Made by a program: the position numbers and the translations under genes
Origin: Anaerolineales bacterium
GTDB taxonomy: Bacteria > Chloroflexota > Anaerolineae > Anaerolineales > E44-bin32
Assembly: GCA_016927115.1 (NCBI GenBank)
Contig: JAFGNH010000028.1
Coordinates: forward strand, 1-64,000
Direction of reading: 5' to 3'
DNA length: 64,000 nt
Shown: positions 1-64,000 of the stretch, in pieces
Layout: the number at the start of each line of letters is the position of its first letter
Position numbering within the stretch: position 1 is the stretch's first letter
The notes under the pieces: generated by a model
The model's database searches: none
What the model was told of the DNA's origin: nothing
The model's input: the letters and a program-made list of their open reading frames with translations, nothing else

Positions 1-167
1 ACGGTTGATAGAATGCGCAGCATCGTCGTTTTCCCTGCTCCATCCGGACCTACAAGTCCAAATAACTTGCCACTCGGGATCTCCAGGGTCACATCATCCA
101 CTGCAGCAGTCCCATTCTGGTTTTTGTATCTTTTTGTTAAACCCTCAATATGAATTGCACTTTGCAT
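1..167 (-). CDS. ABC transporter ATP-binding protein, N-terminal part (runs off the window)
   Basis: Only the first 55 residues lie in the window. They begin [14 protein letters not shown], the usual N-terminus of an ABC ATPase, and contain a Walker A motif GPDGAGKTT at about residues 41-49. It should hydrolyse ATP to drive a membrane partner encoded outside the window, probably for export given the GLTKRY-type start. An in-frame TGA lies one codon upstream of the ATG at 167, which fixes the start. It is divergent from the two-component pair at 490-2380, an arrangement typical of LiaRS/BceRS-like systems that regulate an adjacent ABC exporter; the regulatory link is inference. Substrate unknown. 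Confidence 0.9.
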
Positions 168-387
168 CCATCACTCTCACAATCTGAACCCCTGCAAGGT
201 TACACTGTACCCAATCTCGCTGGATGGGAAAATATTAGAACTATATCAATGAGGTACCGGCTGCAGAAAGAAAACAGAGCCGGATAACTCTGCTTCGTTT
301 TCCTCCAGGATTCCTTTTCGATATTCATCACGGTATTGAATCTACCCCATCAGCCGGCGATCCTGTAGATGCTGCAAACCATGAAGC

Positions 388-427
388 GGTATGACACAAG
401 TAACCTCCCGGTATGACTGCAGTCATA
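388..427. promoter_or_regulatory. Palindrome and direct repeats between divergent ABC and two-component genes
   Basis: The 168-489 gap contains a perfect 16-bp palindrome TATGACTGCAGTCATA at 412-427. The octamer GGTATGAC occurs at 388-395 and again at 410-417, a 22-bp (about two helical turns) spacing that places both copies on one DNA face. NarL/LuxR-type regulators such as the one encoded at 1724 bind short inverted or repeated sites, so this is a good candidate operator for autoregulation or control of the ABC gene. No experimental or motif-database support is available. Confidence 0.45.
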
Positions 428-489
428 ATCTACGGAAAGGTACTGTATTTCTTGAAGCATATTCAAATGATGCGTGATATTATGCAACT

Positions 490-1734
490 ATGAGGAAGAA
501 AATCGAGCCGGGATTGCTGAAAATCTTCCGCTTTATCGAGATTCTGGAAGCGGTTGTCTTGCTCATGCTGGTCATCCTCCTGGAACTCCTCAACACCGAA
601 TCCCAAATCCGCCCCACAAGCCATTATTATCTGAATCTTATTGGCTGTCTGCTGCTTATCGGTTATCTTTCCTGGCCGTGGCTGATGCGAAGTCTGAAAC
701 AATTCTATTTACCAATCGCGCTCACTATTGCCACAATCACACCTATTCTGAGCAACAGGCTGTACCTGCAGATCCAGCTGGAACAGGCTCCCAACCTCCT
801 GATAACAAACGCCTGGGAACTGATCCCGCTGCTGTTTATCCCCCTGGTCATCATGGCCTGGAATTACAACCTTTCCTTTGTATTCCTTTTCTCCATGCTT
901 TCCGGCCTCTTTGATTTCCTGCTGACAACGGCTGTTGCTGTGGGTCTGCACTTGAACATGTACACGATCCTGGGTGTGATTTTTATACGCACAATCTCAC
1001 TGATGGCTGTCGGATTCCTGGTCGTTCAATTAATGGACACACAGCGGGAGCAGCGGCATAAGCTGACGGAAGCCAATCTCAAGCTCAGCCTTTATGCAAA
1101 CACTCTGGAACAGCTGGCTGTCAGCCGCGAGCGTAACAGGCTTGCGCGTGAACTGCACGACACCCTGGCACACACGCTGAGCGGCCTGGCTGTTCAGCTT
1201 GAAGCACTCAACACCGTACTTTCTCCGAAAGAAACGGAAGCAAAAATCATGCTCGAGCACGCCCTGCACACAACACGCAGCGGCCTGATGGAAACACGCC
1301 GCGCCCTCCGTGCACTGCGTGCCACGCAGCTGGACGATTTCGGACTCCGACAGGCACTCAGCAACCTTATTCAGAACGTATCGGAACGCAGTTCGCTGCA
1401 TTTCACCTCCAGCCTGCCCGATGCAATCGACTCTCTGCCGCCCCACATCGAACAGGGCGTCTACCGTATAGCACAGGAATCACTGGAAAATGTGCTTAAG
1501 CATTCCAATGCAACAGAATCCTCACTTACCATATCCTTTGAAGGCCATCTCTTCAGGATGAGAATCAAGGATAACGGCAGCGGCTTCCAGATCCACAGCG
1601 CTGGACTGAACGACCGGATGGGATTGACCGGGATGCATGAACGGGCCGCGGTACTCGGGGGCAGTCTTGCGATCACTAGCTCGCCTGAGAATGGTACTGA
1701 AATACAGCTGGAGATACCGGACTATGACTATTAG
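490..1734 (+). CDS. Membrane sensor histidine kinase, NarL/DesK (HPK7) type
   Basis: A 414-residue sensor kinase. About five hydrophobic segments occupy residues 15-175, followed by a short coiled-coil-like linker, a HisKA_3 dimerisation domain with the phospho-acceptor in RELHDTLAHTLSG (His about 223), and a HATPase_c domain with the N-box near QESLENVLKHSNA and G-box in DNGSGF and GLTGMHERA. There is no large extracellular domain, so it probably senses a signal in or at the membrane, as LiaS/DesK kinases do. Its last codons overlap the response regulator start by 11 bp, so the two are translationally coupled. Partner regulator at 1724; likely target the divergent ABC transporter (inference). 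Confidence 0.93.
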   Translation: MRKKIEPGLLKIFRFIEILEAVVLLMLVILLELLNTESQIRPTSHYYLNLIGCLLLIGYLSWPWLMRSLKQFYLPIALTIATITPILSNRLYLQIQLEQAPNLLITNAWELIPLLFIPLVIMAWNYNLSFVFLFSMLSGLFDFLLTTAVAVGLHLNMYTILGVIFIRTISLMAVGFLVVQLMDTQREQRHKLTEANLKLSLYANTLEQLAVSRERNRLARELHDTLAHTLSGLAVQLEALNTVLSPKETEAKIMLEHALHTTRSGLMETRRALRALRATQLDDFGLRQALSNLIQNVSERSSLHFTSSLPDAIDSLPPHIEQGVYRIAQESLENVLKHSNATESSLTISFEGHLFRMRIKDNGSGFQIHSAGLNDRMGLTGMHERAAVLGGSLAITSSPENGTEIQLEIPDYDY

Positions 1735-2380
1735 AGTCCTTATTTGTGACGATCAGGAAATCGTGTGTGAAGGCCTGGAAAAGATTCTGAATTCTGACCC
1801 CGATATCGAAGTTGTCGGTATCGCACGCGATGGTGCTGAAGTATTAAAGATCCTGCCGGATGCCAGGCCGGATCTGGTGCTGATGGACCTTAAAATGCCG
1901 GTAATGAACGGGGTCACAGCCTCCCGGAAGATTCACGAGAAATATCCCGGAATCCCTGTCCTCGTACTCACAACCTACGATGATGATGAATGGGTATTTG
2001 ATGCCATCCGAAGCGGTGCCTCCGGCTATCTTCTGAAAGACACTCCCCGTGAAGGATTGATCAAAGCTATCAAGGGTACTCTTTCCGGAGAATCCTTCGT
2101 AGACCCGGGCATTACACGCAAGTTGTTGACTCGCCTCGCCCGGACCGGTCCTGAACCTGAAAGACCCAGTACGCTTTCTTTCTCTGATCGCGAGATGGAA
2201 ATTCTTCAGCTGCTGGCGCGCGGCTTATCCAATGCAGAAATTGCCCAGCAGCTCTACCTCTCGGAGGGAACCGTGCGCAACTATACCAGTGCAATATTCT
2301 CAACTCTGAGTGTCTCCGATCGCACCCAGGCTGCTGTTGCCGCCATCCGCTATGGTTTCGTCAATCTGAATGACCTGTAG
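1724..2380 (+). CDS. Response regulator, NarL/LuxR family
   Basis: 218 residues: an N-terminal receiver domain (acidic pair in LICDDQEIV, phospho-acceptor Asp about 55 in VLMDLKMP, Lys in LLKDTPREG) and a C-terminal GerE/LuxR helix-turn-helix (SDREMEILQLLARGLSNAEIAQQL, then EGTVRNYTSAI) that binds DNA. I take the ATG at 1724 (MTIRVLICDDQE) because receiver homology starts there; an upstream ATG at 1637 would add 29 non-homologous residues inside the kinase gene. It should be phosphorylated by the kinase at 490-1734. The palindrome/direct repeats at 388-427 are plausible binding sites. Confidence 0.95.
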   Translation: MTIRVLICDDQEIVCEGLEKILNSDPDIEVVGIARDGAEVLKILPDARPDLVLMDLKMPVMNGVTASRKIHEKYPGIPVLVLTTYDDDEWVFDAIRSGASGYLLKDTPREGLIKAIKGTLSGESFVDPGITRKLLTRLARTGPEPERPSTLSFSDREMEILQLLARGLSNAEIAQQLYLSEGTVRNYTSAIFSTLSVSDRTQAAVAAIRYGFVNLNDL

Positions 2381-2427
2381 CAAATTCCGCAGTATTTCTT
2401 TCCAGCCACGTTTCTTCACCTGTGTGG

Positions 2428-3471
2428 TTACCCTGTTTCAGGTGGAATCCAATTCGGAAGAGGTCCTTGAACGGGTTTTCTACCGTAAAAGATAGTTTCA
2501 AGCCACAGAAATGGATAATGCAAGAGCGGAGCTCGACGGAGCAGGATCCGGATCAGTTTATGCAGCCCGGTGTTGGGATGTGAGTAAGGGCAGACAGCCA
2601 GACAACGCCCACAGTCAGTGCCAACAATATTCCAATAACGAAAACAGGAATCCATGTTGATCTTCCAGCGATAGGCACCATCGAGCTGCTCCCGGTCGGA
2701 AAAAGAGATAGCCCGGGAGGGACAATTTTCCGCACAGCGTTTGCATATTCTACAGAATCTGATCATGGAAGAATCGCCCACACGTTCATCAGGAATCAGG
2801 GGGAGATCTGTAGAAACAATACTGATTCGAACACGGGGGCCCTGTGATGGTGTCATCAGGAGCCCCATCCGCCCTATTTCACCTAATCCGGCATCACGCG
2901 CCACCAGAGGGGCGATCACATGGTAATTACCATCAATATGGGCACGGGCATCGTACCCCAGACGGGCGATAAAATTCTTCAGCTGCAGAGCAATTAACGC
3001 TGCATTGGCATACTGCTTTGAGGACTCCATCACAACAGGTACCGCAGGTGCAGCGGCTATAAACCTGCGATTCATTTCTACAGTGAAAGCCAGTGCAAAA
3101 GAGTGAGAGAGGCGCCCGGCCTTCCCTCGTCGTTCCTTACGGCCCAGAATGGAATAAATATGATAGGGCTCAAGCCGGGTGATCCCAACATCCAGGGCGC
3201 CATAATATCGTGCAAGCTCTTTCAGAAAACGACTGGCACGCCCGGGATCGAGCGCCACCTTCTCTACTCCGGTATTCGCCTCCACAAAAGCACCAAGATC
3301 CTCACATAAATCAAAGCTTCCCAGCGCAGAAGCGAACCCGAGTGTATCAGCTTCTTTCGCTTCCGGAGATAATAAGCCCGGCAGCTTTCGAATGGTTTCG
3401 TCTATTCGAAGATTCTCAGGACGACGTGCATAATACTCCAGATACGCCTCTGTATCGGGTTCCAACTCCAT
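2428..3471 (-). CDS. rdhA-like: RdhA-like corrinoid/iron-sulfur reductive dehalogenase homologue, no Tat signal
   Basis: 347 residues as read from the ATG at 3471. The core matches reductive dehalogenase catalytic subunits: the block LGYDARAHIDGNYHVIAPLV, then AGLGEIGRMGLLMTP, GPRVRISIVSTDLPL, and two ferredoxin-type motifs, CX2CX2CX3CP (CRICKRCAENCP) and CX10CX2CX3CP ending GTDCGRCLAVCPYS, the spacing typical of RdhA. Family members bind a corrinoid and two 4Fe-4S clusters and reduce organohalides; the substrate here is unknown. There is no twin-arginine signal. The frame continues upstream of the ATG as FDERDIPFSR, which is RdhA-like, to a TAA at 3535-3537; the only possible earlier start is a rare ATT at 3531. 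It is shorter than most RdhAs (450-550 residues). Preceded by an RdhB-like gene. QueG is a distant relative but lacks these blocks. Confidence 0.85.
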   Translation of the reverse strand: MELEPDTEAYLEYYARRPENLRIDETIRKLPGLLSPEAKEADTLGFASALGSFDLCEDLGAFVEANTGVEKVALDPGRASRFLKELARYYGALDVGITRLEPYHIYSILGRKERRGKAGRLSHSFALAFTVEMNRRFIAAAPAVPVVMESSKQYANAALIALQLKNFIARLGYDARAHIDGNYHVIAPLVARDAGLGEIGRMGLLMTPSQGPRVRISIVSTDLPLIPDERVGDSSMIRFCRICKRCAENCPSRAISFSDREQLDGAYRWKINMDSCFRYWNIVGTDCGRCLAVCPYSHPNTGLHKLIRILLRRAPLLHYPFLWLETIFYGRKPVQGPLPNWIPPETG

Positions 3472-3534
3472 TCTCGAAAACGGAATATCCCGCTCATCAA
3501 ATTGTGTATTAGGAATTTCAGACTCGACAATTTT

Positions 3535-3792
3535 TTACCGGAATGGAAAGAACATCAATCCCACTATGATCAATGCCGCTGCACCTGTAACAAGGTTTAA
3601 CCCTGCCTGGATTTCTCCTGGAAGAAAGAAAAAGAGTATTACAGTACCTGTAAAAAAAAGAAACGCCATCGCACTTAGCATTGCTGCCCGTACTTCATGC
3701 TCCAGGAAGGATTGAATTCCAAAAACCAGGAAAAGGACTCCGATAAGGAGCCCTGCCACCGGCATAATGAGAAGCCAAGGTTCAGTTAACAC
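3535..3792 (-). CDS. rdhB-like: RdhB-like small membrane anchor protein
   Basis: 85 residues with three hydrophobic helices (about 8-27, 35-57, 62-82). The stretch SFLEHEVRAAM after helix 1 resembles the SF-E-E--A signature between helices of RdhB proteins such as PceB, which are also about 75-105 residues with three helices and anchor RdhA to the membrane. GTG start at 3792 (MLTEPWLL) preceded by AGGAG at suitable distance. It sits immediately upstream of the RdhA-like gene in the same frame, separated only by its TAA, so the two are surely co-transcribed. The identification rests on size, topology, the short motif and the neighbour, because RdhB sequences are poorly conserved. Confidence 0.65.
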   Translation of the reverse strand: MLTEPWLLIMPVAGLLIGVLFLVFGIQSFLEHEVRAAMLSAMAFLFFTGTVILFFFLPGEIQAGLNLVTGAAALIIVGLMFFPFR

Positions 3793-3966
3793 TGGTAAAA
3801 AACTCCTGGAATTGTACTGGTGCCTCCTACCCTATCACACTATATGGCACACAGCCAACCCGGGCTGAAAATATAAAAAGGTTCGCATATCGAACATTCC
3901 AGGTGTCCTTCTTTGTCATCTGATAGAATAAGTTTGAAAAAAATGAACACCTTTACGGAGACACAT

Positions 3967-4287
3967 ATGAACGTCCTCAAACGGCTGAAAAAACTCTTTG
4001 TTTTCACTCCGCGTGCTGATGTGGAAAGCTGGATATATGTACAGTGTGACCGGTGCGGCGAGATAATTGCTGCCCGTATCAACCTGCGTAATGATCTATC
4101 CATCGTCTATGAAGAAGAAGGAGGAGAAGATCACTACATCTGCCGAAAAGTATTGATTGGCAGCGGCTTATGCTTTCAACAAATCGAAATAGAATTAACT
4201 TACAACTCCAACCGAACGCTTGTGGAAAAAAGTATCAAGGGTGGAAAGTTCCTGAGCGAGGAAGATACCAATAAACAGAGAACCTGA
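3967..4287 (+). CDS. Small hypothetical protein with CxxC and later cysteines
   Basis: 106 residues beginning MNVLKRLKKLF. The start at 3967 is chosen because GGAG lies at 3956-3959; an ATG at 3913 has no such site. A basic N-terminal segment is followed by WIYVQCDRCGEIIAARI, then HYICRKVLIGSGLCFQQIEIEL and a charged tail (LSEEDTNKQRT). The CDRC pair together with the two later Cys (YIC and GLC) could form a four-Cys zinc-ribbon site, which is inference. No membrane segment or signal peptide. Function not recognised. It is divergent from the rdh-like pair and convergent with the lipoprotein at 4465. Confidence 0.8.
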   Translation: MNVLKRLKKLFVFTPRADVESWIYVQCDRCGEIIAARINLRNDLSIVYEEEGGEDHYICRKVLIGSGLCFQQIEIELTYNSNRTLVEKSIKGGKFLSEEDTNKQRT

Positions 4288-4351
4288 GCAGTACCTGTTT
4301 TTCTTGTGATGATCATTGTTTTTTCAGCGGGCTCATGCGGTAGTAAAATGC

Positions 4352-4389
4352 GAAAAAATACAGAGACTGCTGTCGCTCCAGCAGTCTCT
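4352..4389 (-). terminator. Rho-independent terminator between convergent genes
   Basis: A perfect 10-bp stem AGAGACTGCT/AGCAGTCTCT (4362-4371 with 4380-4389) with an 8-nt loop. Read on the minus strand it is followed by GTATTTTTTCG, so it terminates the lipoprotein gene ending at 4465; on the plus strand the trailing sequence CTTACC is not T-rich. Confidence 0.8.
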
Positions 4390-4464
4390 CTTACCTGTCT
4401 CCCAGGTCACCTGTTTTTCTTTCCAGCACTGGGTTGGAAAGGAATAACCTCTCAACCAGCTGCT

Positions 4465-5457
4465 CTATTCAGCAGCATAAAATTCCACCAGCTCGACCAC
4501 CGTATCAGACTCTAACGGGAATGTTGCTGGGCCGAGTTTGAGTTGTGTACGTGTCACTTCCTGTCTGATCAGCCCCTGGAACGGAACAAACCAGAGCCTG
4601 GTCTCCAGGATCACCGTACCTTCCAGAGAAATTATTTCTCCATCACTATCGAGTGTGAGTGCGGCTTCAAATTCAGTCTTCCGGTCGATGACATATGCAT
4701 TTTCAAACGTCCCGGCTTCAACCTCGACAGTTTCACGTTCTCCTTCCGACTCCCACTCCATCCTGACCGGGCTGTCATCAAGCGTGGCATTAAGCATCTC
4801 ACCCTCGGAAACAGCAGTCAGCTGGCCGGAGGCCAGGTACTCTGTTTCCCATTTATATTCCCAATCATTGGCTTCGAAGGTTTCATAAGAAGGGGCATAC
4901 ACACCATCGATATGCTCCAGTTCTATGTCACCGTCCACATCACCGAAAAGGAAACCCAGCATCATGTTCGGGAAATTGAGGATTTCACCATTCTCACATT
5001 CGATTTCTGCAGATGTCGTTACACCTGTTTCATAGGCGAGCATGTCAACTGTCGCGCCATTTTCGCGGACATCAGAAACGGTCATCCCGAATTTTGAAGT
5101 CTCTCCCTCCGAAGTAATCTGGTAGATCCACTGCTGATTTAGAACCATCGGATAAAGCACATTGGTGCATCCGCCCTGCTCTGCAGGGGGCGCTATAGAA
5201 TCACTCTCACTACCGTCGGAGGAGCTTTCAGCCTGGCCACCTTCATGCTCCTCTTCATCCGCTGTTGAATCCACATCTGAAGCTGCCTGATCTTCCACGT
5301 TTTCAGATTCTCTCACAGCTGCGACATCTTCATCCCCGGCCGTGTCACTCAATAATCCACCCATGGTACAGGCCAATGTGCTGAGCAGCAAAAAGCTGAA
5401 AGTCAGTCCCAGAATTAGCCATAGATGTTTTTTGGAAGTCCGCTTTCCCCGGTACAT
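4465..5457 (-). CDS. Secreted lipoprotein of unknown function
   Basis: About 330 residues. After a basic N-terminus and a hydrophobic stretch comes a lipobox (LLSTLAC), then an acidic Ser/Glu/Asp-rich linker (about residues 40-95) and a C-terminal all-beta-looking domain containing CTNVLYPMVLNQQWIYQIT and repeated turns such as VEVEAGTFENAYVIDRKTEF. Proteins of this type are exported, lipidated and sit on the outer face of the membrane; the globular part resembles uncharacterised Chloroflexi lipoproteins but I do not recognise a function. The ATG at 5457 is preferred since GGAGG precedes it by 7 nt; the ATG at 5463 abuts the Shine-Dalgarno sequence and a frame-open extension reaches 5520. Confidence 0.85.
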   Translation of the reverse strand: MYRGKRTSKKHLWLILGLTFSFLLLSTLACTMGGLLSDTAGDEDVAAVRESENVEDQAASDVDSTADEEEHEGGQAESSSDGSESDSIAPPAEQGGCTNVLYPMVLNQQWIYQITSEGETSKFGMTVSDVRENGATVDMLAYETGVTTSAEIECENGEILNFPNMMLGFLFGDVDGDIELEHIDGVYAPSYETFEANDWEYKWETEYLASGQLTAVSEGEMLNATLDDSPVRMEWESEGERETVEVEAGTFENAYVIDRKTEFEAALTLDSDGEIISLEGTVILETRLWFVPFQGLIRQEVTRTQLKLGPATFPLESDTVVELVEFYAAE

Positions 5458-5540
5458 AACCATTCCTCCATAACAGATTTCGCCATCATTATGACAATAC
5501 CCATAGTGATTGTCCATCAACCGATCGTAAAAATAACAGG

Positions 5541-5635
5541 AATCACAGGTGCCCGGCAGGGTCCCTGATTAAGGGTATCATGCTGATGTAAGACGTTGTC
5601 CTTGCCAGCCGGGAGTAAAAACCCTGCTTCTGTTC
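5541..5635. other. Region with crossing complementary segments (possible RNA structure)
   Basis: In the gap 5458-5714, CCCGGC (about 5552-5557) is complementary to GCCGGG (5607-5612), while GCAGGGT (about 5556-5562) is complementary to ACCCTGC (5620-5626). The two pairings overlap and cross, so they would be mutually exclusive or form a pseudoknot. It lies in the possible leader of the lipoprotein gene on the minus strand; no known riboswitch class was recognised. Confidence 0.25.
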
Positions 5636-5714
5636 TTATTGATTTTACGATAGTATAGGAGCATAGTAAGCCGGATGGGTTTCAATTCAGAACACCTTAT
5701 AAGGAGGGGTTAAC

Positions 5715-6632
5715 ATGGATTATGGAGAAATTCTGAGTAAAGCCTGGAAAATAACATGGAAACACAAAGGGCTGTGGATCCTGGGAATCCTGGCTGGCTG
5801 TTCCACCAATGGCGGAGGAGGCGGCGGCGGTTCAAGCTCTCGGGCTCAGTACAATATGGATTCCGGTGACTTCCATCAATTCTATCAATTCTCCCACTCA
5901 CCATTCTTCCAATGGCTTTCAGACATTCCTGAAGGCGTATGGCTTGCAATAGCAATCGGGTTCATACTTTTCATTATCACCCTCAGCATCCTCTTCTGGG
6001 TGCTGGCCTCGATCGGGAAAAGCGGGCTATTCGCTGCTTTTAAACAAGCCGATGAAACTGGCTCGACCACTCTTAAAGAAGCGTTCAGTGCTGCATTGCG
6101 GAATTTCTGGAAAATCCTGGTTATAGAAATAGCCATAGGACTTGCTACCTTTCTGGTCATTCTGGTGCTGCTGGCACCGATGATCTGCTGCTTCCCATTG
6201 ATCTTTTTACTTATCCTGGGGGGGATTCTTATCCATGTTCTGACCATGCTCATAGAAATCGCTATCGTGGCTGATGAAAAACACCTCACAGAGGCACCGG
6301 CCTATATCTGGAACTTGTTAAAAGCAAACGTAGGCGATACGATTGTTATCGCGCTCCTTCTCGGTGCGATCAAATTGATCCTGAGCCTTCTCATTGGCTT
6401 GCCTGCACTCCTGGTATTCATCCCTGTCATCCTCGGAATCTTTATTGAAGGAGGGCAGATGCTTCTTCCGAGCATTGGAATGAGCGTATTACTCCTGCTA
6501 TTCTACATGCCTGTCGCAATTATACTCAGCGGCGTCCTCCAGACTTTCCATAATGGAGCCTGGACACTTTTCTATCAGCGGATCAAACAGAAGCCGCTGC
6601 CGGAGAAAAAGGCTGAATCCGCCGATGAGTGA
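5715..6632 (+). CDS. Polytopic membrane protein with Gly-rich N-terminal loop
   Basis: 305 residues, AAGGAGG at 5700-5706 supports the start at 5715. The N-terminus MDYGEILSKAWKITWKHKGLW resembles the start of the uncharacterised membrane proteins annotated as glycerophosphodiester-phosphodiesterase membrane-domain-like. A loop with seven consecutive glycines (about residues 33-39) follows the first hydrophobic helix. Five or six further helices lie between about residues 75 and 285, and the basic tail (RIKQKPLPEKKAESADE) should be cytoplasmic. No catalytic motif is visible. Probably an integral membrane protein of unknown role; it stands alone with its own terminator. Confidence 0.85.
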   Translation: MDYGEILSKAWKITWKHKGLWILGILAGCSTNGGGGGGGSSSRAQYNMDSGDFHQFYQFSHSPFFQWLSDIPEGVWLAIAIGFILFIITLSILFWVLASIGKSGLFAAFKQADETGSTTLKEAFSAALRNFWKILVIEIAIGLATFLVILVLLAPMICCFPLIFLLILGGILIHVLTMLIEIAIVADEKHLTEAPAYIWNLLKANVGDTIVIALLLGAIKLILSLLIGLPALLVFIPVILGIFIEGGQMLLPSIGMSVLLLLFYMPVAIILSGVLQTFHNGAWTLFYQRIKQKPLPEKKAESADE

Positions 6633-6650
6633 ACGTTATTAGCAAATACG

Positions 6651-6685
6651 AAGTCTGCTGCCATAAACAGCAGACTTCTTCTCTT
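6651..6685 (+). terminator. Rho-independent terminator
   Basis: Perfect 10-bp stem AAGTCTGCTG/CAGCAGACTT (6651-6660 with 6668-6677), 7-nt loop, then CTTCTCTT. It follows the membrane protein gene ending at 6632. Confidence 0.75.
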
Positions 6686-6850
6686 AAGACACTCAGCAGG
6701 CCCGGCTGCCTGTTTTTAGGCTAACCCGTCTGGACAGCAGGAGCCGAAGTATTTTCAGGTTTGTCGTTTTGGAACCCTATCAGGAAGGGCAACATAAACG
6801 TGATTTCCTGTATATAATGGAGCTGATTCAGGTCTACCCATATACAAAAA

Positions 6851-8218
6851 ATGGGTCAGAAAGGACAGAACCAGTCTATGGGCAAAATAACACATGTAAT
6901 CAAAAGAAGTGGCGCACAGGTCCCCTTCAACCCGGATCGCATCGCCAATGCAATTTACCGTGCTGCTGTCGCCGTCGGTGGACGGGACAAGGAACGCTCA
7001 CAGCGCCTGGCAGAAAAAGTTGTGACGTATCTGGAAGAGCATTATGGAGAGGGAACCGCTCCCCAAATCGAAGAAATTCAGGATGCAGTGGAAAAAATCC
7101 TGATCGAAAACGGCCATGCTTCGGTCGCCAAAGCATACATCCTGTATCGTGAAGAACGGGCACAGAAGCGTCAGGAAAAAGCCCGGCGTGCTTCAATCCC
7201 GTCTGAAAATGTACCCTGGGCAAAAATCTGGGGAGTTCTCGATTGGGCCAGCTCACGCGGCCTGGATTCCATCTCTGCCCTGAACCGTCGGATTGAGCAG
7301 AATGAATTTCCTCATATTGTTCACGAATCCGAAGCAGCCTATGAAGCTGATCTGGATATGGCCGCAGAAATGGCGCTGGGAAAAATTGAAAAGCTCAGGA
7401 TGATCTTCATCAGCGGGCCTTCTTCTTCCGGGAAAACAACAACAACGATCAAACTCGGTGAACGGCTGCAAAAACACGGCCTCAAGCTGATCGCACTCAA
7501 CGTTGATAATTACTTCTTTGATCTCGAAATGCATCCCAAAGATGAATTCGGTGACTATGATTTTGAGACTCCTCAGGCTCTTGATCTGGAACTGATTAAT
7601 CAGCACTATTCAGAATTAATCGAAGGGCACGAGGTTAAAATCCCGTTCTATGACTTCAAGACCGGATCCCGTAAACTCGACCAGACACCTATGAAACTGG
7701 CCAGTGATGAGATCCTCCTCATCGACAGCCTGCATGGATTGTATCCTCCAATGACAGCCGGGATCGACCCGGACCGCATGTTCAAGCTGTACCTGGAGCC
7801 GCTGCTGCAGATGCGCGGCCCGGATGATGATTACATACGCTGGACAGACCTTAGGCTGATGCGCCGTATGCTGCGTGATGCCAAATACAGGGCTTACAAC
7901 CCCCAGCAGACACTGGAACACTGGCATTATGTACGTGCCAGCGAGCTGCGGAATATCATCCCTTACATCAATACAACGGATTATATTGTCAACACAGGGA
8001 TGCCCTATGAACTCCCAATCTACCGACCCATGCTGCTGGAATACTTCGAAAAATGGAATACAGAGTATGTTGATGATCCGCTGCATGAAGACGCCTATGA
8101 CCGTGCAAGCAGAGTGTATCGAATACTGAAAGCCGTTCACGCTGTGGAAGATGACAGTTCAATTCCCGCCAGTTCTGTTCTCCGTGAATTTATCGGCGGC
8201 AGCTGCTACGAATATTAG
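6851..8218 (+). CDS. ATP-cone domain fused to uridine kinase/phosphoribulokinase-like P-loop kinase
   Basis: 455 residues. Residues about 10-100 form an ATP-cone (ITHVIKRSGAQVPFNPDRI ... HASVAKAYILYREER), the nucleotide-sensing domain of NrdR and ribonucleotide reductases. The rest is a uridine-kinase-family domain with Walker A GPSSSGKTTTT, NVDNYFFD (the substrate-binding Asp loop of uridine kinase), and LLIDSLHGLYPP. It should phosphorylate a nucleoside or small sugar alcohol, possibly under allosteric control by ATP/dATP; substrate not determinable. Archaeal 2-phosphoglycerate kinases are also ATP-cone fusions, but the YFFD-type motif points to the uridine kinase family. The second ATG at 6878 (MGKITHVIKRSG) is the homologous start and may be the real one; a weak AAAGGA lies upstream. 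Ends in a strong hairpin. Confidence 0.88.
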   Translation: MGQKGQNQSMGKITHVIKRSGAQVPFNPDRIANAIYRAAVAVGGRDKERSQRLAEKVVTYLEEHYGEGTAPQIEEIQDAVEKILIENGHASVAKAYILYREERAQKRQEKARRASIPSENVPWAKIWGVLDWASSRGLDSISALNRRIEQNEFPHIVHESEAAYEADLDMAAEMALGKIEKLRMIFISGPSSSGKTTTTIKLGERLQKHGLKLIALNVDNYFFDLEMHPKDEFGDYDFETPQALDLELINQHYSELIEGHEVKIPFYDFKTGSRKLDQTPMKLASDEILLIDSLHGLYPPMTAGIDPDRMFKLYLEPLLQMRGPDDDYIRWTDLRLMRRMLRDAKYRAYNPQQTLEHWHYVRASELRNIIPYINTTDYIVNTGMPYELPIYRPMLLEYFEKWNTEYVDDPLHEDAYDRASRVYRILKAVHAVEDDSSIPASSVLREFIGGSCYEY

Positions 8219-8232
8219 AACCACCCTTCAGC

Positions 8233-8265
8233 CAGTGTTTGCTGCCGTTCTGGCAGCAAACACTG
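8233..8265 (+). terminator. Strong hairpin after the kinase gene, no T-tract
   Basis: A perfect 14-bp inverted repeat CAGTGTTTGCTGCC/GGCAGCAAACACTG with a 5-nt loop lies 15 nt after the stop codon. It is followed by CATCATGATAGG rather than T residues, so it may act as a 3'-end stabiliser or an atypical terminator. Confidence 0.5.
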
Positions 8266-8453
8266 CATCATGATAGGGATCTTTCTCAAGTTTTCAAAGT
8301 ACATTTGCTACGCGGTGGAATTTTACTGTTGTGCTAGAATTTTTTCAGGCTTAAAAAAAATTAATCAACATCAAGAAGACCAAATTTTCAGGCTGGCAGG
8401 ATTTCCTCATCGTTCGAATACAGTCAGCCTGAAGACAAAAATCGGAATAAATT

Positions 8454-8858
8454 ATGACCCCATCACTTCAGACTCTGAAACGTCCTCGTATAGTTTTTCT
8501 TGTAGCTCTTCTGTATGGCTTGCTGATTTCGGGCTGCAGCAAGGTGCCGGAATTGTTATCCCCGGCGGATACTCTGGAAGCTCAGAATGATGGCGCATTG
8601 ATCGTGGATATCCGTACCCGGGAAGACTTTTCAGAATTCCACATAGCAAAATCAGTCAATATCCCGCTCGAAGAGCTGCCATCCAGACTCGATGAAATAC
8701 CTTCCGGGAAACACATCATTCTTGTATGCACGCTGGGCCGTTCCAGCCTCGAAGCAAGGGAGATCCTGCTCGAAGCCGGTTATGCGTCCGTCAGCAGTAT
8801 GGAAGGTGGCGTAATGGCCTGGTATGACGCCGGCTACCCGGGGATTTTTGGCCAGTAA
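8454..8858 (+). CDS. Rhodanese-domain lipoprotein
   Basis: 134 residues. A hydrophobic N-terminus ends in a lipobox (GLLISGC, Cys about 28), so the protein should be lipidated and extracytoplasmic. The remainder is a single rhodanese domain: ALIVDIRTREDFSEFHIAKSVNIPLEEL, then the active-site loop VCTLGRSS with the catalytic Cys, and the closing MEGGVMAWYDAGYP. Rhodaneses carry persulfide sulfur on this Cys; the six-residue loop CTLGRS is the normal length for sulfurtransferase activity. The physiological donor and acceptor are unknown. An independent gene, followed by a terminator. Confidence 0.9.
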   Translation: MTPSLQTLKRPRIVFLVALLYGLLISGCSKVPELLSPADTLEAQNDGALIVDIRTREDFSEFHIAKSVNIPLEELPSRLDEIPSGKHIILVCTLGRSSLEAREILLEAGYASVSSMEGGVMAWYDAGYPGIFGQ

Positions 8859-9019
8859 TCCATCAGGACGAGTTCTTCATCAGCATGCTCATCCGGAGGA
8901 CGTTGTTGAAGGATCCAGTTGCAGGGAATCAGTCTGCCCCACCGAATTACAGCGCTCATCTGCAGAAGCTGAGGTTCTCTCACCTTATCCATTTGCCGGA
9001 AAACTGCATTCAGGAAAAC

Positions 9020-9053
9020 AAGCCGCACGGGATATTTCCCTGCGGCTTTTTTT
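9020..9053 (+). terminator. Rho-independent terminator
   Basis: AGCCGCA (9021-9027) pairs with TGCGGCT (9041-9047), continued by GGGA/TCCC inside one bulged C, followed by a run of seven T. It separates the rhodanese lipoprotein from proline dehydrogenase. Confidence 0.85.
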
Positions 9054-9084
9054 ACTCCCCATATCACAGAATAAGGAGAAACAA

Positions 9085-10044
9085 GTGCTACGAGCTATCC
9101 TTCTCTACCTTTCCAAAGCAGCATGGGCCAGAAAGCTTGTGTGTTCACTACCTTTTGCCAGTCGGGCAGCAGCCAGATTTGTAGCCGGTGATACCTGGGA
9201 GCAGGCACTCCATGTGATCCAATCCCTGAACGATGATGGGCTTTTTGTAACGATTGACCACCTGGGGGAAAATACAACCACCAGAGAAGAAGCACAATCC
9301 GCCGCAGATACCTATCTCTTCCTGCTGCAGGAAATTAAACGCACCGGGATCAAATCCAGCGTCTCACTGAAACTCACCCAGATCGGGCTTAATCTCGATC
9401 CGGATCTTTGCTGGAACCTGCTGCGCCGGATTGTACAGACAGGTTCAGAATCAGGCATCTTTGTCCGTATTGATATGGAGGATTCCGGCACTGTGGACCG
9501 TACTCTGGACCTCTTCTATCGTCTGCGCAGCGAAAATCTTTCGAATGTCGGGCTTGTGATACAGTCCTACCTTTACCGAAGTTTCGGGGATACGGAAAAG
9601 CTGCTGGAGATTCCAACCCCGATCCGATTGGTAAAAGGGGCCTACAATGAACCTCCGGAAATCGCTTATCGCCAGAAAAGCGATACAGATACGGCCTTCG
9701 ACCAGCTGACCAGCAGCATTATCCGGGCAGCAGTGAAAGATGGTGCCAGGCCTGCCTCAGCCGACGGCCACTTTCCTCCCATCACCGCGTTGGGCACACA
9801 CGATGAAAAGCGAATCGAGTATGGCATTCACACTGCTCAACAGGAAGGACTGCCGAAATCAGCGCTCGAAATTCAGATGCTTCACGGAATCCGTCCGGAA
9901 TACCAGCGTGCTCTGGCGAAAGACGGCTTCCCGGTAAGAGTTTATGTTCCCTACGGAACAGAATGGTATCCTTATTTCACCCGCCGCCTCGCTGAAAGGC
10001 CGGCGAATATCTGGTTCATCCTGTCAAATTTTTTCAAACGCTGA
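9085..10044 (+). CDS. putA/fadM-type: Proline dehydrogenase (monofunctional)
   Basis: 319 residues from a GTG start at 9085 placed 4 nt after AAGGAGAA. It is the short, FAD-dependent proline dehydrogenase: LFVTIDHLGENTTT near the start, SVSLKLTQIGLNLD, FVRIDMEDSGTVD, LVIQSYLYR, PIRLVKGAYNEP, ALGTHDEKRIEYG and FQMLHG-like IQMLHGIRPE, and YVPYGTEWYPYFTRRLAERPAN with the two conserved arginines that bind the substrate carboxylate. It oxidises L-proline to pyrroline-5-carboxylate at the inner membrane face, passing electrons to quinone. The pyrroline-5-carboxylate dehydrogenase needed to finish the pathway is not in the window. An in-frame upstream extension to 8824 lies across the terminator and is rejected. 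Confidence 0.95.
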   Translation: MLRAILLYLSKAAWARKLVCSLPFASRAAARFVAGDTWEQALHVIQSLNDDGLFVTIDHLGENTTTREEAQSAADTYLFLLQEIKRTGIKSSVSLKLTQIGLNLDPDLCWNLLRRIVQTGSESGIFVRIDMEDSGTVDRTLDLFYRLRSENLSNVGLVIQSYLYRSFGDTEKLLEIPTPIRLVKGAYNEPPEIAYRQKSDTDTAFDQLTSSIIRAAVKDGARPASADGHFPPITALGTHDEKRIEYGIHTAQQEGLPKSALEIQMLHGIRPEYQRALAKDGFPVRVYVPYGTEWYPYFTRRLAERPANIWFILSNFFKR

Positions 10045-10068
10045 AGAAGCTGTTATCGTTGTACACCG

Positions 10069-10103
10069 ATATCCCGCCGAACAGACCGGCATCGGCGGGA
10101 TAT
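10069..10103 (+). terminator. Hairpin after proline dehydrogenase gene
   Basis: A perfect 12-bp stem ATATCCCGCCGA/TCGGCGGGATAT (10069-10080 with 10092-10103) with an 11-nt loop, followed by TACCTTCAT. Lacks a T-run, as does the hairpin at 8233. Confidence 0.45.
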
Positions 10104-10343
10104 TACCTTCATATAAGATCCTGCTCCCCGAATCCAGAACATTCTTTAAAATCTGCTGAAACCCGGAATCGGCATTGATGAAAAGTATTACACAAGAAAT
10201 ACTCTTAATGTGGCTTGATTCTTTACAGATCATGCTTGCAGGAGGGTACAATATGAGAAGGTGATTCCGGGAAAGCAGACCCCGGACATCCACAAAAGCA
10301 TCATGAATACTGTGAAAGGAAACCTTAACAGATCCACAAAACT

Positions 10344-11246
10344 ATGAATTCCATAAGACCTGTACTGAAATCACTGATCCAAAGTGCCAGAGTGCCTTTC
10401 CTTGCTGCAGCAGTCACTGCCTACGCGCTGGGTATCGCTATCGCTTCCTACCTTGCAGTGCCGGTTGATTGGCCCCGTTTCTGGTGGGGACTGCTTTTTG
10501 TTTTTTCAATGCACCTCTTCACACGCTGGATCGAAGCCGGTTTTCTACCCTCTTCCCTGAATCCATCTTCCCTGGCCGATACACCTGCAAACAACCTCAA
10601 AACTGCAAAAACTTCCCGTACATTTCTCTTTGCCGCCTTTTTTTCACTGGCCATGATGGGTACTTCGCTTTCGGGTTTTCTACTCAATGGTACCCTTCCT
10701 GCTGTAAGCTGGCTTTTACTCTCCATCCTCATCCTCTCTACCATTCTTTACACCGTACCACCGTACCTTATCCAGACAGCAGGCATAGACGAAATCTGGA
10801 GCGCATTTCTGATTTGCGCCCTGGTCCCTGCATTCAGCTACTCATTGATGGCCGAAGAGCTGCATCGCCTGATTCCGATGAGCACCACTGCTCTGGCTGC
10901 CTTTTTCTTCGCCTCTCTTATCGTTTCTCAGTTGAGAACATATGCGAAGGATACTGCCGCCGAACGAAAGACGCTGGCAACCCGTCTGGGTTGGCGGAAG
11001 ATCATGTTCCTGCACGATGCTGCATTGGAATTTGGTGTATTCTCTCTGGCGCTCGCTTACATTTTTGGGTATCCCTCCCGTATCAGTTTGAGCCTTCTTA
11101 TTGTCCTGCCGTTGATTTTGATTCAGATGATCCAGATGAACCGCATTCGCCAGGGCGCTCCCCCGGGTTTCCGCGCCATGCAGGCCACTGCATCTGCAAT
11201 ATTCTCTCTCACTCTCTATTTCCAGTTCATCGGATTCCTACACTGA
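10344..11246 (+). CDS. UbiA-family prenyltransferase-like membrane protein
   Basis: 300 residues with about eight or nine transmembrane helices. The overall topology and the cytoplasmic loop QLRTYAKDTAAERKTLATRLG match UbiA prenyltransferases, whose second Asp-rich loop reads D-x3-D ... G--TL---LG. Here that motif is DTAAE. The first Asp-rich motif (N-D-x2-D-x3-D), expected after helix 2, is replaced by HLFTRWIEAGFLP, so Mg-diphosphate binding may be altered. It may act on a divergent substrate or be inactive. Only 13 bp separates it from moeA, so the three genes may be one transcript, although a functional link to molybdenum cofactor is not obvious. Confidence 0.75.
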   Translation: MNSIRPVLKSLIQSARVPFLAAAVTAYALGIAIASYLAVPVDWPRFWWGLLFVFSMHLFTRWIEAGFLPSSLNPSSLADTPANNLKTAKTSRTFLFAAFFSLAMMGTSLSGFLLNGTLPAVSWLLLSILILSTILYTVPPYLIQTAGIDEIWSAFLICALVPAFSYSLMAEELHRLIPMSTTALAAFFFASLIVSQLRTYAKDTAAERKTLATRLGWRKIMFLHDAALEFGVFSLALAYIFGYPSRISLSLLIVLPLILIQMIQMNRIRQGAPPGFRAMQATASAIFSLTLYFQFIGFLH

Positions 11247-11259
11247 TAGGTACAGAATT

Positions 11260-12498
11260 ATGCCCGAATTTCTAAAACTAGTACCACCACAGCAAGCTGT
11301 CGAACAGTTCCTGGCAGCAATGCCGGACCCTACGCCGGAAACCATCTCATTGGAAACGCAATTCGCTGAAGGCCGTGTGCTGGCAGAGACGTTTCACGCA
11401 CCCCACCCACTGCCGCCCTTTACGCGCTCCTCTGTCGACGGCTTTGCCGTCCGAGCTGCCGATACTTTCGGAGCCAGCCCCAGCCTGCCTGCCTATCTCA
11501 CCATTGCTGGTGAAATCGAGATGGGTAAACAGGCAGCCCTGGCAATTCAGCCCGGGCAGGCTGCACTGGTCCACACCGGGGGAATGATTCCAACAGGCGC
11601 CAATGCAGTCGTTATGCTGGAAGATACCCAGACGATCCGTGCTGGTGAGGTTGAAGTGCATAAACCCGCTGCAGATGGAGAAAACATCCTGCGTGAAGGC
11701 GAGGATGTCGCCACCGGCGAAGAGCTGTTCTCATACGGCACACTGCTGCGTCCCCAGGAGATCGGTGGTTTGATAGCTTATGGCTATACGCAAATTCGCG
11801 TATACCGGAATCCAACTGTCGGCATTCTCTCCAGTGGAGACGAGATTGTTCCACCAGGCTACGAGCCTGGTCCAGGCCAGGTGCGTGATATAAACAGCTA
11901 CACGCTTGGTGCAATGCTCCGCCTTCATGGAGCAGATCCACGTGTCTATGGTATTGTGCATGATTCCTTCGATGAACTCGAGAGTGCTGTGCGCCGCGCT
12001 TTTACAGAGAACGATATGATCCTTATCACAGCCGGATCTTCCGTCAGCACACGTGATATCACAGCGGATGTCATCGATTCACTCGGCTCTCCAGGCGTCT
12101 TATTCCATGGGCTGGCACTTCGGCCGGGTAAACCGACTATCCTCGCTCTGGCGGAAGGAAAGCCGGTTATCGGCCTTCCGGGCAATCCCGTCAGTGCAAT
12201 TGTGTCTGCAGGTCTGTGCGTGCTCCCGGTTCTCCGCAAGTTGAGAGGGCTTGGACAAGTTTCTTTCAAAGCAGCCGTACAAGCCACCCTCAGCCAGAAT
12301 ATCCCATCCATCGCCGGCCGGGAGGATTACCTCCCTGTGCGACTGGAACATGGATCGGAGGGAATAACTGCAGTACCGGTTTTTGGTCGCTCCAACCTGA
12401 TCTTCACGTTGGTCCGTGCCGACGGCCTGGTTCGCATTCCCGCCGCGGTAACCGGTTTAACGGGAGGATCACCCGTTGATGTCATCCTTTTCTCATAA
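11260..12498 (+). CDS. moeA: Molybdopterin molybdenumtransferase MoeA
   Basis: 412 residues, full-length for the family. Signature blocks are LPPFTRSSVDGFAVRAADTF near the N-terminus, GQAALVHTGGMIPTGANAVV, GGLIAYGYTQIRVYRNPTVG, SSGDEI, DINSYTL, ITAGSSVSTRDITADV, and GLPGNPVSA near the end, followed by the MoeA C-terminal domain. The enzyme inserts molybdate (or tungstate) into adenylylated molybdopterin in the cytoplasm. It lies in tandem with a second moeA (12520). Organisms with two MoeAs often use one for Mo and one for W, but which is which cannot be told here. Confidence 0.96.
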   Translation: MPEFLKLVPPQQAVEQFLAAMPDPTPETISLETQFAEGRVLAETFHAPHPLPPFTRSSVDGFAVRAADTFGASPSLPAYLTIAGEIEMGKQAALAIQPGQAALVHTGGMIPTGANAVVMLEDTQTIRAGEVEVHKPAADGENILREGEDVATGEELFSYGTLLRPQEIGGLIAYGYTQIRVYRNPTVGILSSGDEIVPPGYEPGPGQVRDINSYTLGAMLRLHGADPRVYGIVHDSFDELESAVRRAFTENDMILITAGSSVSTRDITADVIDSLGSPGVLFHGLALRPGKPTILALAEGKPVIGLPGNPVSAIVSAGLCVLPVLRKLRGLGQVSFKAAVQATLSQNIPSIAGREDYLPVRLEHGSEGITAVPVFGRSNLIFTLVRADGLVRIPAAVTGLTGGSPVDVILFS

Positions 12499-12519
12499 CT
12501 CTGTTCTCTGGATACTCCT

Positions 12520-14484
12520 ATGAAAACATCAAATATTTATCTACACGACATACCACTCGAAGAAGCCAGGAACCGCTTTCATAAAGCAATCAGCGCTGCC
12601 GGGCTGGGCGGTATTCTGGGAGAAGAGCAGATACCGCTGCAGGACGCAGCGGGCCAAAAAACCTCCCGGGCAGTCTGGGCTCAGTTGTCTTCCCCGCATT
12701 ACCACGCTGCGGCAATGGATGGTTTTGCTATCAGGGCACAGGATACAGAGGGCGCCAGTGATCGGGACCCTGCAGTCCTCAACAGGATCCAGTATGTCGA
12801 TACCGGTGATCCGATGCCTGCATGGGCGGATGCTGTTATCCCGGTTGAACTTGTGGAAAACCTGGACAGCGGTGATCTGCTGGACAGTCGATCTATTCAT
12901 GTACGGCTCTCGCTGCCTCCCTGGAAACATGTGCGCCCGATGGGTGAAGATATGGTTGCCACTCAGCTGGTGCTTCCCGCGAACCATATCCTGCGGCCAG
13001 TCGACCTGGGAGCAATAGCAGGCAGCGGACACCATGAAGTATGGGTGATTCGAAAACCGCGTGTCGCCATTATACCGACTGGAACCGAACTGGTCCCGGT
13101 TGGAGCCCGCGCACAAGCAGGCGAAATTATTGAGTACAACTCGCTGGTGCTTGCCGCTCAGGTCGAGATATGGGGAGGAACAGCCACACGTTATCCGATC
13201 GTTGAGGACAGGCTGGAAACAATCCAGCAGCAAACCGCTGAAGCCGCCCGGATACACGACCTGGTACTGGTCAATGCCGGCTCCTCTGCCGGATCGGAAG
13301 ATTTCACAGCCGAAGTTGTATCCAACCTTGGCACCCTTCTGGTACACGGCATCGCAGTACGTCCCGGCCACCCGGTAATCCTGGGCATGCTGGAAAGGGC
13401 CAAAACCGACGGATCAACTGGAGCCGAACAGATTCCTGTTATCGGCATTCCGGGTTACCCTGTTTCAGCTGCCCTCACCGGCGAGATTTTCGTTGAACCG
13501 CTGCTGGCTCTGTGGACCGGGCGCAAAGGAATCCAACGCCCCGTTGTGGAAGCAGTGCTGACGCGAAAAGTACACTCCTCTCCGGGCGATGATGAGTATC
13601 TGCGAGTCACGGCAGGAAAAGTGGGCGAGAGGATCGTAGCCGCCCCGCTTGCACGTGGTGCGGGTGTAATATCCTCGCTGGTACGATCAGATGGCATCGT
13701 GCACATTCCAGCTGGTGTCCAGGGTATTCAATCAGGCGAGAAAGTCCAGGTAGAGCTGTACTGCAGCCCTGAGGACCTCGAAAAGACGCTGGTTGTTCTC
13801 GGTTCCCATGACCTGACCATCGATCTTATTGCCCAGGAACTTGCTCTGATGGGATTCAAACTCTCCTCAGGGAACCTGGGAAGCCTGGGAGGATTGATCG
13901 CCCTGCGCCGTGGTGAGGCACACTTCGCCGGCAGCCACCTGATGGACCCTGAAAGCGGTGAGTATAACCTGAGCTACATCCGCCGTTATCTTCCTGACAC
14001 TCCGGTTGTCCTTGTTAACCTGGTCACCCGACAGCAGGGGCTTATTTTGCAGAGCGGCAACCCGGAAGGCATCCATTCCCTCGAGGATATCGCCCGGCCA
14101 GATATTACTTATGTTAACCGTCAGCGTGGCGCAGGTACGCGTGTACTGCTCGACTACCACCTGGAACAGCTTCGGATCGATCCGGCAGCCATAAAAGGCT
14201 ATGCGCAGGAGGAGTATACACACCTCACCGTGGCTGCTGCAGTCGCCTCAAATCGCGCTCACTGCGGGCTGGGGATCCGGGCTGCGGCTGACGCACTCAA
14301 TCTCGATTTCCTCCCCCTGTACCAGGAACGGTATGACCTTGTTTTCCCTCGTACCCACTTTGAAAGTGTGCTCATCCAGCCTGTATTGGAGATCCTTGAA
14401 AATCCGCTCTTCCGAAACAGTGTGGCGGCCATGCCGGGTTATGATGTGGAACACATGGGAGAGATTATTGCAGAGCTGGGATAG
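12520..14484 (+). CDS. moeA: MoeA fused to a periplasmic-binding-protein-like domain
   Basis: 654 residues. Residues 1-425 are a complete MoeA (HYHAAAMDGFAIRAQDT, ADAVIPVE, VAIIPTGTELVP, LVNAGSSAGSEDF, GIPGYPVSAA). Residues about 430-654 are a PBP-like/LysR-substrate-type domain (VVLGSHDLTIDLIAQEL, LGGLIALRRGEAHFAGSHL, QRGAGTRVLLDYHLE, AAVASNRAHCGLGI). The fused domain lacks a signal peptide, so it is cytoplasmic and probably binds an oxyanion or regulates metal insertion; family annotations describe this architecture but the ligand is not established. It follows moeA by 21 bp with a likely shared transcript, ending at a bidirectional terminator. Confidence 0.95.
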   Translation: MKTSNIYLHDIPLEEARNRFHKAISAAGLGGILGEEQIPLQDAAGQKTSRAVWAQLSSPHYHAAAMDGFAIRAQDTEGASDRDPAVLNRIQYVDTGDPMPAWADAVIPVELVENLDSGDLLDSRSIHVRLSLPPWKHVRPMGEDMVATQLVLPANHILRPVDLGAIAGSGHHEVWVIRKPRVAIIPTGTELVPVGARAQAGEIIEYNSLVLAAQVEIWGGTATRYPIVEDRLETIQQQTAEAARIHDLVLVNAGSSAGSEDFTAEVVSNLGTLLVHGIAVRPGHPVILGMLERAKTDGSTGAEQIPVIGIPGYPVSAALTGEIFVEPLLALWTGRKGIQRPVVEAVLTRKVHSSPGDDEYLRVTAGKVGERIVAAPLARGAGVISSLVRSDGIVHIPAGVQGIQSGEKVQVELYCSPEDLEKTLVVLGSHDLTIDLIAQELALMGFKLSSGNLGSLGGLIALRRGEAHFAGSHLMDPESGEYNLSYIRRYLPDTPVVLVNLVTRQQGLILQSGNPEGIHSLEDIARPDITYVNRQRGAGTRVLLDYHLEQLRIDPAAIKGYAQEEYTHLTVAAAVASNRAHCGLGIRAAADALNLDFLPLYQERYDLVFPRTHFESVLIQPVLEILENPLFRNSVAAMPGYDVEHMGEIIAELG

Positions 14485-14555
14485 AGTGCGAGAGAACACC
14501 TGAGACAATCAGGCATTGGAACTCTCTCCCCGGTTCTGATCCCACAGATAGAAAA

Positions 14556-14597
14556 TGGCTGGATCCCTTCCGGGCACCCAGCCACTTTATTTTGTTT
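14556..14597 (+). terminator. Bidirectional terminator between moeA and AIM24 genes
   Basis: Stem TGGCTGG/CCAGCCA (14556-14562 with 14578-14584), then CTTTATTTTGTTTT on the plus strand. On the minus strand the stem is followed by TTTTCTATC, so it can serve both convergent transcripts. Confidence 0.7.
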
Positions 14598-14631
14598 TAC
14601 GTTTCCACCATACACAGGACGTGGATGAAAG

Positions 14632-15315
14632 CTAGTTTGATGAGCTCTGCTTCGGCAGCTTCGGCAGCAGCCACGCCAGGAAAGAATCCTCACTGCGTGT
14701 CTGCATCAGCACCTGTCCCGGGCCCTGGAAATCCACGACCAGGCCTTCTCCGCTGAGCAATGTCGACTTCAAACCACCCACCCGCCTGACGTTGTACTGT
14801 ATCTGTTCACTGAAGGCTACCAGGTGGCCTGTATCAACGGTGATCGCCTGCCCGGCAGTGAGATCCATGCGGTGAATGGCACCATACGATGAAAGAATCA
14901 GCGTTCCCTGACCACTGCAGCGCAGCATGATCAATCCTTCACTGGCAAAGAACGTTTTCGCTCCCCCCCACTTGGTGCTGACCTCAACTCCCTCCGAGGA
15001 CCCCAGATACGAACCTGACTGCACCAGAAGGCTGCCCCCGGCAAGATCCTCGCTGAATATGTCTCCGGGAAGCGAAGGAGCAAGCATCACAGCGGCACCG
15101 CGATCACCCGCCCGAAAGGTGTTCACAAAGAACGATTCACCACCCAGCATTGAGCGGGCCAGTGACTTCATAAAACCGCCCTTCATTTTTGTTTCAACCT
15201 GCACTCCCGGAGACATGGCAACCATCGCGCCACTCTCTGCATTCAATCCTTCCCCGGCTTCGAGTGCTACTTCGGCTATCGAATAAGAGGGCTTGTAAAG
15301 GACTTCGACTTTCAT
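14632..15315 (-). CDS. AIM24 / TIGR00266 family protein
   Basis: 227 residues. It has the typical AIM24 beta-helical blocks: VALEAGEGLNAESGAMVAMSP, GGFMKSLARSMLGGESFFVNTF, MLAPSLPGDIF, GSYLGSSEGVEVSTKWGG, EGLIMLRCSGQGTLILSSYG, VDTGHLVAFSEQIQYNVRRVG, and GEGLVVDFQGPGQVLMQTRS. AAAGGAG precedes the ATG. The family is widespread in bacteria and in mitochondria but its biochemical role is unknown; there is no signal peptide or membrane segment here. Monocistronic. Confidence 0.92.
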   Translation of the reverse strand: MKVEVLYKPSYSIAEVALEAGEGLNAESGAMVAMSPGVQVETKMKGGFMKSLARSMLGGESFFVNTFRAGDRGAAVMLAPSLPGDIFSEDLAGGSLLVQSGSYLGSSEGVEVSTKWGGAKTFFASEGLIMLRCSGQGTLILSSYGAIHRMDLTAGQAITVDTGHLVAFSEQIQYNVRRVGGLKSTLLSGEGLVVDFQGPGQVLMQTRSEDSFLAWLLPKLPKQSSSN

Positions 15316-15442
15316 GTTTCGCTCCTTTCATCGTATCTCTACATTGACCATACTATACCGTTACCGATATTGTACAGGCAGAATGCCGAGGTTTTTCAAC
15401 CAATACTGTACATTGCGTGGCTTGCCCAGACAGCCCTGGAGA

Positions 15443-16342
15443 TCAATCCACATAAACTTCCACCTGCCCGGCACCAGCATTAACTTTCAATTGAATCATT
15501 CCTGCCTGTCCATCCCGGGTGTATACATTTCCTTCTCTCTCCCAGGAGCCATAGGTATCCACATCCATTAAAGCGCCATCGATCGTCAATTCGACCGCTG
15601 CCTCCTCTGGCACTACAATCCTCAGATGTCCGGCTGCAACGTTCAGTTCAGCATAAAGATCACGCACAGGTGACAGGGTTCCAGAAAAGTCGAGGTTATA
15701 ATCTCCTGCTGCAGCATTGATGGATATGGTACGGGCATTGGCATTCGCCAGATTCAGAAGGTCAACCGACGCAGCACCACACTGCAGGTCCAGCAGATCC
15801 ATCTCAACGGTGTTTTGAGCGGAGAAATCCAGGGAGAAATCCGCAGCGCCCACATCCATAGTCAGGTTTCGGAGAGCCAGTCCACCGAGGTCGATATCGG
15901 CAGCAGCTGCTCCGAGATCCATATTGAGGTTCATTTTGGAAGGCCCCAGAGTGAGCTGCCATTCATTAATAACATCTCCATCGATATTGGTGGGGATAGT
16001 ATGAAGATCCAGATCACCGGTGGTAAGCGAGACCCGATTATCGGATTCGGTCAGCACAGGGGCAAGCTCTTCGACGTTGTAGCGTACTGTTCCCGACACC
16101 AGTGCTTCCCCACCAGGTATGATAGTTAAGCGGCCAGCACCAAAACCAAGATTGAGATCGACAATGTCCTCACGGGCTTCAACAAGTATCTCCTCTTCCT
16201 GTTCTTCACCAGTATGGAAGGATTCGAAACCGGGAATAAAATCAGGGCGTACGCTCAATCCCGGTATACTGATTGAGCAGGCCATGGTGGCACCTGCCAG
16301 GGTCAGCAGCATTAAAAAAGAACGGAATTTTCCTGCTTCCAT
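15443..16342 (-). CDS. Lipoprotein with beta-repeat adhesin-like (DUF4097/LiaF-type) domain
   Basis: About 299 residues. The ATG at 16342 follows GGAGG by 5 nt; the frame is open to 16384. A hydrophobic stretch ends in lipobox AGATMAC (Cys followed by SISIPG). The mature part is a repetitive beta-structure with a recurring pattern such as NLTMDVGAADFSLDFS, VEMDLLDLQCGAASVDLLNL and SINAAAGDYNLDFSG, as in DUF4097/LiaF-C toastrack-type domains that fold as a one-sided beta-helix. LiaF-like proteins link to envelope stress, which would suit the LiaRS-like pair at 490, but no direct evidence connects them. Confidence 0.82.
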   Translation of the reverse strand: MEAGKFRSFLMLLTLAGATMACSISIPGLSVRPDFIPGFESFHTGEEQEEEILVEAREDIVDLNLGFGAGRLTIIPGGEALVSGTVRYNVEELAPVLTESDNRVSLTTGDLDLHTIPTNIDGDVINEWQLTLGPSKMNLNMDLGAAAADIDLGGLALRNLTMDVGAADFSLDFSAQNTVEMDLLDLQCGAASVDLLNLANANARTISINAAAGDYNLDFSGTLSPVRDLYAELNVAAGHLRIVVPEEAAVELTIDGALMDVDTYGSWEREGNVYTRDGQAGMIQLKVNAGAGQVEVYVD

Positions 16343-16554
16343 CATATCCTCCAGCCAGATATTATTTCTGAATTTTTTTCTCATTGGCTATACGTAAATA
16401 TGATCTGTCAGTCGCGTGCTAAGAACAGAGAACCGGTTTTATGATTGTTTTATTGGCATCTCCTGACCATGTAACTTCTAATCAAGCATCACATCTAAAT
16501 GAAAAGGAATATAATTAGTATATAGACTGACTTTATCCGGTTAAGGAGGAAACC

Positions 16555-17022
16555 ATGACCATTCTACAAGCAGGCGCGAAAGCTCCTGATTTTGAACTTC
16601 AAACGGACAAGGGACAAACGGTTACACTATCACAATTCAGTGGAAAAAAAGTTGTCCTGTTTTTCTATCCGAAAGCCAACACCACCGGCTGCACAAAGGA
16701 AGCCTGCAGCTTCCGGGATGAATACGCTGATTTCCAGAACAGAGGGATTGCCGTTCTCGGGATCAGCCCTGATTCTGTAAAAGCACAGGCCAATTTCAGC
16801 GGAAAATACAATTTCCCTTATTTTCTGCTGGCAGACGCAGATCACAAAACAGCCGAAGCGTATGGGGTATGGGCTATAAAGAAGATGTACGGCAAAGAGT
16901 ATTATGGCATCCTGCGGACAACTTTCATCATCAACGAAGATGGCACCATTCTCCATGTCTTTGAAAAAGTCAAACCGGAAAATCATGCACAAGAAGTTCT
17001 GGAATTCCTGGATACCTTGTAG
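16555..17022 (+). CDS. bcp: Thioredoxin-dependent peroxiredoxin, Bcp/PrxQ type
   Basis: 155 residues, start supported by AAGGAGGA. The peroxidatic cysteine lies in NTTGCTKEACSFRD with the second Cys five residues later (CTKEAC), the PrxQ atypical 2-Cys arrangement. FYPKAN before the Cys and the Arg in LRTTFIINEDG complete the active site. It reduces hydrogen peroxide and organic hydroperoxides in the cytoplasm using thioredoxin. Monocistronic with a strong terminator. The catalytic residue is a TGC Cys, not selenocysteine, although a Sec tRNA lies nearby. Confidence 0.97.
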   Translation: MTILQAGAKAPDFELQTDKGQTVTLSQFSGKKVVLFFYPKANTTGCTKEACSFRDEYADFQNRGIAVLGISPDSVKAQANFSGKYNFPYFLLADADHKTAEAYGVWAIKKMYGKEYYGILRTTFIINEDGTILHVFEKVKPENHAQEVLEFLDTL

Positions 17023-17056
17023 GATTTACTCTCATCAGGGGTAACTAAATAAAACA

Positions 17057-17087
17057 AAGAGGGCAGCATTTTGCTGTCCTCTTTTTT
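17057..17087. terminator. Bidirectional rho-independent terminator
   Basis: Stem GAGGGCAGC/GCTGTCCTC with loop ATTTT, flanked by AAAACAAA on one side and TTTTTT on the other. It separates bcp from the convergent M50 protease. Confidence 0.9.
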
Positions 17088-17144
17088 CATATTGCAGGTC
17101 CATGGAATCAATGGGAGAATTTCCCTGCTGCCCCCTTTGTTTTG

Positions 17145-18347
17145 CTACTGAATAATCTGCAATGGGACAGGGATAAAAACGAGTATGAACAGCAGCAGCC
17201 CAAACCATGCCCAGGTTCTGCGCCTCGGATCCAGATCAGTAATCCCGTCCATCGGTTCAGCATGCATCCTTCCAAAGAGGAAAATGAGCCCGGCCCAGAG
17301 CCACCAACCACTCCAGACAAAACCCATCGCCACCATCAGCCCTACTGCCACCGGCCAGATCCTTCGTGTTCGCTCCCCAAACAGTCCATAGAGTACATGG
17401 CCACCATCGAGCTGCCCGACAGGTATGAGGTTCAAACCCGTAACAAGGAATCCTGCCCAGCCTGCCCAGGCGACAGGATGTAACAGAATATCCATTCCAC
17501 CCAGCGGAAGTGGCCGGCCGAAAAGGATATACTTGACCCAATACAGCCAGGGAGCAATACCCCCATAGTTTATTGGCTGAGGCAGCCATTCACCCTTGAT
17601 CATGTACTTCAGCAGCATATACAGAATCGAATTACCCTCAAGGGAAAATGTCATCCCTTCAACTGCTCCTGTGGGCAGCACACTCATCTCAGAAAGCGAT
17701 AGCCCTATAAGCAAAACCGGGATTGCGATCACCATCCCTGCAACAGGGCCGGCGAGGCCGATATCGAGTAATATGCGCTTATTCTTTGGTGGCTCTTTTA
17801 ACTGGATAAAAGCCCCCAGTGTTCCGAAGGGACTGCCCGGAAAAGGCAAAAAGTAAGGCAGGCTGACATCCGTTCCATGCCGGCGAGCCATGAGATAATG
17901 CCCGAATTCATGAGCCGCCAGGATAGCCAGCAGGCAAACGGCAAAAGCAAGCGCTTCCGGTAACACGAAAAGTGACGCACGAAAAAAATCATTGCCTGAA
18001 GCGATCATTGCCTCTTCATCCAGTGAATACAGGACACCAGCCAGAATCATACTGAAAAGTGTTGCAATGAAGAGAGCCAGATGTATCAAAGGCCTGGAAG
18101 GTTTTGCCTCAGGGAGTTGATCCACAATCATGATCAGCGCTTCCTGCCCTTCCTTCCGGAAAACGGGAATGAGCTGGTAGGCTTCCAATCCTTCAGCAAG
18201 CTGGTCATAAGCCTTATCCGATTCCTGCAGCAGTCTCCCTCTATATCGGGCCACGAAGGCTTCCTTTGAGGTCCCCAGGGTAACACGTTCAATCTGAAGT
18301 ACTTGCTCAACAAGTCGTCGAACATCTAATAAATCAGTATTTTCCAT
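17145..18347 (-). CDS. Site-2 protease-like M50 zinc metalloprotease (intramembrane)
   Basis: 400 residues with a cytoplasmic N-terminal part (about 1-85) and six or seven transmembrane helices. The catalytic motif HEFGH is in LAAHEFGHYLMARR (His, Glu, His at about residue 165), the third zinc ligand is the Asp in NLIPVGQLDGGHVLYG, and PFPGSPFGTLGAFIQL is the conserved reentrant loop. Family members cut membrane-anchored regulators within the bilayer. There is no PDZ domain, which fits the short S2P subgroup rather than RseP. SD GGAGG supports the start at 18347. The substrate is unknown. Confidence 0.93.
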   Translation of the reverse strand: MENTDLLDVRRLVEQVLQIERVTLGTSKEAFVARYRGRLLQESDKAYDQLAEGLEAYQLIPVFRKEGQEALIMIVDQLPEAKPSRPLIHLALFIATLFSMILAGVLYSLDEEAMIASGNDFFRASLFVLPEALAFAVCLLAILAAHEFGHYLMARRHGTDVSLPYFLPFPGSPFGTLGAFIQLKEPPKNKRILLDIGLAGPVAGMVIAIPVLLIGLSLSEMSVLPTGAVEGMTFSLEGNSILYMLLKYMIKGEWLPQPINYGGIAPWLYWVKYILFGRPLPLGGMDILLHPVAWAGWAGFLVTGLNLIPVGQLDGGHVLYGLFGERTRRIWPVAVGLMVAMGFVWSGWWLWAGLIFLFGRMHAEPMDGITDLDPRRRTWAWFGLLLFILVFIPVPLQIIQ

Positions 18348-18538
18348 TCAGAAAAAACCTCCAGCCTTCCTGGTGCTTGCTAATACACTCATCCAACTTC
18401 ACTTCAAACGCACCTGCATACAGTGATATTGTATCAGGGTATGTTAATCGATATGGCGAACACATGTAAGGCCCTGAAACGGAAAACGGGTATGAGCTGG
18501 CATAGTATGCGAATATTATCGAAAAATATTGGAAGAGG

Positions 18539-18632
18539 CGGGAGTGGATGGGAGTCGAACCCACCGCGGCTCTTCTGCAGACCCGCCAACGGTGTTGAAG
18601 ACCGCGGAGCCCACCGGGACTCAACCACCCCC
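18539..18632 (-). tRNA. selC: tRNA-Sec(UCA), selenocysteine
   Basis: 94 nt on the minus strand. Acceptor stem of 8 bp (GGGGGTGG with CCACTCCC), anticodon stem GCGGT/ACCGT with loop CTTCAAC giving anticodon TCA (18596-18598), a long variable arm (about TGGCGGGTCTGCAGAAGAGCC), and a 5-bp T-stem GTGGG/CCCAT with loop TTCGACT. The TGAGTCCCGGTGGGCTCC D-arm sequence and the 8+5 stem pattern are hallmarks of bacterial selC. CCA is not encoded (the 3' flank reads CCTC). It decodes UGA as selenocysteine when SelA, SelB and SelD and a SECIS element are present; none of those is in the window. Confidence 0.95.
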
Positions 18633-18643
18633 GATTTGTAGCA

Positions 18644-18672
18644 AGCATAACCCAACCAATGCTCTCTGGCAA
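18644..18672 (-). promoter_or_regulatory. Promoter of selC
   Basis: On the minus strand TTGCCA (18667-18672) is 17 nt from TATGCT (18644-18649), which puts the start about 5 nt before the tRNA-Sec 5' end. Confidence 0.7.
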
Positions 18673-18814
18673 GATCAGCTTTGAAACAAAGTGGCAGACC
18701 GTCGATAACCTGATACAATACAAAAAATATCCGGTTCGGTTCAATCAAAAGCAGCATGCTCCCGGGCACGCACACAATCTTCAGTCGGCTTTCGGGGGAA
18801 AAAACAGGTCCGAT

Positions 18815-20098
18815 ATGAATACTATTCACCAGCACAGCAGGTTAAGATTCAGCATCCTTATCGGATTTTGTATGTTGCTTTGCCTGCCTGGTTGCAGCAC
18901 TCCTGCAGTCGAAACAAACAGTATTGCAGCGCCATCTGCTGCTGAGCTCCCTTCCGCTGCTTCCCCCACCCAGTCCACCGATCCAATAACGACGCAGTCT
19001 ACGACGACCGGGACAGAATCATCCGAACCCGTTGCAACCCTGGCCCCCGTTTCCGATCAGGACATTATCCTTGGAAACACTGGAGCTGAAAATACACTTC
19101 TGATCTACGCAGATTTCCAGTCCCCGGCGAGTGCTTTTTTTGCTGAAATGATCCCGGATCTCCTCTCCCGGCATCCGGAAAGCCTGCGGATTGTCTTCCG
19201 CACCTTTCCCCTCATCACGGTAAACGATAAGGCGCTGCCGGCAGCGAAAGCTGCAGAAGCTGCAGGCCGCCAGGGCTCCTTCTGGGAGATGGCCACATAC
19301 CTCTTTGCCCATCAACAGGAATGGAACCAGCTCGAGCCTGCTGTTTTTCAATCCTGGCTTCTGGAACAGGTTCAATCTTTTGACACTCTCGATCCAATAC
19401 AATTCGAACAGGATCTTGCCTCTGAAGAACTCGAGGAAGGTATTCTGTCCGATTTTTATCAAAACGCTGCCGCCGGACTGTTTGAAACCCCCACCCTGAT
19501 TCTGAACGACTCCCGGATTTTGCTGCCGCTGTCTATCGCAAATATTGAAGCTTCCATCCGTCTCCAGGAGCTTCATACGCGGCAGTTCCCCGCCTATCCA
19601 GACTTTATTATCGATTTAGAGAAAGAATACACGGCGACTATTCATACTTCGATCGGTGTTTTAGAAGTGCTCCTGTATCCCCAGTATGCACCTCTGGCTG
19701 TCAACAGCTTTATCACTCTTGCTAAAGAAGGCTGGTACGACAATACGCCCATCTATCTGGTTGTGGAAGGCAGTTATATTGAAGCAGGAGATCCCTCTGG
19801 AACCGGTCTCGGGAATCCCGGTTATGTATTTCCTACAGAGATCGACCCTACACTGGATTTTTCTGATCCCGGAATGGTGGCAATGGTTGCGCCGGCACCT
19901 GATGCAAATGGAAGCAACTTCTTTATCACACTCAAACCACTCCCTCATCTTGATACGTACCGGACAATATTCGGCCGTGTTACAACCGGTCTTGTTTTGC
20001 TCGAGGAATTACAGAACAGAGATCCGATGGAAAGCCTTCTCCTGGAACCAGAGGCTGTCCTGCTCAGCATTGATATCGAGACAAAATCAAATGAGTGA
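18815..20098 (+). CDS. Lipoprotein: DsbA-like thioredoxin fold without CxxC, fused to a cyclophilin domain
   Basis: 427 residues from the ATG at 18815, which begins the signal peptide (lipobox CLPGC). An upstream open frame to 18659 is outside the signal. A Ser/Thr-rich linker (about 30-75) precedes a DsbA/Thioredoxin_4 domain (about 85-265: DIILGNTGAENTLLIYADFQ ... AAKAAEAAGRQGSFWEM ... TPTLILND). The CxxC site is replaced by SPAS (ADFQSPASAFF), so it cannot do disulfide exchange. Residues about 280-425 are a cyclophilin (peptidyl-prolyl isomerase) domain (TSIGVLEVLLYPQYAPLAVN, FITLAKEGWYDN, MVAMVAPAPDANGSNFFITL). It is likely an extracytoplasmic folding factor. Overlaps prsW by 8 bp. Catalytic Arg of typical cyclophilin (FHR) appears replaced by IYLVVEG, so activity is uncertain. 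Confidence 0.87.
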   Translation: MNTIHQHSRLRFSILIGFCMLLCLPGCSTPAVETNSIAAPSAAELPSAASPTQSTDPITTQSTTTGTESSEPVATLAPVSDQDIILGNTGAENTLLIYADFQSPASAFFAEMIPDLLSRHPESLRIVFRTFPLITVNDKALPAAKAAEAAGRQGSFWEMATYLFAHQQEWNQLEPAVFQSWLLEQVQSFDTLDPIQFEQDLASEELEEGILSDFYQNAAAGLFETPTLILNDSRILLPLSIANIEASIRLQELHTRQFPAYPDFIIDLEKEYTATIHTSIGVLEVLLYPQYAPLAVNSFITLAKEGWYDNTPIYLVVEGSYIEAGDPSGTGLGNPGYVFPTEIDPTLDFSDPGMVAMVAPAPDANGSNFFITLKPLPHLDTYRTIFGRVTTGLVLLEELQNRDPMESLLLEPEAVLLSIDIETKSNE

Positions 20099-21329
20099 TA
20101 ACGAAAACCTGAAAGATCTCCTGCTGGCATTACTTGCAGCAGCCGGAATACTCGTTGGAGGACTTGGAGCCTTCTGTATTGCTACCCTCACCCAATGGAT
20201 GCCGATAGAGGGTATGCCCGGGCAAAGAGAGGCGCAAATATGGACAGCCCTGGCAATGGCAGCCATCGCCCTATGCGGTATTCCCGGCCTCTTGATCGCT
20301 GCACGGGGTTTTCTCGACGAATCTCGCCCGCATATTCAAAAACCTTCCCGAATCTGGCTTCTTTTCCTGCTGTTCCTCCCACTTGCTTTCCTTGCCAATT
20401 ATCTCGCCTACGAGGTGGAAATTCTTCCGGCGATACTCGGTCCCGCAACAAATTTGCTGACTGCTGCTTTTGCCGTGATAGTCAGTATCCAGCTGGTTCT
20501 CCTTTACGCTCCGCGTATTTCTCGCAGGCGATTCTGGGGGCAATTCCTAACCGGACTGTATGCTATCCCCCCCTCCATCATGATGCTCGAACTGGCTGCG
20601 CTAATCCCCATCGTTATGATCCTTACAGCAACTCTTTTATCCAACGGGTTTTCTCCGTTTTCTCCAGATTTCCTGATGGATCCAAATTTCAATCCGCAGA
20701 GCTATTGGAAGCAGCTGGACATGGAAACCATTTTTCAGCCAACGAGTATTATGCTGCTGATGGTATACCTGGGGCTGATCGTTCCGCTGATAGAAGAATT
20801 CCTCAAAACGTTCGCTTTATGGCCCGTTATTAGACGAATAACAAATCCAGGAGAGGCATATCTGGCAGGCGCACTGGCAGGCGCAGGATATGGCCTGTTT
20901 GAAGCATTGATGCTGGCCCAGCCAGGCCCATCGTTTTTGCAGGTAGGCCTGCTTCGTATTGGAGCCACCTTCCTGCATTCGGCTACTGCAGCACTGACGT
21001 CGTGGGGAATGTTCAAGGCGCTGCGTGAAAAAAAGTGGTGGATTGCGCCGCTGTCCTACGGTGTGGCTGTACTGCTGCATGGTTTATGGAATATCAATGC
21101 AGTTGTGATGTCCTGGCTTTCCCTTGAGGAAGCCACAGAAGGGTTGCTCTATACACTTCAGCAATATCATCTCGACCTGCTGCCCCCGCTGGTCTTTTTG
21201 CTCCTGAGTGCAGGTACCCTGGTTTCCCTGCCCTGGATGGCAAACCGGACAAACCGTACTAATCGAGATCTGAAAACAGCTTCCGGTCTGGTTACAATCC
21301 GGAACAATGACCTCGATTCCAGCTGGTAA
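20091..21329 (+). CDS. PrsW-family intramembrane metalloprotease-like protein
   Basis: 412 residues from the ATG at 20091, which overlaps the preceding stop by 8 bp (translational coupling). About ten transmembrane helices. The family signature EExxK appears as PLIEEFLKTFALW, and the later helices carry GAGYGLFEALML and FLHSATAALTSWG, then LLHGLWN with the conserved histidines. PrsW in Bacillus performs site-1 cleavage of anti-sigma factor RsiW; this protein may cut an envelope regulator or act on the coupled folding factor upstream. The frame opens to 19686, but that is inside the upstream gene. Confidence 0.9.
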   Translation: MSDNENLKDLLLALLAAAGILVGGLGAFCIATLTQWMPIEGMPGQREAQIWTALAMAAIALCGIPGLLIAARGFLDESRPHIQKPSRIWLLFLLFLPLAFLANYLAYEVEILPAILGPATNLLTAAFAVIVSIQLVLLYAPRISRRRFWGQFLTGLYAIPPSIMMLELAALIPIVMILTATLLSNGFSPFSPDFLMDPNFNPQSYWKQLDMETIFQPTSIMLLMVYLGLIVPLIEEFLKTFALWPVIRRITNPGEAYLAGALAGAGYGLFEALMLAQPGPSFLQVGLLRIGATFLHSATAALTSWGMFKALREKKWWIAPLSYGVAVLLHGLWNINAVVMSWLSLEEATEGLLYTLQQYHLDLLPPLVFLLLSAGTLVSLPWMANRTNRTNRDLKTASGLVTIRNNDLDSSW

Positions 21330-21551
21330 GAATCTTACAGCAGCCTGTAAATCCCTTACGGGGGAAACTGACCTTTCAGCGTGTAATAAACTGCTGGTAA
21401 AAAAGATAATTGTGGGGAATTCAGATTTTCCAGGTTTTCGTATTCAGATGCAATTACAGCATTCCGGAGAAAACCGAGGTATAACGGATTTGTTTTCTAC
21501 AATCAGTTTATGGGATTAGTTCTTTTTAAAATAAACCCATAACACCCCTGC

Positions 21552-21580
21552 TTGACATCCTGAATCGGGCATGCTACAGT
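21552..21580 (+). promoter_or_regulatory. Sigma70-type promoter of the roadblock gene
   Basis: TTGACA (21552-21557), 17-nt spacer, TACAGT (21575-21580). Start near 21587, 45 nt before the TTG start codon. The rest of the 21330-21631 gap shows nothing recognisable. Confidence 0.8.
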
Positions 21581-21631
21581 ACCGCGATGATAAGGGAAAA
21601 AACTGCATTTTGATAATACAGGAGGCTGCTG

Positions 21632-22003
21632 TTGACCAAGTCACGAACTGAATTACTATCAGAACGCCTGCGAGATCTTCAGGCATCCTCTCCTGATATG
21701 GAAGCCTCCGCGATCGTCAGTGTAGACGGCCTGGCCATTGCATCTGCTCTGCCTGCTGATGCAGAAGAAGACAGAGTTGCCGCCATGTCTGCTGCAATGC
21801 TTTCACTGGGAGAACGGATTTCAGGGGAACTGAGCCGCGGTGATCTGGATCAGGTGTATATCAAGGGCAATACAGGGTATGTAGTGCTTATGGCTATCGG
21901 GACAGAAGCAGTTCTTACCGTCCTGGCCAGAAAACAGGCAAAACTTGGCCTCGTTTTTCTTGATATGCGTCGAGCTATTTCGGATCTGGAAGAACTACTG
22001 TAA
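21632..22003 (+). CDS. Roadblock/LC7-domain protein
   Basis: 123 residues with a TTG start at 21632, six nt after GGAGG. The single roadblock domain reads VDGLAIASALPADAEEDRVA, then AMSAAMLSLGERISGEL, and the closing YIKGNTGYVVLMAIGTEAVL, TVLARKQAKLGLVFLDMRRA. Bacterial roadblock proteins dimerise and usually partner with small Ras-like GTPases of the MglA/MglB type; no MglA-like gene is adjacent. It has its own promoter and may act as a stand-alone GTPase partner in trans. Confidence 0.93.
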   Translation: MTKSRTELLSERLRDLQASSPDMEASAIVSVDGLAIASALPADAEEDRVAAMSAAMLSLGERISGELSRGDLDQVYIKGNTGYVVLMAIGTEAVLTVLARKQAKLGLVFLDMRRAISDLEELL

Positions 22004-22174
22004 CCCGGGTGTATCTGCTGGATTCTATCGAATGAAAAGTTCAAAACAGCCGGGAACCCCGCTGAACGTTCTGCTGCGTGCGAACAGGAGTAGATCTGCC
22101 CTGACCTCGCCCGGAATTATCTCAACAGGACAGGACATCCGCCTTTCTCTGGTATACTTTCGCCTGGAATTCCT

Positions 22175-22903
22175 ATGTCCGGATTAATCATTGTAATCCC
22201 AACCTTTAATGAAGCCGATAACATCGAGGCTATGTCCGATGCCTTACTGCAGCTCGGACTGGCAGATCTTTCCATCCTGTATGTTGACGACAATTCCCCG
22301 GATGGCACCGGTCAAATCGCCGACAGACTTGCGGAACAGAATCCGGATAGAATCTCTGTGCTGCACCGTACAGGAAAGCTGGGACTGGGGACTGCCTACA
22401 TCACCGGTTTTAAATGGGCACTGGCTCATGGTGCGGAAGCTGTTTGTCAGATGGACGCGGACTTCTCCCACAATCCGGAAAGTATCCCTGATCTTCTCGA
22501 GCAGTCTGGCAGAACTGATTTTGTCATTGGTTCAAGATATGTTCCGGGAGGAAAACTTGATGAACATTGGGGTGTCGGGCGTATACTCCTGTCACGCTTC
22601 GGCAACGGTTATGCCCGCACCATCCTGCGAATGCCTATTCTGGATATTACCGGCGGGTTCAGGATATGGAACCGCAGAGTTCTCGAAACGATGCCTCTGG
22701 ATCGCGTCCGTTCGAATGGGTATGTTTTCCAGGTAGAAATGGCGTATGTAGCCCACCGGCTGGGATTCAGCCACTATGAGGTACCAATCTATTTCGAAGA
22801 TCGGCGCATCGGCCAATCCAAGATGTCCTTCCGCATACAGGTGGAAGCCGCTGTACGTGTCTGGCAGCTTCCGTTCCTCTATCGGGATCTGCGCTCACAC
22901 TGA
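22175..22903 (+). CDS. Polyprenol monophosphomannose synthase-like glycosyltransferase (Dpm1 type, GT2)
   Basis: 242 residues. GT-A fold with IIVIPTFNEADNIEAM, ILYVDDNSPDGTGQI, DADFSHNPESIPDLL (the DxD-type motif), then SRYVPGGKLDEHWG, LRMPILDITGGFRIWNR and YEVPIYFEDRRIGQSKMS. It should transfer mannose (or a similar sugar) from GDP-sugar to polyprenyl phosphate, giving a lipid-linked donor used for protein or cell-envelope glycosylation. There is no membrane anchor, as in the soluble Dpm1 of actinobacteria and archaea. Not close to other glycosylation genes; the polytopic protein at 52092 is a possible user. Confidence 0.92.
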   Translation: MSGLIIVIPTFNEADNIEAMSDALLQLGLADLSILYVDDNSPDGTGQIADRLAEQNPDRISVLHRTGKLGLGTAYITGFKWALAHGAEAVCQMDADFSHNPESIPDLLEQSGRTDFVIGSRYVPGGKLDEHWGVGRILLSRFGNGYARTILRMPILDITGGFRIWNRRVLETMPLDRVRSNGYVFQVEMAYVAHRLGFSHYEVPIYFEDRRIGQSKMSFRIQVEAAVRVWQLPFLYRDLRSH

Positions 22904-23003
22904 TCCACTGTCACAGCCTCACCAGCCCTATTACATCCACTCCAATACTCCAATTTACAATTAAGGGGATTTCTTCATAATGACGTGCTTTATTTCGCCT
23001 GGT

Positions 23004-23837
23004 TTATGCTGCAGCTCTCTGATACTGCTTCCAGATCAAGCCAAGCTTTTTCCACTCCTCTACCTGAACAGTCTCAGGCCGCCGGTCAGGAGAGATATGA
23101 GCTTCTTTCAGTAAACTCACAGCCTGGTCTGAAGAGAGGCCAAGCCCGGCAGCGATGGAATTCTTGAGCTGCTTTCTCTTCTGGCTGAATCCTGCACGCG
23201 CTGTATCAAAAACAGCCAAAGTCTCCTCAGGGGAGAGACCAGTATCAGAATGGACATCAATACGAAGAATCGCTGATTCAACCTTTGGTGCCGGGTAAAA
23301 ATGCGCTGCCGGGATACGCCCTGCCAGGCTCGGCGCACCATACAGCTGGACACCCAGTGAAAGCAGGCTCATTTTTCCGTCGCGGGCGATGATTCTATCA
23401 GCAACTTCTTTCTGGATTGTCAGAATCAAGCGCATCGCAGGATTCGAATGTTCGAGAAGCTTACGAATAAGAGCAGAAGTGATGTAGTATGGAATATTTG
23501 CTACTACCGTATAGGGTTCTTCGCCGAGGAGAGCTGCCAGGTCAATTGCCAGTGCATCCCCCTGCACAAGCTCAACATTGGAGAAGGGTTCGATCTGTTC
23601 CATCAGGGGTTGTATAACCCGCTCATCCACTTCGATGGTGATCACCCGTCTGGCCTGCTCCGCCAGCAGTACAGTAAGTGCACCCAGCCCTGCCCCGATC
23701 TCAAGTACCGTCTGACCGGGAGACAACTCTGCTGCTGCCACGATCTTTCTGAGAGAATCCGGGTTAACCAGAAAATTCTGGCCGAGACGGCGGTCCGGTT
23801 TGATATCATAGCGTTTCATCAGGTCACGTTGAGACAT
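23004..23837 (-). CDS. rsmA: 16S rRNA adenine dimethyltransferase RsmA (KsgA)
   Basis: About 277 residues from ATG 23837 (MSQRDLMKRYDIKPDRRLGQ); the frame is open to a TTG at 23888, overlapping the upstream gene. RLGQNFL with the catalytic context GQNFL, LEIGAGLGALT (SAM site), TIEVDERV, NIPYYITSALI (NIPY active motif), ILTIQKEVADRII and SAHFYPAPKVESA-like PAAHFYPAPKVESAILRI. It dimethylates two adjacent adenines at the 3' end of 16S rRNA, a late 30S assembly step. Next to a YabE-like gene, as in Firmicutes where yabE, rnmV and ksgA cluster (here rnmV is absent). Confidence 0.96.
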   Translation of the reverse strand: MSQRDLMKRYDIKPDRRLGQNFLVNPDSLRKIVAAAELSPGQTVLEIGAGLGALTVLLAEQARRVITIEVDERVIQPLMEQIEPFSNVELVQGDALAIDLAALLGEEPYTVVANIPYYITSALIRKLLEHSNPAMRLILTIQKEVADRIIARDGKMSLLSLGVQLYGAPSLAGRIPAAHFYPAPKVESAILRIDVHSDTGLSPEETLAVFDTARAGFSQKRKQLKNSIAAGLGLSSDQAVSLLKEAHISPDRRPETVQVEEWKKLGLIWKQYQRAAA

Positions 23838-23868
23838 GGGCAAAATCCATACAGAGGAATCTAATCCC

Positions 23869-25284
23869 TCAGGGAATAATCCAGGCAATATTTTCCGGAG
23901 CCGGAACCGGCGTCAGGAAATACACCGTTACATTCCAATGCCAACTCTCCCAGTTATCATCGTCATAACCGAGATCGATTTTCCGTCCAACAATAGCTCC
24001 ACCGGTATCACACGCAATCGCCGAGCCGTATCCAGGAATATAGAGAGGCGTATAGAAGGGTATATAACTACGGTCAACGGCAACAACGCCCTTGGCAGCA
24101 GCAATACCACAGGCAGTAATGCCGAAGTAAGGATAATCATCAGGCACACCGGCCCGGGAGGGAGAATAGGAAGTTGCATACATATCGATAGCCCGCCAGT
24201 ATTCGATGGGGCCATCAGATGTATTCAATGTTTTAATCTCGATCCTGGTACCATATCCAACCACCCTCGCCTCGGGTTCACGTGCAGTCCAGCTGCCTTC
24301 CACAACCCGGGAAGTTTCTGTGCCGTTTTCATAACGAATCCGAATCCGTTCAGCTTCAACACCATACTCGCCTGCGTTGAGCAGAGACTGGGTGTCGATC
24401 AGGGATTCCGGATCTGCCTGGTAAACCACACCGAAAGGCACCGGTTTCTGCTCAAGAACCACTTCCTCCACCACCCTTGTGAGAGTTATCGGTTTCTGTG
24501 AAGGAACCGGCTCTTCCTCACCCTGCCTGGTTTGGTCCAGGCCTATCAACACGGCTCCTGCACGCTCAATCGCTTCAGCAACTGTTGAAGCAATCACTCT
24601 TGTGTTGAACAGCTGCCCCCTGATCTTCAACTGTATCGGAAAAGAACGACGGAATTCGACTGCAGCCAGTTCAGGGATTGGAGCTGAAAGATCCTCATTC
24701 ACCCAATCAGCCTGATACACAGCAAAACCAGCATTCCACAATGCCTCAGCCAGCGAGTGCCCTCCGAGACGATATCGATCTCTATCACCGTCGATCTTAA
24801 TATTTATTGATACTGCCGGTTGGATTTCGAGTCGGTCATACACACTTTGGCCAGCAGCTCTCTCGCCTGACAAGGGTACTCCATCCACCCACACAAGATC
24901 ATCCGGGAAGACTGATATGCCCTGCGAGGCAAGGATATTTCCCACATACTCCTCTGCTGTCCATAAGTCTTCTTCATCTCCATTGTTAATGAAGTGAACG
25001 GGTCTGGCGCGGCGGACCTGAATCACCTGGTCTTCCTCAAGAGGTTGATCCAGATCCGGTGAAATTCTATCTTCCGGATGAGGAGTAATATGTGTGGTGC
25101 GTAATACATTAGCGACGGTGTTCGCATGGGTATGCACTTCGATGGTCTGCCCATCAAGCAAAATGGTTACCTGTCGCTGGGTAGCGATATACACGAGCAC
25201 AATCCCTCCCAGCAGCAGCACTGCTGCGAGCAGGTAAAACTGGTGCTTTCGCTTCCCGAGCCATTCCTTTAAATTAGCCAGCAT
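23869..25284 (-). CDS. YabE/Rpf-like cell-wall protein: DUF348 repeats, G5 and 3D domain
   Basis: 471 residues. A single N-terminal transmembrane anchor (about 15-35), then three DUF348 repeats of ubiquitin-like type (VTILLDGQTIEVHTHANTV ..., INIKIDGDRDRYRLGGHSLA ..., QLKIRGQLFNTRVIASTVAE), a G5 domain (ITLTRVVEEVVLEQKPVPFG ... GTETSRVVEGSWTAREP), and a C-terminal 3D domain with GITACGIAAAKGVVAVDRS, IPFYTPLYIPGYG and the Asp-rich AIACDTGGAIVGRKIDLG (a lytic transglycosylase-like double-psi barrel). It is probably a peptidoglycan-remodelling (resuscitation-type) enzyme. TATACT at 25293-25298 puts a start only about 2 nt before the ATG. It is followed by rsmA. Confidence 0.94.
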   Translation of the reverse strand: MLANLKEWLGKRKHQFYLLAAVLLLGGIVLVYIATQRQVTILLDGQTIEVHTHANTVANVLRTTHITPHPEDRISPDLDQPLEEDQVIQVRRARPVHFINNGDEEDLWTAEEYVGNILASQGISVFPDDLVWVDGVPLSGERAAGQSVYDRLEIQPAVSINIKIDGDRDRYRLGGHSLAEALWNAGFAVYQADWVNEDLSAPIPELAAVEFRRSFPIQLKIRGQLFNTRVIASTVAEAIERAGAVLIGLDQTRQGEEEPVPSQKPITLTRVVEEVVLEQKPVPFGVVYQADPESLIDTQSLLNAGEYGVEAERIRIRYENGTETSRVVEGSWTAREPEARVVGYGTRIEIKTLNTSDGPIEYWRAIDMYATSYSPSRAGVPDDYPYFGITACGIAAAKGVVAVDRSYIPFYTPLYIPGYGSAIACDTGGAIVGRKIDLGYDDDNWESWHWNVTVYFLTPVPAPENIAWIIP

Positions 25285-25509
25285 ATAGCGCGAGTATACC
25301 AGAGTGAGGCCGATCTCGTCAGCAGCAATACCTGAAAGAAAAGGTGCTAAGCCAGGTGAAAAACCATAACGATCTGATACCTTCAGGCCACATAAAAACC
25401 AATGAAGCCAGAATCCTCAAGAGGGCCCATTGATGCGAAAGAAAGAAATGTGCATCCGCAATATTTACTAAATTCACGAAACAAAGGAGATAAAACTGCT
25501 GAAGGAGGG

Positions 25510-25593
25510 TTAAAAGAGACGTCCCAGACCTGAGGGGGGCAGGCCCGAGACGCTTGCTCTGGTGAGCATCTTTGCCAGTACTGGACTCACCAT
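25510..25593 (-). ncRNA. Small leader-like element: 27-codon reading frame ending in a terminator hairpin
   Basis: On the minus strand a 12-bp stem (25521-25532 with 25540-25551, including G-U pairs that only work on this strand) is followed by TCTCTTTTAACCC, a terminator (25512-25551). A 27-codon frame runs from ATG 25593 to TAA 25510 across the hairpin (MVSPVLAKMLTRASVSG then LPPSGLGRLF). GGTGAG/CTCACC lies just before. It could be an attenuator in front of the YabE-like gene 230 nt away, or a small independent RNA. No Shine-Dalgarno precedes the frame. No known riboswitch class recognised. Confidence 0.4.
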
Positions 25594-25740
25594 ATATAGT
25601 CTACGAGATCAGGTATTCCTTATTCAATAAGGGATTTCCCTACCTTTTTTCTTCAGTCGCGTTCTTATTTTTCCTGGTGGTTTAAATCTCGGGAAGAATT
25701 TCTGGTTATCAACAAATTCATAATGTGAACAGTAATAAAT

Positions 25741-25843
25741 ATCGGGCCGGCACCCAGCGGCGCCCACAGGATTCTGCTTACCGCTGCTTCCTCTCGGACC
25801 TGACGGGGTTCACAGATCTGTGCCGCGCTGGACCGACCCGACA
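25741..25843 (-). ncRNA. ffs: Signal recognition particle RNA, small bacterial type
   Basis: About 103 nt on the minus strand. It carries the universal apical sequence GTGAACCCCGTCAGGTCCGA and GAGGAAGCAGC with a GNRA-type cap, and the two ends (TCGGGTCGGTCCAGCGCGG and CCGCTGGGTGCCGGCCCGA) pair as a long hairpin. It scaffolds Ffh for co-translational targeting of membrane proteins. Promoter at 25850-25878; U-rich sequence follows the hairpin. Confidence 0.93.
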
Positions 25844-25849
25844 GTCTAG

Positions 25850-25878
25850 AGCATACCTGTCTCCGGGCGTGTTGTCAA
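25850..25878 (-). promoter_or_regulatory. Promoter of the SRP RNA gene
   Basis: On the minus strand consensus TTGACA (25873-25878), 17-nt spacer, TATGCT (25850-25855); predicted start at about 25843, the RNA 5' end. The -10 matches that of selC. Confidence 0.88.
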
Positions 25879-26112
25879 CGGAAGAAAATACCTATAGAAG
25901 TGTATGCGGATAATTTTGTTCCAGATATTCACACACGGTCAATGATTCAAAATCTTCTGACCTGACCGCAATCTTAAAAAACGCAGCTGGTCTTTAGGAT
26001 CCACTGCCTTCAGAAAAACGGCCGCCAGGTGAAAGTGTATCTATTGTGTTACGGAGGAGGAAGGAAAGAGAAATGAAGGAAATCAACTGTATCTACCACC
26101 GACAGTTGAAAA

Positions 26113-26146
26113 TAAAAAAAACTGAACCCGGGATTGCAGGTTCAGA
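26113..26146 (-). terminator. Terminator of tRNA-Ser
   Basis: On the minus strand CTGAACC pairs with GGTTCAG (26139-26145 with 26122-26128), followed by eight T residues, starting 9 nt after the tRNA CCA end. Confidence 0.88.
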
Positions 26147-26154
26147 AATAAAAA

Positions 26155-26244
26155 TGGCGGAGAGGGTGGGATTCGAACCCACGGAGCCTTGCGGCTCACG
26201 CGCTCTCCAGGCGCGCGCGTTAGGCCAGACTACGCAACCTCTCC
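26155..26244 (-). tRNA. tRNA-Ser(GGA)
   Basis: 90 nt on the minus strand including an encoded 3' CCA. Acceptor stem GGAGAGG/CCTCTCC, discriminator G, anticodon loop CTGGAGA giving GGA (26206-26208), long class II variable arm (GTGAGCCGCAAGGCTCC), and T-loop GTTCGAATCCCA. Reads UCC/UCU codons. TATAAT for its promoter lies at 26268-26273 on the minus strand. Confidence 0.97.
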
Positions 26245-26316
26245 GTATCCATACTGTACCGCACGACATTATAACACGGCTTGGCTTGCTGAAAAGGAAT
26301 TTCAGCACTTGAGGGG

Positions 26317-27675
26317 TCAATCTGCCAGGTCGGATGTCTCTATTTCTTCCCCATGCTGCATGCGCATGTCCAGATCCCGCGGCCCTTTTCCCGGAAAATA
26401 ACGGCTATACAGCTCGGGTACTTGGGTTCTGGTCAGATCACTGCTTATCCCCTCCTCCAGACAGATCTGCTGATACAGATCCCCCAGGGGACGATGTCTG
26501 ATTTCTCCAGTTTTCGAAATTACTGCTGAACACCCGGGAGAAGGGGCTGATTCCGTATCGCAGTCTCTCCCATCGATAAATGAGTGAAAGAAATAGCCGC
26601 GTACAGGCCAGCTTTCATTTACAAAATTCCATAATTCGCGCAGCGTCTGGAATACAATCCGCTTCCGGACAGTTGTATCACTGGAAAATATCTGATGGCG
26701 TATGATATACACTGGAAGAGAAAGGGTTCGAGCCCATCTGATGGCTGCTTGCAGGTTCTCCAATCCTTCTTGTTCAAAAACCTTTGCAGTTGTTGTATCC
26801 CACTGCTGCAGTTCCTCTCGCTGACAGGGTTGGATTAATCCTGATGGTGCCAATTCCGCCATATTTGCATAACCCAGTGCAATACCATCTCGGAGCTGGA
26901 CATACCCAGGTACCTGCAACTTTTCCCCGGCATACTCAATAGAGCCGGTGCGGTAAAATTCCTGGATCTTGCTGAGCATTCGCCGGTTTATTCCGGATTC
27001 CACTTGCTCCGGGCACAGGGCAAAAGCAGGCCAGTACCACTGTGCATAACTCACCAGCGCTGATTGTTCGCTGTGAATGCTTTCATAAGCTTCTCTGTGA
27101 GCTCCCAGCAGATTTTTCAGCACCCGGATGAGAATAGCAGGTTTATCTGCACCCATTGAATCACTCTGAATACCTGCTTCGATGAGAGCAGTGTGGACCG
27201 GATCCTCCATTGTTATCCAGACATCCACCTGACTGCCGAAGGAATCCACCGCATAGACTGCATACTGTGCAAATGTTTGGATACTGCTTGAATCAATCCA
27301 TCCACCCAGCTCGATAAACCACCCTGGCAATGAGCCTGACATCATTACAACTACAGGTTTAATATCACGATTGACCATTTCATTCAGCAGGAATTGGTAG
27401 AACTCAACCGCCTGCTTATCCCAGCTGTGCTGCTCCGGCTGAAGGATTCGCCAATCAAGTGGAATCCGCATTGAACTCAGACCAGAGGCAGCAACCAGAT
27501 CCAGAAGCTCAATCCAGAAGCTGGTTTGTGTTTCATTTTCAGCAGGAATCGCCCCGGAAAAAAGCCGCCCACTTGCATTCTCCACCTGCCGATCTGAGAG
27601 TTCAGTGCAGCCAGGGAGAGTGCTGCCCCATAAAAAGGAGGGGGGAAAGTGGTGGTGCGCAGATAAAACCTCCAT
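26317..27675 (-). CDS. Glycoside hydrolase family 1-like protein lacking both catalytic glutamates
   Basis: 452 residues, GH1 length. The fold is recognisable from FPPSFLWGSTLPG at the N-terminus, MRIPLDWRILQPE, and VDVWITMEDPVHTALIEAG. In active GH1 enzymes the last block is T-x-N-E-P with the acid/base Glu; here it is TMEDP. The nucleophile block (normally I-T-E-N-G) is VYIIRHQIF, and the closing W-S-x-x-D-N-F-E-W is FFHSFIDGRDCDT. Both catalytic Glu are therefore missing, so it is a probable pseudo-glycosidase, perhaps a carbohydrate-binding or regulatory protein. Adjacent to the GNAT gene (1 bp apart), a likely operon. Confidence 0.8.
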   Translation of the reverse strand: MEVLSAHHHFPPSFLWGSTLPGCTELSDRQVENASGRLFSGAIPAENETQTSFWIELLDLVAASGLSSMRIPLDWRILQPEQHSWDKQAVEFYQFLLNEMVNRDIKPVVVMMSGSLPGWFIELGGWIDSSSIQTFAQYAVYAVDSFGSQVDVWITMEDPVHTALIEAGIQSDSMGADKPAILIRVLKNLLGAHREAYESIHSEQSALVSYAQWYWPAFALCPEQVESGINRRMLSKIQEFYRTGSIEYAGEKLQVPGYVQLRDGIALGYANMAELAPSGLIQPCQREELQQWDTTTAKVFEQEGLENLQAAIRWARTLSLPVYIIRHQIFSSDTTVRKRIVFQTLRELWNFVNESWPVRGYFFHSFIDGRDCDTESAPSPGCSAVISKTGEIRHRPLGDLYQQICLEEGISSDLTRTQVPELYSRYFPGKGPRDLDMRMQHGEEIETSDLAD

Positions 27676-27676
27676 C

Positions 27677-28414
27677 TCAGGATTCCTGTTCCAGATTTGC
27701 CAGCACAGCCTGGAACATCGTCAGACGAATGCCGGTCTGCTGGAAACCAACTTCTTCCAGCATAATTCTGCGATATGTATAATCTTCATCAAGCCGCAGA
27801 AGTGGAATTTTACCTTTGGAAAGCAGATCTTCGCACAGTGCTGCAAGTACAGATTTTCCAAAAACCAGCTCGCGGGGATTTTCCACTATATCGAGATAGA
27901 CTTCCACAAACCGGTCTCCCGCCCAATTTACACCCGCAGCAGCAATTGTAATGTCCTGCTGTTGAATCTCATAACGCGGCCATCCTGTCAGCCCGGGTTG
28001 TGCCTGGACAAGCACATTAATTACGGGTTGGTATGAAAGCGGATCGAGGCGGAACACATCTGTTTTTGTTTCCTGCGTGAGAGTAACATCAGAATTCAAC
28101 CAGTCTCGCTGGTCTAGGGGAAGAAGTAAAAAGGCAGGCCGATTCGGGATCAGTGCAGTGTGGAGCAGATCTGTCAAAACATCCTGCTGAGCAACGACGG
28201 GTAGCAACAGAGGACGAAAAAGATCCAATCCGGTGTATGCTTTTACAATAAATCCTACCGGGATACGCCCTGAAAAGGCACCATAAAGCTCTATCTGTCT
28301 GTCTGAGTAGTCATACACATAATAGAATGCCATCGCATCGTAGATTGAGCCTGTGTTCAGAATAGGCCGGAAAATATCTCGATCCTCCAGCGGAACCTTT
28401 TCAATTCTCACCAT
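27677..28414 (-). CDS. GNAT-fold acetyltransferase-like protein
   Basis: 245 residues. The C-terminal half has a GNAT-like arrangement (ITIAAAGVNWAGDRFVEVYLDIV, then FGKSVLAALCEDLLSKGKIPLLRLDEDYTYRRIMLEEVGFQQTG), with the last helix and strand characteristic of acetyl-CoA transferases. The N-terminal half (GSIYDAMAFYYVYDYSDRQ) is not assigned. The usual Q/RxxGxG/A CoA loop is not clear, so it may be a divergent member. Substrate unknown. Upstream of and probably co-transcribed with the GH1-like pseudoenzyme gene. Confidence 0.6.
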   Translation of the reverse strand: MVRIEKVPLEDRDIFRPILNTGSIYDAMAFYYVYDYSDRQIELYGAFSGRIPVGFIVKAYTGLDLFRPLLLPVVAQQDVLTDLLHTALIPNRPAFLLLPLDQRDWLNSDVTLTQETKTDVFRLDPLSYQPVINVLVQAQPGLTGWPRYEIQQQDITIAAAGVNWAGDRFVEVYLDIVENPRELVFGKSVLAALCEDLLSKGKIPLLRLDEDYTYRRIMLEEVGFQQTGIRLTMFQAVLANLEQES

Positions 28415-28492
28415 TTACTCCTTGGAAAACGATAGATGCCGGAAAAAACCACTTGTGACGGCCGACTGAAATTGACCAGGGCCAGGATCGTT

Positions 28493-29458
28493 TTACTCCG
28501 TAATATACAGAGCCTCGGCAAGCACCTCGATACGATCGATCACCGGGTTCATACTATAAAGCTGCGCCTGGAACTCCTGTGAACCTGCCGCTCCCTCAGA
28601 CAGTTCCACTTTTCGAAAGCCGACAATGGAATCAAACCTGTCATACGCCACAAGCAACACAGTTGGCTTGATCGGTTTATCCGTTTGATCCCCATTCAAC
28701 ACCAGTTCACCTGTCCAGGATGCCCTGGTTCCATCTTCACTCAGAACGAGTTCTTTCTGCTTCACTTCAACTTGTGCATACCGTTCCTCAGATTGATTTG
28801 CCGGAAATCCACTGGCTACAGCTGCCCTGGCGAAGGAGAAGGTATTCACTTCATCCCATTCAAAACTTGCTGCCAGGGGCATAATCCGACCGTCCGGCAG
28901 CAGGTTCAGCGGTGCATACACAAGGCGTGAGGTTATGATTCTGCCCTGTTGATCATAAAGGGTGAATAGAGCGGACAATCCCTCCATTTCGATCCCTGCG
29001 TTGTTTTCGATACCCGTTATACACCACAACTCATTTCCGAATGTCTGATAGCAATCTGGCCCGATAATGGGGAGAGGAAAGGGGGTCACCGTAACAGATA
29101 AAGCTCCTTCCAATCCCGACCCTTCTATCGGGATACGTATTTCCATATCCAGACTGAGGAACTGCGGATCAATTTCAGGATTCGCCGCAAGCAGATCAGC
29201 CAGATCAACACCATAGCGTGCAGCGATTCCGGAAAGTGTGTCATTGGCCTGGATACGGTGGATCCAGGGCGTTGCTGTAGCCTTTTGCGTGGGCAGCGGA
29301 ACAGGCGTATTAATAATAGTGGTAACTTGAGGAGATGGTGTAGCAGAATAGAACGGTCTCAGAGTCTGGGTGGGAGACAGCTCCTCGTCCGCCGACATCG
29401 GCGAGCAGGCTGCGAAACAAAAACAGCAGCTGAAAAGAACCAGAATCTTTTTATGCAT
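28493..29458 (-). CDS. LysM-domain lipoprotein
   Basis: About 321 residues from ATG 29458 (MHKKILVLFSCCF), with GGTGGA upstream; the frame extends to 29494. Lipobox CFAAC, then a Thr/Pro-rich linker, then a LysM motif (WIHRIQANDTLSGIAARYGV with DLLAANPEID and LDMEIRIP, about 75-125). The C-terminal domain (about 140-320, CYQTFGNELWCITGIENNAG ...) looks immunoglobulin-like, possibly a surface interaction domain. LysM binds N-acetylglucosamine polymers, so the protein should sit on the outer membrane face near peptidoglycan. Divergent from the TPR gene. Confidence 0.86.
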   Translation of the reverse strand: MHKKILVLFSCCFCFAACSPMSADEELSPTQTLRPFYSATPSPQVTTIINTPVPLPTQKATATPWIHRIQANDTLSGIAARYGVDLADLLAANPEIDPQFLSLDMEIRIPIEGSGLEGALSVTVTPFPLPIIGPDCYQTFGNELWCITGIENNAGIEMEGLSALFTLYDQQGRIITSRLVYAPLNLLPDGRIMPLAASFEWDEVNTFSFARAAVASGFPANQSEERYAQVEVKQKELVLSEDGTRASWTGELVLNGDQTDKPIKPTVLLVAYDRFDSIVGFRKVELSEGAAGSQEFQAQLYSMNPVIDRIEVLAEALYITE

Positions 29459-29500
29459 ATTCCACCAACCGGGAGCATTATACCAGAAGGACATCCCCGT

Positions 29501-29529
29501 TGTGCAACGCTCAGCCTTGTGCTACACTG
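29501..29529 (+). promoter_or_regulatory. Promoter of the TPR gene
   Basis: TTGTGC (29501-29506), 17-nt spacer, TACACT (29524-29529). The start near 29536 gives a 14-nt leader to the ATG at 29550. Confidence 0.65.
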
Positions 29530-29549
29530 CGTCAAGAAAAGGATAGTGG

Positions 29550-31433
29550 ATGTCTGATCAGCCTCAATCGATGTTCACCGAAGCAGTTGCTGCTATACAG
29601 ACTGGCGATAAAACACGAGCCAGAGAACTGCTCTCGCGGTTGCTTCGAGTAGATCCATCCAACACAGAATATTGGCTGTGGTTGAGTACAGTCGTCCCGA
29701 CTCAGCGCGAGCGTATATTCTGCCTGAAATCTGCTCTGAAACACGATCCGACAAACCGGGCTGCACTGCGTGGCCTGCTGATCCTCGGAGCACGAAGACC
29801 TGAACCGGCAGAATTAAGCGCGGCAATCGGTGTCCCTAAACGAGCTATTACGAAACGAGCTTCACCGAAAGGAGCTCAGAAACAACTGCCCTATCGGTGG
29901 ATACTGGCTGGTGCTGCGCTGTTTACCTTTATAGGTTTTGCATTCCTCATCAGCCTTTATTTCAGTCGTCCACGCGGCTCAGCACCAACCCTGCCGCCTA
30001 TCAATCATACAGAAACGCAACTTGCTCTGGTACCAACCGCCACCAATACCCCCATACCTGCAGATCTTCGAGTGAACCGTACCGCTATTCCAACCGAACT
30101 GGCTGCAACACCGCTTATCTACTTCCTCGAAAGCACCCCGTCACCGACGCCTTTTATCGGCCTCACACCTGATACACGGTATGAAGCATTCCAGTCCTCT
30201 GTTCGAGCTCTTGACGAAGGACGTTACGAGGAAGCACTGCAGCTCATTGATCAGGTACTGGCCTTGAATCCTGAATTCGCAGGAGCACACTTTGTACGGG
30301 GTGAGATATTACGCCTGAATAACCAGCCATGGGAAGCTATCACTGCATATGATCATGCCATTGGTTATGAACCTGCATACGCCGCAGCTTTTCTTGGAAG
30401 TGCCCGGGCCCAGGTGATGACCGAGCCAGATACCATTCCTACAGCATTTGAACTGGCTATTGAAATTGACCCGTTGTTATCCGATGCCTACCTGTACGCC
30501 GCACGTTTTTACGCAGAACGCCGGCACTTCGACAAGGTTGAAACCATCCTGCTTCAAGCTGTTGAAGCAGGAGCCGCATCTCCAGCAATCATGATTGATC
30601 TCAGTGAAGCACAGTTCCTGCTCAACAAATACCAATCTGCCCTTGAATATGCCATCCAGGGGAGTGCGGATGATCCAGGGTCGTTGAAAGGTTATCTCGT
30701 ATTGGGGAGAGCGTTCACAGCCGTGGGTTTATACAATGATGCACTTCCACCGCTGCAAACCTATCTCGCCTATAACAGTGAAGACCATCGTGCCTGGTCA
30801 GCTCTGGGAACTTCATTGCTCAACACCGGAGACAGCGAAAGTGCTCTTGCAGCGTTCAATACAGCGCTTTCCATGCGCGATTATGCACCAGCGTATCAAG
30901 GAAGAGCCAATATCGAGTACCAGAGAGGCGACTACGCTTCTGCGCTCTCAGATTACTTCCTTGCCCGCCAATATGGCCAGGATTCCGATCTGCTCTCACT
31001 CTCCATAGGGAAAACGTATTTCAACCTTGGTAATTCCCGGGAAGCGTTTAAGGAGCTTAATGCACTGATTTCTTCTACTGAAAGTCGTGCCATTCGTGCA
31101 GAAGCCTATGCCTTTGAAGCCATGCTTTATGAATCTACGGATCCACCATTCCTCTCCGATGCTATTACATACTGGCTCTATATCCTGGATATCGATGAGG
31201 CTGCTCCGGAAATCCGCGCTATGGCTGAAGAGCATTTACGCAATCTGCAGGGAGAAGATTACCGCAGCCCCACACCCAAACCCGCCCTGACCTTCACACC
31301 CACGCTGGAATTCCCCGTTATCACTGCGACTTCAGCACAACCGGAGGTTACCCCAACTCCCAGTGCCACACCTGGCCCAACCCGCAGCCCCACACCCAAA
31401 CCTACTGCTACTCCACGCGGTCTCATACCTTAA
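29550..31433 (+). CDS. Membrane-anchored TPR-repeat protein
   Basis: 627 residues. A cytoplasmic TPR-like start (AAIQTGDKTRARELLSRLLRVDP), one transmembrane helix (about 115-135, WILAGAALFTFIGFAFLISL), a Thr/Pro linker (about 145-205), then roughly nine TPR units from about residue 215 to 555 (such as ALDEGRYEEALQLIDQVLALNP and AALAAFNTALSMRDYAPAYQG). A Thr/Pro-rich tail follows, in which a 21-bp DNA repeat (31262-31282, 31382-31402) encodes RSPTPKP twice. TPRs serve as protein scaffolds, here outside the membrane. Partner unknown. Confidence 0.88.
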   Translation: MSDQPQSMFTEAVAAIQTGDKTRARELLSRLLRVDPSNTEYWLWLSTVVPTQRERIFCLKSALKHDPTNRAALRGLLILGARRPEPAELSAAIGVPKRAITKRASPKGAQKQLPYRWILAGAALFTFIGFAFLISLYFSRPRGSAPTLPPINHTETQLALVPTATNTPIPADLRVNRTAIPTELAATPLIYFLESTPSPTPFIGLTPDTRYEAFQSSVRALDEGRYEEALQLIDQVLALNPEFAGAHFVRGEILRLNNQPWEAITAYDHAIGYEPAYAAAFLGSARAQVMTEPDTIPTAFELAIEIDPLLSDAYLYAARFYAERRHFDKVETILLQAVEAGAASPAIMIDLSEAQFLLNKYQSALEYAIQGSADDPGSLKGYLVLGRAFTAVGLYNDALPPLQTYLAYNSEDHRAWSALGTSLLNTGDSESALAAFNTALSMRDYAPAYQGRANIEYQRGDYASALSDYFLARQYGQDSDLLSLSIGKTYFNLGNSREAFKELNALISSTESRAIRAEAYAFEAMLYESTDPPFLSDAITYWLYILDIDEAAPEIRAMAEEHLRNLQGEDYRSPTPKPALTFTPTLEFPVITATSAQPEVTPTPSATPGPTRSPTPKPTATPRGLIP

Positions 31434-31538
31434 TAAGCCGGCACCTCTAATAGCAGCTCCCGGCTCATAAAACTGCATTTTCCCTCAGGTATTCACGAGG
31501 TTCTGGTTACTCTGGTAAAATATGCATTGATCAAAGTC

Positions 31539-31567
31539 TGGACACACCTGCAAGGGTGCGCTAAAAT
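31539..31567 (+). promoter_or_regulatory. Promoter of rpsT
   Basis: TGGACA (31539-31544), 17-nt spacer, TAAAAT (31562-31567). Start about 31574, a 30-nt leader to the TTG codon. Confidence 0.65.
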
Positions 31568-31603
31568 AGCTGTTTGTATACCGTATCTAACGGGGAGGGA
31601 CCA

Positions 31604-31873
31604 TTGGCAAACTTAGAGTCATCTAAAAAACGAAATCGACAGAACATAAAACGTCGAGCACAAAATCGGGTGCATCTGACTCGTTCACGGACCTACATCA
31701 AGAAAGCACATGAAGCACTGGCTGCAGGAGAATATGAAGCAGCTGAGACTGCTGTTTTGCTGGCTTCCAGTGAACTGGATCATGCAGCGGCAAAGGGTGT
31801 TATTCATAAGAACAATGCCGCCAGACGCAAGAGCCGCTTGATGAAACATCTGGAAGCACTCCGCAGTTCATAA
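31604..31873 (+). CDS. rpsT: 30S ribosomal protein S20
   Basis: 89 residues from a TTG start at 31604, 5 nt after GGGAGG. Typical S20: basic N-terminus MANLESSKKRNRQNIKRR, SRTYIKKAHEALAAGE, and the C-terminal AAAKGVIHKNNAARRKSRL. It binds 16S rRNA helix 44/9 region early in 30S assembly. E. coli rpsT also has a non-ATG start (UUG), which contributes to autoregulation; the parallel is inference. Followed by a hairpin, then argS. Confidence 0.97.
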   Translation: MANLESSKKRNRQNIKRRAQNRVHLTRSRTYIKKAHEALAAGEYEAAETAVLLASSELDHAAAKGVIHKNNAARRKSRLMKHLEALRSS

Positions 31874-31910
31874 GCTGCGGGATTCGAGCAGTTTGATGTG
31901 ACGAACCTGC

Positions 31911-31936
31911 CACGACGCACCATGCTGTGCGTCGTG
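31911..31936 (+). terminator. Hairpin between rpsT and argS, no T-tract
   Basis: A perfect 10-bp stem CACGACGCAC/GTGCGTCGTG with 6-nt loop, followed by TTCGCG. Another short one, CCGCAG/CTGCGG, overlaps the rpsT stop at 31861-31880. Terminator, attenuator, or argS leader. Confidence 0.45.
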
Positions 31937-31986
31937 TTCGCGTACCGACGAAGAGAATCAACATCAGGTAGAACGCAGGTGAAAGT

Positions 31987-33753
31987 ATGTTTAATAATGA
32001 ACTCAATCAGACAGCAGATTCAATCCTTGCAGCCATCAAAGTAATCTCACCGGATTTCTCCAGCTCTGTAGAATGGCAACCAATTCCATTCAAGGGGCAA
32101 TGGGGGTATGGCACTACAGCTTGTTTCCAGGCTGCTGCCAGCGAGGCACGCGGTGGAAGAAAAATCAACGTCCCTGCACGCGCCCAGGAAATCGCAGAAA
32201 AGGTATTAACTGCGATCGGCACCCCACCGGGTTTTGATCGAGTTGAGGTTGAACGCGGCTATCTCAATCTTTTCTTTGAACCAGGCCATTATGCAGCTCG
32301 AGTCCTTGATGAAATTCTGGATCACGGCAGCAGTTATGGCCAGGGTCAGCCCATTAACGAACGGGTAATGATTGAATATTCACAGCCCAACACTCATAAA
32401 GCTTTTCATGTTGGTCACCTCAGAAATGTCATCCTGGGTGGTGCAATGGCGAATATCTTCTCCTTCGCTGGATTTGATACTGTTCGCGCCAACTACATAG
32501 GTGATATTGGCTGGCACGTCATCCAATGGATGTGGTGCTATCTGAAATTCCATGCGGGCGAGGAGCCCACCGGCGATCATACCCGCTGGATGGCATCTAT
32601 CTATTCTGAAGCCGTCAGGCTTGTCGATGAGAACCCGGACTACGAACAGGAAGCTCGCGCTGTCTTTTCACGATGGGATGAAAAAGATCCGGACATCATC
32701 GCCTTGTGGGAAAAGACCCGCCAATGGAGTCTTGATGGATTTGCAGAAATCTACCAGATCCTGGGTGAACATTTTGATGTCTACTTTTTTGAAAGTGAAG
32801 TGGAAGAACCCGGTAAAGTCCTGGTTGATGATTTGATCGAACGCGGCATCGCCGTGGATGAACGCCCGGAAGGCGGTCCAGTCGTTGTCAAACTGGATGA
32901 AATTCTTAAACAGAAAAAAGAAAAATACAGGGTGCTCGTGATGCTGCGAAGTGACGGCACCTCCCTGTACGCTACTAAAGACCTTCCCCTGGCAATCAAA
33001 AAATTTGAGGAGTGGAATGTCGACCGTTCAATTTACGTCATCGATGTACGCCAGTCCTTGTATCTGCAGCAGGTTTTCAAACTGCTTGAGATTATTGGTT
33101 TCAAGCAGGCAAATAAGTGCTTCCACCTCTCCTATGAGATTGTAAATCTGCCGGGAAACGTAACCATTTCCTCTCGGGAAGGTGCTGTCGTGCTGTTTGA
33201 TGATCTGATAACTGAAGCGTTTTCCAGAGCAGCAGCTATTGTTGAAGAGAAGAACCCTGATCTTGATACCGAAACCAAGGAAAACGTTGCCAGAAAAGTA
33301 GCATTGGGTGCAATCAAGTATCCCATGCTCTCAGTAGATAATAATAAGGTCGCCACATTTGACTGGGAAAAAGCACTTGATTTTGAAGGACAGGCTGCGC
33401 CCTATATCCAGTATGCCCATGTACGGGCTAGCAGCATTCTGAGCAGAGTAAAAACCTTACCGGAGTCGCTCATACCGGATTATGACCTTGAGCAGGCCGA
33501 AATTGTCCTTCTTGACAGACTGTCGCGTTTTCCAGAAGAGATACAGCGTGCAGCCAGGGATTATAAACCACTGATTATCGCTAATTTTGTCTACGAACTG
33601 GCCCGGGACTTTACATCGTTCTATCAAAACTGTCCGGTATTGAAGGCAGAAGGCGCCCAGCGGGATGTACGTCTGCGCCTGACAGCTGCTGCACGACAAG
33701 TCCTGAAGAACGCACTTTCCCTACTGGGAATTACCGCACCAGATGTGATGTAA
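31987..33753 (+). CDS. argS: Arginyl-tRNA synthetase
   Basis: 588 residues, full-length class I enzyme. N-terminal add-1 domain to about residue 115, then the HIGH-type motif HVGH in SQPNTHKAFHVGHLRN, and catalytic blocks YIGDIGWH, SDGTSLYATKDLPLAI and YVIDVRQSLYLQQ. The KMSK-type loop is VTISSREGAVVLFDDL, a degenerate form typical of many ArgRS. The C-terminal DALR anticodon-binding domain ends at LGITAPDVM (AAPYIQYAHVRASSIL before it). SD AGGTGA precedes the ATG. It charges tRNA-Arg in the cytoplasm. Confidence 0.97.
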   Translation: MFNNELNQTADSILAAIKVISPDFSSSVEWQPIPFKGQWGYGTTACFQAAASEARGGRKINVPARAQEIAEKVLTAIGTPPGFDRVEVERGYLNLFFEPGHYAARVLDEILDHGSSYGQGQPINERVMIEYSQPNTHKAFHVGHLRNVILGGAMANIFSFAGFDTVRANYIGDIGWHVIQWMWCYLKFHAGEEPTGDHTRWMASIYSEAVRLVDENPDYEQEARAVFSRWDEKDPDIIALWEKTRQWSLDGFAEIYQILGEHFDVYFFESEVEEPGKVLVDDLIERGIAVDERPEGGPVVVKLDEILKQKKEKYRVLVMLRSDGTSLYATKDLPLAIKKFEEWNVDRSIYVIDVRQSLYLQQVFKLLEIIGFKQANKCFHLSYEIVNLPGNVTISSREGAVVLFDDLITEAFSRAAAIVEEKNPDLDTETKENVARKVALGAIKYPMLSVDNNKVATFDWEKALDFEGQAAPYIQYAHVRASSILSRVKTLPESLIPDYDLEQAEIVLLDRLSRFPEEIQRAARDYKPLIIANFVYELARDFTSFYQNCPVLKAEGAQRDVRLRLTAAARQVLKNALSLLGITAPDVM

Positions 33754-33886
33754 GCCTGCTCCGTCTTTCTGCCAGGAAGGAACTGCAAAGAGAGAGCATG
33801 ATGGTGCCTCATTCTCTACAGACCTATTCAGAGTTGCCTATAGTTGAAATTTGCACAACTTTCCGGCAGCCCATCATAGAGCAAAT

Positions 33887-35200
33887 ATGACACAGAAAAA
33901 AAAGAAACCTTTTGCCACCCTTCTTTGGAAAAAACGCCCTCTCCAATCCACTCCCCCTGCCTCACTGCGCTTGAGTGCCTGCTATGGTAATACGTTTAAT
34001 ACCGAAAACCCGGAAAAGACTTATAAAAACCACTCACGGTTGATCCATGGTGATAATCTTCGTATTTTGAAAGCCCTGCAGCCTGAATATAAACATTCAA
34101 TTGACCTGATTTACTGTGATCCACCCTTCCTTACCGGTAAAGCATACACTGCCCGTGTAGGCAGAAATGAAGACTCCAGAAGACCGGATGAATGGGAACT
34201 GGCACTTGGTTATCAGGACACCTGGAAGGATGGTGCGGAATACTTAGACATGCTTTCTATACGTCTGCAGGAGATGTACTCACTCCTGTCTTCACAGGGA
34301 ACCCTGTACCTTCACCTGGATTGGCACGCCTCAGCTTATGCACGCGTCCTGCTTGATGAAATCTTCGGCCCCGATCGCCTGCTTAACGAGCTCGTCTGGA
34401 TATATCACGGCCCTTCTCCTATCAAATCTGCTTTCAAACGCAAACACGACACCATCCTTGTTTATACCAAGAGCAGTGACTACATTTTTAATGCTGATGC
34501 GGTACGGGTGCCCTACAACCCCTCCACAATAAAAACTTTTGCTTCCTCGAAAAAAGCCGGATTTGGAAAGAAGCCTGACCTTAAACGCGGCAAGGTTCCT
34601 GAGGACTGGTGGTACTTCCCCGTTGTCGCCCGGCTCCACAATGAGAGAACAGGGTATCCAACACAGAAACCTCTGGCACTCCTGGAGCGGATCGTTAAAG
34701 CATCCACAAATAGAGGCAGTCTTGTCGCTGATTTCTTTTGCGGTTCGGGAACAACAGCAGTTGCAGCAGAACTGAATGGCCGCCGCTGGCTGGCCTGTGA
34801 CAGCGCCCAGCTTGCCGTCAGTACTACATATAAGCGGCTGATAGAACTCGACCCTTCAGCCTTTACGCTCTGGAATACAGACTCTTCCGCTGTCGAGCCT
34901 TCTGCCATCAAACTGGATATCACTTTACACCAGCAACTTATGGAGGTTCAACTCGACATCCTTCTCCCTGAGCTGGATACGGTCTTTATACAGATGCTCG
35001 AAGTGGATTGGGGCTTCAATGGAGCAGTGTTCCACAGCGCTGATCAATATCTGCTTTCTGCGCCCACCTCCACCTCGGAAGCAGGCAGAATCACCCTCTC
35101 CCATACATATCAGGAAAGAAGCGGTTACCGGATCGCAGTTCGTATTACCGATAACCAGGGAAAGGTAAGTGTTGTTGAGAAAGATATTCAAGTAGTTTAA
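33887..35200 (+). CDS. Site-specific DNA methyltransferase (N4/N6-type) with C-terminal PKD-like domain
   Basis: 437 residues from the ATG at 33887. Catalytic motif IV is DPPF (LIYCDPPFLTG) early, and SAM-binding motif I is DFFCGSGTTAVAAEL near residue 290, the circular order of beta-class N4C/N6A methyltransferases; NTEN-P-K before it and PTQKPLALLERI match motif X/I flank. The last 75 residues (VDWGFNGAVFHSADQYLL ... HTYQERSGYRIAVRITDN, then QGKVSVVEKDIQV) look like a PKD/Ig-like beta-sandwich, unusual on a cytoplasmic methyltransferase. No restriction endonuclease is adjacent, so it is probably an orphan or a domain-shuffled enzyme. Confidence 0.85.
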   Translation: MTQKKKKPFATLLWKKRPLQSTPPASLRLSACYGNTFNTENPEKTYKNHSRLIHGDNLRILKALQPEYKHSIDLIYCDPPFLTGKAYTARVGRNEDSRRPDEWELALGYQDTWKDGAEYLDMLSIRLQEMYSLLSSQGTLYLHLDWHASAYARVLLDEIFGPDRLLNELVWIYHGPSPIKSAFKRKHDTILVYTKSSDYIFNADAVRVPYNPSTIKTFASSKKAGFGKKPDLKRGKVPEDWWYFPVVARLHNERTGYPTQKPLALLERIVKASTNRGSLVADFFCGSGTTAVAAELNGRRWLACDSAQLAVSTTYKRLIELDPSAFTLWNTDSSAVEPSAIKLDITLHQQLMEVQLDILLPELDTVFIQMLEVDWGFNGAVFHSADQYLLSAPTSTSEAGRITLSHTYQERSGYRIAVRITDNQGKVSVVEKDIQVV

Positions 35201-35252
35201 TAATAGAGACTATCTGTTGTTTTCGCGATATCCCCCTGTAATCAATCAAACG

Positions 35253-35921
35253 TCATCCGGCTTTCGGCAAATCCATACGATAACCAACTCCCCTGATCGT
35301 GACAAAAAAGCGAGGATTGTCGGGGTCGGGCTCTATCGCCTTCCGAAGCCAACTCATGTGTACATCAAGAGTGCGTGTATCTCCAGTGTACTCTGTGTCC
35401 CATACAAGTTTTATCAATTTAGCCCTGGTCATCACTCTACCGGGATTTTTCATAAACAACTTGAGCAGTTCTGCCTGTTTGGGTGTTAGCTTCTCTTCAT
35501 TCCCCAGACATCGTACAACATGTTTGTTCATCGAGAGTGTTATCGGGCCTGCTTTCAGCAGCTTGCCTTCCTCTCCCGGGAGAAAACGCACTACGCGATT
35601 CAGTAGTTTGCGCGAGGTAAATGGTTGTTCCAGAACCAGTCTGGATCCACTCTCTGGTGTATCTCCTGTTCCTTCGGGAGTTACCAGAATGATAGGAACT
35701 CCATTCATGTCTGCGGCCAGCTTCTTACACATTCGATAGCCAGTTGTTTGCATCGAAGCTGCATCCAGAATGACAAGGTCATAAACGGTGGAAGTTCCAA
35801 CCTGCTTAACATCCCTTACTTTATTTATAACCGTAACAAAATAGCCCTTCTTCTCAAGAGAAGGCGCAAATGACGGAGCGCTCAGTCGAGCGCTTTCAAT
35901 TAATAGGATGTTCTCTGTCAT
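35253..35921 (-). CDS. OmpR-family response regulator with atypical receiver
   Basis: About 222 residues from ATG 35921. C-terminal winged helix (LTPKQAELLKLFMKNPGRVM ... TLDVHMSWLRKAIEPDP, then VTIRGVGYRMDL) is a complete OmpR DNA-binding domain. The N-terminal receiver keeps the phospho-Asp in YDLVILDAASM, but the usual DD pair reads IESAR (only Glu), and the conserved Lys of KPF is Gln (LEQPF). The receiver may be phosphorylation-independent, an unusual class that acts constitutively or by ligand. No sensor kinase is adjacent. A GTG at 35939 is a possible earlier start. Confidence 0.88.
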   Translation of the reverse strand: MTENILLIESARLSAPSFAPSLEKKGYFVTVINKVRDVKQVGTSTVYDLVILDAASMQTTGYRMCKKLAADMNGVPIILVTPEGTGDTPESGSRLVLEQPFTSRKLLNRVVRFLPGEEGKLLKAGPITLSMNKHVVRCLGNEEKLTPKQAELLKLFMKNPGRVMTRAKLIKLVWDTEYTGDTRTLDVHMSWLRKAIEPDPDNPRFFVTIRGVGYRMDLPKAG

Positions 35922-36118
35922 GCTGGAATGACACCCCACAGCCGAAGGTCAGTATTACTCGGAACTACCGTTGCTATTATACATGCTTTGAGTATCCCCG
36001 CAAGTTGGGAATCCCCCATTCTGATCAACAATTTCAAGAAGTTTTTTTTTATCCTTGACAGAAATATCTCTACCTCACCCTTTTACACAGGGGCAAGAAG
36101 GAACGGGCATTCCTGAAA

Positions 36119-36147
36119 TTGCACGCCTCACTCCTGATTTGTATAAT
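36119..36147 (+). promoter_or_regulatory. Promoter predicting a leaderless mRNA
   Basis: TTGCAC (36119-36124), 17-nt spacer, consensus TATAAT (36142-36147). The start position seven nt downstream is 36154, exactly the A of the ATG of the PfkB-like gene. Confidence 0.75.
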
Positions 36148-36153
36148 CTAAGG

Positions 36154-37173
36154 ATGGCAACAGACAGGAATCAACTTTTGATAACAGGGCCTCTTCTCCT
36201 TGCCCACGCTGTTGATCAGCGGAGCAGATACCATGCCGAAGTACTTTCCGGAGACGGCGTTTTTGCTGCCGTAGGTGCACGCATCTGGAGTGAAACAGTA
36301 CATCTTGTGGGGCGCATAGGATCAGATTTTCCCCAGGCAGCTATCGAGTTGCTGCAATCTAGTGGCATCCACACGAAAGCTCTGACCAGAGTACAGGGGA
36401 CTGTCCATCCCCGGGTTTTTTATAGATCCACCAGCAAGGGCATCCAACGCGACACCAATCCCGCTGTGTTCTTCCGTACGATAGAACGCCCTTTGCCAAA
36501 GCAGCTTATACATCTACCTGAACCCGTTGCTGCTTACGACGAATACGACCGGTATCCACCCTTCGCCTCAAGACCAGAAGATATCCCCACCTCGCTTTGG
36601 CCCGCGGTTGCTTGCCTGGTTACCTCAGACCACTATCTGACCCAGATCAGTATCCCGGTCTTCATGAGAGGAAATGGTGCTGAATACGTAATTATTACAC
36701 CACCAACTCGCTGCTTGCAACCAGATTTCAGCGAGAAGCTGCCCATCCTGCTGAGTGGTGTCACCGCTGCGATAATCAGCAGTTCAAAACTTCCTCATAC
36801 AATAAAATTTTACTCCTCCGAGCTTAGAGACTACGCCCGCGTACTGGGCAACCATGGCTCCAAATACCTGGTATTCACGGGAGAAGCCTCCGGGCAGCTG
36901 GTATGGGATCATGCCAGGGAAACCCTGTATCATATCCCCGCCTACCCGGGTATAGTTGCCGACGAAATGGGAGCAGCAGCTGCTTTTGCGGGCGGCTTCC
37001 TGGCGGGATTGGTAAAAACCGGCGATGCGCTTGAAGCGGCTCTCCACGGCAGTATTTCTGCTTCACTTGTTATCGAAGGCACCCCGGCACTCCACGCCCT
37101 TGATGCATTACCCGGCCTGGCAGACGCAAGGCTGGATGCACTTCGTGGCAAAATCCTGGAGGTGGTGCTATGA
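36154..37173 (+). CDS. PfkB-family sugar-kinase homologue with altered catalytic motif
   Basis: 339 residues from ATG 36154 (MATDRNQLLITGPLL); an open frame to 36055 is upstream of the promoter. The fold has VLSGDGVFAAVGARIW ... HLVGRIGSDFPQAAIELL and the C-terminal DEMGAAAAFAGGFLAGLVKTG, the ribokinase DTTGAGDxF block. Here the catalytic Asp of GAGD is Ala (GAAAAF), so phosphotransfer is doubtful. It may be a pseudokinase or bind a nucleoside/sugar. The stop overlaps the M20 peptidase start (ATGA), so it is coupled to it. Confidence 0.82.
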   Translation: MATDRNQLLITGPLLLAHAVDQRSRYHAEVLSGDGVFAAVGARIWSETVHLVGRIGSDFPQAAIELLQSSGIHTKALTRVQGTVHPRVFYRSTSKGIQRDTNPAVFFRTIERPLPKQLIHLPEPVAAYDEYDRYPPFASRPEDIPTSLWPAVACLVTSDHYLTQISIPVFMRGNGAEYVIITPPTRCLQPDFSEKLPILLSGVTAAIISSSKLPHTIKFYSSELRDYARVLGNHGSKYLVFTGEASGQLVWDHARETLYHIPAYPGIVADEMGAAAAFAGGFLAGLVKTGDALEAALHGSISASLVIEGTPALHALDALPGLADARLDALRGKILEVVL

Positions 37174-38267
37174 TTCTTGAGCGGTTGATCCAACGAACAA
37201 TCACCGTCCAACAAATCCCAGCTCCCACATATCACGAACAACAGCGCGCCGAATTCATGCTTGCAGAGTTCCGGCAGGCCGGCCTCAAGAATGCAGCAAT
37301 CGACAGTGCAGGCAACCTTCTCGGTTCGCTCTCATCCGGGAAACCTGCTGCTGTACTTATCTGTGCACATATGGACACTGTATTCCCATTGAGCACTGAT
37401 TTATCTTACATGCACAGTGAAACAGCCCTGCACGGCCCCGGTATCGGTGATAATTCAGTTGCCCTTGCAGCCCTGCCGGAGCTCGCAGAAGATTTGCTGG
37501 AAGAAGACCTGCCAGCCGATATATGGTTTGTTGGCACCGTCGGTGAAGAAGGGCTGGGAAACCTTTACGGCATGCGCCAGCTCTCAGCTGATTTTGCCCA
37601 CTACGCAGCAGCGTATCTTGTGTTGGAAGGAATGGCACTGGGGACTATCTATCACCGCGCCCTGCCCATCCAGCGTTATCGATTGACCTGTAAAACACTC
37701 GGTGGTCATGCCTGGGCTCATCACGACCGCTTCTCTGCGATACATGAACTGATCCATCTGGCAAAGTCGATTCTCAAAATCTCCCTTCCCCACATACCAA
37801 GGACCACAATGAATATCGGTATTATAAATGGCGGTACCTCGATCAACTCCCTGGCAAACGAAGCATTCCTCGAATTAGACCTGCGGTCTGAAGAAGCGGA
37901 CCAACTGGATCGTATCACAAGGAAAATCAAAGGGATCGTTAAAAGCGCTGAATGTGCTGAATTGTCGGTGGAGCTGACCAGCATTGGAAACCGTCCGGGT
38001 GGGTCAATTCCAGAGAAACATGCGCTTGTCGAACTTGCCCGTATCGCATACGAACATCAGGGGATTTCACCAATCCATTTCCAGATCGGATCAACAGATG
38101 CCAGTATCCCATTGAGTAAAGGTATCCCCGCTGTGTGTGTAGGGCTGACCTATGGAGCAAATGCACACAGTGACGCAGAGTTTATCCAGCTGGAGCCCCT
38201 TGAACGTGGCTACGCTTCCATTCTGGAGTTGATCCGATCCACTGCACACTATGTTTCGCATACCTGA
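37170..38267 (+). CDS. M20-family metallopeptidase
   Basis: 365 residues. Zinc ligands and catalytic residues are conserved: AHMDTVFPL (His, Asp), GPGIGDNSVALA (bridging Asp), GTVGEEGLGN (Glu pair), VLEGM (Glu ligand), and the last His in GANAHSDAEF. The dimerisation (lid) domain occupies about residues 175-285 (RLTCKTLGGHAWAHHDRF ... NIGIINGGTSINSLANEA). It hydrolyses a small peptide or N-acyl amino acid in the cytoplasm; substrate unknown. It overlaps the PfkB-like stop by 4 bp, a rare pairing that suggests linked metabolism. Confidence 0.93.
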   Translation: MILERLIQRTITVQQIPAPTYHEQQRAEFMLAEFRQAGLKNAAIDSAGNLLGSLSSGKPAAVLICAHMDTVFPLSTDLSYMHSETALHGPGIGDNSVALAALPELAEDLLEEDLPADIWFVGTVGEEGLGNLYGMRQLSADFAHYAAAYLVLEGMALGTIYHRALPIQRYRLTCKTLGGHAWAHHDRFSAIHELIHLAKSILKISLPHIPRTTMNIGIINGGTSINSLANEAFLELDLRSEEADQLDRITRKIKGIVKSAECAELSVELTSIGNRPGGSIPEKHALVELARIAYEHQGISPIHFQIGSTDASIPLSKGIPAVCVGLTYGANAHSDAEFIQLEPLERGYASILELIRSTAHYVSHT

Positions 38268-38460
38268 AATATTCTTTCCCGCCATGGTTTACTGCCTTCT
38301 TTCTGGCAGGAAGACTTCCCACTCACAACAACGCAAGTCGATAAAACGAAAGAAGTGATCGGAAGCACGCCTCCCTGACGTTTCCCTGGAGGAAGTACAA
38401 CCATATACAGTAATACTCAGTTGTTTAATATGCTGCCGCATGCCACACACCCGGAATTGT

Positions 38461-39303
38461 TTATTGGGCAGGTGTACCGGTAGGCGTTTCAGGCGTTGTG
38501 GAGCTTGCAGGTGTTGCTGATGGTGTTGGGGTTTGAGTCGGTGGTGCACCACTGACGGTAAAGCGCGTGGATATTTTCCAGGATTCCCCAAGGAAAAGTT
38601 GAATCTCATATTCGCCAGGCTGCCATTCATCCAGCCTGCATTCGGTGAAACCATAACCTCCTGTGCCGCCATCCCATGGCATGGTTTCAAAACAGACAAC
38701 TTCCCCATTGCGATACCAAATGGCGCTCCAGCGTACTCCATCGGCGAGAAAGTCGTAGCTGAAAGCTCCATATAGAATGGTCACCGGATTCTCGAACTCC
38801 TCTGCAGGATTGATCGCCTGGTTCAAAGCATCCAGTCTTCTTGCTACTTGAATAGGACTGAAAATCGCTTCAGGATCTGGAGTAACGGTCTCTACAAACA
38901 GAACGATCAGTTCCTCCGGCAGCATAGGTGTCGGCGTGTCAGAAGGAGTTGCTGTAATGGTAGGTGTGTTTGTAATCGTCGGTGAAGTGGTGATCGTCGG
39001 TGTCTGTGTTATTGTTGCTGTAGGTGTAATCGAAGCAGTGGGTGTAACAGATGGCGTCGGGGTGATCAACTGATAGCCAACTTCACGACCCTTGAACTGT
39101 ATGATTAACCCTAGCGCAATCAGTACAAAGCTTAAAAAGATAAACCGCCATCCCTGCCGAATCCGTTCTCTGCGGAGTAAATAGAACTGGAGCTTACTTG
39201 CTGATCGAATCTGATTTGAACCGGCGCGAAGTACCAGCAGCCAGGCAGTAAAAAATACAACTGCAACTATCTGCACAATCAGATCAATACTTATTCCAGT
39301 CAT
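38461..39303 (-). CDS. Membrane protein with Thr/Pro-rich linker and extracytoplasmic domain
   Basis: 280 residues. Two transmembrane helices (about 7-25 and 53-70), then a Thr/Pro-rich linker (about 80-125, TPTITTSPTITNTP style), then a globular domain (about 130-250, ILYGAFSYDFLADGVRWSAI and TECRLDEWQPGEYEIQLFLG) and a second Thr/Pro tail. The EYEIQLFLGESWKISTRFTVSG end resembles a beta-sandwich used to describe a property modifier. No enzyme motif. Probably surface-exposed. SD GGAGATT before the ATG. Confidence 0.8.
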   Translation of the reverse strand: MTGISIDLIVQIVAVVFFTAWLLVLRAGSNQIRSASKLQFYLLRRERIRQGWRFIFLSFVLIALGLIIQFKGREVGYQLITPTPSVTPTASITPTATITQTPTITTSPTITNTPTITATPSDTPTPMLPEELIVLFVETVTPDPEAIFSPIQVARRLDALNQAINPAEEFENPVTILYGAFSYDFLADGVRWSAIWYRNGEVVCFETMPWDGGTGGYGFTECRLDEWQPGEYEIQLFLGESWKISTRFTVSGAPPTQTPTPSATPASSTTPETPTGTPAQ

Positions 39304-39388
39304 ACAATCTCCAGGATACTTTGTATCACCATAAGACTACCGCAGTGTAAGACTGACGACAAGGATCTCTTACAGACAGAATGCCCTC

Positions 39389-41791
39389 TCAGCGGGTTTC
39401 AAACTCTATACAAAGGTTGTGGCGTTTCCAGAGCTTCAAGGGAATCCTGATGATCCCGTTTTCCTGCTTAATTGAGACTTGAAGGGTTCCATCAACATGG
39501 ACAGCAGATAGCTTCCCAGGAATAAAAAGCCAGGCTTCCCCTTCCCTGAGCCTGTCGGTCTCAAGGGTTATTTCCAACCCTCCGCTGCTCTGCACCCAGG
39601 CCTGGATTAATCCTCCCTGTGAGATATGAAGTGTATCACCCAACCATTGGGGACCAGATGATTTCCTCCGCAGTCCATAGAATCCGGTTCCATGCGGTTC
39701 AATACGGCTTTCATATGTGTCCTGCGGCGCAATCAGGATTACCTTCCGCTTCCAGATATCAAATACAAACCAGCTTTCTTCTTCTGGAAGGTTAAAATCT
39801 ACAGGGCCAATTTGATGTATCACCGGCTGATCCAACCAGTTGATCCGTGCGGCGAGGTACCACTCATCCCAGCTGCACTTCAGGGATCGGATCAGGTATT
39901 CAGGATCCGTACGGTCAAACCAATCAACCACTTCCGCAGCTTCCTTCAATGGTGGCAGAATAAAAGATAGCCATTGCTTACGTAGCTTTTGAAGCCCTGG
40001 CAGGTCGTCAGAAATGATCTGTACGCCAGCAGAAAGTGAAACAGCCACAACCAGACTCTGAACCTCCGCTTCTGACAGTTCCGTTTCTGTTCCACGCAGC
40101 AAGAGACAATCAGGATCATTTACCCACAAGCGTCTGTGCATCGGCATACGCGCCAGAATACTCCTGATAGAATTTCTGGCCGAAGGAAAAGCTGGCTCCT
40201 TTCTGAATGGAAACGATATCCCCATAAAAGCAGGAGTCCACTTTGGAGCAACATCCGCCCCAATTCTCATCAGATCAAATGTCCCCACACCAGAACCTAA
40301 TGGACAGCCACAACCCAGCAGCGTGACATCCTGTCCGGCTGCGTCCCTGATTTGCTGAAAAACAGCTGAGAGTGCCTGCGCCCTTGTCTGACTCTGGTTG
40401 TATCGCCTCCCTTTCAGCACGCCGGCATATAGAAAATCAAGTTTCAGATAGGAAAAACCCCACTCCGAAACAGCAGTCCTGATCAGATTTTTGGTGAAAT
40501 CCTGTATACCTGGATGGGAGACATCAAGTCCTGAAGTGAATCGATTCCAGACAAACCCACCGTTTACAGGTTTTCCATTTCTGTTCCGTATTATCCAATC
40601 CGGATGGTTGTCTACCAGAACTGCACCGGGTTTGACAATAAAAGGTGCAAGCCATAATCCGGGTTGAAATCCATTCCTCGTTATTTCGCTTGATGCACGG
40701 GATACGCCTTCCGGAAAACCGGGAGAAAAGTGATACCAATCACCCACGTCTGCTTCAAACCCATCATCCAGTTGTATCAGATTAAATCGGAACCTGTCCT
40801 GATGTTCAGAAATCCATGAAACATTTTTCAGCAGTTCCTCCTCCGTGATCTGCTGGAAATAGTGATACCAGGAGCACCAACCAACAGGGATTGGTCCACT
40901 ATTCCTGGCATCATTTGCCCGTGCAGCGAGAGACATATATGGCTGCAGAGGGTCAGCCATTGTCAGATCCACTGGCTGCAGTATGGCCCAATCCGTTGAA
41001 TAGGACTGTCCTTCGCCGAGAAGAATCTGATCCGTATCCTCCCACAACCTGATACCGGCCGGGGATGTATCAAGCTGTACTTCCAGCTGCCCGAAAGCCT
41101 GCTGCTGCGTCAGAAATCCGATTAGTAACGAAGCCTGTCCAGGGATTCCAATGACTCCAAAAAAGTCTGAAACGTAATGCCCTCTTGTTGTGGGAATTTT
41201 CCTGCCCGTAGCATTGTGCATGGGATCCAGAAAAGGTGTAAGGCGTGATCTCGGCATATACTGATTGGCGCCATATGATCCAGCCGGGCTCCAGGACTGC
41301 CATCCATTGATGAAACAGCGCAGAGAGCTTTGCTTGTTGGACACAGTTAAGCCTGATCCCACACCGGCAGCATCGACACCTCCCGAAGGAACCTTTCGGC
41401 TGAAGGAATGTGATTCAAACAGCGTGATATGGTCGATATATCTTGGTGTTGAGGAGAGATTCTGGACGGTAATCCGACAAAGCAGGCTGTTATCGGGTCC
41501 CGGGCAGAATTCCTGTACCAAACTGACAGAACCGTCAGCAATTACTGCCTCGATACAGATTCCTTCTTCTGCTTCAAAGGGATTTTGAACCTGGGAAATG
41601 CTCACCTTGGTTATACTGGAGCTATCGATGACTTCATATCGCCTCACACCCTCCCTCTGGTCAGTCCAACAAATGGATGCCCTCATACCATCGAGCTGCA
41701 GTGCGTCTATTTGTTTAAGGACCATATTCCAAAGAGCAATGCCGTGATCCAGCTTAAAATCCATCATCTCATTTGAAAGAGTAAAAAGCAT
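39389..41791 (-). CDS. Alpha-galactosidase, glycoside hydrolase family 36
   Basis: About 800 residues from ATG 41791 (GGAGG 5 nt upstream; frame open to 41803). N-terminal beta-supersandwich, then the catalytic barrel: PVGWCSWYHYFQQITEEEL, FNLIQLDDGFEADVGDWYH, LWLAPFIVKPGAVLVDNHPDW, and the nucleophile in FSYLKLDFLYAGVLKGRRYN. The acid/base Asp is in LMRIGADVAPKWTP. C-terminal beta domain. It releases galactose from raffinose-type or galactosyl oligosaccharides. No signal peptide, so it acts in the cytoplasm on imported sugars. No sugar transporter is next to it. Distinguished from raffinose synthase by the GCGCPLG loop typical of alpha-galactosidases. Confidence 0.92.
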   Translation of the reverse strand: MLFTLSNEMMDFKLDHGIALWNMVLKQIDALQLDGMRASICWTDQREGVRRYEVIDSSSITKVSISQVQNPFEAEEGICIEAVIADGSVSLVQEFCPGPDNSLLCRITVQNLSSTPRYIDHITLFESHSFSRKVPSGGVDAAGVGSGLTVSNKQSSLRCFINGWQSWSPAGSYGANQYMPRSRLTPFLDPMHNATGRKIPTTRGHYVSDFFGVIGIPGQASLLIGFLTQQQAFGQLEVQLDTSPAGIRLWEDTDQILLGEGQSYSTDWAILQPVDLTMADPLQPYMSLAARANDARNSGPIPVGWCSWYHYFQQITEEELLKNVSWISEHQDRFRFNLIQLDDGFEADVGDWYHFSPGFPEGVSRASSEITRNGFQPGLWLAPFIVKPGAVLVDNHPDWIIRNRNGKPVNGGFVWNRFTSGLDVSHPGIQDFTKNLIRTAVSEWGFSYLKLDFLYAGVLKGRRYNQSQTRAQALSAVFQQIRDAAGQDVTLLGCGCPLGSGVGTFDLMRIGADVAPKWTPAFMGISFPFRKEPAFPSARNSIRSILARMPMHRRLWVNDPDCLLLRGTETELSEAEVQSLVVAVSLSAGVQIISDDLPGLQKLRKQWLSFILPPLKEAAEVVDWFDRTDPEYLIRSLKCSWDEWYLAARINWLDQPVIHQIGPVDFNLPEEESWFVFDIWKRKVILIAPQDTYESRIEPHGTGFYGLRRKSSGPQWLGDTLHISQGGLIQAWVQSSGGLEITLETDRLREGEAWLFIPGKLSAVHVDGTLQVSIKQENGIIRIPLKLWKRHNLCIEFETR

Positions 41792-41952
41792 TAGATCCTC
41801 CATGGAATACTAACTATCTGATTCTAATAGACCTCTGAGAAAGCACCTTGCTTTTTGCTGGTAAAATGGTTAACTGCATCAATCAGAACATGAATTAAGG
41901 TATACTGTAGCCTGATTGACACTCAGCTGCAATTACAGGCGCGGGAAAAAAC

Positions 41953-42552
41953 ATGATAGAAAAAACAGAAATTGACATCGACGCTCTGCGTAAAGGAGAC
42001 CGTGAGGAATTCGCCTTAATGGTAGATACATATTCGACAAAAATCTACCGCCTTGCTCTCCGTATGATGGGCAACGAACAGGAAGCCGAAGACATTCTCC
42101 AGGAAACCTTCCTGAACGCTTATCGGGCCCTGCCCTCCTTTGAAGGCCGATCCAGCCTGGGGACCTGGTTATACCGTATCGCTTCCAATCAGGCTTTGAT
42201 GCGCTTGCGCAAGAAAAACCCTGTTTCCATCTCCGTTGACGATCCCGTCATTAATGATGGGGGTGACGAGATCCCTCGCCAGTTTGTCGACTGGTGCTGT
42301 TTGCCTGAAAAAGAACTCATGACTACTGAAGTTGTCTCAGAGCTGGATAATGCGCTTGATATGCTTTCATCCAATCTCCGCACTGTATTCATCCTGCGCG
42401 ATGTAAATGGATTATCCACAAGAGAAACTGCTCAAGTATTGAATATCTCGGAAGCAGCAGTAAAAACACGCCTTTTGCGAGGCAGGTTGAAACTGAGAGA
42501 GACTCTCTCATCATACTTTTCCGAACGGATCGAGGAGATTGGATATGCCTGA
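41953..42552 (+). CDS. ECF-type RNA polymerase sigma factor
   Basis: 199 residues. Sigma region 2 (FALMVDTYSTKIYRLALRMMGNEQEAEDILQETFLN, with the -10 recognition helix SLGTWLYRIASNQALMRLRKKN) and region 4 (NLRTVFILRDVNGLSTRETAQVLNISEAAVKTRLLRGR). Region 3 is absent, the ECF layout. It is encoded just before and overlapping by 8 bp a zinc-finger anti-sigma factor, which should hold it inactive. The signal and regulon are unknown. The next gene encodes OsmC, a peroxide-type enzyme, so an oxidative or thiol signal is possible (inference). Confidence 0.95.
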   Translation: MIEKTEIDIDALRKGDREEFALMVDTYSTKIYRLALRMMGNEQEAEDILQETFLNAYRALPSFEGRSSLGTWLYRIASNQALMRLRKKNPVSISVDDPVINDGGDEIPRQFVDWCCLPEKELMTTEVVSELDNALDMLSSNLRTVFILRDVNGLSTRETAQVLNISEAAVKTRLLRGRLKLRETLSSYFSERIEEIGYA

Positions 42553-42802
42553 TCACGACCATGACTGCAGCCAGTTCCTCCACCTCATTTCAGATTATAT
42601 TGACGACAGTCTTGATGAGGTGACTTGTGAGAACTTTAAGAAACATCTCGATGAATGTGAACACTGCCGCATCGTAGTGGATACAACCAGGAAGACAATT
42701 GAACTTTACCACGAAGCAGACAAGGAAATCGAACTTCCAGCAGATGTCCGCGGGCGCCTTTTTCATTGCCTGGAACTGGATGCATATCTGGAAAATGAAT
42801 AA
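42545..42802 (+). CDS. Zinc-finger anti-sigma factor
   Basis: 85 residues from ATG 42545 (GAGGAG 7 nt upstream), overlapping the sigma stop by 8 bp. It contains the zf-HC2 motif FKKHLDECEHC with His-x3-Cys-x2-Cys, preceded by a further Cys in HDCSQFLHLIS. This is the short cytosolic (no transmembrane helix) ZAS type, in which the Zn site can respond to oxidative or thiol stress by releasing the sigma factor. The partner is the adjacent ECF sigma. Confidence 0.92.
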   Translation: MPDHDHDCSQFLHLISDYIDDSLDEVTCENFKKHLDECEHCRIVVDTTRKTIELYHEADKEIELPADVRGRLFHCLELDAYLENE

Positions 42803-42891
42803 TTCAGCTGCGGCGCGGGCACAAGTTGGTCAGGTCTGAAAGCACTGTCCTGCTGACAGATCAGGCCCACGTCTATCGGAGGATTACTTAT

Positions 42892-43308
42892 ATGCAAGCA
42901 AAGGTTGTATGGTCCGAAGGTATGAGTTTTTCAGGCACCTCGGATTCCGGTTTTTCGCTTGATCTAGGAGCAGCAGAAAGTGTTGGTGGAAAGAATGACG
43001 GTTTCCGGCCGTTGGAACTTCTACTAACCGGGTTGATTGGTTGCACTGCCATGGACGTTATCAGCATTCTTCAGAAGAAACGCCAGCAGGTTGAGGGGTT
43101 TGAAGTCGAAGCTCACGCCGAGCGGGCACAGGAACATCCAAAAGTATTCACGAGTATCAAGATTGTTTACCGTATTAAAGGAAAAAATATCGACGAGAAC
43201 GCTGTACAGCGTGCTATCCAACTGTCGGAAACAAGGTATTGCCCTGCACAGGCAATGTTTAAAGATGTTGTACCGATGGAACTCTCATACGAAATTGAGG
43301 AAGCTTGA
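42892..43308 (+). CDS. OsmC-family protein
   Basis: 138 residues from ATG 42892 preceded by GGAGG. OsmC fold with the two catalytic cysteines: LIGCTAMDVISIL and RYCPAQAMFKDV, plus the family RPLELLLTGL block. These proteins reduce organic hydroperoxides with lipoyl or thiol donors. It follows the sigma/anti-sigma pair by 89 nt on the same strand, and is possibly in its regulon. The GFRPLELL with the Cys pair fits the YhfA/OsmC subgroup; Arg and Glu around the site are not verified. Confidence 0.92.
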   Translation: MQAKVVWSEGMSFSGTSDSGFSLDLGAAESVGGKNDGFRPLELLLTGLIGCTAMDVISILQKKRQQVEGFEVEAHAERAQEHPKVFTSIKIVYRIKGKNIDENAVQRAIQLSETRYCPAQAMFKDVVPMELSYEIEEA

Positions 43309-43353
43309 ACAAAGGATACTGTTCCTGGCGGTTCTTCTCCAACCCGTATGGTT

Positions 43354-44337
43354 TCAATAACTCCCAACAGCAAAACAGGTTTTCAGTTGAGTAAACCGTC
43401 CGGAGTGTTTTCCGTACGCCACAATTCCAGAAGGCTGGTATGCGCTTAAGAGAGAAAAAAGCTCATTCATACTGGCCCTGAATGCCGGCTCTTTTGCCAG
43501 GCACCCATCCAGAATCAGCTCCTCCAAAAACGGCGGAATATCCGGATTCTGCAGGGAGATCTCGCGAGGGCGCTTCTGCAGAATCGAGGAAGCTGCAGCT
43601 CTATCAGAAATATGAAGAAATGGTTCTCTGCCGGTAAATAGCCGGTATAGCAGTACCCCCATACTCCATACATCTGATTTACAGCCACTATCACGTTCAA
43701 GACCTGAAAAGCCACAAGACTGAAAACCGGACAGCCTTTCCGGTGACATGTATGCAAGAGAACCGTCTCGCTGCACTGTGTCCACACTTCCAGCAACACC
43801 CAGATCCACAAGGACCGGCATGAAAACCTCTCCCTCCACAGGTACTGTACGAAACACTATATTCTCTGGTTTCAAATCGTTATGCGCATACCCCTTTTCA
43901 TGCATCAGCAGCAGTGCATCGCATAATCGGACGGCTATGCTAATACCTTCATCAATAGATAACACTCCAACTCCCTGCAGATAATTCTCCAGACTGTTTC
44001 CTGCAAGGAACTCCATCCCAAAGAACCATGGGGAACCGAAGAGTCCTACAGCGCGCTCCTTATATCTGTTTACGCTCCGGGATACTGTTCGCAGATGGAC
44101 AATGTTTGGATGGACAAGCTGCTGCAGGATTTCCACCTCTCGATGCAGCGCTGCAAAATAATATCCGGAATCCGGACCAGTGCGGCTTACTTTAAGCGCA
44201 ACCGCGTCCTCCGCTCTTCCAGACCTGGACGCTTTTACAATACGAGCCATTCCCCCCAACCCCTGCGGAATGACTTCAAGAATGGTGAACTCACCGATCA
44301 GACTTCCGGGCCTCAGTATATATGAATCTTCAGTCAC
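43354..44337 (-). CDS. Ser/Thr protein kinase in type VII secretion-like locus
   Basis: 327 residues, GTG start (GGGAGG upstream), no transmembrane helix or PASTA domain. Kinase motifs: glycine loop IPQGLGGMARIVKA, VALKV (ATP Lys), LHREVEIL (alpha-C Glu), the catalytic loop YAHNDLKPENIVF (His-Asn-Asp instead of HRD, but D, K, N present), and DLG in place of DFG (VLVDLGVAG), then YMSPERLSG and DVWSMGVLLYRLFTGREPF. It is probably active. Last of three minus-strand genes with the VWA-FHA and YukD-FHA proteins. It could phosphorylate the FHA partners or EssC. EssB of Firmicutes T7SS carries a pseudokinase, so this might be its functional counterpart (inference). Confidence 0.9.
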   Translation of the reverse strand: MTEDSYILRPGSLIGEFTILEVIPQGLGGMARIVKASRSGRAEDAVALKVSRTGPDSGYYFAALHREVEILQQLVHPNIVHLRTVSRSVNRYKERAVGLFGSPWFFGMEFLAGNSLENYLQGVGVLSIDEGISIAVRLCDALLLMHEKGYAHNDLKPENIVFRTVPVEGEVFMPVLVDLGVAGSVDTVQRDGSLAYMSPERLSGFQSCGFSGLERDSGCKSDVWSMGVLLYRLFTGREPFLHISDRAAASSILQKRPREISLQNPDIPPFLEELILDGCLAKEPAFRASMNELFSLLSAYQPSGIVAYGKHSGRFTQLKTCFAVGSY

Positions 44338-44367
44338 CGTATCCTCCCTTGAATGAACCCATGATAT

Positions 44368-46308
44368 TCAGTCCAGAACAGGCAGGTCATGCTGCGGCCT
44401 TGTCTTTCTTTCATCCTTTTCTGCATACCCTTCGTCCAGGTACCCCTCAGCCGACTGAAACATCAATCTGACACCACCTCGCTCAAGCACACCAAGATCC
44501 AGAATATCACCATTCTTCAGTCTGACAGCCTGGAATGCAATCAACTGTTCTTCATTCAGAAAGGTACCATTCGAACTGTTTTCATCCCGGACAGAAAAAT
44601 AAGCATTGTTTTCCAGAATAGTGCAGTGCAGGCGGCTGATAGGGCTGCCATCCTCATCCTGATGGATCAGTAAATCGGCATATCGTCTCGACCGCCCCAG
44701 GGAGGTTGTTCCATACAATTCAAAGGCTTTACGTGATTGTTCAAAGAAGCCTTCCAGAGGAATCAGAAAACCTGCCGCCACCGATTGGGTCATACAATTC
44801 GTGACAGAGTCTACCGATTCTTGAACCGGGTCCTCTATTCTCGCTCCACATCCTCCCTTCCTTCCCTTCATTACAACAAATACAGCAGCCACACCAGCTG
44901 TTAATACAATGAGTATCAGAAATACTTTCCATAAAGACTGGTTAAGAAAACCTGTTGAAAAGCTTTCCGGCATGGAAAATACAGCCGGGTTTGAGACTAC
45001 CGTGAAACCGAATTCATCCTCAACCACCACATTCATACTGACCGGTTCTCCATTACTTTCGGGGGCCTCGGAGAGATTGAGATAAAAAACTGCATTTCCA
45101 CCAACAACTTCAGCCGTATCCAACAGGATCCCCTCAGAATATAATGCAGCTGCAGCTTCTCTCTGATTGAACCCATCCGGAAATTCGACCCGTGCCTGAA
45201 CCACTATTTGTTCCCCCTTCTGCGCCGACGCCAAACCGGCATGTGCCTCTTCACCCAGCTTTTGCTGCTCTCCTGTGGAATATGCGCTGACAACCACGGT
45301 TGGTGGCAGAAGCTCGATGGAATACTCCCCTGATGCCTGGAGAGAAATATCTTCATTCTGGAGCATCAACTCCAGATGGTGAGTCGTGGAAGGGATTGTA
45401 CTGAGGAAGGTCAGACACAGCTGCGCTGCACCTGCCCTTATAGTTTCAAAAAGCAGCGATGGATCCGATTCTGAAACATCCGGAAGGAATATCCCCCCGG
45501 TCGCCACCGCAAGTTCTCTTGTATACATCGACCAGTAATCAGAAGCTTCCTCCCTCGTCATTACAGCATGGATACGAACATCGCTTGCGCTGGCTATTGC
45601 AGAGATCTCCCCCAGGTCCGCCATATATCCCGGCGTGAAAAGGATAATGTCCATCTGCTGGGAAAAACTTCCTGATCCAACTTGTTTGAGCTGTTCGAGT
45701 GCTGCCGATAATCCGATGCGCGAATTCTTTCCTGACACAGGCACAGGCGCAGCAGCCAGCTGTCCTGGAGAATAATTTTCCAGCGCTGTAAGCACTGTCT
45801 GCGGTTGGTCTGTAAACGGAACCAGGATTTCCGTTCTTCCACCATTCTGTATTAGTACCATTACCTGGTCCAATCCAGGTTGAAACCAACTGCGCCCGGA
45901 AATAAACAGGCGAAAATATGCCAGAGCTTTCAACCTGACCTCATCCGGGGTGATACCTGTATTAAAAACGCCATCACCTGAATCCAGCACAAGCACCATG
46001 CGAGAACCAGCATCAACCAGATTCACTTCCTGAAGATCCCGCTGTTCACCATCCTCAAAAATAAACAGAGCTGTATCCTCCGCGATCGGCAGAATAGAGC
46101 CCCCTTCCTCTCCGCGCAGCCGGGTGTACACATTAATTGCAGGATAGTGCGACGTATCGATACCTGTGATTTCCAACCTCGCAGTATAAGGCTGAGCATA
46201 TACAGGTACAGAGTACACTGGCGATGCCAGTATTAGAACCAGAAAGGATATTATAGTGATATACCGGCCCCTGGTCTGCCGAATTCCTGAAAGAAGTAGT
46301 TCAGACAA
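44368..46308 (-). CDS. VWA-like / transmembrane / FHA domain protein
   Basis: 646 residues from TTG 46308 (GGAGGGGG upstream). N-terminal signal or anchor (about 15-38), a von Willebrand A-like domain (about 95-300, RMVLVLDSGDGVFNTG and QMDIILFTPGYM; the MIDAS reads D-x-G-x-G so metal binding is doubtful), an Ig-like region (about 320-455), a transmembrane helix (about 465-487, VFLILIVLTAGVAAVFVVM) and a cytoplasmic C-terminal FHA domain (GTTSLGRSRRYADLLIHQ ... SPISRLHCTI ... DENSSNGTFLNEEQ) with the Arg, Ser, His and Asn that recognise phospho-Thr. It links outside to inside and probably docks the kinase or a phosphorylated partner. In the T7SS-like locus, it follows the YukD-FHA gene by 12 bp. 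Confidence 0.9.
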   Translation of the reverse strand: MSELLLSGIRQTRGRYITIISFLVLILASPVYSVPVYAQPYTARLEITGIDTSHYPAINVYTRLRGEEGGSILPIAEDTALFIFEDGEQRDLQEVNLVDAGSRMVLVLDSGDGVFNTGITPDEVRLKALAYFRLFISGRSWFQPGLDQVMVLIQNGGRTEILVPFTDQPQTVLTALENYSPGQLAAAPVPVSGKNSRIGLSAALEQLKQVGSGSFSQQMDIILFTPGYMADLGEISAIASASDVRIHAVMTREEASDYWSMYTRELAVATGGIFLPDVSESDPSLLFETIRAGAAQLCLTFLSTIPSTTHHLELMLQNEDISLQASGEYSIELLPPTVVVSAYSTGEQQKLGEEAHAGLASAQKGEQIVVQARVEFPDGFNQREAAAALYSEGILLDTAEVVGGNAVFYLNLSEAPESNGEPVSMNVVVEDEFGFTVVSNPAVFSMPESFSTGFLNQSLWKVFLILIVLTAGVAAVFVVMKGRKGGCGARIEDPVQESVDSVTNCMTQSVAAGFLIPLEGFFEQSRKAFELYGTTSLGRSRRYADLLIHQDEDGSPISRLHCTILENNAYFSVRDENSSNGTFLNEEQLIAFQAVRLKNGDILDLGVLERGGVRLMFQSAEGYLDEGYAEKDERKTRPQHDLPVLD

Positions 46309-46320
46309 TGCCCCCTCCTG

Positions 46321-46959
46321 TTATCTGGTTCTGTTATCTTCCTGATAATCCCATAAAAAGACCAGTTCATACCTTCCAAAGCGGATCAAATCTCCATGGT
46401 GCAGCCGGTATCTTTCCATAGGCATTAATGGAGCACCGTTCAGGCAGGTACCATTGAGGCTGCCCAGATCCTGAAGAAAGAAGCCATCACGATCACGGAA
46501 GATCAGAGCATGCCGTCTTGAGAGGATTGCTGATTCGTTGGGATTTATTCTGCTGATATCCAGTGTTTTCAAAGGCACAGCGAATTCTTGCCGGTATCCC
46601 TGACGGCCAATTACAACAGAACGCCTCTCAATCGGAAAAACGATGTTTCCCGCTGCCAGGGCTGGCCCTGAAGTGCGGAAATAGGAATCTGTAGTCAGAA
46701 ATCCTCGGGGAATAATTTTCGATAGAAGGAGCAGGTGATCACCATCAACGATCATTGATTCACCCAGAGTAGTTCCGCCTTGCAGCACACGTTCAGCCTC
46801 CTGGTGTTTAAGAATAAATTTCGCCATCGATGAAGAAGTGCTGGCTGGAAAAAAATAATCTCCCAGAAGCCGGGCGGCTTCCGCAGCCTTCAAGGACGCC
46901 GGTAAATCCAGATCGTGTGATCCATCAGGAAAGTAGTGCAGCGTTACCCCCACATACAT
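46321..46959 (-). CDS. YukD-like ubiquitin-fold / FHA domain fusion
   Basis: 212 residues from ATG 46959 (GGGGGAAAGG upstream; the frame is open to 47001). Residues 1-85 look like the ubiquitin-fold YukD/EsaB protein of T7SS (VGVTLHYFPDGSHDLDLPAS ... RVLQGGTTLGESMIVDGDHLLLLSK). Residues about 115-205 are an FHA domain (VVIGRQGYRQEF, SAILSRRHALIFRDRDGFFL, DLGSLNGTCLNGAPL). YukD and FHA are separate or absent in Firmicutes T7SS, so this is a fusion of two expected parts. First gene of an operon with VWA-FHA and the kinase; divergent from the WXG100 gene. Confidence 0.8.
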   Translation of the reverse strand: MYVGVTLHYFPDGSHDLDLPASLKAAEAARLLGDYFFPASTSSSMAKFILKHQEAERVLQGGTTLGESMIVDGDHLLLLSKIIPRGFLTTDSYFRTSGPALAAGNIVFPIERRSVVIGRQGYRQEFAVPLKTLDISRINPNESAILSRRHALIFRDRDGFFLQDLGSLNGTCLNGAPLMPMERYRLHHGDLIRFGRYELVFLWDYQEDNRTR

Positions 46960-47320
46960 TGTTTTTGCCTTTCCCCCACAGGAATAATTTCTGTACATCA
47001 ATCACTCTTACTATACCCCGTTCAAACAGATGCTTCAATCTCCCATCAGTAAAAATACATGACCTTTGTATTAAATCTTTCAATGGATTAAGACATTGGA
47101 ATCATACTGGTGTAACTTTACGCGCTCAAAGCCTTTCACAGCCGCCCCTTGAGCAGCACACTCTTTAGCCTAACTCTTCAGGCCGTTTCCATGATGATCC
47201 GCCATACAATACGTATAGATTAAAGGTACTGCTGACGGGCACAAAAAAGCTTGATCCACACAATGCTCCTGTGAAATAATTCGATCAACCAAACATCAGC
47301 ACAAAAAGGGAGGAAACACA
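46960..47320. promoter_or_regulatory. Divergent intergenic region between YukD-FHA and WXG100 genes
   Basis: 361 bp without a gene. A weak promoter candidate for the WXG100 gene is TTGATC (47251-47256), 18-nt spacer, AATAAT (47275-47280), then AGGGAGG before the ATG at 47321. No clear operator was seen. It should hold promoters for both directions of the secretion locus. Confidence 0.35.
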
Positions 47321-47626
47321 ATGTCTACCACCTTAAGGATTGAGCCCGAAACCGTTGAAAATCTCGCCGGTCAGATCAACAGCATTCATGACAATGAAAT
47401 CAAGGATATTCTTGGACGACTACGCCAGCTGAACGATCAGCTGGACCAGGCTTGGGATGGACCATCTCAGATCCTTTTCACAGAGAAATATGGAGATTGG
47501 ATTGTCCAGCTGGATAACTTCAGCACAACGTTAACCGGCATTTACCGGTATCTCAACTCTGTTGTCGAGAATTATCGCGCCATGGATGATGCAGCAAAAG
47601 CTGCAATCCATACATCCATCGAATAG
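47321..47626 (+). CDS. WXG100 family protein (EsxA/YukE-like)
   Basis: 101 residues, the usual size for ESAT-6-like T7SS substrates. It has no signal peptide, is helical throughout (two predicted long helices), and carries the W-x-G turn between them (QLDQAWDGPSQILF, Trp about 45). AGGGAGG precedes the ATG. Such proteins form dimers secreted by EssC. The YxxxD/E-type C-terminal signal may be YRAMDDAAKAAI. It lies convergent with essC and divergent from YukD-FHA, which together define a T7SS-like locus. Confidence 0.93.
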   Translation: MSTTLRIEPETVENLAGQINSIHDNEIKDILGRLRQLNDQLDQAWDGPSQILFTEKYGDWIVQLDNFSTTLTGIYRYLNSVVENYRAMDDAAKAAIHTSIE

Positions 47627-47648
47627 CTGGCATCAGACCCCTTCACAG

Positions 47649-47680
47649 ATGGAGCCTGCCACTTTAGCAGGCTCCATTCC
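47649..47680. terminator. Terminator between WXG100 gene and essC
   Basis: A perfect 11-bp stem ATGGAGCCTGC/GCAGGCTCCAT (47649-47659 with 47667-47677), 7-nt loop, then TCCATTTTCAC. It stands between two convergent genes and probably works for the plus strand. Confidence 0.7.
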
Positions 47681-47707
47681 ATTTTCACAATATAATTGGA
47701 ACCACCT

Positions 47708-50700
47708 TCAGTGTTGCCGGCTTTGATGGTCCTTCATCTCGTGCTCCCCCGGGAAAGCAACCTGAATCACTTTCTGCCCGGATGGATCATAGTACACGCC
47801 TCTCCCGGGAGGAAGATCTCGCCCACGCATCCGCTTTGGAATATGGACGCCAACTTTTAGTGCTTCTGAATAATCGGTTGATACCAACCAGATCCCTCCC
47901 ATACTCGTTCGAAAGCGGCGTATCATTCTATCCGGGCTTTGCAGGGCAGACTGTGGAAGCGAGGCGAAAATCCAGAAATTGGGGGATATCTCCGGCTCTA
48001 AACAAAAATCCAGAAGAGAACCAAATCTGGCTTCCATATCAGCAGATACCAGCTGCAAATCATCAATTATGAGTAAAAATAAACCCCGCGATTCTAAAGG
48101 CTCCATTTTCTTTTTTGCCACATTTTCCAGGAACCTTCCAGCTTCTTCAAACCACTCCCCCGCTGAACTATCCAACCACTTAATTTCAGGCTTTTGAAGA
48201 AAAGGCACTGCCTTTATCCCGCGTTGATGGCTGAGTACAAGTACATCCACCATACCAGCCGGGATGGTGGATGTTATGCTGGACAGGATTGTTCCTAAAG
48301 CCGCCGATTTTCCGCTGGAGGGTGGACCGCTGATCAGAAACCGCTGTGGCGACTTGTCTGGTTCGAACCAGACTGGCAGCAGGTGTTGTTCATCTAGACC
48401 GAGCAGGATTTTTCCCCCGATAGTTCCTTCATCTGTGGCTTCTGGATACTGCTTCATTAGATCCCACAAGCCGAGCTTCTCTGGAAGAGCCTTGATATCG
48501 TGAGGCAGTGTTCCCCGCCAGCTTTCTGCCATCTTTGTTCCTATCTGGTTCAACCAACCAATCCAATGTTCCTCTCCGCCATCAGCTGGTGAAGCTATCT
48601 GCACTTCCAGCGGATCCTTGCCGGAAATATACCCCCTTCCGGGAATATCCAGCATCTTCTTTGTATTCAATTTGCTGCCAAGAAGGATTCCATAGTGGCT
48701 TTTCTCGAGTAAAGAGAGAACTACCCGCTTTTTAATCAGCTCCATTTCTCTTCCCATTAGAGGGCGATCGGCGGTGAGGATAAAACTGATTCCATATGCA
48801 GTCCCTTCCCGGATCAGATGCATCCATTCAGACAGATCCTCCGGATACTGCTCACGGAATTTTATGTAATTGTTGATCACAATGAGCAGCCTGGCTTCCC
48901 TTTCTTCTGCTGGGCACTGGTTGTTGTAAGCAGACAGCCCCACCACTTTCCTTTCGAGAAATTGTTGTTTGCGCCTGTTGAGAACGTCTGTCAGGAATCT
49001 AAGCAGCTTCAGTACCCGCTCTTCATCTGCTGCTTGATAAATTCCTCCGATATGTGGAAAGTCTCCAAAAGAAGCCAGAAGCTTATGCCCCGAGAAATCG
49101 ATAATATGTACGTGAAGCTCGTCAGGTGGATATACGTAGGCCAGGCTATAAACAGCTGTTTGGAGAAACGTTGTTCGCCCTGACCCTGGCGATCCCACAA
49201 TAAGCATGTTTCCACTGGATAGCTCTACCTCATAGAGGAACTGGCGCTGGTTAACTGGATCATCAACCAGACCAACCGGTGTAGCTTTGCTCTTCTGCTC
49301 CCAATTCCATTCCTTCATGTCCTTCCTGAAAAACTGTTCGACGAGTGAACCCAACCCTATCCTTTCAGGCAATGGTTCTATCCAGGGACCTGGCAGTTTC
49401 TGCAACCCCATCTCTACAGCCGCCTTTTCAGCCATCTGGACCAGCACTTCAGCTTCAGTTGAGTGCTTGCCTGTTGTTTCAGCTGCCCCTTGATTCAGTC
49501 GTGTATCCTGAATCAGGACAACTCTGCTTCCATCCGGGCAGATTTCATAAACCGACAGATCCGGATCCACTGCTGAGGAAGTAGCCCCCACTTGATGCAC
49601 TCCCGCAATTCTTGCGACCTGAAACTGCTCGTAATTTTCGAAATTACCAACCCGGTAATAAGCCCGGCCTGGTGGATTTGCTGGCAGCAAATATGCATCT
49701 GCTGTTCCCAAAACATTCCTGCTATCCTCTGCACGTTCCACTCTCAAACAGATTCGAAATTTCATATTGGCGCGAATGCGGTCATTCACCACACCTTCTG
49801 GTTTTTGCATTGCAATCACCAGATGAACACCCAGCGCCCTGCCTTTTTGTGCAACGCTTATAAATTGATCCATCACCTGGCCGAGGTCATATCTGAAACG
49901 ATCCCGCAGTTCAGCAAACTCATCGATGACAATGAATAGATATGGAAATGGCTTTTTGAGACCTGCCTGATGGTATTTGTCTATATCAGCAACACATGCA
50001 TCTGTTAGCATCCGTTCCCTGCGCTGCATTTCTCCAGAAAGCATCTGTAACGTTCTGATTGTTTGCCGGCCATCCAGATCTGTGACCAGGCCGATCGTAT
50101 GCGGAAGCCTGCGCAGAACAGACATTGCCGTGCCACCTTTATAGTCAATGAGTAAAAACTGGACCTGGTGTGGATGATGGTTTAAAGCCAAACCGGTAAG
50201 CAAAGAAAGAAGGAACTCGCTTTTGCCCGAACCTGTTGTTCCTGCGATCAGGCCGTGAGGACCTGCAGCCGACTGTTTCAAATTAAGCAGTAGTGGTCGC
50301 TTTCCTGCGCGCATCCCTGCTATGGCTTCCAACTGAGGAGGATCAGTCAGCAGCCTCTGCCATCGTGTTTTCAGATCGAGTGTATCCAGATTCAAGTCCA
50401 TCAGATCCAATAACCGGACAGATTCGGGAAGATCGGACTGCTGCGAGACATCATAGTTCTTGAGGGATGCCAGCTTTCGGCTTATAAAATCCGCCTTTTC
50501 AAGGTCAAGCTGGTCCTGTCTGAAGATCACTGGAGGTGCGGAAGCCCCTGATTTATACTCCGCCTGCTGATCAGAGAGGATCTCAACAACAGCGTTAAAA
50601 CCGGCAGGAATGTGGGATGGATGAGCTGAAAGGAAAAATACCAGGACCTTCAAATCCTTCTCACCTGAAAGCAGTACCCTGAAAAGCTCACTCTCACGGA

Positions 50701-51640
50701 GGCATTCAGCATCCTCAACAACCAGCAGCATATAGGGATGGTCTTTATTCTCCCTGAGTTTTTCAAGTAATTGTGAAAGCAGAGCTGCACCGGTCTCGTT
50801 GTCGTAGGCAATTCGCGGCAGATTATCAAGAAGCGCACCGGTATGAGGAAGCCATTTAATCCATTCCCACTGGTTTGCTGTACGGTGCTGGTAGATCGCT
50901 GCTATTGAAAGATCTGCAGGAGCATGCAACCCTGCCAGCTGACACAACAAAGAGCGGATGAATGCCCCACGAAGTTCCATTGGCCCGGCAACAGCCAGCA
51001 TCGGAACCCCTGTCAACGCTACAGTTATCGGTACCTGGTCTACCCATGCATACCTTTCAACCAAATCGCGTGCACGCATAGATCCAGGTGGGGCTAATTC
51101 GGGGAATTCTATTCGAGGGGACTTGATCTCAAAACTTGTTCTACGCCTGCCCAATCCTAAACGTAATTCCAGAAAATCCGGGTCACTTTTACGCCGTTCC
51201 CAGATCCTGCCCTCGTTCATTAGTACCCAGTGGGAAATCTGATCGTTGGAGGGGAAATTGTAATCCAATGCTTCTTTTTGCTTGATTATAGCAAAGCGAC
51301 ACTCCTTCTCAATTTCATCCAGACATTTTCTATAGATATCACGCAGCTTAGTCTGCTCTTTCCGAAAAAGGCGGTGGCGGTCTTTATACCGGAAATACGT
51401 GATCATACAAAAAACAGCTCCCCCACAGATTATAATCAATGGATATAGTGAATTTCTGTAGAAAAGGATCATACCCAGACCGACAACCAGGGATCCTGCC
51501 ATAGGGCTAATAATGACCAATAGCCCTGGCTTCTCGGGTTCAGACGGTTCAGGTGGGAAATGCGGAATTTCTATTGAGTTGACAGGTTGTTGAAGTATTT
51601 TCCGTACAGTCTTCCGATACGGTCTCCCCAAACGCTTCAT
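47708..51640 (-). CDS. essC: EssC/YukB-type FtsK/SpoIIIE secretion ATPase
   Basis: 1310 residues. Two transmembrane helices at about 38-60 and 65-85, followed by three FtsK/SpoIIIE-like ATPase domains: P-loop 1 AGTTGSGKSEFLL (about 470, with the Walker B FIVIDEFAEL), P-loop 2 VGSPGSGRTTFLQ (about 820) and P-loop 3 SGPPSSGKSAALG (about 1110). This is the EssC/EccC layout. Firmicutes EssC starts with two FHA domains; this one has none, the FHA modules being on separate proteins next door. It drives export of WXG100 proteins across the membrane. Promoter candidate at 51758-51787. D1 has intact Walker motifs; D2 and D3 are less typical (SGRTT, Lys and Arg swapped). Confidence 0.95.
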   Translation of the reverse strand: MKRLGRPYRKTVRKILQQPVNSIEIPHFPPEPSEPEKPGLLVIISPMAGSLVVGLGMILFYRNSLYPLIIICGGAVFCMITYFRYKDRHRLFRKEQTKLRDIYRKCLDEIEKECRFAIIKQKEALDYNFPSNDQISHWVLMNEGRIWERRKSDPDFLELRLGLGRRRTSFEIKSPRIEFPELAPPGSMRARDLVERYAWVDQVPITVALTGVPMLAVAGPMELRGAFIRSLLCQLAGLHAPADLSIAAIYQHRTANQWEWIKWLPHTGALLDNLPRIAYDNETGAALLSQLLEKLRENKDHPYMLLVVEDAECLRESELFRVLLSGEKDLKVLVFFLSAHPSHIPAGFNAVVEILSDQQAEYKSGASAPPVIFRQDQLDLEKADFISRKLASLKNYDVSQQSDLPESVRLLDLMDLNLDTLDLKTRWQRLLTDPPQLEAIAGMRAGKRPLLLNLKQSAAGPHGLIAGTTGSGKSEFLLSLLTGLALNHHPHQVQFLLIDYKGGTAMSVLRRLPHTIGLVTDLDGRQTIRTLQMLSGEMQRRERMLTDACVADIDKYHQAGLKKPFPYLFIVIDEFAELRDRFRYDLGQVMDQFISVAQKGRALGVHLVIAMQKPEGVVNDRIRANMKFRICLRVERAEDSRNVLGTADAYLLPANPPGRAYYRVGNFENYEQFQVARIAGVHQVGATSSAVDPDLSVYEICPDGSRVVLIQDTRLNQGAAETTGKHSTEAEVLVQMAEKAAVEMGLQKLPGPWIEPLPERIGLGSLVEQFFRKDMKEWNWEQKSKATPVGLVDDPVNQRQFLYEVELSSGNMLIVGSPGSGRTTFLQTAVYSLAYVYPPDELHVHIIDFSGHKLLASFGDFPHIGGIYQAADEERVLKLLRFLTDVLNRRKQQFLERKVVGLSAYNNQCPAEEREARLLIVINNYIKFREQYPEDLSEWMHLIREGTAYGISFILTADRPLMGREMELIKKRVVLSLLEKSHYGILLGSKLNTKKMLDIPGRGYISGKDPLEVQIASPADGGEEHWIGWLNQIGTKMAESWRGTLPHDIKALPEKLGLWDLMKQYPEATDEGTIGGKILLGLDEQHLLPVWFEPDKSPQRFLISGPPSSGKSAALGTILSSITSTIPAGMVDVLVLSHQRGIKAVPFLQKPEIKWLDSSAGEWFEEAGRFLENVAKKKMEPLESRGLFLLIIDDLQLVSADMEARFGSLLDFCLEPEISPNFWIFASLPQSALQSPDRMIRRFRTSMGGIWLVSTDYSEALKVGVHIPKRMRGRDLPPGRGVYYDPSGQKVIQVAFPGEHEMKDHQSRQH

Positions 51641-51757
51641 AATACCCCCTTATAACCAGCAGCCACATGCTGACTGGTTTTTTTCGGATAGATAAAGAAA
51701 TCGGGTTTGCAGAAAATACACAGACAGGCTTGCCCCCATCCCTATCAATCTGTTTTT

Positions 51758-51787
51758 ATTTTATCGGACTCACAGCGCTCAATGCAA
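51758..51787 (-). promoter_or_regulatory. Candidate promoter of essC
   Basis: On the minus strand TTGCAT (51782-51787), 18-nt spacer, TAAAAT (51758-51763); the start near 51751 leaves a leader of about 110 nt. The 450-bp gap 51641-52091 otherwise holds no recognisable gene or RNA. Confidence 0.45.
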
Positions 51788-52091
51788 GAGCCAAACCATA
51801 TCGGTGTGTCTGATTTCTGTTGTTCACGCTTCAAAACCGCACAGCTTGAAAATAGAATTGCCTTATTCTAAGTTTTCATGCTTGCTCGCTGTTATTTTTT
51901 TCCTATACTTGAATCAGATTGGGTATCAGGATCCTTCAACAACATCCGAATTCACCTTTCACGACATCGAACACGACCCACAAATAACGATCCGATCTCA
52001 CATGCCTGAAAAACCTGCACATCATGAAGTATTTGGTGATTGCAAAAATCCGGCTGGTTATTGGAAAGTGCTTCACAGAAAAGGATTGAAC

Positions 52092-54074
52092 ATGTATTTC
52101 TTCTCTGCTTTTGAGCTGCAGGATCTGCTGGTTCTGTGTATACAGCTTTTAGCGATCTCTGCTGGCGGATATTTCCTGATCGCTGTTTTTTTCGGTCTGC
52201 AGCCGCGCGACCGTTTAATTCCCGGAATCGCTCTGGGAACAATTCTTTTCATCCTTCTGGCAAACATTCTGGCTCAACTGTTTCCACTCAGGACTGCTTT
52301 CCCGGTGGCATCAGCAATATTATTGCTTGCAGGATCGATAGCCATCTGGACACAGAGAAAACTTATCGAATGGCGGATACCCGCAGCAGACACTGCAATC
52401 CAACTCTCTGTTTTTGGGGGTTTGCTAATCCTCTTCATACTGATCAATCGAGGGCTCGCCATTCTGGATGATTATCACAATCTCCCCCTTGTCTCGATCA
52501 TGTCAACAGGCAAAATCCCTCCTCCGTTCTATTTACGAACCGATACCAGGATTGCTTATCATTATGGGCTGCATCTTTTTTCCACTTTTCTTGTTTCTCA
52601 GGGCAACTTCTTCCCCTGGAGTGCGTATGATGTCAGCAAAGCGCTTATGCTCTCACTGACACTTTCCACCGCATGGATCTGGTTCCGCAACGCGCAGCTG
52701 AATACTGCCAGCCAGCTTTCCTGCCTTTTAATTTTCGCCCTCGCAGGAGGTACTCGCTGGCTCCTGCTTCTCACCCCGGCCTCCTGGCTGCAGAATGCCA
52801 GTACCTCCCTTTCTCTTCTTGGTTCAGGACATTCAACCGGTATCTGGCTAACAGAGAATCTCTCATCAGCATGGAATATTGAAGGGGCTGGACCTTTTCC
52901 CTTCCCCTTTGCATTTGCCAATGGAGTATTCCATCCGTTAATTTTCTCTCTCGGCTCAAGCAGCACTCTCCCGATTCTCACAATTCTCATAATACTTTTG
53001 CTGCGCCCAAAACATTGGTCTTTGCCTTCAATGGTGCTCTGTGGTTTATGTATATCAAGCCTGGGATTATCAGCGGAACTGTGGCTCGCGATAATCTACA
53101 TCGGTACCGCGCTCGTCGTGCTGATCTCCCTGTTGCAGAAAAAACCCGTAAAACACTGGGGGCACTGGATTGTCATTCTGACGATTGCACTCCCGGTTAT
53201 TATGGTTCAAGGAGGAGTGGTCACCGAACTTCTAATGGATCGATTCAACCTGTCGGGCAATGCTGCTGTTACAGGATTTGGCAGCTTCATCTTTCAACCA
53301 GTCCCCTCGTTAGTCTCTGCCCACCTTGGTGCTCTGGCTCTGACCAATATCAACACCCTGATTTTAGCGTTATTTGAAATTGGCCCGATCCTGCTGCTTT
53401 TACCGTTTACGTTTTTCTACTTGCGAAAAACCCGGGAAGGCATGAATCTCCTCCCCGCCATCCTGCTCCTTGGATGCTTTACGCTAAGTATTTTATCCTT
53501 GTTCATTCACTATTCTGTTCAGAGAGACACAGCAAGGATAGTTGGAAACAGCTGCTACCTCTGGCTTTTGCTGGGATTGTCGGTTCTTTTTAAAACAGAA
53601 ACCACAAAGCGACTGTTCAATCAAACAACCCGGGTGGCTTGCACACTTTCAACTCTCGGAGGCCTGGTTTTCTTATCCATTATGCTGATATCAATCAAGT
53701 CACCGCTGCAATCTTATTTCATCACAGGCCCGGATGCCCAATTCACAGTGAATTACTGGAATAAACTGGAAGAGGATGCCTGGATCTTCGATCCCCTGCC
53801 TTATAGAGCAGCAACCATTTTTGGACGGATTACCGATGCAAAAATCACTCCATATATTTTCATGGATTCCTATAAGGAACTGATGCGTAATCCAATTCCA
53901 TCTGTCGTCAGCAGTGCAGGATATGATTATTACTATCTGGATGAAAACGCATGGAAAGCCCTTACACGTGAACAACAACGGACATTTCAGGATTCGTGCG
54001 TCCTGTCAGTTGAGGCGATAGAAGATACCATCGGAAATTTGCGAATCCTGTATGACATCAGAAAGTGCCGCTAA
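52092..54074 (+). CDS. Polytopic membrane protein of unknown function (glycosyltransferase-like topology)
   Basis: 660 residues from ATG 52092, AAAGGA upstream. Twelve to thirteen transmembrane helices over about residues 5-570, and an extracytoplasmic C-terminal tail (YWNKLEEDAWIFDPLPYRAA ... YYYLDENAWKALTREQQRTFQD). Topology and the tail fit GT-C/ArnT-like or DUF2298-type proteins, but no DE/ED catalytic motif is obvious. It might use the polyprenol-linked sugar made by the Dpm1-like enzyme at 22175 (speculative). The frame extends to 51804 but has no better start. Confidence 0.7.
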   Translation: MYFFSAFELQDLLVLCIQLLAISAGGYFLIAVFFGLQPRDRLIPGIALGTILFILLANILAQLFPLRTAFPVASAILLLAGSIAIWTQRKLIEWRIPAADTAIQLSVFGGLLILFILINRGLAILDDYHNLPLVSIMSTGKIPPPFYLRTDTRIAYHYGLHLFSTFLVSQGNFFPWSAYDVSKALMLSLTLSTAWIWFRNAQLNTASQLSCLLIFALAGGTRWLLLLTPASWLQNASTSLSLLGSGHSTGIWLTENLSSAWNIEGAGPFPFPFAFANGVFHPLIFSLGSSSTLPILTILIILLLRPKHWSLPSMVLCGLCISSLGLSAELWLAIIYIGTALVVLISLLQKKPVKHWGHWIVILTIALPVIMVQGGVVTELLMDRFNLSGNAAVTGFGSFIFQPVPSLVSAHLGALALTNINTLILALFEIGPILLLLPFTFFYLRKTREGMNLLPAILLLGCFTLSILSLFIHYSVQRDTARIVGNSCYLWLLLGLSVLFKTETTKRLFNQTTRVACTLSTLGGLVFLSIMLISIKSPLQSYFITGPDAQFTVNYWNKLEEDAWIFDPLPYRAATIFGRITDAKITPYIFMDSYKELMRNPIPSVVSSAGYDYYYLDENAWKALTREQQRTFQDSCVLSVEAIEDTIGNLRILYDIRKCR

Positions 54075-54149
54075 TCTTCTATGCTCAAACACCGGCTTCG
54101 ATTGATCTGAAAACCCTTTCCTCAGAAAGAAGTGGGGCTTCTTGTTATC

Positions 54150-54189
54150 TAATTAAAAACAGGCTTCGCGGATTCGCAGCAGCCTGTTT
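54150..54189 (-). terminator. Terminator of terC
   Basis: On the minus strand AAACAGGCT/AGCCTGTTT (54181-54189 with 54157-54165) is followed by TTAATTAG. The plus-strand side is not T-rich, so it terminates the minus-strand terC transcript. Confidence 0.75.
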
Positions 54190-54240
54190 ATCTGACACCT
54201 TTGAACGGCAGGATTTTAATTAATTTCCGGACAGGAGATC

Positions 54241-55017
54241 TTATTCCGTTGTCGCGTCCAGATTCTGTTCTTCAGAGCTCTCGACATATGGAGTACGTAA
54301 TTTTACAGGTTGTTCCCCGTGTGCCAGCAACCTGACATTTAATATCTCCACAAAGAATGAGAATCCCATAGCAAAGTAGATATAACCTTTGGGTATCGTA
54401 AACTCCATCCCCTCTGCAATCAAGGAAATCCCGATCAGGAGCAGGAAACTCAGGGCAAGAATCTTTAATGTCGGCCTCTCATTAACAAAATCACTGATCC
54501 CCCGAGCCGCAAACATCATGACCCCAACCGCAATCACAACTGCTGTAATCATTACAATCAGATCATTTGCCATACCAACCGCTGTGATAACTGAATCAAG
54601 AGAGAATACAATGTCCAGCAGCATGATCTGAAAAACAACACTGGCAACTGTCTTTCCAGTTCTGGCTGAGCTGTGGCCTTCCTCCCCTTCCAGCTTTTCA
54701 TGAATCTCAAACGTGCTTTTTCCAAGAAGGAACAGTCCGCCCACTATCAAAATAATCCCCCGCCCGGTTATCTCATGCCCCAGAACAGAAAACAGGGGTG
54801 TGGTTAATCTCGTCAGGAATGCAATGGAAACAAGGAGAAGTATCCTGCTGATCATCGCAACCGCCAGGCCTATCTGTCGTGCTTTGTTCTGTTTTTCCGC
54901 TGGCAAGCTGCCTGCAAGGATAGAGATGAAAATTATGTTATCAATACCAAGTACAATTTCAAGCGCAACCAGTGTGATTAATGCAATCCATGACTGCGGT
55001 TCAGTTATCCAATCCAT
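54241..55017 (-). CDS. terC: TerC-family integral membrane protein
   Basis: 258 residues, six or seven helices. Signature ALEIVLGIDNIIFISILAG and, in the second half, DIVFSLDSVITAVGMA are the paired Asp-containing motifs of the TerC family; MITAVVIAVGVMMFAARGISD follows. AAGGAAGGGAA precedes the ATG. TerC proteins export metal ions such as manganese and link to tellurite resistance and secreted-protein metalation. A 10-bp inverted repeat lies just upstream (55041-55062). No yybP-ykoY riboswitch was recognised. Confidence 0.95.
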   Translation of the reverse strand: MDWITEPQSWIALITLVALEIVLGIDNIIFISILAGSLPAEKQNKARQIGLAVAMISRILLLVSIAFLTRLTTPLFSVLGHEITGRGIILIVGGLFLLGKSTFEIHEKLEGEEGHSSARTGKTVASVVFQIMLLDIVFSLDSVITAVGMANDLIVMITAVVIAVGVMMFAARGISDFVNERPTLKILALSFLLLIGISLIAEGMEFTIPKGYIYFAMGFSFFVEILNVRLLAHGEQPVKLRTPYVESSEEQNLDATTE

Positions 55018-55040
55018 CGTTCCCTTCCTTTATGAAGATC

Positions 55041-55062
55041 GCCCCATTGTACACAATGGGGC
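55041..55062. promoter_or_regulatory. Inverted repeat upstream of terC
   Basis: Near-perfect palindrome with arms GCCCCATTGT and ACAATGGGGC around a 2-nt centre, 24-45 nt upstream of the terC start and 49 nt past the GltD stop. It could be an operator or a terminator-like hairpin for gltD; no T-run follows. Confidence 0.45.
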
Positions 55063-55110
55063 CTGATGATACCAGATCAGGGAACGCCAGGAATGGAACC
55101 TGATGCTGCG

Positions 55111-56544
55111 TCATTCTCCATTCAAGTAGCCGAGAATGCCTGCTACTGCAAAGCGGGAAAGCTGCAGTGCCTCACTGACCAGCTCTGGTCCGGATACCGC
55201 ATCCCCTCCCGCAAAAACACCGGGGCGTGTTGTGCGTCCGGTTTCAGGATCAACAATAATAAACCCTTTACGATCCAGCTGTATCCCTTCTGTTTGTTCC
55301 GGGATAAACGTATCCGCCCAGAATCCGATCGACAGCACTACGTGTTCAACTTCAACACTGTATTCGGATCCCTGTATCGGGATAGGCCGTCTGCGCCCTG
55401 AGTCGTCCGGTTCTCCAAGCTCCATCCGGATCATTTCCATGCTATCAACATGGCCGTCACTACTGCGATCCAGGAATCGGATCGGTGCAGTCAGGAATTC
55501 AAATGAAGCGCCTTCTTCCTCTGCGTAATTGCGATCAATCCGGTTTCCGGGCATCTCTGTTTCGGTTCTTCGATAGTAACAGGTTACCTGCTCTGCACCA
55601 AGGCGAAGTGCTGTTCGCACGCAATCTGTTGCTGTGTCTCCTCCACCAATTACCGCCACCCGCTTACCAATTGAGTTTAAAGGCTCGACCCCGGAAGGCA
55701 GGATAGAGGGTGGAAGGTTGGCTCCATTGATAAAATCCAGAGCATCGTGAATATTGCCGAGATTTTCCCCTTCAATCCCCATTCTCGCATGCGTCTGTGC
55801 CCCGGTGCCCAGATAGATGGCATCAAACATCTCCGGTTCAAACAGTTCGTCGAAGGAAATATCCTCTCCAATGCGCGTATTGGTAATAAATTCAGCACCC
55901 AATGCTTCCAGCCAGCGAATTTTCCACTCAACGATATCCTTCTCAAGTTTGAATCCAGGAATGCCATATACCAGCAGGCCACCCGGGATTGGCAGAGCAT
56001 CATAAACAGAAACCTGGTGCCCTGCTTTCAAGGCCTCCTCCGCGACCAGCAATCCTGATGGGCCGCTGCCTATGACAGCCACTCTCTTGCCAGTAGGAGG
56101 TGCTTTATCCGGCAGAGGCACTCCACTATGCAGACGTTGATAATCGGTTACAAACCTCTCTATCGCCCGGGTATCGATACCCTTGCCCTGCTTATCCAGG
56201 ACACAGCTGGCAGCACAGGAATCGTCAGGCGGACAGACCCGGCCGCAAATTTCAGGCAGTGGATTCGTCTCCCGGTACACTTCCGCTGCCCTGACAAATT
56301 CTCCCTGTTCGACCAGAAGCATTGCAAGGGGGATATCGTTTCCCACCCGACAGGCGTTGACACATGGAGCCTTCGGACACTGCAAACAGCGTGCAGCCTC
56401 CTTCATAGCCTCTTCCATTGTGAAACCAGGAGTTATCTCCAGATAATCATTTTTACGGATTTCGGGGGCCCGATACTGCTTATGGACCGGCTCTAACTTC
56501 ATTCGAGCTTTTCTGTCGATTGACTGTTTTTCTAATGTACGCAT
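55111..56544 (-). CDS. gltD-like: GltD-type NAD(P)H-dependent FeS flavoprotein (glutamate synthase small subunit family)
   Basis: 477 residues from ATG 56544 (GGTGG upstream). N-terminal double-cluster region (CLQCPKAPCVNACRVGNDIP and CGRVCPPDDSCAASCV), then the FAD site (AVIGSGPSGLLVAEE, GGLLVYGIPGFKL) and the NAD(P) site (VAVIGGGDTATDCVRTAL), and the FAGGDAVSGPELVSEA close. The family includes glutamate synthase beta, NfnB and related transhydrogenases. No gltB or nfnA partner is in the window, so its substrate is open. The 45-nt N-terminal leader contains MRTLEKQSIDRK, basic. Confidence 0.9.
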   Translation of the reverse strand: MRTLEKQSIDRKARMKLEPVHKQYRAPEIRKNDYLEITPGFTMEEAMKEAARCLQCPKAPCVNACRVGNDIPLAMLLVEQGEFVRAAEVYRETNPLPEICGRVCPPDDSCAASCVLDKQGKGIDTRAIERFVTDYQRLHSGVPLPDKAPPTGKRVAVIGSGPSGLLVAEEALKAGHQVSVYDALPIPGGLLVYGIPGFKLEKDIVEWKIRWLEALGAEFITNTRIGEDISFDELFEPEMFDAIYLGTGAQTHARMGIEGENLGNIHDALDFINGANLPPSILPSGVEPLNSIGKRVAVIGGGDTATDCVRTALRLGAEQVTCYYRRTETEMPGNRIDRNYAEEEGASFEFLTAPIRFLDRSSDGHVDSMEMIRMELGEPDDSGRRRPIPIQGSEYSVEVEHVVLSIGFWADTFIPEQTEGIQLDRKGFIIVDPETGRTTRPGVFAGGDAVSGPELVSEALQLSRFAVAGILGYLNGE

Positions 56545-57366
56545 GACCACCAACACCTCGCATCAAATGGTATGAACCTCAACGATGCTTCCTTCCCCTC
56601 GAATGTTGGGCTGCCATTAGGAGTTCCCTGAAAACAAGGTTGATATTCTTCAAGGATCCCACTTTTTAGGGGAGGTGTGATGTCTGCTTTATCCTTTTAC
56701 CTAAATTATCCCTGCTGTAAGTGAAAGCGCTATGAATAGAACATTCTGCGATGATAGAGTGAGGAATACGGATAATTACTATCCATTGTATATTTTTTAT
56801 TGCATTCTGTCATCTGGTTTTTTGTATTTTCCTGGATGGACCTTGCTGAGTATCCTCCATATATACAGAAGAAACGGGTACCGGAGCCCGTCTATTCGTC
56901 CTGTTAATATTTATGCAGGTATCTTCCTTATAACTTTCCTGCCTTTTATGCTTTTGCTGGAACTATCCCTTTCTCAATTCATCCTTGCTTTCACCAGTAT
57001 GAATAAACCCTCTTTCAAGGGTCAGTAGTGCTGGCTGCGCTTTTCTTAATTGAGAAAACTCTCAAAACACCAGCTATACAGTTGCACAAACAATAGAAAC
57101 ACAAGCACTGCCGGGTTCACTTTCTGATCTTGTATCATAATGTGGCAATCCCTGCTTGCCCAGCTCCGATTAAAACGCAAGATATCGCCACCATCCCGTT
57201 CCCCTTCCATAGTCCCAATGATTTCTACTCATAATTAGAATCCTTCATTCCCGGTCGAAACAGAAAGTATTAGTAATACAGGTTTTTCCCTCCCCAATTC
57301 CCAAGGGAACGGTTCGCCTGCCGTTCCCAGCGTATCGGAAAGTAGCTAGCTTTTTTTAAAACCCTC
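56545..57366. other. 820-bp intergenic region without a clear gene
   Basis: AT-rich DNA between gltD (minus) and uvrA (plus). An open frame 56732-57028 with two hydrophobic stretches is present, but it has atypical codons and no convincing ribosome site, so it is not called. No structured RNA or repeat was seen. Confidence 0.4.
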
Positions 57367-57409
57367 TTGCACATCAAGGAAGGCATATGTATAATAAGAA
57401 CATATGTTC
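57367..57409 (+). promoter_or_regulatory. uvrA promoter overlapped by a LexA-like SOS box
   Basis: TTGCAC (57367-57372), 17-nt spacer, TATAAT (57390-57395); predicted start about 57402. The perfect palindrome GAACATATGTTC (57398-57409) matches the Gram-positive LexA (DinR) box GAAC-N4-GTTC and covers the start point, so LexA binding would block transcription of this repair gene. Confidence 0.8.
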
Positions 57410-57440
57410 GTTTTTTAATAATTTTCCAGACGGGGTATTT

Positions 57441-60422
57441 ATGGAACCAGATCACATCATTATCCGCGGTGCCCGGCAGCACAACCTCAAGAATATCGAA
57501 GTACACATCCCGCGCAACAAACTGGTGGTCCTTACCGGAGTCAGCGGATCAGGCAAATCATCCCTGGCCTTCGATACGCTTTATGCAGAAGGCCAGCGCA
57601 GATATGTTGAAAGCCTGTCCTCCTACGCCCGCCAATTCCTCGGCCAGATGGATAAACCTGATGTGGATTATATTGGTGGGTTGAGCCCTTCCATCGCAAT
57701 CGAGCAGAAAGCGGTCAGTAAGAATCCCCGATCCACAGTCGGAACAGTCACAGATGTACTCGATTATCTTCGGGTGTTATTTGCCCGTATCGGTATCCCC
57801 CACTGTCCGCAATGCGGACGCACAGTTCAGCCGCAGAGTGCACAGCAGATATCAACTCAACTGGCTGCCCTTCCCGCTGGAACCCGGTTTCAACTGCTGG
57901 CGCCCGTCGTTAACGAACGAAAAGGTTCTTTTACAGACCTGATCGAGAATGCCCTCCGGGACGGCTTTTCCAGGGCACGGATTGATGGTGTTCCCGTCGA
58001 GCTGGATCAAACAATCCAACTTGGAAAGACCAAAAAACATACAATTGAATTGATTGTGGACCGCCTCCAAATCCCCCCGAAGGAGGAACCCGGCACCGGT
58101 GAAAATGCCTGGACCGACTTCCTGAGCAGGCTGATTGATTCGGTTGAAACCACACTTGAAGCCGGAAGCGGTGTCCTTATCGCGGATATTGAAGGTAGTG
58201 AACCCCTGATCCTGAGTGAGCATAACGCATGCCCGACATGCAATCTAAGCTTCCCCGATCTGTCTCCACAGCTTTTCAGCTTTAACTCGCCTGTGGGAAT
58301 GTGTCCGGCGTGCAGTGGACTGGGAACAGCCATGAACGTAGATGCTTCCAGAATTATCGAGCATCCTGAAAAATCCATTCTGGACGGCGCTCTTCGATGG
58401 TATGGCGAATTAGGTACGAAAAAGTCAAGCTGGGGGTACTCTGTCCTGTCCAGTCTGGCAGATCATTTTAAAATCAACCTCGAAGAACCCTGGCAGGATC
58501 TGCCAGACACTTTCCGGCAGACATTGATTTACGGTTCCGGCAAGAAGAAAGTCCATCTTCGTTATGTGCATGAAGGAAGAAACACCACCTGGTCAGGAGA
58601 ATCGCTTCAAGAATTTGAGGGTATCATTCCAACAATCAACCGGCGCCTGCGCCAGACAAGGTCAGAACAGACCCGGCGCTGGTACATGAGTTTTATGAGC
58701 CAGCTTCCTTGCCCTGTTTGTCATGGCACAAGACTCCGCCCGGAAGCAGCCGCTGTTCGCATTGGCAACCATACGATCTCCTCGATAAACAGTCTGACCA
58801 TCGCAGAGGCCTATGCATGGATAGAGGGATTGCGAAAAGGTGCAGGGTTGTATTCCCCGCAAAATGGGCAGGGAGCAGCTCTCCGTGCAAGCCAGTTGTT
58901 AGAAAAACTGGGTATCAAGAATGAAGCCGGACCTCCACTCCCCGCCGAGGCCCAGCAGATCGCAAAGGATACCCTGAATGAAATCCGTGACCGGCTCCGT
59001 TTTATGCTTGATGTCGGTTTGCACTACCTCAATCTGGATCGCCCTGCAGCCTCTCTTTCTGGTGGAGAAAGCCAGCGCATCCGCCTTGCCAGCCAGATAG
59101 GCTGCGGCCTTGTAGGTGTTTTATACATCCTTGATGAGCCTTCGATCGGCCTCCATGCCCGTGACAACCTCGCGCTGCTTGAAACGCTGGTCCATTTGCG
59201 ATCGATGGGCAACACAGTTCTGATTGTGGAACATGATGCGGAAACCATGAATAATGCCGATTGGATCATCGACCTGGGGCCTGGAGCTGGAATTCTGGGA
59301 GGGGAAATCACTGCCGAAGGCACCCCCTTTGATCTTAAACAAAACAGGAACTCTCTCACCGGGAAATACCTTGCGGGTATCTGTAAGGTCAGTTCACCTA
59401 ATGGCCAGAAGCGTCGAAAGCCACAGAACGGCTGGCTGAACATAGAAGGTGCGAGCCTCCATAATCTCAAGGATCTTGATGCACGGATTCCGCTCGGCTG
59501 CTTTACATGCGTGACTGGCGTAAGTGGCAGCGGTAAAAGCAGCCTGATCTCTGAAACCCTCTATCCTGCTCTGGCGGCACGGCTTCACAATTCCCAATCC
59601 CGGCCAGGACCGTTCCGCTCCATACATGGAATTGAAAATCTGGATAAAGTCATCAGCATTACACAAGACCCGATCGGCCGGACTCCAAGATCCAATCCAG
59701 CCACATATGTCAAGCTTTTCGATCACATTCGAGCAGTTTTTGCCTCTACTCCTGAGGCAAAATCCCGCGGATATCAACCCGCTCGTTTCAGTTTTAACAT
59801 CAAAGGCGGGCGGTGTGAGGCCTGCCAGGGGCATGGCCAGAAAAGGATTGAAATGCATTTTCTCGCGGATGTGTGGGTGCAGTGCAAAGAGTGCGGCGGT
59901 AAACGCTACAACAAGGAAACGCTAGCTGTCCGATTTAAAGAAAAATCTATCGCAGAAATTCTGGAAATGGACGTTCAGGAAGCCCTGGATTTCTTCGCCA
60001 ACCACCATAATATCGCCCGTATACTGCAGACATTGAAAGATGTGGGATTGGAATATCTCAAACTCGGGCAGAGCGCAACTACATTAAGTGGTGGTGAGGC
60101 ACAGCGTGTCAAGCTTGCAAAGGAACTTGGACGAGCTTCCACAGGCCGGACTTTCTACATTCTCGACGAACCCACCACGGGCCTGCACTTTGCAGATATC
60201 CAGCACCTCCTGGATGTCCTCCACCGTCTTACAGCAGCCGGAAACACTGTTGTGGTTATTGAGCACAATCTGGATGTGATCAAAACAGCCGACTGGATTC
60301 TCGATCTTGGACCGGAAGGTGGTGATCGCGGTGGATACCTTCTTGGCGAAGGCTCCCCGGAGGATCTGATTCATAACGATCAAAGCTATACTGCACGCTA
60401 TCTGGCACCATACCTGGAATAA
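57441..60422 (+). CDS. uvrA: Excinuclease ABC subunit A (UvrA)
   Basis: 993 residues from ATG 57441 ([18 protein letters not shown]); an upstream in-frame ATG (57387) lies before the predicted transcription start. Two ABC ATPase modules: Walker [13 protein letters not shown] and [14 protein letters not shown] signatures [13 protein letters not shown] and [14 protein letters not shown], Walker [13 protein letters not shown] and [12 protein letters not shown], and zinc modules ([31 protein letters not shown]). UvrA2-UvrB scans DNA for bulky lesions. A complete long version of the family, about 50 residues above the E. coli length. SOS operator overlaps its promoter. Confidence 0.97.
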
Positions 60423-60576
60423 GGCGGCGTGTACTGACCCCCTATAGAATGCCCTTGTTTACCTGTTTCCCGATTTAACTCGCAATGAGGAAAGCTTCAA
60501 CGGCATCATAATAATTATTTGCGGAAACACTGATAGAATGGTCCCATACAAATAATCCAGTAAAGATGGTGAAAAT

Positions 60577-61440
60577 ATGAAATATGCACTGAATCTGCCG
60601 AATTTTGGACCGTTTGGGAATGCGAGGAAGCTGGCGGAACTTGCCGCGTTGGCCGAATCCAACGGATGGGACGGCTTTTTCATCTGGGACCATATCAACC
60701 GGCCGTTTCCTATAGATATCGTCGATCCCTGGATCGCCCTCACTGCAGCTGCACTTTCAACTTCAACAATCCGTTTGGGAACAATGATTACACCCATTCC
60801 GCGACGCAGGCCCTGGAAGCTTGCCCGTGAAACTGTCTCACTGGACCACCTTTCAAATGGGCGGCTGATCTTTGGAGCAGGATTGGGAAGCGGCCGTCCA
60901 TCGGAATGGGCTCAGTTCGGCGAAGATATTGATTCAATCGAACGTTCAAAAAAGCTTGATGAAGGGCTGGATATCCTGGCAGGACTCTGGAGTGGAGAAG
61001 AAACAACGGTACAGGGTCAGAAGTATTCCGTAGACAGGATCCAATTCCTGCCGCCTGCTCTGCAAAAACCGCGAATTCCGGTCTGGATCGGTGGAAACTG
61101 GCCTTCAAAAGCTCCTTTTCGACGCGCAGCCCGCTGGGATGGTGTATTCCCGATGTTCAACGATAAAACCATACCGGCCCTGGATCAAATCAGAGCGTGC
61201 CGCCAGTTCCTGGCAGGCCAGCAGGACCTGTCTCCCAGGTTCGAATTTGCTCACCTCGGTGATTCAACCTTTAATATGGAACCCGGGCAGGCAGCAGAAC
61301 ATACTGGGCCTTTTCAGGAGGTCGGTGTCACATGGTGGATGGAGCCTCTTTGGCCGATACCGTATGGCTGTTCTTGGGAAGAGGGCTGGCCTGTGGAAAA
61401 GTTTATCCAGCGTATTAAACAGGGTCCTCCTTGCTGCTGA
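60577..61440 (+). CDS. Luciferase-like (LLM class) flavin/F420-dependent monooxygenase
   Basis: 287 residues with a TIM-barrel LLM signature: AELAALAESNGWDGFFIWDH, IRLGTMITPIPRRRPWKLAR, VSLDHLSNGRLIFGAGLGSG, FGEDID and PVWIGGNWPSKAPFRRAARWDGVF. Members oxidise substrates using FMNH2 or F420; the partner reductase and substrate are not visible. The end has unusual CC (PPCC) before the stop TGA at 61438-61440. Single gene, no neighbours of related function. Confidence 0.9.
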   Translation: MKYALNLPNFGPFGNARKLAELAALAESNGWDGFFIWDHINRPFPIDIVDPWIALTAAALSTSTIRLGTMITPIPRRRPWKLARETVSLDHLSNGRLIFGAGLGSGRPSEWAQFGEDIDSIERSKKLDEGLDILAGLWSGEETTVQGQKYSVDRIQFLPPALQKPRIPVWIGGNWPSKAPFRRAARWDGVFPMFNDKTIPALDQIRACRQFLAGQQDLSPRFEFAHLGDSTFNMEPGQAAEHTGPFQEVGVTWWMEPLWPIPYGCSWEEGWPVEKFIQRIKQGPPCC

Positions 61441-61710
61441 TCCAACCCGGGTATAAATTTCAGGTTTATTCCCTGCTCCAGAATTCAGTATCGTAAACAG
61501 CCGCCGTACATGGATTGTTCCTTATTCCCATCTGGAAACAGCACACATTTCAGTGCCAGGTATGTACCTGCCAGCACGTTTTTCAAACGAAAAAGGACCA
61601 TGCCATATGGAATTCTGCAATCTAAATTCTTCATAAATTCAGCCGGAATCGATTGAAACTGAGACAAGAAAGCCCTATTATTAGATCAACAGAAGAATAG
61701 TGACTTCCCC

Positions 61711-61824
61711 TATTCCTCAGCGAAAGGGCAAAATCGTCGAAAGGCGATGACGCAAAACTACAGGGTCTAAAACCGGAAATTCCGGTAATGACAGCCAGCT
61801 TCCGAAATGAGGAAATACTCCTCA
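61711..61824 (+). ncRNA. Cyclic-di-GMP-I (GEMM-I) riboswitch
   Basis: The aptamer contains AGGGCAAA, a stem TCGTC/GGCGA capped by GAAA, GACGCAAA, then AGGGTCTAAAACC with CCGGAAATTCCGG and GGTAATGACAGCCAG, matching GEMM-I nearly throughout. P1 is TATTCCTCA (61711-61719) with TGAGGAAATA (61808-61817). The same TGAGGA (61808-61813) can instead pair with TCCTCA at 61819-61824, so P1 and a downstream hairpin are mutually exclusive, an elegant expression platform. It precedes the TadE-like gene at 61905 by 80 nt. The preceding sequence from 61441 to 61710 holds nothing else recognisable. Confidence 0.92.
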
Positions 61825-61904
61825 AGATTACCAGACGGTTTTCCCCTTTCATAAATCGATGCAACTGAAATTATGGTGTCTTTATGGTCATAAGGAGAAA
61901 ACTG

Positions 61905-62501
61905 ATGGTAAAAAACATGCGTGAAAGAGGACAGGCATTTATTGAGTATATTGTTCTGATCCCCCCAATGCTATTGATGTCTGTCTCAATTATTACACTG
62001 ATCCCTCCAACCGGGCAAGGTGCGATTTGCGATCTGGACCAGGCTTTCAACGGTGGAATGTGTGACAACCTGGTCGACTCCCCGGACGAGCCGGCACCGC
62101 CTCCAGATACGGGAGACCATGATCCTGAATCCACAGCAACGGCTACAGCTACGCCCACAGCCACAGCCGCACCAACGTTTACTCCTTCTCCGACACCAAC
62201 CGAAGTAGAAATCTGCGTCAACTGGTCACCCGAAACCGGCAGTTCACTCTGCAGCCAGACAGAAGGATGTGATGAACTTGAAGGTGCAAATGTTGGTTAT
62301 TACATGGCACCTGACATCATCGACACCTTTGTGATTAAAGCTGGAAGGGATTACTTCGTTTATAACAGTGGAATAACAGAAGACGGCTGTTATGATGTCC
62401 ATATTACCGGCGGATCTGTCTCATGGTGGCGTGTGGGTGACGGAAGAGATTGTAAGGATATCAGCCACCTGCAGGTCTGGCAGGTCCCCTGGTGTGAATA
62501 G
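61905..62501 (+). CDS. TadE/pilin-like secreted protein with Thr/Pro linker
   Basis: 198 residues from ATG 61905 (AAGGAG at 61892-61897). The N-terminus MRERGQAFIEYIVLIPPMLL resembles TadE/Flp-type prepilins (RGQ-x-F-E with a hydrophobic helix), then a Thr/Pro-rich linker (about 80-105) and a Cys-rich C-terminal domain (CVNWSPETGSSLCSQTEGC ... CYDVHITGGSVSWWRVGDGRDC), perhaps disulfide-linked outside the cell. The upstream c-di-GMP riboswitch indicates that its expression follows the switch between motile and surface-attached life (inference). A terminator follows. Confidence 0.85.
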   Translation: MVKNMRERGQAFIEYIVLIPPMLLMSVSIITLIPPTGQGAICDLDQAFNGGMCDNLVDSPDEPAPPPDTGDHDPESTATATATPTATAAPTFTPSPTPTEVEICVNWSPETGSSLCSQTEGCDELEGANVGYYMAPDIIDTFVIKAGRDYFVYNSGITEDGCYDVHITGGSVSWWRVGDGRDCKDISHLQVWQVPWCE

Positions 62502-62517
62502 CTTATAGATCACACAC

Positions 62518-62567
62518 GATCCACACAGGCCGCTTTATAGTACAGCAATTCTGTGTGGATCGTTTCT
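62518..62567 (+). terminator. Terminator after the TadE-like gene
   Basis: Stem GATCCACACAG (62518-62528) with CTGTGTGGATC (62551-62561), large loop, then GTTTCTT. Ends the riboswitch-controlled transcript, so the next gene is probably independent. Confidence 0.75.
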
Positions 62568-62662
62568 TCCGAACTCCTGATTTGAAGCTGCCATAGTATA
62601 ATATTTACTAAAGATTCCCTGCTTATCGCAAGCCGGGAGTTTTTCTGTCAGGCAGAGATCAA

Positions 62663-63622
62663 ATGAAAAAACATACTTCTATTCTCCTTCTGCTCTCTAT
62701 GCTGCTCAGTGCGTGCCAGGCAACCATGGAGATTGCGCCGGATCCTCAGCTTCAGACACAGACAGCCGTGGCTGCCTCCCTGCCGACACAGACGCCTCCC
62801 CCCACCCCGACGTCGGATGGTGCATTACTGCCCGAGGCCGTATCGGCAGTGGAAACAAGCGGGGCTGCCACTCCTGATGAAGCAACCCCTGATCCAACAG
62901 AAGCACCACCGACAACTGAAGCTGCTCCCACAATTACTGCCACTATCGATCCATCTGATGTTGAGGTGAGCTGCCGTACACCGATGTCCCTGATGCTTCA
63001 TTCAGCCTTTGGTGCAGAGCGAATGGCAGCGCTGGCAGATGAAATAGAAGTACAGAATCTGCGAACGATTACCTATCATGAACTGTACCAGATGTTGATA
63101 AGCGGCCGCTGTCCGGCTGAGGATGTCATCCTTGTATCTATAGATGATCTTGGATCAAACTGGCTTCGATATGATTTCCAGGAAATGATCCGCGTATTTA
63201 CTGAGCGGAATATGGTCCTGACTGTCGGAGTTGTTACAAAAGGGCCTCAGAATGAAGCGAATTGGGAGTATTTCCGGGAGATTGCTTCTCTTGGTATTGA
63301 AATCGCAAGCCACTCCATGAATCATTACGACCTGACAATCATCACAGATGAAGCACTGGAAGAAGAAGTATCCGGTTCATATCGGATTATTTGCGATAAT
63401 ATGGGTACCTGTCCGGATACATTTATTATCCCCTTTGGCCGGGTGGACGAAGACGGTCGTGTTATTGAGGCTCTCAACGAGTATAAGATGCTCGTCGGAA
63501 TCCAGGGCTGGCTTGAAATTAGCGGCAAACCTCCTTTCCTGCTCGGCAGGATCCCGCCGGATAATGACAACCAGCAAACGACTATCGCACAGCTCAAAGC
63601 CACTTATTCAGTATCCGAATAG
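62663..63622 (+). CDS. Polysaccharide deacetylase-type lipoprotein (NodB)
   Basis: 319 residues. Signal peptide with lipobox LLSAC (Cys about 18), then a Thr/Pro-rich linker (about 20-95), then a NodB domain (about 100-315) with the metal Asp in VSIDDLGSNW, the His pair SHSMNHYDL, and the catalytic-base-type Asp; FIIPFGRVDEDGRVIEALNEYK follows. Such lipoproteins deacetylate cell-envelope or matrix polysaccharides. The downstream hairpin (63628-63645) CAGGGTAT/ATACCCTG may stop it. Confidence 0.9.
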   Translation: MKKHTSILLLLSMLLSACQATMEIAPDPQLQTQTAVAASLPTQTPPPTPTSDGALLPEAVSAVETSGAATPDEATPDPTEAPPTTEAAPTITATIDPSDVEVSCRTPMSLMLHSAFGAERMAALADEIEVQNLRTITYHELYQMLISGRCPAEDVILVSIDDLGSNWLRYDFQEMIRVFTERNMVLTVGVVTKGPQNEANWEYFREIASLGIEIASHSMNHYDLTIITDEALEEEVSGSYRIICDNMGTCPDTFIIPFGRVDEDGRVIEALNEYKMLVGIQGWLEISGKPPFLLGRIPPDNDNQQTTIAQLKATYSVSE

Positions 63623-63627
63623 ACATG

Positions 63628-63645
63628 CAGGGTATTTATACCCTG
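63628..63645. terminator. Short hairpin after the deacetylase gene
   Basis: 8-bp perfect stem CAGGGTAT/ATACCCTG with a 2-nt loop, 12 nt before a run of T (63659-63666). Weak candidate terminator; the remaining 63646-63849 sequence shows nothing recognisable. Confidence 0.4.
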
Positions 63646-63849
63646 ACAGATGCGGTTATTTTTTTTACCAGGAGTCAATATTTCGACCACAGCAGCCTGT
63701 TTTTCCCCTCTCAGTCTGCTGTGACACGTATGGAAGGAATCCCGATCCGTGTCGTTTCACTTTTGGATCATGACCTGGTACTTTACTGCTGCGGCACCGC
63801 CCTCATGGGCACAGCCACCTCAATAAATGTGCTGCTCTTATATACCTGT

Positions 63850-64000
63850 TTAACTCACTGTGAAATAGGTATAGTGATACTGAATTCGGCCATCTTTTAA
63901 TCCGAGTGTATCACTTCCATCAAGAACCTTCCCCTTATTGCTTTTTGCAGTCCATGTAAACCTGCGAGATTCCCCCTGTCCACTCTTCCCTGTTATCTTG
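63850..64000 (-). CDS. NTF2/SnoaL-like protein, C-terminal part (starts outside the window)
   Basis: The last 49 residues end before TAA at 63850. The visible part is RRFTWTAKSNKGKVLDGSDT then LGLKDGRIQYHYTYFTVS. The phrase LKDGRIQYHYTYF is the closing strand pair of NTF2/SnoaL-like proteins (typically dGkI-eh--yF), a fold used by small enzymes and ligand-binding proteins. The 5' part and any function are beyond the window, and the call is based only on this tail. Confidence 0.6.
   Translation of the reverse strand, partial: KITGKSGQGESRRFTWTAKSNKGKVLDGSDTLGLKDGRIQYHYTYFTVS

Follow-up and report, generated by a model that had tools for sequence, protein, structure and literature searches.

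An apparent rdhBA pair in an Anaerolineales genome is very probably a hybrid putative reductive dehalogenase gene interrupted by a premature stop codon

The first 64,000 nucleotides of contig JAFGNH010000028.1 of an Anaerolineales bacterium (GCA_016927115.1), which make up the window analyzed here, contain two neighboring open reading frames (ORFs) that the initial annotation had read as a compact rdhBA pair in which the anchor is a subunit of its own. Our analysis indicates that the locus is very probably one hybrid gene, encoding an RdhB-like membrane anchor followed by the RdhA part of a putative reductive dehalogenase, that is interrupted by a premature TAA in the linker between the two domains (Table 1). 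Both the odd BA order and the short RdhA of the supposed pair are explained by such a cut. The gene would thereby belong to a known, uncharacterized family whose intact members have, in our estimation, an even chance of being quinol-linked dehalogenases. For the copy in the window itself, we somewhat favor a real and recent nonsense mutation that abolished or strongly reduced its function.

Table 1. Positions of the features at the locus within the window
Feature	Positions	Strand	Description
Upstream ORF	3792..3535	-	85 aa, GTG start
Downstream ORF	3471..2428	-	347 aa, ATG at 3471; same frame as the 85-aa ORF
Ancestral single frame, hybrid TMH-RdhA	2431..3792	-	454 codons, 1 interruption; N-terminally complete homologues are one ORF
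N-terminal anchor, three predicted TM helices	3535..3792	-	Hydropathy, charge bias, helices in the model; ends at the TAA
TAA stop in the anchor/catalytic linker	3535..3537	-	Sense codon in all aligned homologues
Stop-to-first-ATG stretch KIVESEIPNTQFDERDIPFSR	3472..3534	-	Coding in homologues; contains the conserved DER block
RdhA catalytic domain	2431..3471	-	Putative corrinoid fold, two 4Fe-4S motifs, C-terminal amphipathic helices matching the PceA menaquinone site
Fe-S cluster motifs	2586..2754	-	CX2CX2CX3CP (C347, C350, C353, C357) and CX10CX2CX3CP (C383, C394, C397, C401)

The ORF calls agreed with the two reading frames of the initial annotation in position, strand, and shared frame, and an AGGAG-like sequence lies 8-9 nt 5′ of the GTG start of the upstream one. 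The division into two genes was not confirmed, since the frame from 3792 to 2431 (minus strand) is open except for the single TAA and free of frameshifts, since the stretch between the ORFs encodes a conserved RdhA segment (IPNTQFDERDIPFSR), and since N-terminally complete relatives are single ORFs. When the TAA is written as X, the frame reads anchor-X-KIVESEIPNTQFDERDIPFSRMELEPDTEAY and continues into RdhA. In an alignment of 43 hybrids, the column of the TAA, located in the linker just past the third transmembrane (TM) helix, is occupied by a sense codon in all the other sequences. The D99-E100-R101 block is invariant among the hybrids and absent from a product begun at the ATG at 3471, this first ATG past the stop being located downstream of the conserved FDERDI block. 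A scan for promoters and terminators at the locus gave nothing above shuffled sequences, and a 32-base piece compared with viral contigs had no match.

The survey of the bacterium's own order, in which 55 of 400 genomes gave a match at E < 1e-40, revealed hybrids in some 40 genomes, as single frames of ~445-580 codons from stop to stop; contig fragments, one masked stretch, and RdhAs devoid of TM helices were left out of this count. All N-terminally complete relatives (~36 from the order and further loci from four additional phyla) are uninterrupted, and homologues combining three TM helices and RdhA in one frame were present in Melioribacteraceae, Neomarinimicrobiota, Spirochaetia, Deltaproteobacteria, and Sabulitectum MAGs. 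The window copy is the only hybrid match with an internal stop in the own-order survey, and a phylum-wide draw agreed, yielding no hybrid with a stop. Tat-type RdhAs of the order (L024, L026, and L068) are immediately followed by a small TM ORF, the usual AB order. With its relatives fused and the true rdhAB pairs of the order running A then B, we rejected an rdhBA operon as the identity of the locus. A genuine two-gene arrangement would require separate anchor and catalytic polypeptides that reassemble in the membrane, with translation of the catalytic one re-initiating after the stop or beginning at a rare start codon. This would fit a stop that falls within a linker (~15 of 455 codons) between two complete domains, the retention of key residues in both halves, and the example of PceA2B2, in which two distinct chains form the anchor and the catalytic subunit. 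However, the split is unique among the hybrid homologues found, 21 codons separate the stop from the first ATG, which has no clear ribosome-binding site and whose use would sacrifice the FDERDI block, and there is no ATG, GTG, or TTG in between, so that we consider this scenario improbable. Should the TAA nevertheless be functional, a hybrid dehalogenase would recently have been split into a cytoplasm-facing "BA" reductive dehalogenase.

Further candidates for split copies, all of them catalytic-only ORFs from the order, were discarded: three are cut by contig edges (L019, L070, and L071), one contains masked bases (L082), and four (L063-L066) belong to a TM-less RdhA clade with no small TM neighbor. 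The latter proteins (from G278, G329, G294, and G363) are RdhA-like, 378-387 aa long, lack a Tat motif and TM helices, and are probably cytosolic; their position near the hybrids in the tree (91/74) is unsure. The only other interrupted RdhA-type match in the relatives search is a distant one with a single in-frame TGA (G016:C75:19262-20032). Within the intact hybrids, L069 (G200:C11) displays a tandem pentapeptide expansion of the DERTI block in the linker, ahead of DERTIMFAR (INERTINERTINERTIDERTIDERTIMFAR). No relative of the window copy above ~52% identity was found.

This architecture is that of the hybrid RDases described by Atashgahi 2019 (PMC6797604), which have three N-terminal TM helices with an EXE motif between TM1 and TM2, neither a Tat signal nor an rdhB, and a length of ~450 aa, and whose table includes Chloroflexi bacterium entries; the earliest example came from a single-cell genome related to Desulfatiglans (Jochum et al. 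2018). The locus shares with them the three TM helices, the EXE motif, the missing Tat signal, both Fe-S motifs, the similar length, and, with the upstream TM ORF counted into the frame, the lack of a separate or adjacent rdhB. The helices, their order, and the frame match the hybrid fusion, but in the window copy this fusion, which holds in all N-terminally complete relatives, is broken by one TAA. What sets the window copy apart is this TAA after the anchor and the residues E432 and T433 in its C-terminal helix.

We then focused on the identity of the catalytic part. The reductive dehalogenase model TIGR02486 matches it with an E value of 2.4e-44 and 152.5 bits, slightly below the curated cutoff of 160.35, and this match bears out the earlier description of conserved RdhA blocks; both cluster motifs are likewise as described. 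The same model recognizes all 35 hybrids at E < 1e-3. In the catalytic part, Pfam finds nothing but Fe-S domains, and its reductive dehalogenase model PF13486 matches 6 of the 35 homologues. Profile matches to solved chains were strongest for NpRdhA (3e-63), followed by SmPceA (3e-53) and DhPceA (3e-49), with QueG at 1e-7. An AlphaFold2 model of the read-through frame, built from nine sequences and of modest confidence (pLDDT 60, pTM 0.54), retrieved PceA and NpRdhA structures in Foldseek (E values of 7e-14 to 5e-12) far ahead of QueG (1.5e-5); the similarity is one of fold, and corrinoid binding and halide release by the domain are putative. In a maximum-likelihood tree of 53 rows with RdhA and QueG references, 28 hybrids including the window copy form one clade (100/99), while QueG, a distant likeness in its corrinoid/Fe-S fold (5d6s, 5d08), forms a separate one (100/100). 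The window copy also lies apart from the Tat-exported RdhA/RdhB pairs and the soluble catabolic RdhA, and the plasmid-borne references from Sulfurospirillum, Dehalococcoides, Comamonas (BhbA), Nitratireductor, and Jannaschia are all placed outside the hybrid clade. Given this tree and a score of 34.6 bits against the QueG model TIGR00276, whose cutoff is 200 bits, we rejected a QueG identity, in line with the initial assignment of the protein as RdhA-like.

To map residues, the 35-sequence profile was aligned to the solved chains, with 48 added to the DhPceA chain numbering. Y261 and R322 correspond to Y246 and R305 of SmPceA, to which the roles of proton donor and partner residue have been ascribed, and both are invariant among the hybrids; all eight cluster cysteines are retained in the window copy. 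In DhPceA, the C-terminal helices bind menaquinone via K489, H495, R499, and D515, and Y520 takes part in the proton path as well (PMC10624902). The profile alignment pairs H495, R499, and D515 with H411, R415, and D432 of the hybrids, and Y520 pairs with Y436 by spacing. H411 is invariant, and R415, D432, and Y436 are conserved in 40, 41, and 41 of the 42 other hybrids, respectively; the window copy keeps H411, R415, and Y436 and carries the changes D432E and D433T. These retained menaquinone-contact residues support a quinol link of the hybrids without proving it, because the His and Arg, missing in BhbA, are shared by several other RdhAs, and the H/R/D/Y set also occurs in some non-hybrid RdhAs.

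It is conceivable that the hybrids are related corrinoid Fe-S enzymes other than dehalogenases, such as epoxyqueuosine reductases or enzymes removing a group other than halide. The weak similarity to QueG (35 bits with TIGR00276), a hybrid-specific HIDGNY block unlike characterized RdhAs, and the lack of a known activity in the hybrid clade, for which the literature consulted reports none, would all agree with this. On the other hand, QueG is excluded by the tree, a QueG is already encoded elsewhere in the genome (C129), and the RdhA-type catalytic Tyr and Arg are invariant, which makes a non-dehalogenase function rather unlikely in our view. Besides that QueG, the RdhA/QueG-like set of the genome comprises only one RdhA, the window copy, and a protein at C133 (G000:C133:612-1064, L105). 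The latter is an unclear QueG/RdhA-like Fe-S protein of 332 aa with two cluster motifs and weak similarity to the RDH model (36.5 bits), distinct from both the hybrid and the QueG of the genome.

The anchor is predicted to comprise TM helices at residues ~6-30, 34-55, and 59-80, with an EHE motif at residues 31-33 in the first loop, a position at which 34 of 43 hybrids have EXE. Across the 43 homologues, the mean number of Lys and Arg residues is 0.4 at the N terminus, 2.9 in loop 1-2, 0.6 in loop 2-3, and 2.6 after TM3, a bias that predicts an N-out, C-in topology with the catalytic domain in the cytoplasm. Corrinoid/Fe-S domains without a Tat signal are expected to remain cytoplasmic, and there is no Tat (RR) motif here, so the face predicted from the charge bias fits. 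On both points, the missing signal and the cytoplasmic face, the initial annotation is thus supported.

Comparison with solved enzymes places these features in context. PceA2B2 of Desulfitobacterium hafniense (8q4h; PMC10624902) shares the corrinoid/2x4Fe-4S fold, the active-site Tyr and Arg, the His and Arg of the menaquinone pocket, and a three-helix anchor with EXE. Its PceA, however, is Tat-exported to the outside, and its PceB is a separate protein encoded downstream, whereas the locus encodes an N-terminal anchor and a catalytic face predicted to lie inside. More generally, the locus departs from respiratory rdhAB in having no Tat RR motif, an anchor upstream in the same frame, and no separate RdhB. 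NpRdhA and BhbA (4ras, 6zxu) provide the best sequence match of the catalytic core and are likewise cytoplasmic and Tat-less, but they are soluble, carry a fused reductase module, and lack both the anchor and the quinone-site His and Arg.

With the frame otherwise intact and the catalytic residues kept, the stop must have arisen recently, be tolerated, or be an error. The window copy departs from the other hybrids at 4 of 61 invariant columns, ranking first of 43, and its branch has a length of 0.88. Neither comparison demonstrates relaxed constraint, since the next two homologues, both intact, depart at 3 columns each and the QueG of the same genome has a branch of 0.99. Alternatively, the TAA could be a consensus error or the product of strain mixture in the metagenome assembly, in which case the organism's hybrid gene would be intact. 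The draft consists of 204 contigs with an estimated contamination of 6.75%, and the TAA is a single defect in an otherwise clean frame, located beside an A-run. Yet an A-run would be expected to cause an indel, and the frame, being kept on both sides, would instead point to a substitution; the contig measures 217 kb. An artefact of this kind therefore seems to us an unlikely, if appreciable, explanation, and a genuine nonsense mutation is the reading that we somewhat prefer.

The genomic context gives no hint at a substrate. Facing the hybrid gene in convergent orientation is a histidine kinase/LuxR-type regulator pair (490-2380, plus strand), and unrelated genes lie upstream; in 26 hybrid loci, this sensor kinase/response regulator pair adjoins no other hybrid, no neighbor is common across families apart from synteny shared locally by close relatives, and accessory rdh genes were not seen. 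Elsewhere in the genome, MenA (234.8 bits, over the cutoff), CobS, and a dozen B12-binding matches over the cutoff make menaquinone and corrinoid plausible cofactors. The window additionally encodes a 455-aa protein (6851-8218, plus strand) that joins an ATP-cone-like N terminus, matched by ribonucleotide reductase models, to a uridine kinase/phosphoribulokinase-like domain. It also contains a predicted tRNA-Sec gene (18537-18632, minus strand), so that some proteins of this genome may incorporate selenocysteine at in-frame TGA codons.

For the intact form, we propose that the three N-terminal helices anchor the corrinoid/2x[4Fe-4S] domain on the cytoplasmic side of the membrane. Menaquinol would then give up its electrons at a site formed by the C-terminal and anchor helices, and these would pass via the two clusters to the cob(II)/cob(I)alamin couple, where a halide (or another leaving group) would be reductively removed, Tyr261 donating the proton in partnership with Arg322. 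The family membership, the fusion in relatives, the stop, the retained ligand and catalytic residues, and the charge bias come directly from the data; we infer the quinol donor and the dehalogenation reaction, as we do the recently broken or crippled state of the allele in the window. Taken together, these results strike a spurious "rdhBA" architecture from the candidates and illustrate how a hybrid dehalogenase gene with a premature stop can mimic a two-gene operon. With a predicted cytoplasmic catalytic domain and the menaquinone contacts of PceA kept, the hybrid family may comprise quinol-linked dehalogenases that work on the inner side of the membrane.

Follow-up and report, generated by a model that had tools for sequence, protein, structure and literature searches.

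A putative reduced type VII secretion locus with a serine/threonine kinase and separate FHA proteins in an Anaerolineales bacterium

Introduction

The type VII secretion system (T7SS) subtypes T7SSc to T7SSj were described in a survey of Bacillota and Actinomycetota only (Garrett, Higginson, Palmer 2024; PMC11217815). T7SSc, a system of Bacillota with components TscA-TscG, combines an EssC lacking FHA domains with WXG100, YukD and vWA proteins, a kinase with an intact active site, a PPM phosphatase and an EspG-like chaperone, and FHA-less EssC also occurs in T7SSg and T7SSh (PMC11217815). In T7SSb (S. aureus Ess, B. subtilis Yuk), the FHA domains are part of EssC, lack phospho-binding residues and are paired with the pseudokinase EssB. 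T7SSe, T7SSf and T7SSj have an FHA-bearing EssC and a separate FHA protein, TsxJ; the Ser/Thr kinase TsxD is present in e and j, and none was found in f. Control of secretion by kinases and FHA proteins is also known in T6SS (cited in PMC11217815). For Chloroflexi there are brief mentions of WXG100 proteins or T7SS toxins (PMC3935865, PMC10765036, PMC3482391).

We analysed a 64,000-nucleotide window (positions 1-64,000, forward strand, of contig JAFGNH010000028.1) from the genome assembly of an Anaerolineales bacterium (GCA_016927115.1; GTDB Chloroflexota; Anaerolineae; Anaerolineales; E44-bin32). The original prediction placed five genes at 43354-51640, encoding a WXG100 protein, EssC, a YukD-FHA protein, a VWA-TM-FHA protein and a Ser/Thr kinase, and all five were found there as described. 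The literature searched, which left most subscription papers outside, contained no description of this gene set. We consider it fairly probable that the locus represents a reduced Chloroflexota T7SS subtype, distinct from the published T7SSa-j, with a YukD adaptor and a surface VWA protein read via phospho-threonine.

Results

The WXG100 protein and the EssC ATPase

A WXG100 protein and an EssC-type FtsK membrane ATPase are general features of T7SS, and the locus encodes both. The WXG100 protein (101 aa; 47321..47626, + strand) scores 40.1 bits against PF06013 (Pfam cut-off 27.3) and carries the predicted W-x-G motif as WDG at residues 45-47. Its C-terminal YxxxD sequence, YRAMD at residues 85-89, conforms to the YxxxD/E secretion motif and also to the broader HxxxD/ExxhxxxH pattern of WXG100 proteins (PMC3935865).

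The EssC/EccC ATPase (1310 aa; 47708..51640, − strand) matches TIGR03928, the Firmicutes EssC model, at near full length (residues 8-1222) with 776.5 bits, 1.9 under the equivalog cut-off of 778.4. A hydropathy scan places two predicted TM helices near residues 40 and 65 (51392..51523, −). Motif reading located the D1 Walker A sequence GTTGSGKS at residue 467 (50219..50242, −), the Walker A-like D2 sequence GSPGSGRT at residue 816 (49172..49195, −) and the D3 Walker A sequence GPPSSGKS at residue 1105 (48305..48328, −). The two helices thus stand as predicted, and two of the three expected FtsK-type P-loops are canonical; the middle one has Arg in place of the Walker Lys. Because the TIGR03928 match begins at residue 8 and a profile search of the EssC protein gave no FHA match, the absence of FHA from EssC, including the N-terminal FHA typical of T7SSb, is a tested result and not an assumption. 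Solved relatives are YukB (9qks) and an EccC-type structure (4nh0). The source assembly, which is 92% complete with 6.75% contamination, encodes only one full-length EssC.

The absence of other T7SSb components, part of the original prediction, was borne out by the searches for EssB and EsaA. EssB (PF10140) was found in none of 51 genomes (the 50 EssC-positive genomes described below and G234), and the source genome gave no match to EsaA (TIGR03929); the B. subtilis control was positive in both searches. EccB (PF05108) was likewise found in 0/51 genomes, with a Mycolicibacterium plasmid (L156) as positive control, and inspection of the locus showed no gene for EccD, EccE or MycP.

We also considered a defence or other non-secretory system built around an FtsK-like pump, for which PADLOC kinase and FtsK/HerA models do match the kinase and EssC domains. 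We rejected this reading as extremely improbable: the matches are at the level of domains only, and the near-full-length TIGR03928 match and the adjacent WXG100 gene fit secretion far better. PHROGs gave no matches. Promoter-like sites were no more frequent than in shuffled sequences, and terminator-like sites lay mostly inside genes. Divergent from EssC lies a gene (51804-54074, +) for a 756-aa protein that has approximately 11 TM helices and matches neither Pfam nor PHROGs.

Two separate proteins carry the FHA domains

The YukD-FHA protein (46321..46959, −) starts at an ATG at 46959; the listed ORF starts at a TTG at 47001. Its YukD domain (46726..46953, −) scores 26.3 bits against PF08817 when searched as a protein (cut-off 27) and 28.5 bits, above the cut-off, in the genome search, and the FHA domain (46375..46614, −; residues 130-209 of the 226-aa ORF) scores 63 bits against PF00498; the predicted fusion is confirmed. 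Whether the N-terminal part is ubiquitin-like had been set in advance as a fold check. An AlphaFold2 model from a 19-row alignment places the N-terminal strands and helix in beta-grasp order beside a separate FHA domain; within residues 1-80 most ten-residue blocks have a pLDDT of 87-97 and one block 65. A Foldseek search with this model returned FHA structures and, among the matches for the N-terminal part, ubiquitin chains. The predicted fold therefore passes the check, and the locus has the YukD/EsaB-like ubiquitin fold, a component of nearly all T7SS subtypes. Alignment members share 20-31% identity with the window protein, and G119, R120, S148, R149 and N170 are invariant among them (numbering of the 213-aa row).

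The VWA-TM-FHA protein (646 aa; 44368..46308, −) is predicted to consist of a VWA ectodomain, a TM helix and a cytoplasmic FHA domain, and is conserved in 8 EssC-linked loci. The hydropathy scan shows a signal-peptide-like helix at residue 16 and a predicted TM helix at approximately residues 462-480 (44869..44925, −). The FHA domain (PF00498, residues 536-606; 44491..44703, −) scores 50.4 bits. The VWA_2 match is weak alone (E 0.03), but relatives support the VWA assignment, and the predicted architecture stands on these grounds. Across the 8 loci, whose members are 15-28% identical to the window protein, R539, S558, H561, N580 and G581 are invariant; the glycine preceding the FHA arginine is invariant in the YukD-FHA set only, not in this one. 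Two features of this protein count against the proposed function: its MIDAS-like motif is DSGDG, not DxSxS, and its structure prediction had a pLDDT of 36, so the model was not used.

The gene set recurs at EssC loci across the class

Of 298 genomes of the class, 50 carry EssC. WXG100 proteins occurred in 43 of these 50 genomes vs 24 of the 248 others. FHA genes numbered 6.05 per 100 kb around EssC vs 0.25 in control stretches (approximately 24-fold denser), with corresponding densities of 6.71 vs 1.26 for kinase genes, 1.64 vs 0.25 for VWA genes and 1.96 vs 0 for YukD genes; the 20 control stretches came nearly all from the same genomes, and the models were trained on EssC loci and favour such loci. 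Relatives from different families of the class share the gene set, and the linkage is not accidental. Because the same set recurs, the locus is a genuine, if functionally still putative, form of a system already known in kind.

The same genes can also stand apart from EssC, which tempers this result and counts against a dedicated machine. VWA, FHA and kinase genes occur in various combinations without EssC at L056, L164, L165 and L169, and at L013 (source-genome contig C145) and L176 VWA and TM-FHA genes lie beside E1, E2 and JAB genes in clusters for ubiquitin-like conjugation. The FHA/VWA/kinase genes might accordingly be an independent surface-signalling cassette beside a two-part EssC and WXG100 locus, perhaps sharing only regulation with it; the cassettes or parts of them without EssC in C145, L056, L164, L165, L169 and L176 favour this explanation, as does the membership of the window VWA protein in a broad family. 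A search with the VWA ectodomain matched 191/298 genomes of the class and is for that reason unfit for scoring presence or absence; EssC-linked rows were among those used to train its model, and only the top scores are informative. We regard the independent cassette as unlikely, given the strong enrichment at EssC, the recurrence, in several genera, of EssC/WXG100 loci with the VWA-TM-FHA/kinase order, and the fusion of one FHA domain to YukD, an EssC-partner domain. The check for accidental linkage thus came out mixed: enrichment and repeated order at EssC loci on one side, cassettes without EssC or WXG100 (L013, L056, L164, L165, L169, L176) on the other.

The conjugation clusters at L013:1049-7664 and L176 encode an E1-like protein, a RING-like TM protein, a YukD-E2 fusion, YukD, JAB, a TM-FHA protein and a VWA protein, the VWA of L013 being a relative of the window VWA. 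Neither EssC nor WXG100 was found near these two clusters.

WXG100 proteins are also encoded on another source-genome contig, C140 (L012:11933-19926), together with a 370-aa protein headed by WXG100, a pair of EspG-like proteins, and kinases, one of which carries a WD40-like repeat region at its C-terminus. The C140 EspG-like family also adjoins EssC in T7SSc loci. The C140 proteins could supply the window machine with substrates and chaperones, or stem from contamination. We did not accept the WXG100 and EspG-like genes as part of that machine, given the contamination of the assembly and a composition unlike that of the window, yet within the spread of other contigs.

Kinase lineages at EssC loci

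The kinase (327 aa; 43354..44337, −) scores 112 bits against Pkinase and was predicted to be soluble with intact K, D and K-x2-N residues. The residue check agrees: K49, D154, N159 and D178 are intact, with HND at the HRD position and DLG at the DFG position. Its closest relatives, at 37-38% identity, are soluble kinases at L159 (genome G181), L042 (G254) and L158 (G234), each encoded by the gene that immediately follows a VWA-TM-FHA gene, with YukD-FHA and WXG100 genes close by. EssC is also present at L159 and L042; L158 stops at a contig edge. At L174 the order is VWA-TM-FHA, kinase, VWA-TM-FHA, EssC, and the soluble kinases following VWA-TM-FHA in these four loci are 309-317 aa long. In the kinase tree, the window kinase groups with those of L159, L042 and L158 with an SH-aLRT of 90, or 81 with L174 added. 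This soluble-kinase form has so far been found in four to five genomes, a narrow distribution that counts against a subtype of its own. At L159 a PP2C phosphatase gene lies between the kinase and YukD-FHA genes. No phosphatase gene was found at 43354-51640, which also counts against the proposed control; PP2C genes of the source genome are on two other contigs.

The window kinase family has as its nearest sister clade ten EssC-linked kinases of 357-393 aa (L031:13767, L037:4655, L038:12728, L041:10870, L044:13371, L047:6993, L052:7043, L104:165, L110:8857, L160:17325). The catalytic aspartate (HRD) and the catalytic asparagine are gone in 10/10, and the proteins carry a C-terminal hydrophobic tail, as expected of tail-anchored pseudokinases. 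FHA proteins at these loci keep the phospho-binding arginine, serine and asparagine. To judge from sequence, the partnership of pseudokinase and FHA protein resembles that of EssB and EssC in T7SSb, with the FHA on a separate protein.

Most of the sister-clade pseudokinases adjoin a giant EssC of approximately 2900 aa. Giant EssC proteins (2862-2964 aa) contain D0, then three D1-D2 pairs in succession, then D3, with seven canonical P-loops, and occur in several families of the class (L031, L037, L038, L041, L044, L051, L054, L160; the L174 copy is cut); that of L051 has one further P-loop pattern match. The literature searched contains no description of an EssC with triplicated D1-D2.

Comparison with T7SSc and other systems

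The original prediction called the locus rewired, with FHA domains moved off EssC. The second part does not stand: FHA-less EssC is already established (PMC11217815) and prevails at the Chloroflexota loci examined, and the EssC tree is directionless. The term rewired overstates the novelty because an FHA-less EssC with YukD, VWA and kinase is published as T7SSc (PMC11217815). Our own reading of Brevibacillus daliensis L096 gave the T7SSc composition, with VWA, PP2C, EspG-like, YukD, EssC, WXG100 and kinase proteins. What survives of the earlier interpretation is the conserved linkage, the FHA and kinase residues and the predicted beta-grasp.

The locus could be a divergent T7SSc member, sharing with T7SSc the common FHA-less EssC, a single WXG100 protein, YukD, a vWA protein, a catalytically intact Ser/Thr kinase and the absence of EssB and EsaA; close T7SSc relatives do exist in Chloroflexota (L017/L018). 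The components nevertheless differ. TscE is cytoplasmic without FHA, whereas the window VWA protein has a signal-like helix, a TM helix and an FHA domain; TscB is not fused to FHA, whereas the window YukD is. TscD has a TM helix and belongs to another kinase lineage; the window kinase has no TM helix and falls outside the TscD clade in the kinase tree, and we rejected it as TscD-type. The phosphatase TscF and the EspG-like chaperone TscG have no counterpart at 43354-51640, and PP2C and EspG-like genes lie on other source-genome contigs. A single clade of window EssC and T7SSc EssC was rejected (p-AU 0.0001; 24 EssC rows, on a short-search tree with long branches). We therefore judge membership in T7SSc to be quite improbable, and the window locus, as read from these comparisons, is not T7SSc. 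At L018:3-12559 the class has a T7SSc-like locus, whose EssC places close to the T7SSc clade and which encodes two kinases of the TscD clade together with WXG100 and an EspG-like protein.

The place of the window EssC within the EssC tree is undecided, its end branch being long (1.81), which counts against a defined subtype. A clade joining it with the EssC proteins of L027, L029 and L042, loci bearing YukD-FHA, is compatible with the data (p-AU 0.418; 24 rows), which does not prove the clade.

The locus shares with T7SSb an EssC-type ATPase, WXG100, a YukD domain and the pairing of FHA with a kinase fold; unlike in T7SSb, its FHA domains are on two separate proteins and keep their phospho-binding residues, and its kinase keeps its catalytic residues. 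With T7SSe, T7SSf and T7SSj it shares a separate FHA protein at the EssC locus, and a Ser/Thr kinase in the case of e and j, but EssC carries FHA in those systems and TsxJ has DUF6382, not YukD or VWA. As in ArnA-ArnB-ArnC of Sulfolobus, where FHA, VWA and Ser/Thr kinase proteins form a phospho-switched complex (PMC12852372), the locus brings these three protein types together; the Arn proteins regulate archaeal motility and have no tie to secretion, and the likeness is one of working principle only.

Discussion

The gene set, its conservation, the intact catalytic and phospho-binding residues and the predicted ubiquitin-like fold are read from sequence; on export, docking, sensing and phospho-control we infer the following. 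EssC would be a hexameric inner-membrane motor and channel, exporting WXG100 dimers marked by their C-terminal YxxxD signal. In the way that EccD docks on EccC through its ubiquitin-like domain, the YukD domain would dock on EssC, and its fused FHA domain, together with the cytoplasmic FHA of the VWA protein, would read phospho-threonines placed by the soluble kinase from the adjacent gene. The VWA protein, whose VWA domain would lie outside the membrane, may sense a surface ligand or serve as an envelope partner like EsaA/EssB in T7SSb. Phosphorylation would then assemble the pieces and permit secretion. Such phosphorylation-gated assembly is suggested by the FHA phospho-threonine residues, the kinase residues, the PP2C gene at L159, the ArnA-ArnB-ArnC complex and the T6SS precedent. 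Chloroflexota envelope architecture varies, which bears on the outer route of the substrates and counts against the scheme.

In a more far-reaching version, to which we give a rather low probability, phospho-threonine would gate the T7SS: a VWA receptor at the surface and a YukD-FHA adaptor would control EssC by means of a dedicated kinase. In the sister lineage a tail-anchored kinase without catalytic base would be a scaffold with FHA proteins, and this would either repeat the T7SSb EssB-FHA partnership independently or mark its origin.

Under the reading as a distinct reduced subtype, the locus appears to be a kinase-linked T7SS in a bacterium distant from the well-studied hosts, a known kind of system in a distinct arrangement, and would extend T7SS diversity to Chloroflexota, beyond the Bacillota and Actinomycetota of PMC11217815. 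The class offers a natural series on the same EssC core, with a catalytically intact soluble kinase, a TscD-like kinase or a tail-anchored pseudokinase, and phosphorylation control of T7SS assembly is therefore directly testable.

Several further EssC arrangements were seen. At L035:8185-12432 EssC itself carries an N-terminal YukD fusion (1416 aa). EssC-like ATPases of 948 aa are encoded at L172:9597-16463 and L173:12625-15468, with a shorter match at L171; one or two WXG100 genes lie near those of L172 and L171, and none of the three genomes has a full-length EssC match. Near EssC, L022:1-4692 encodes a 1564-aa protein with two kinase and three FHA domains.
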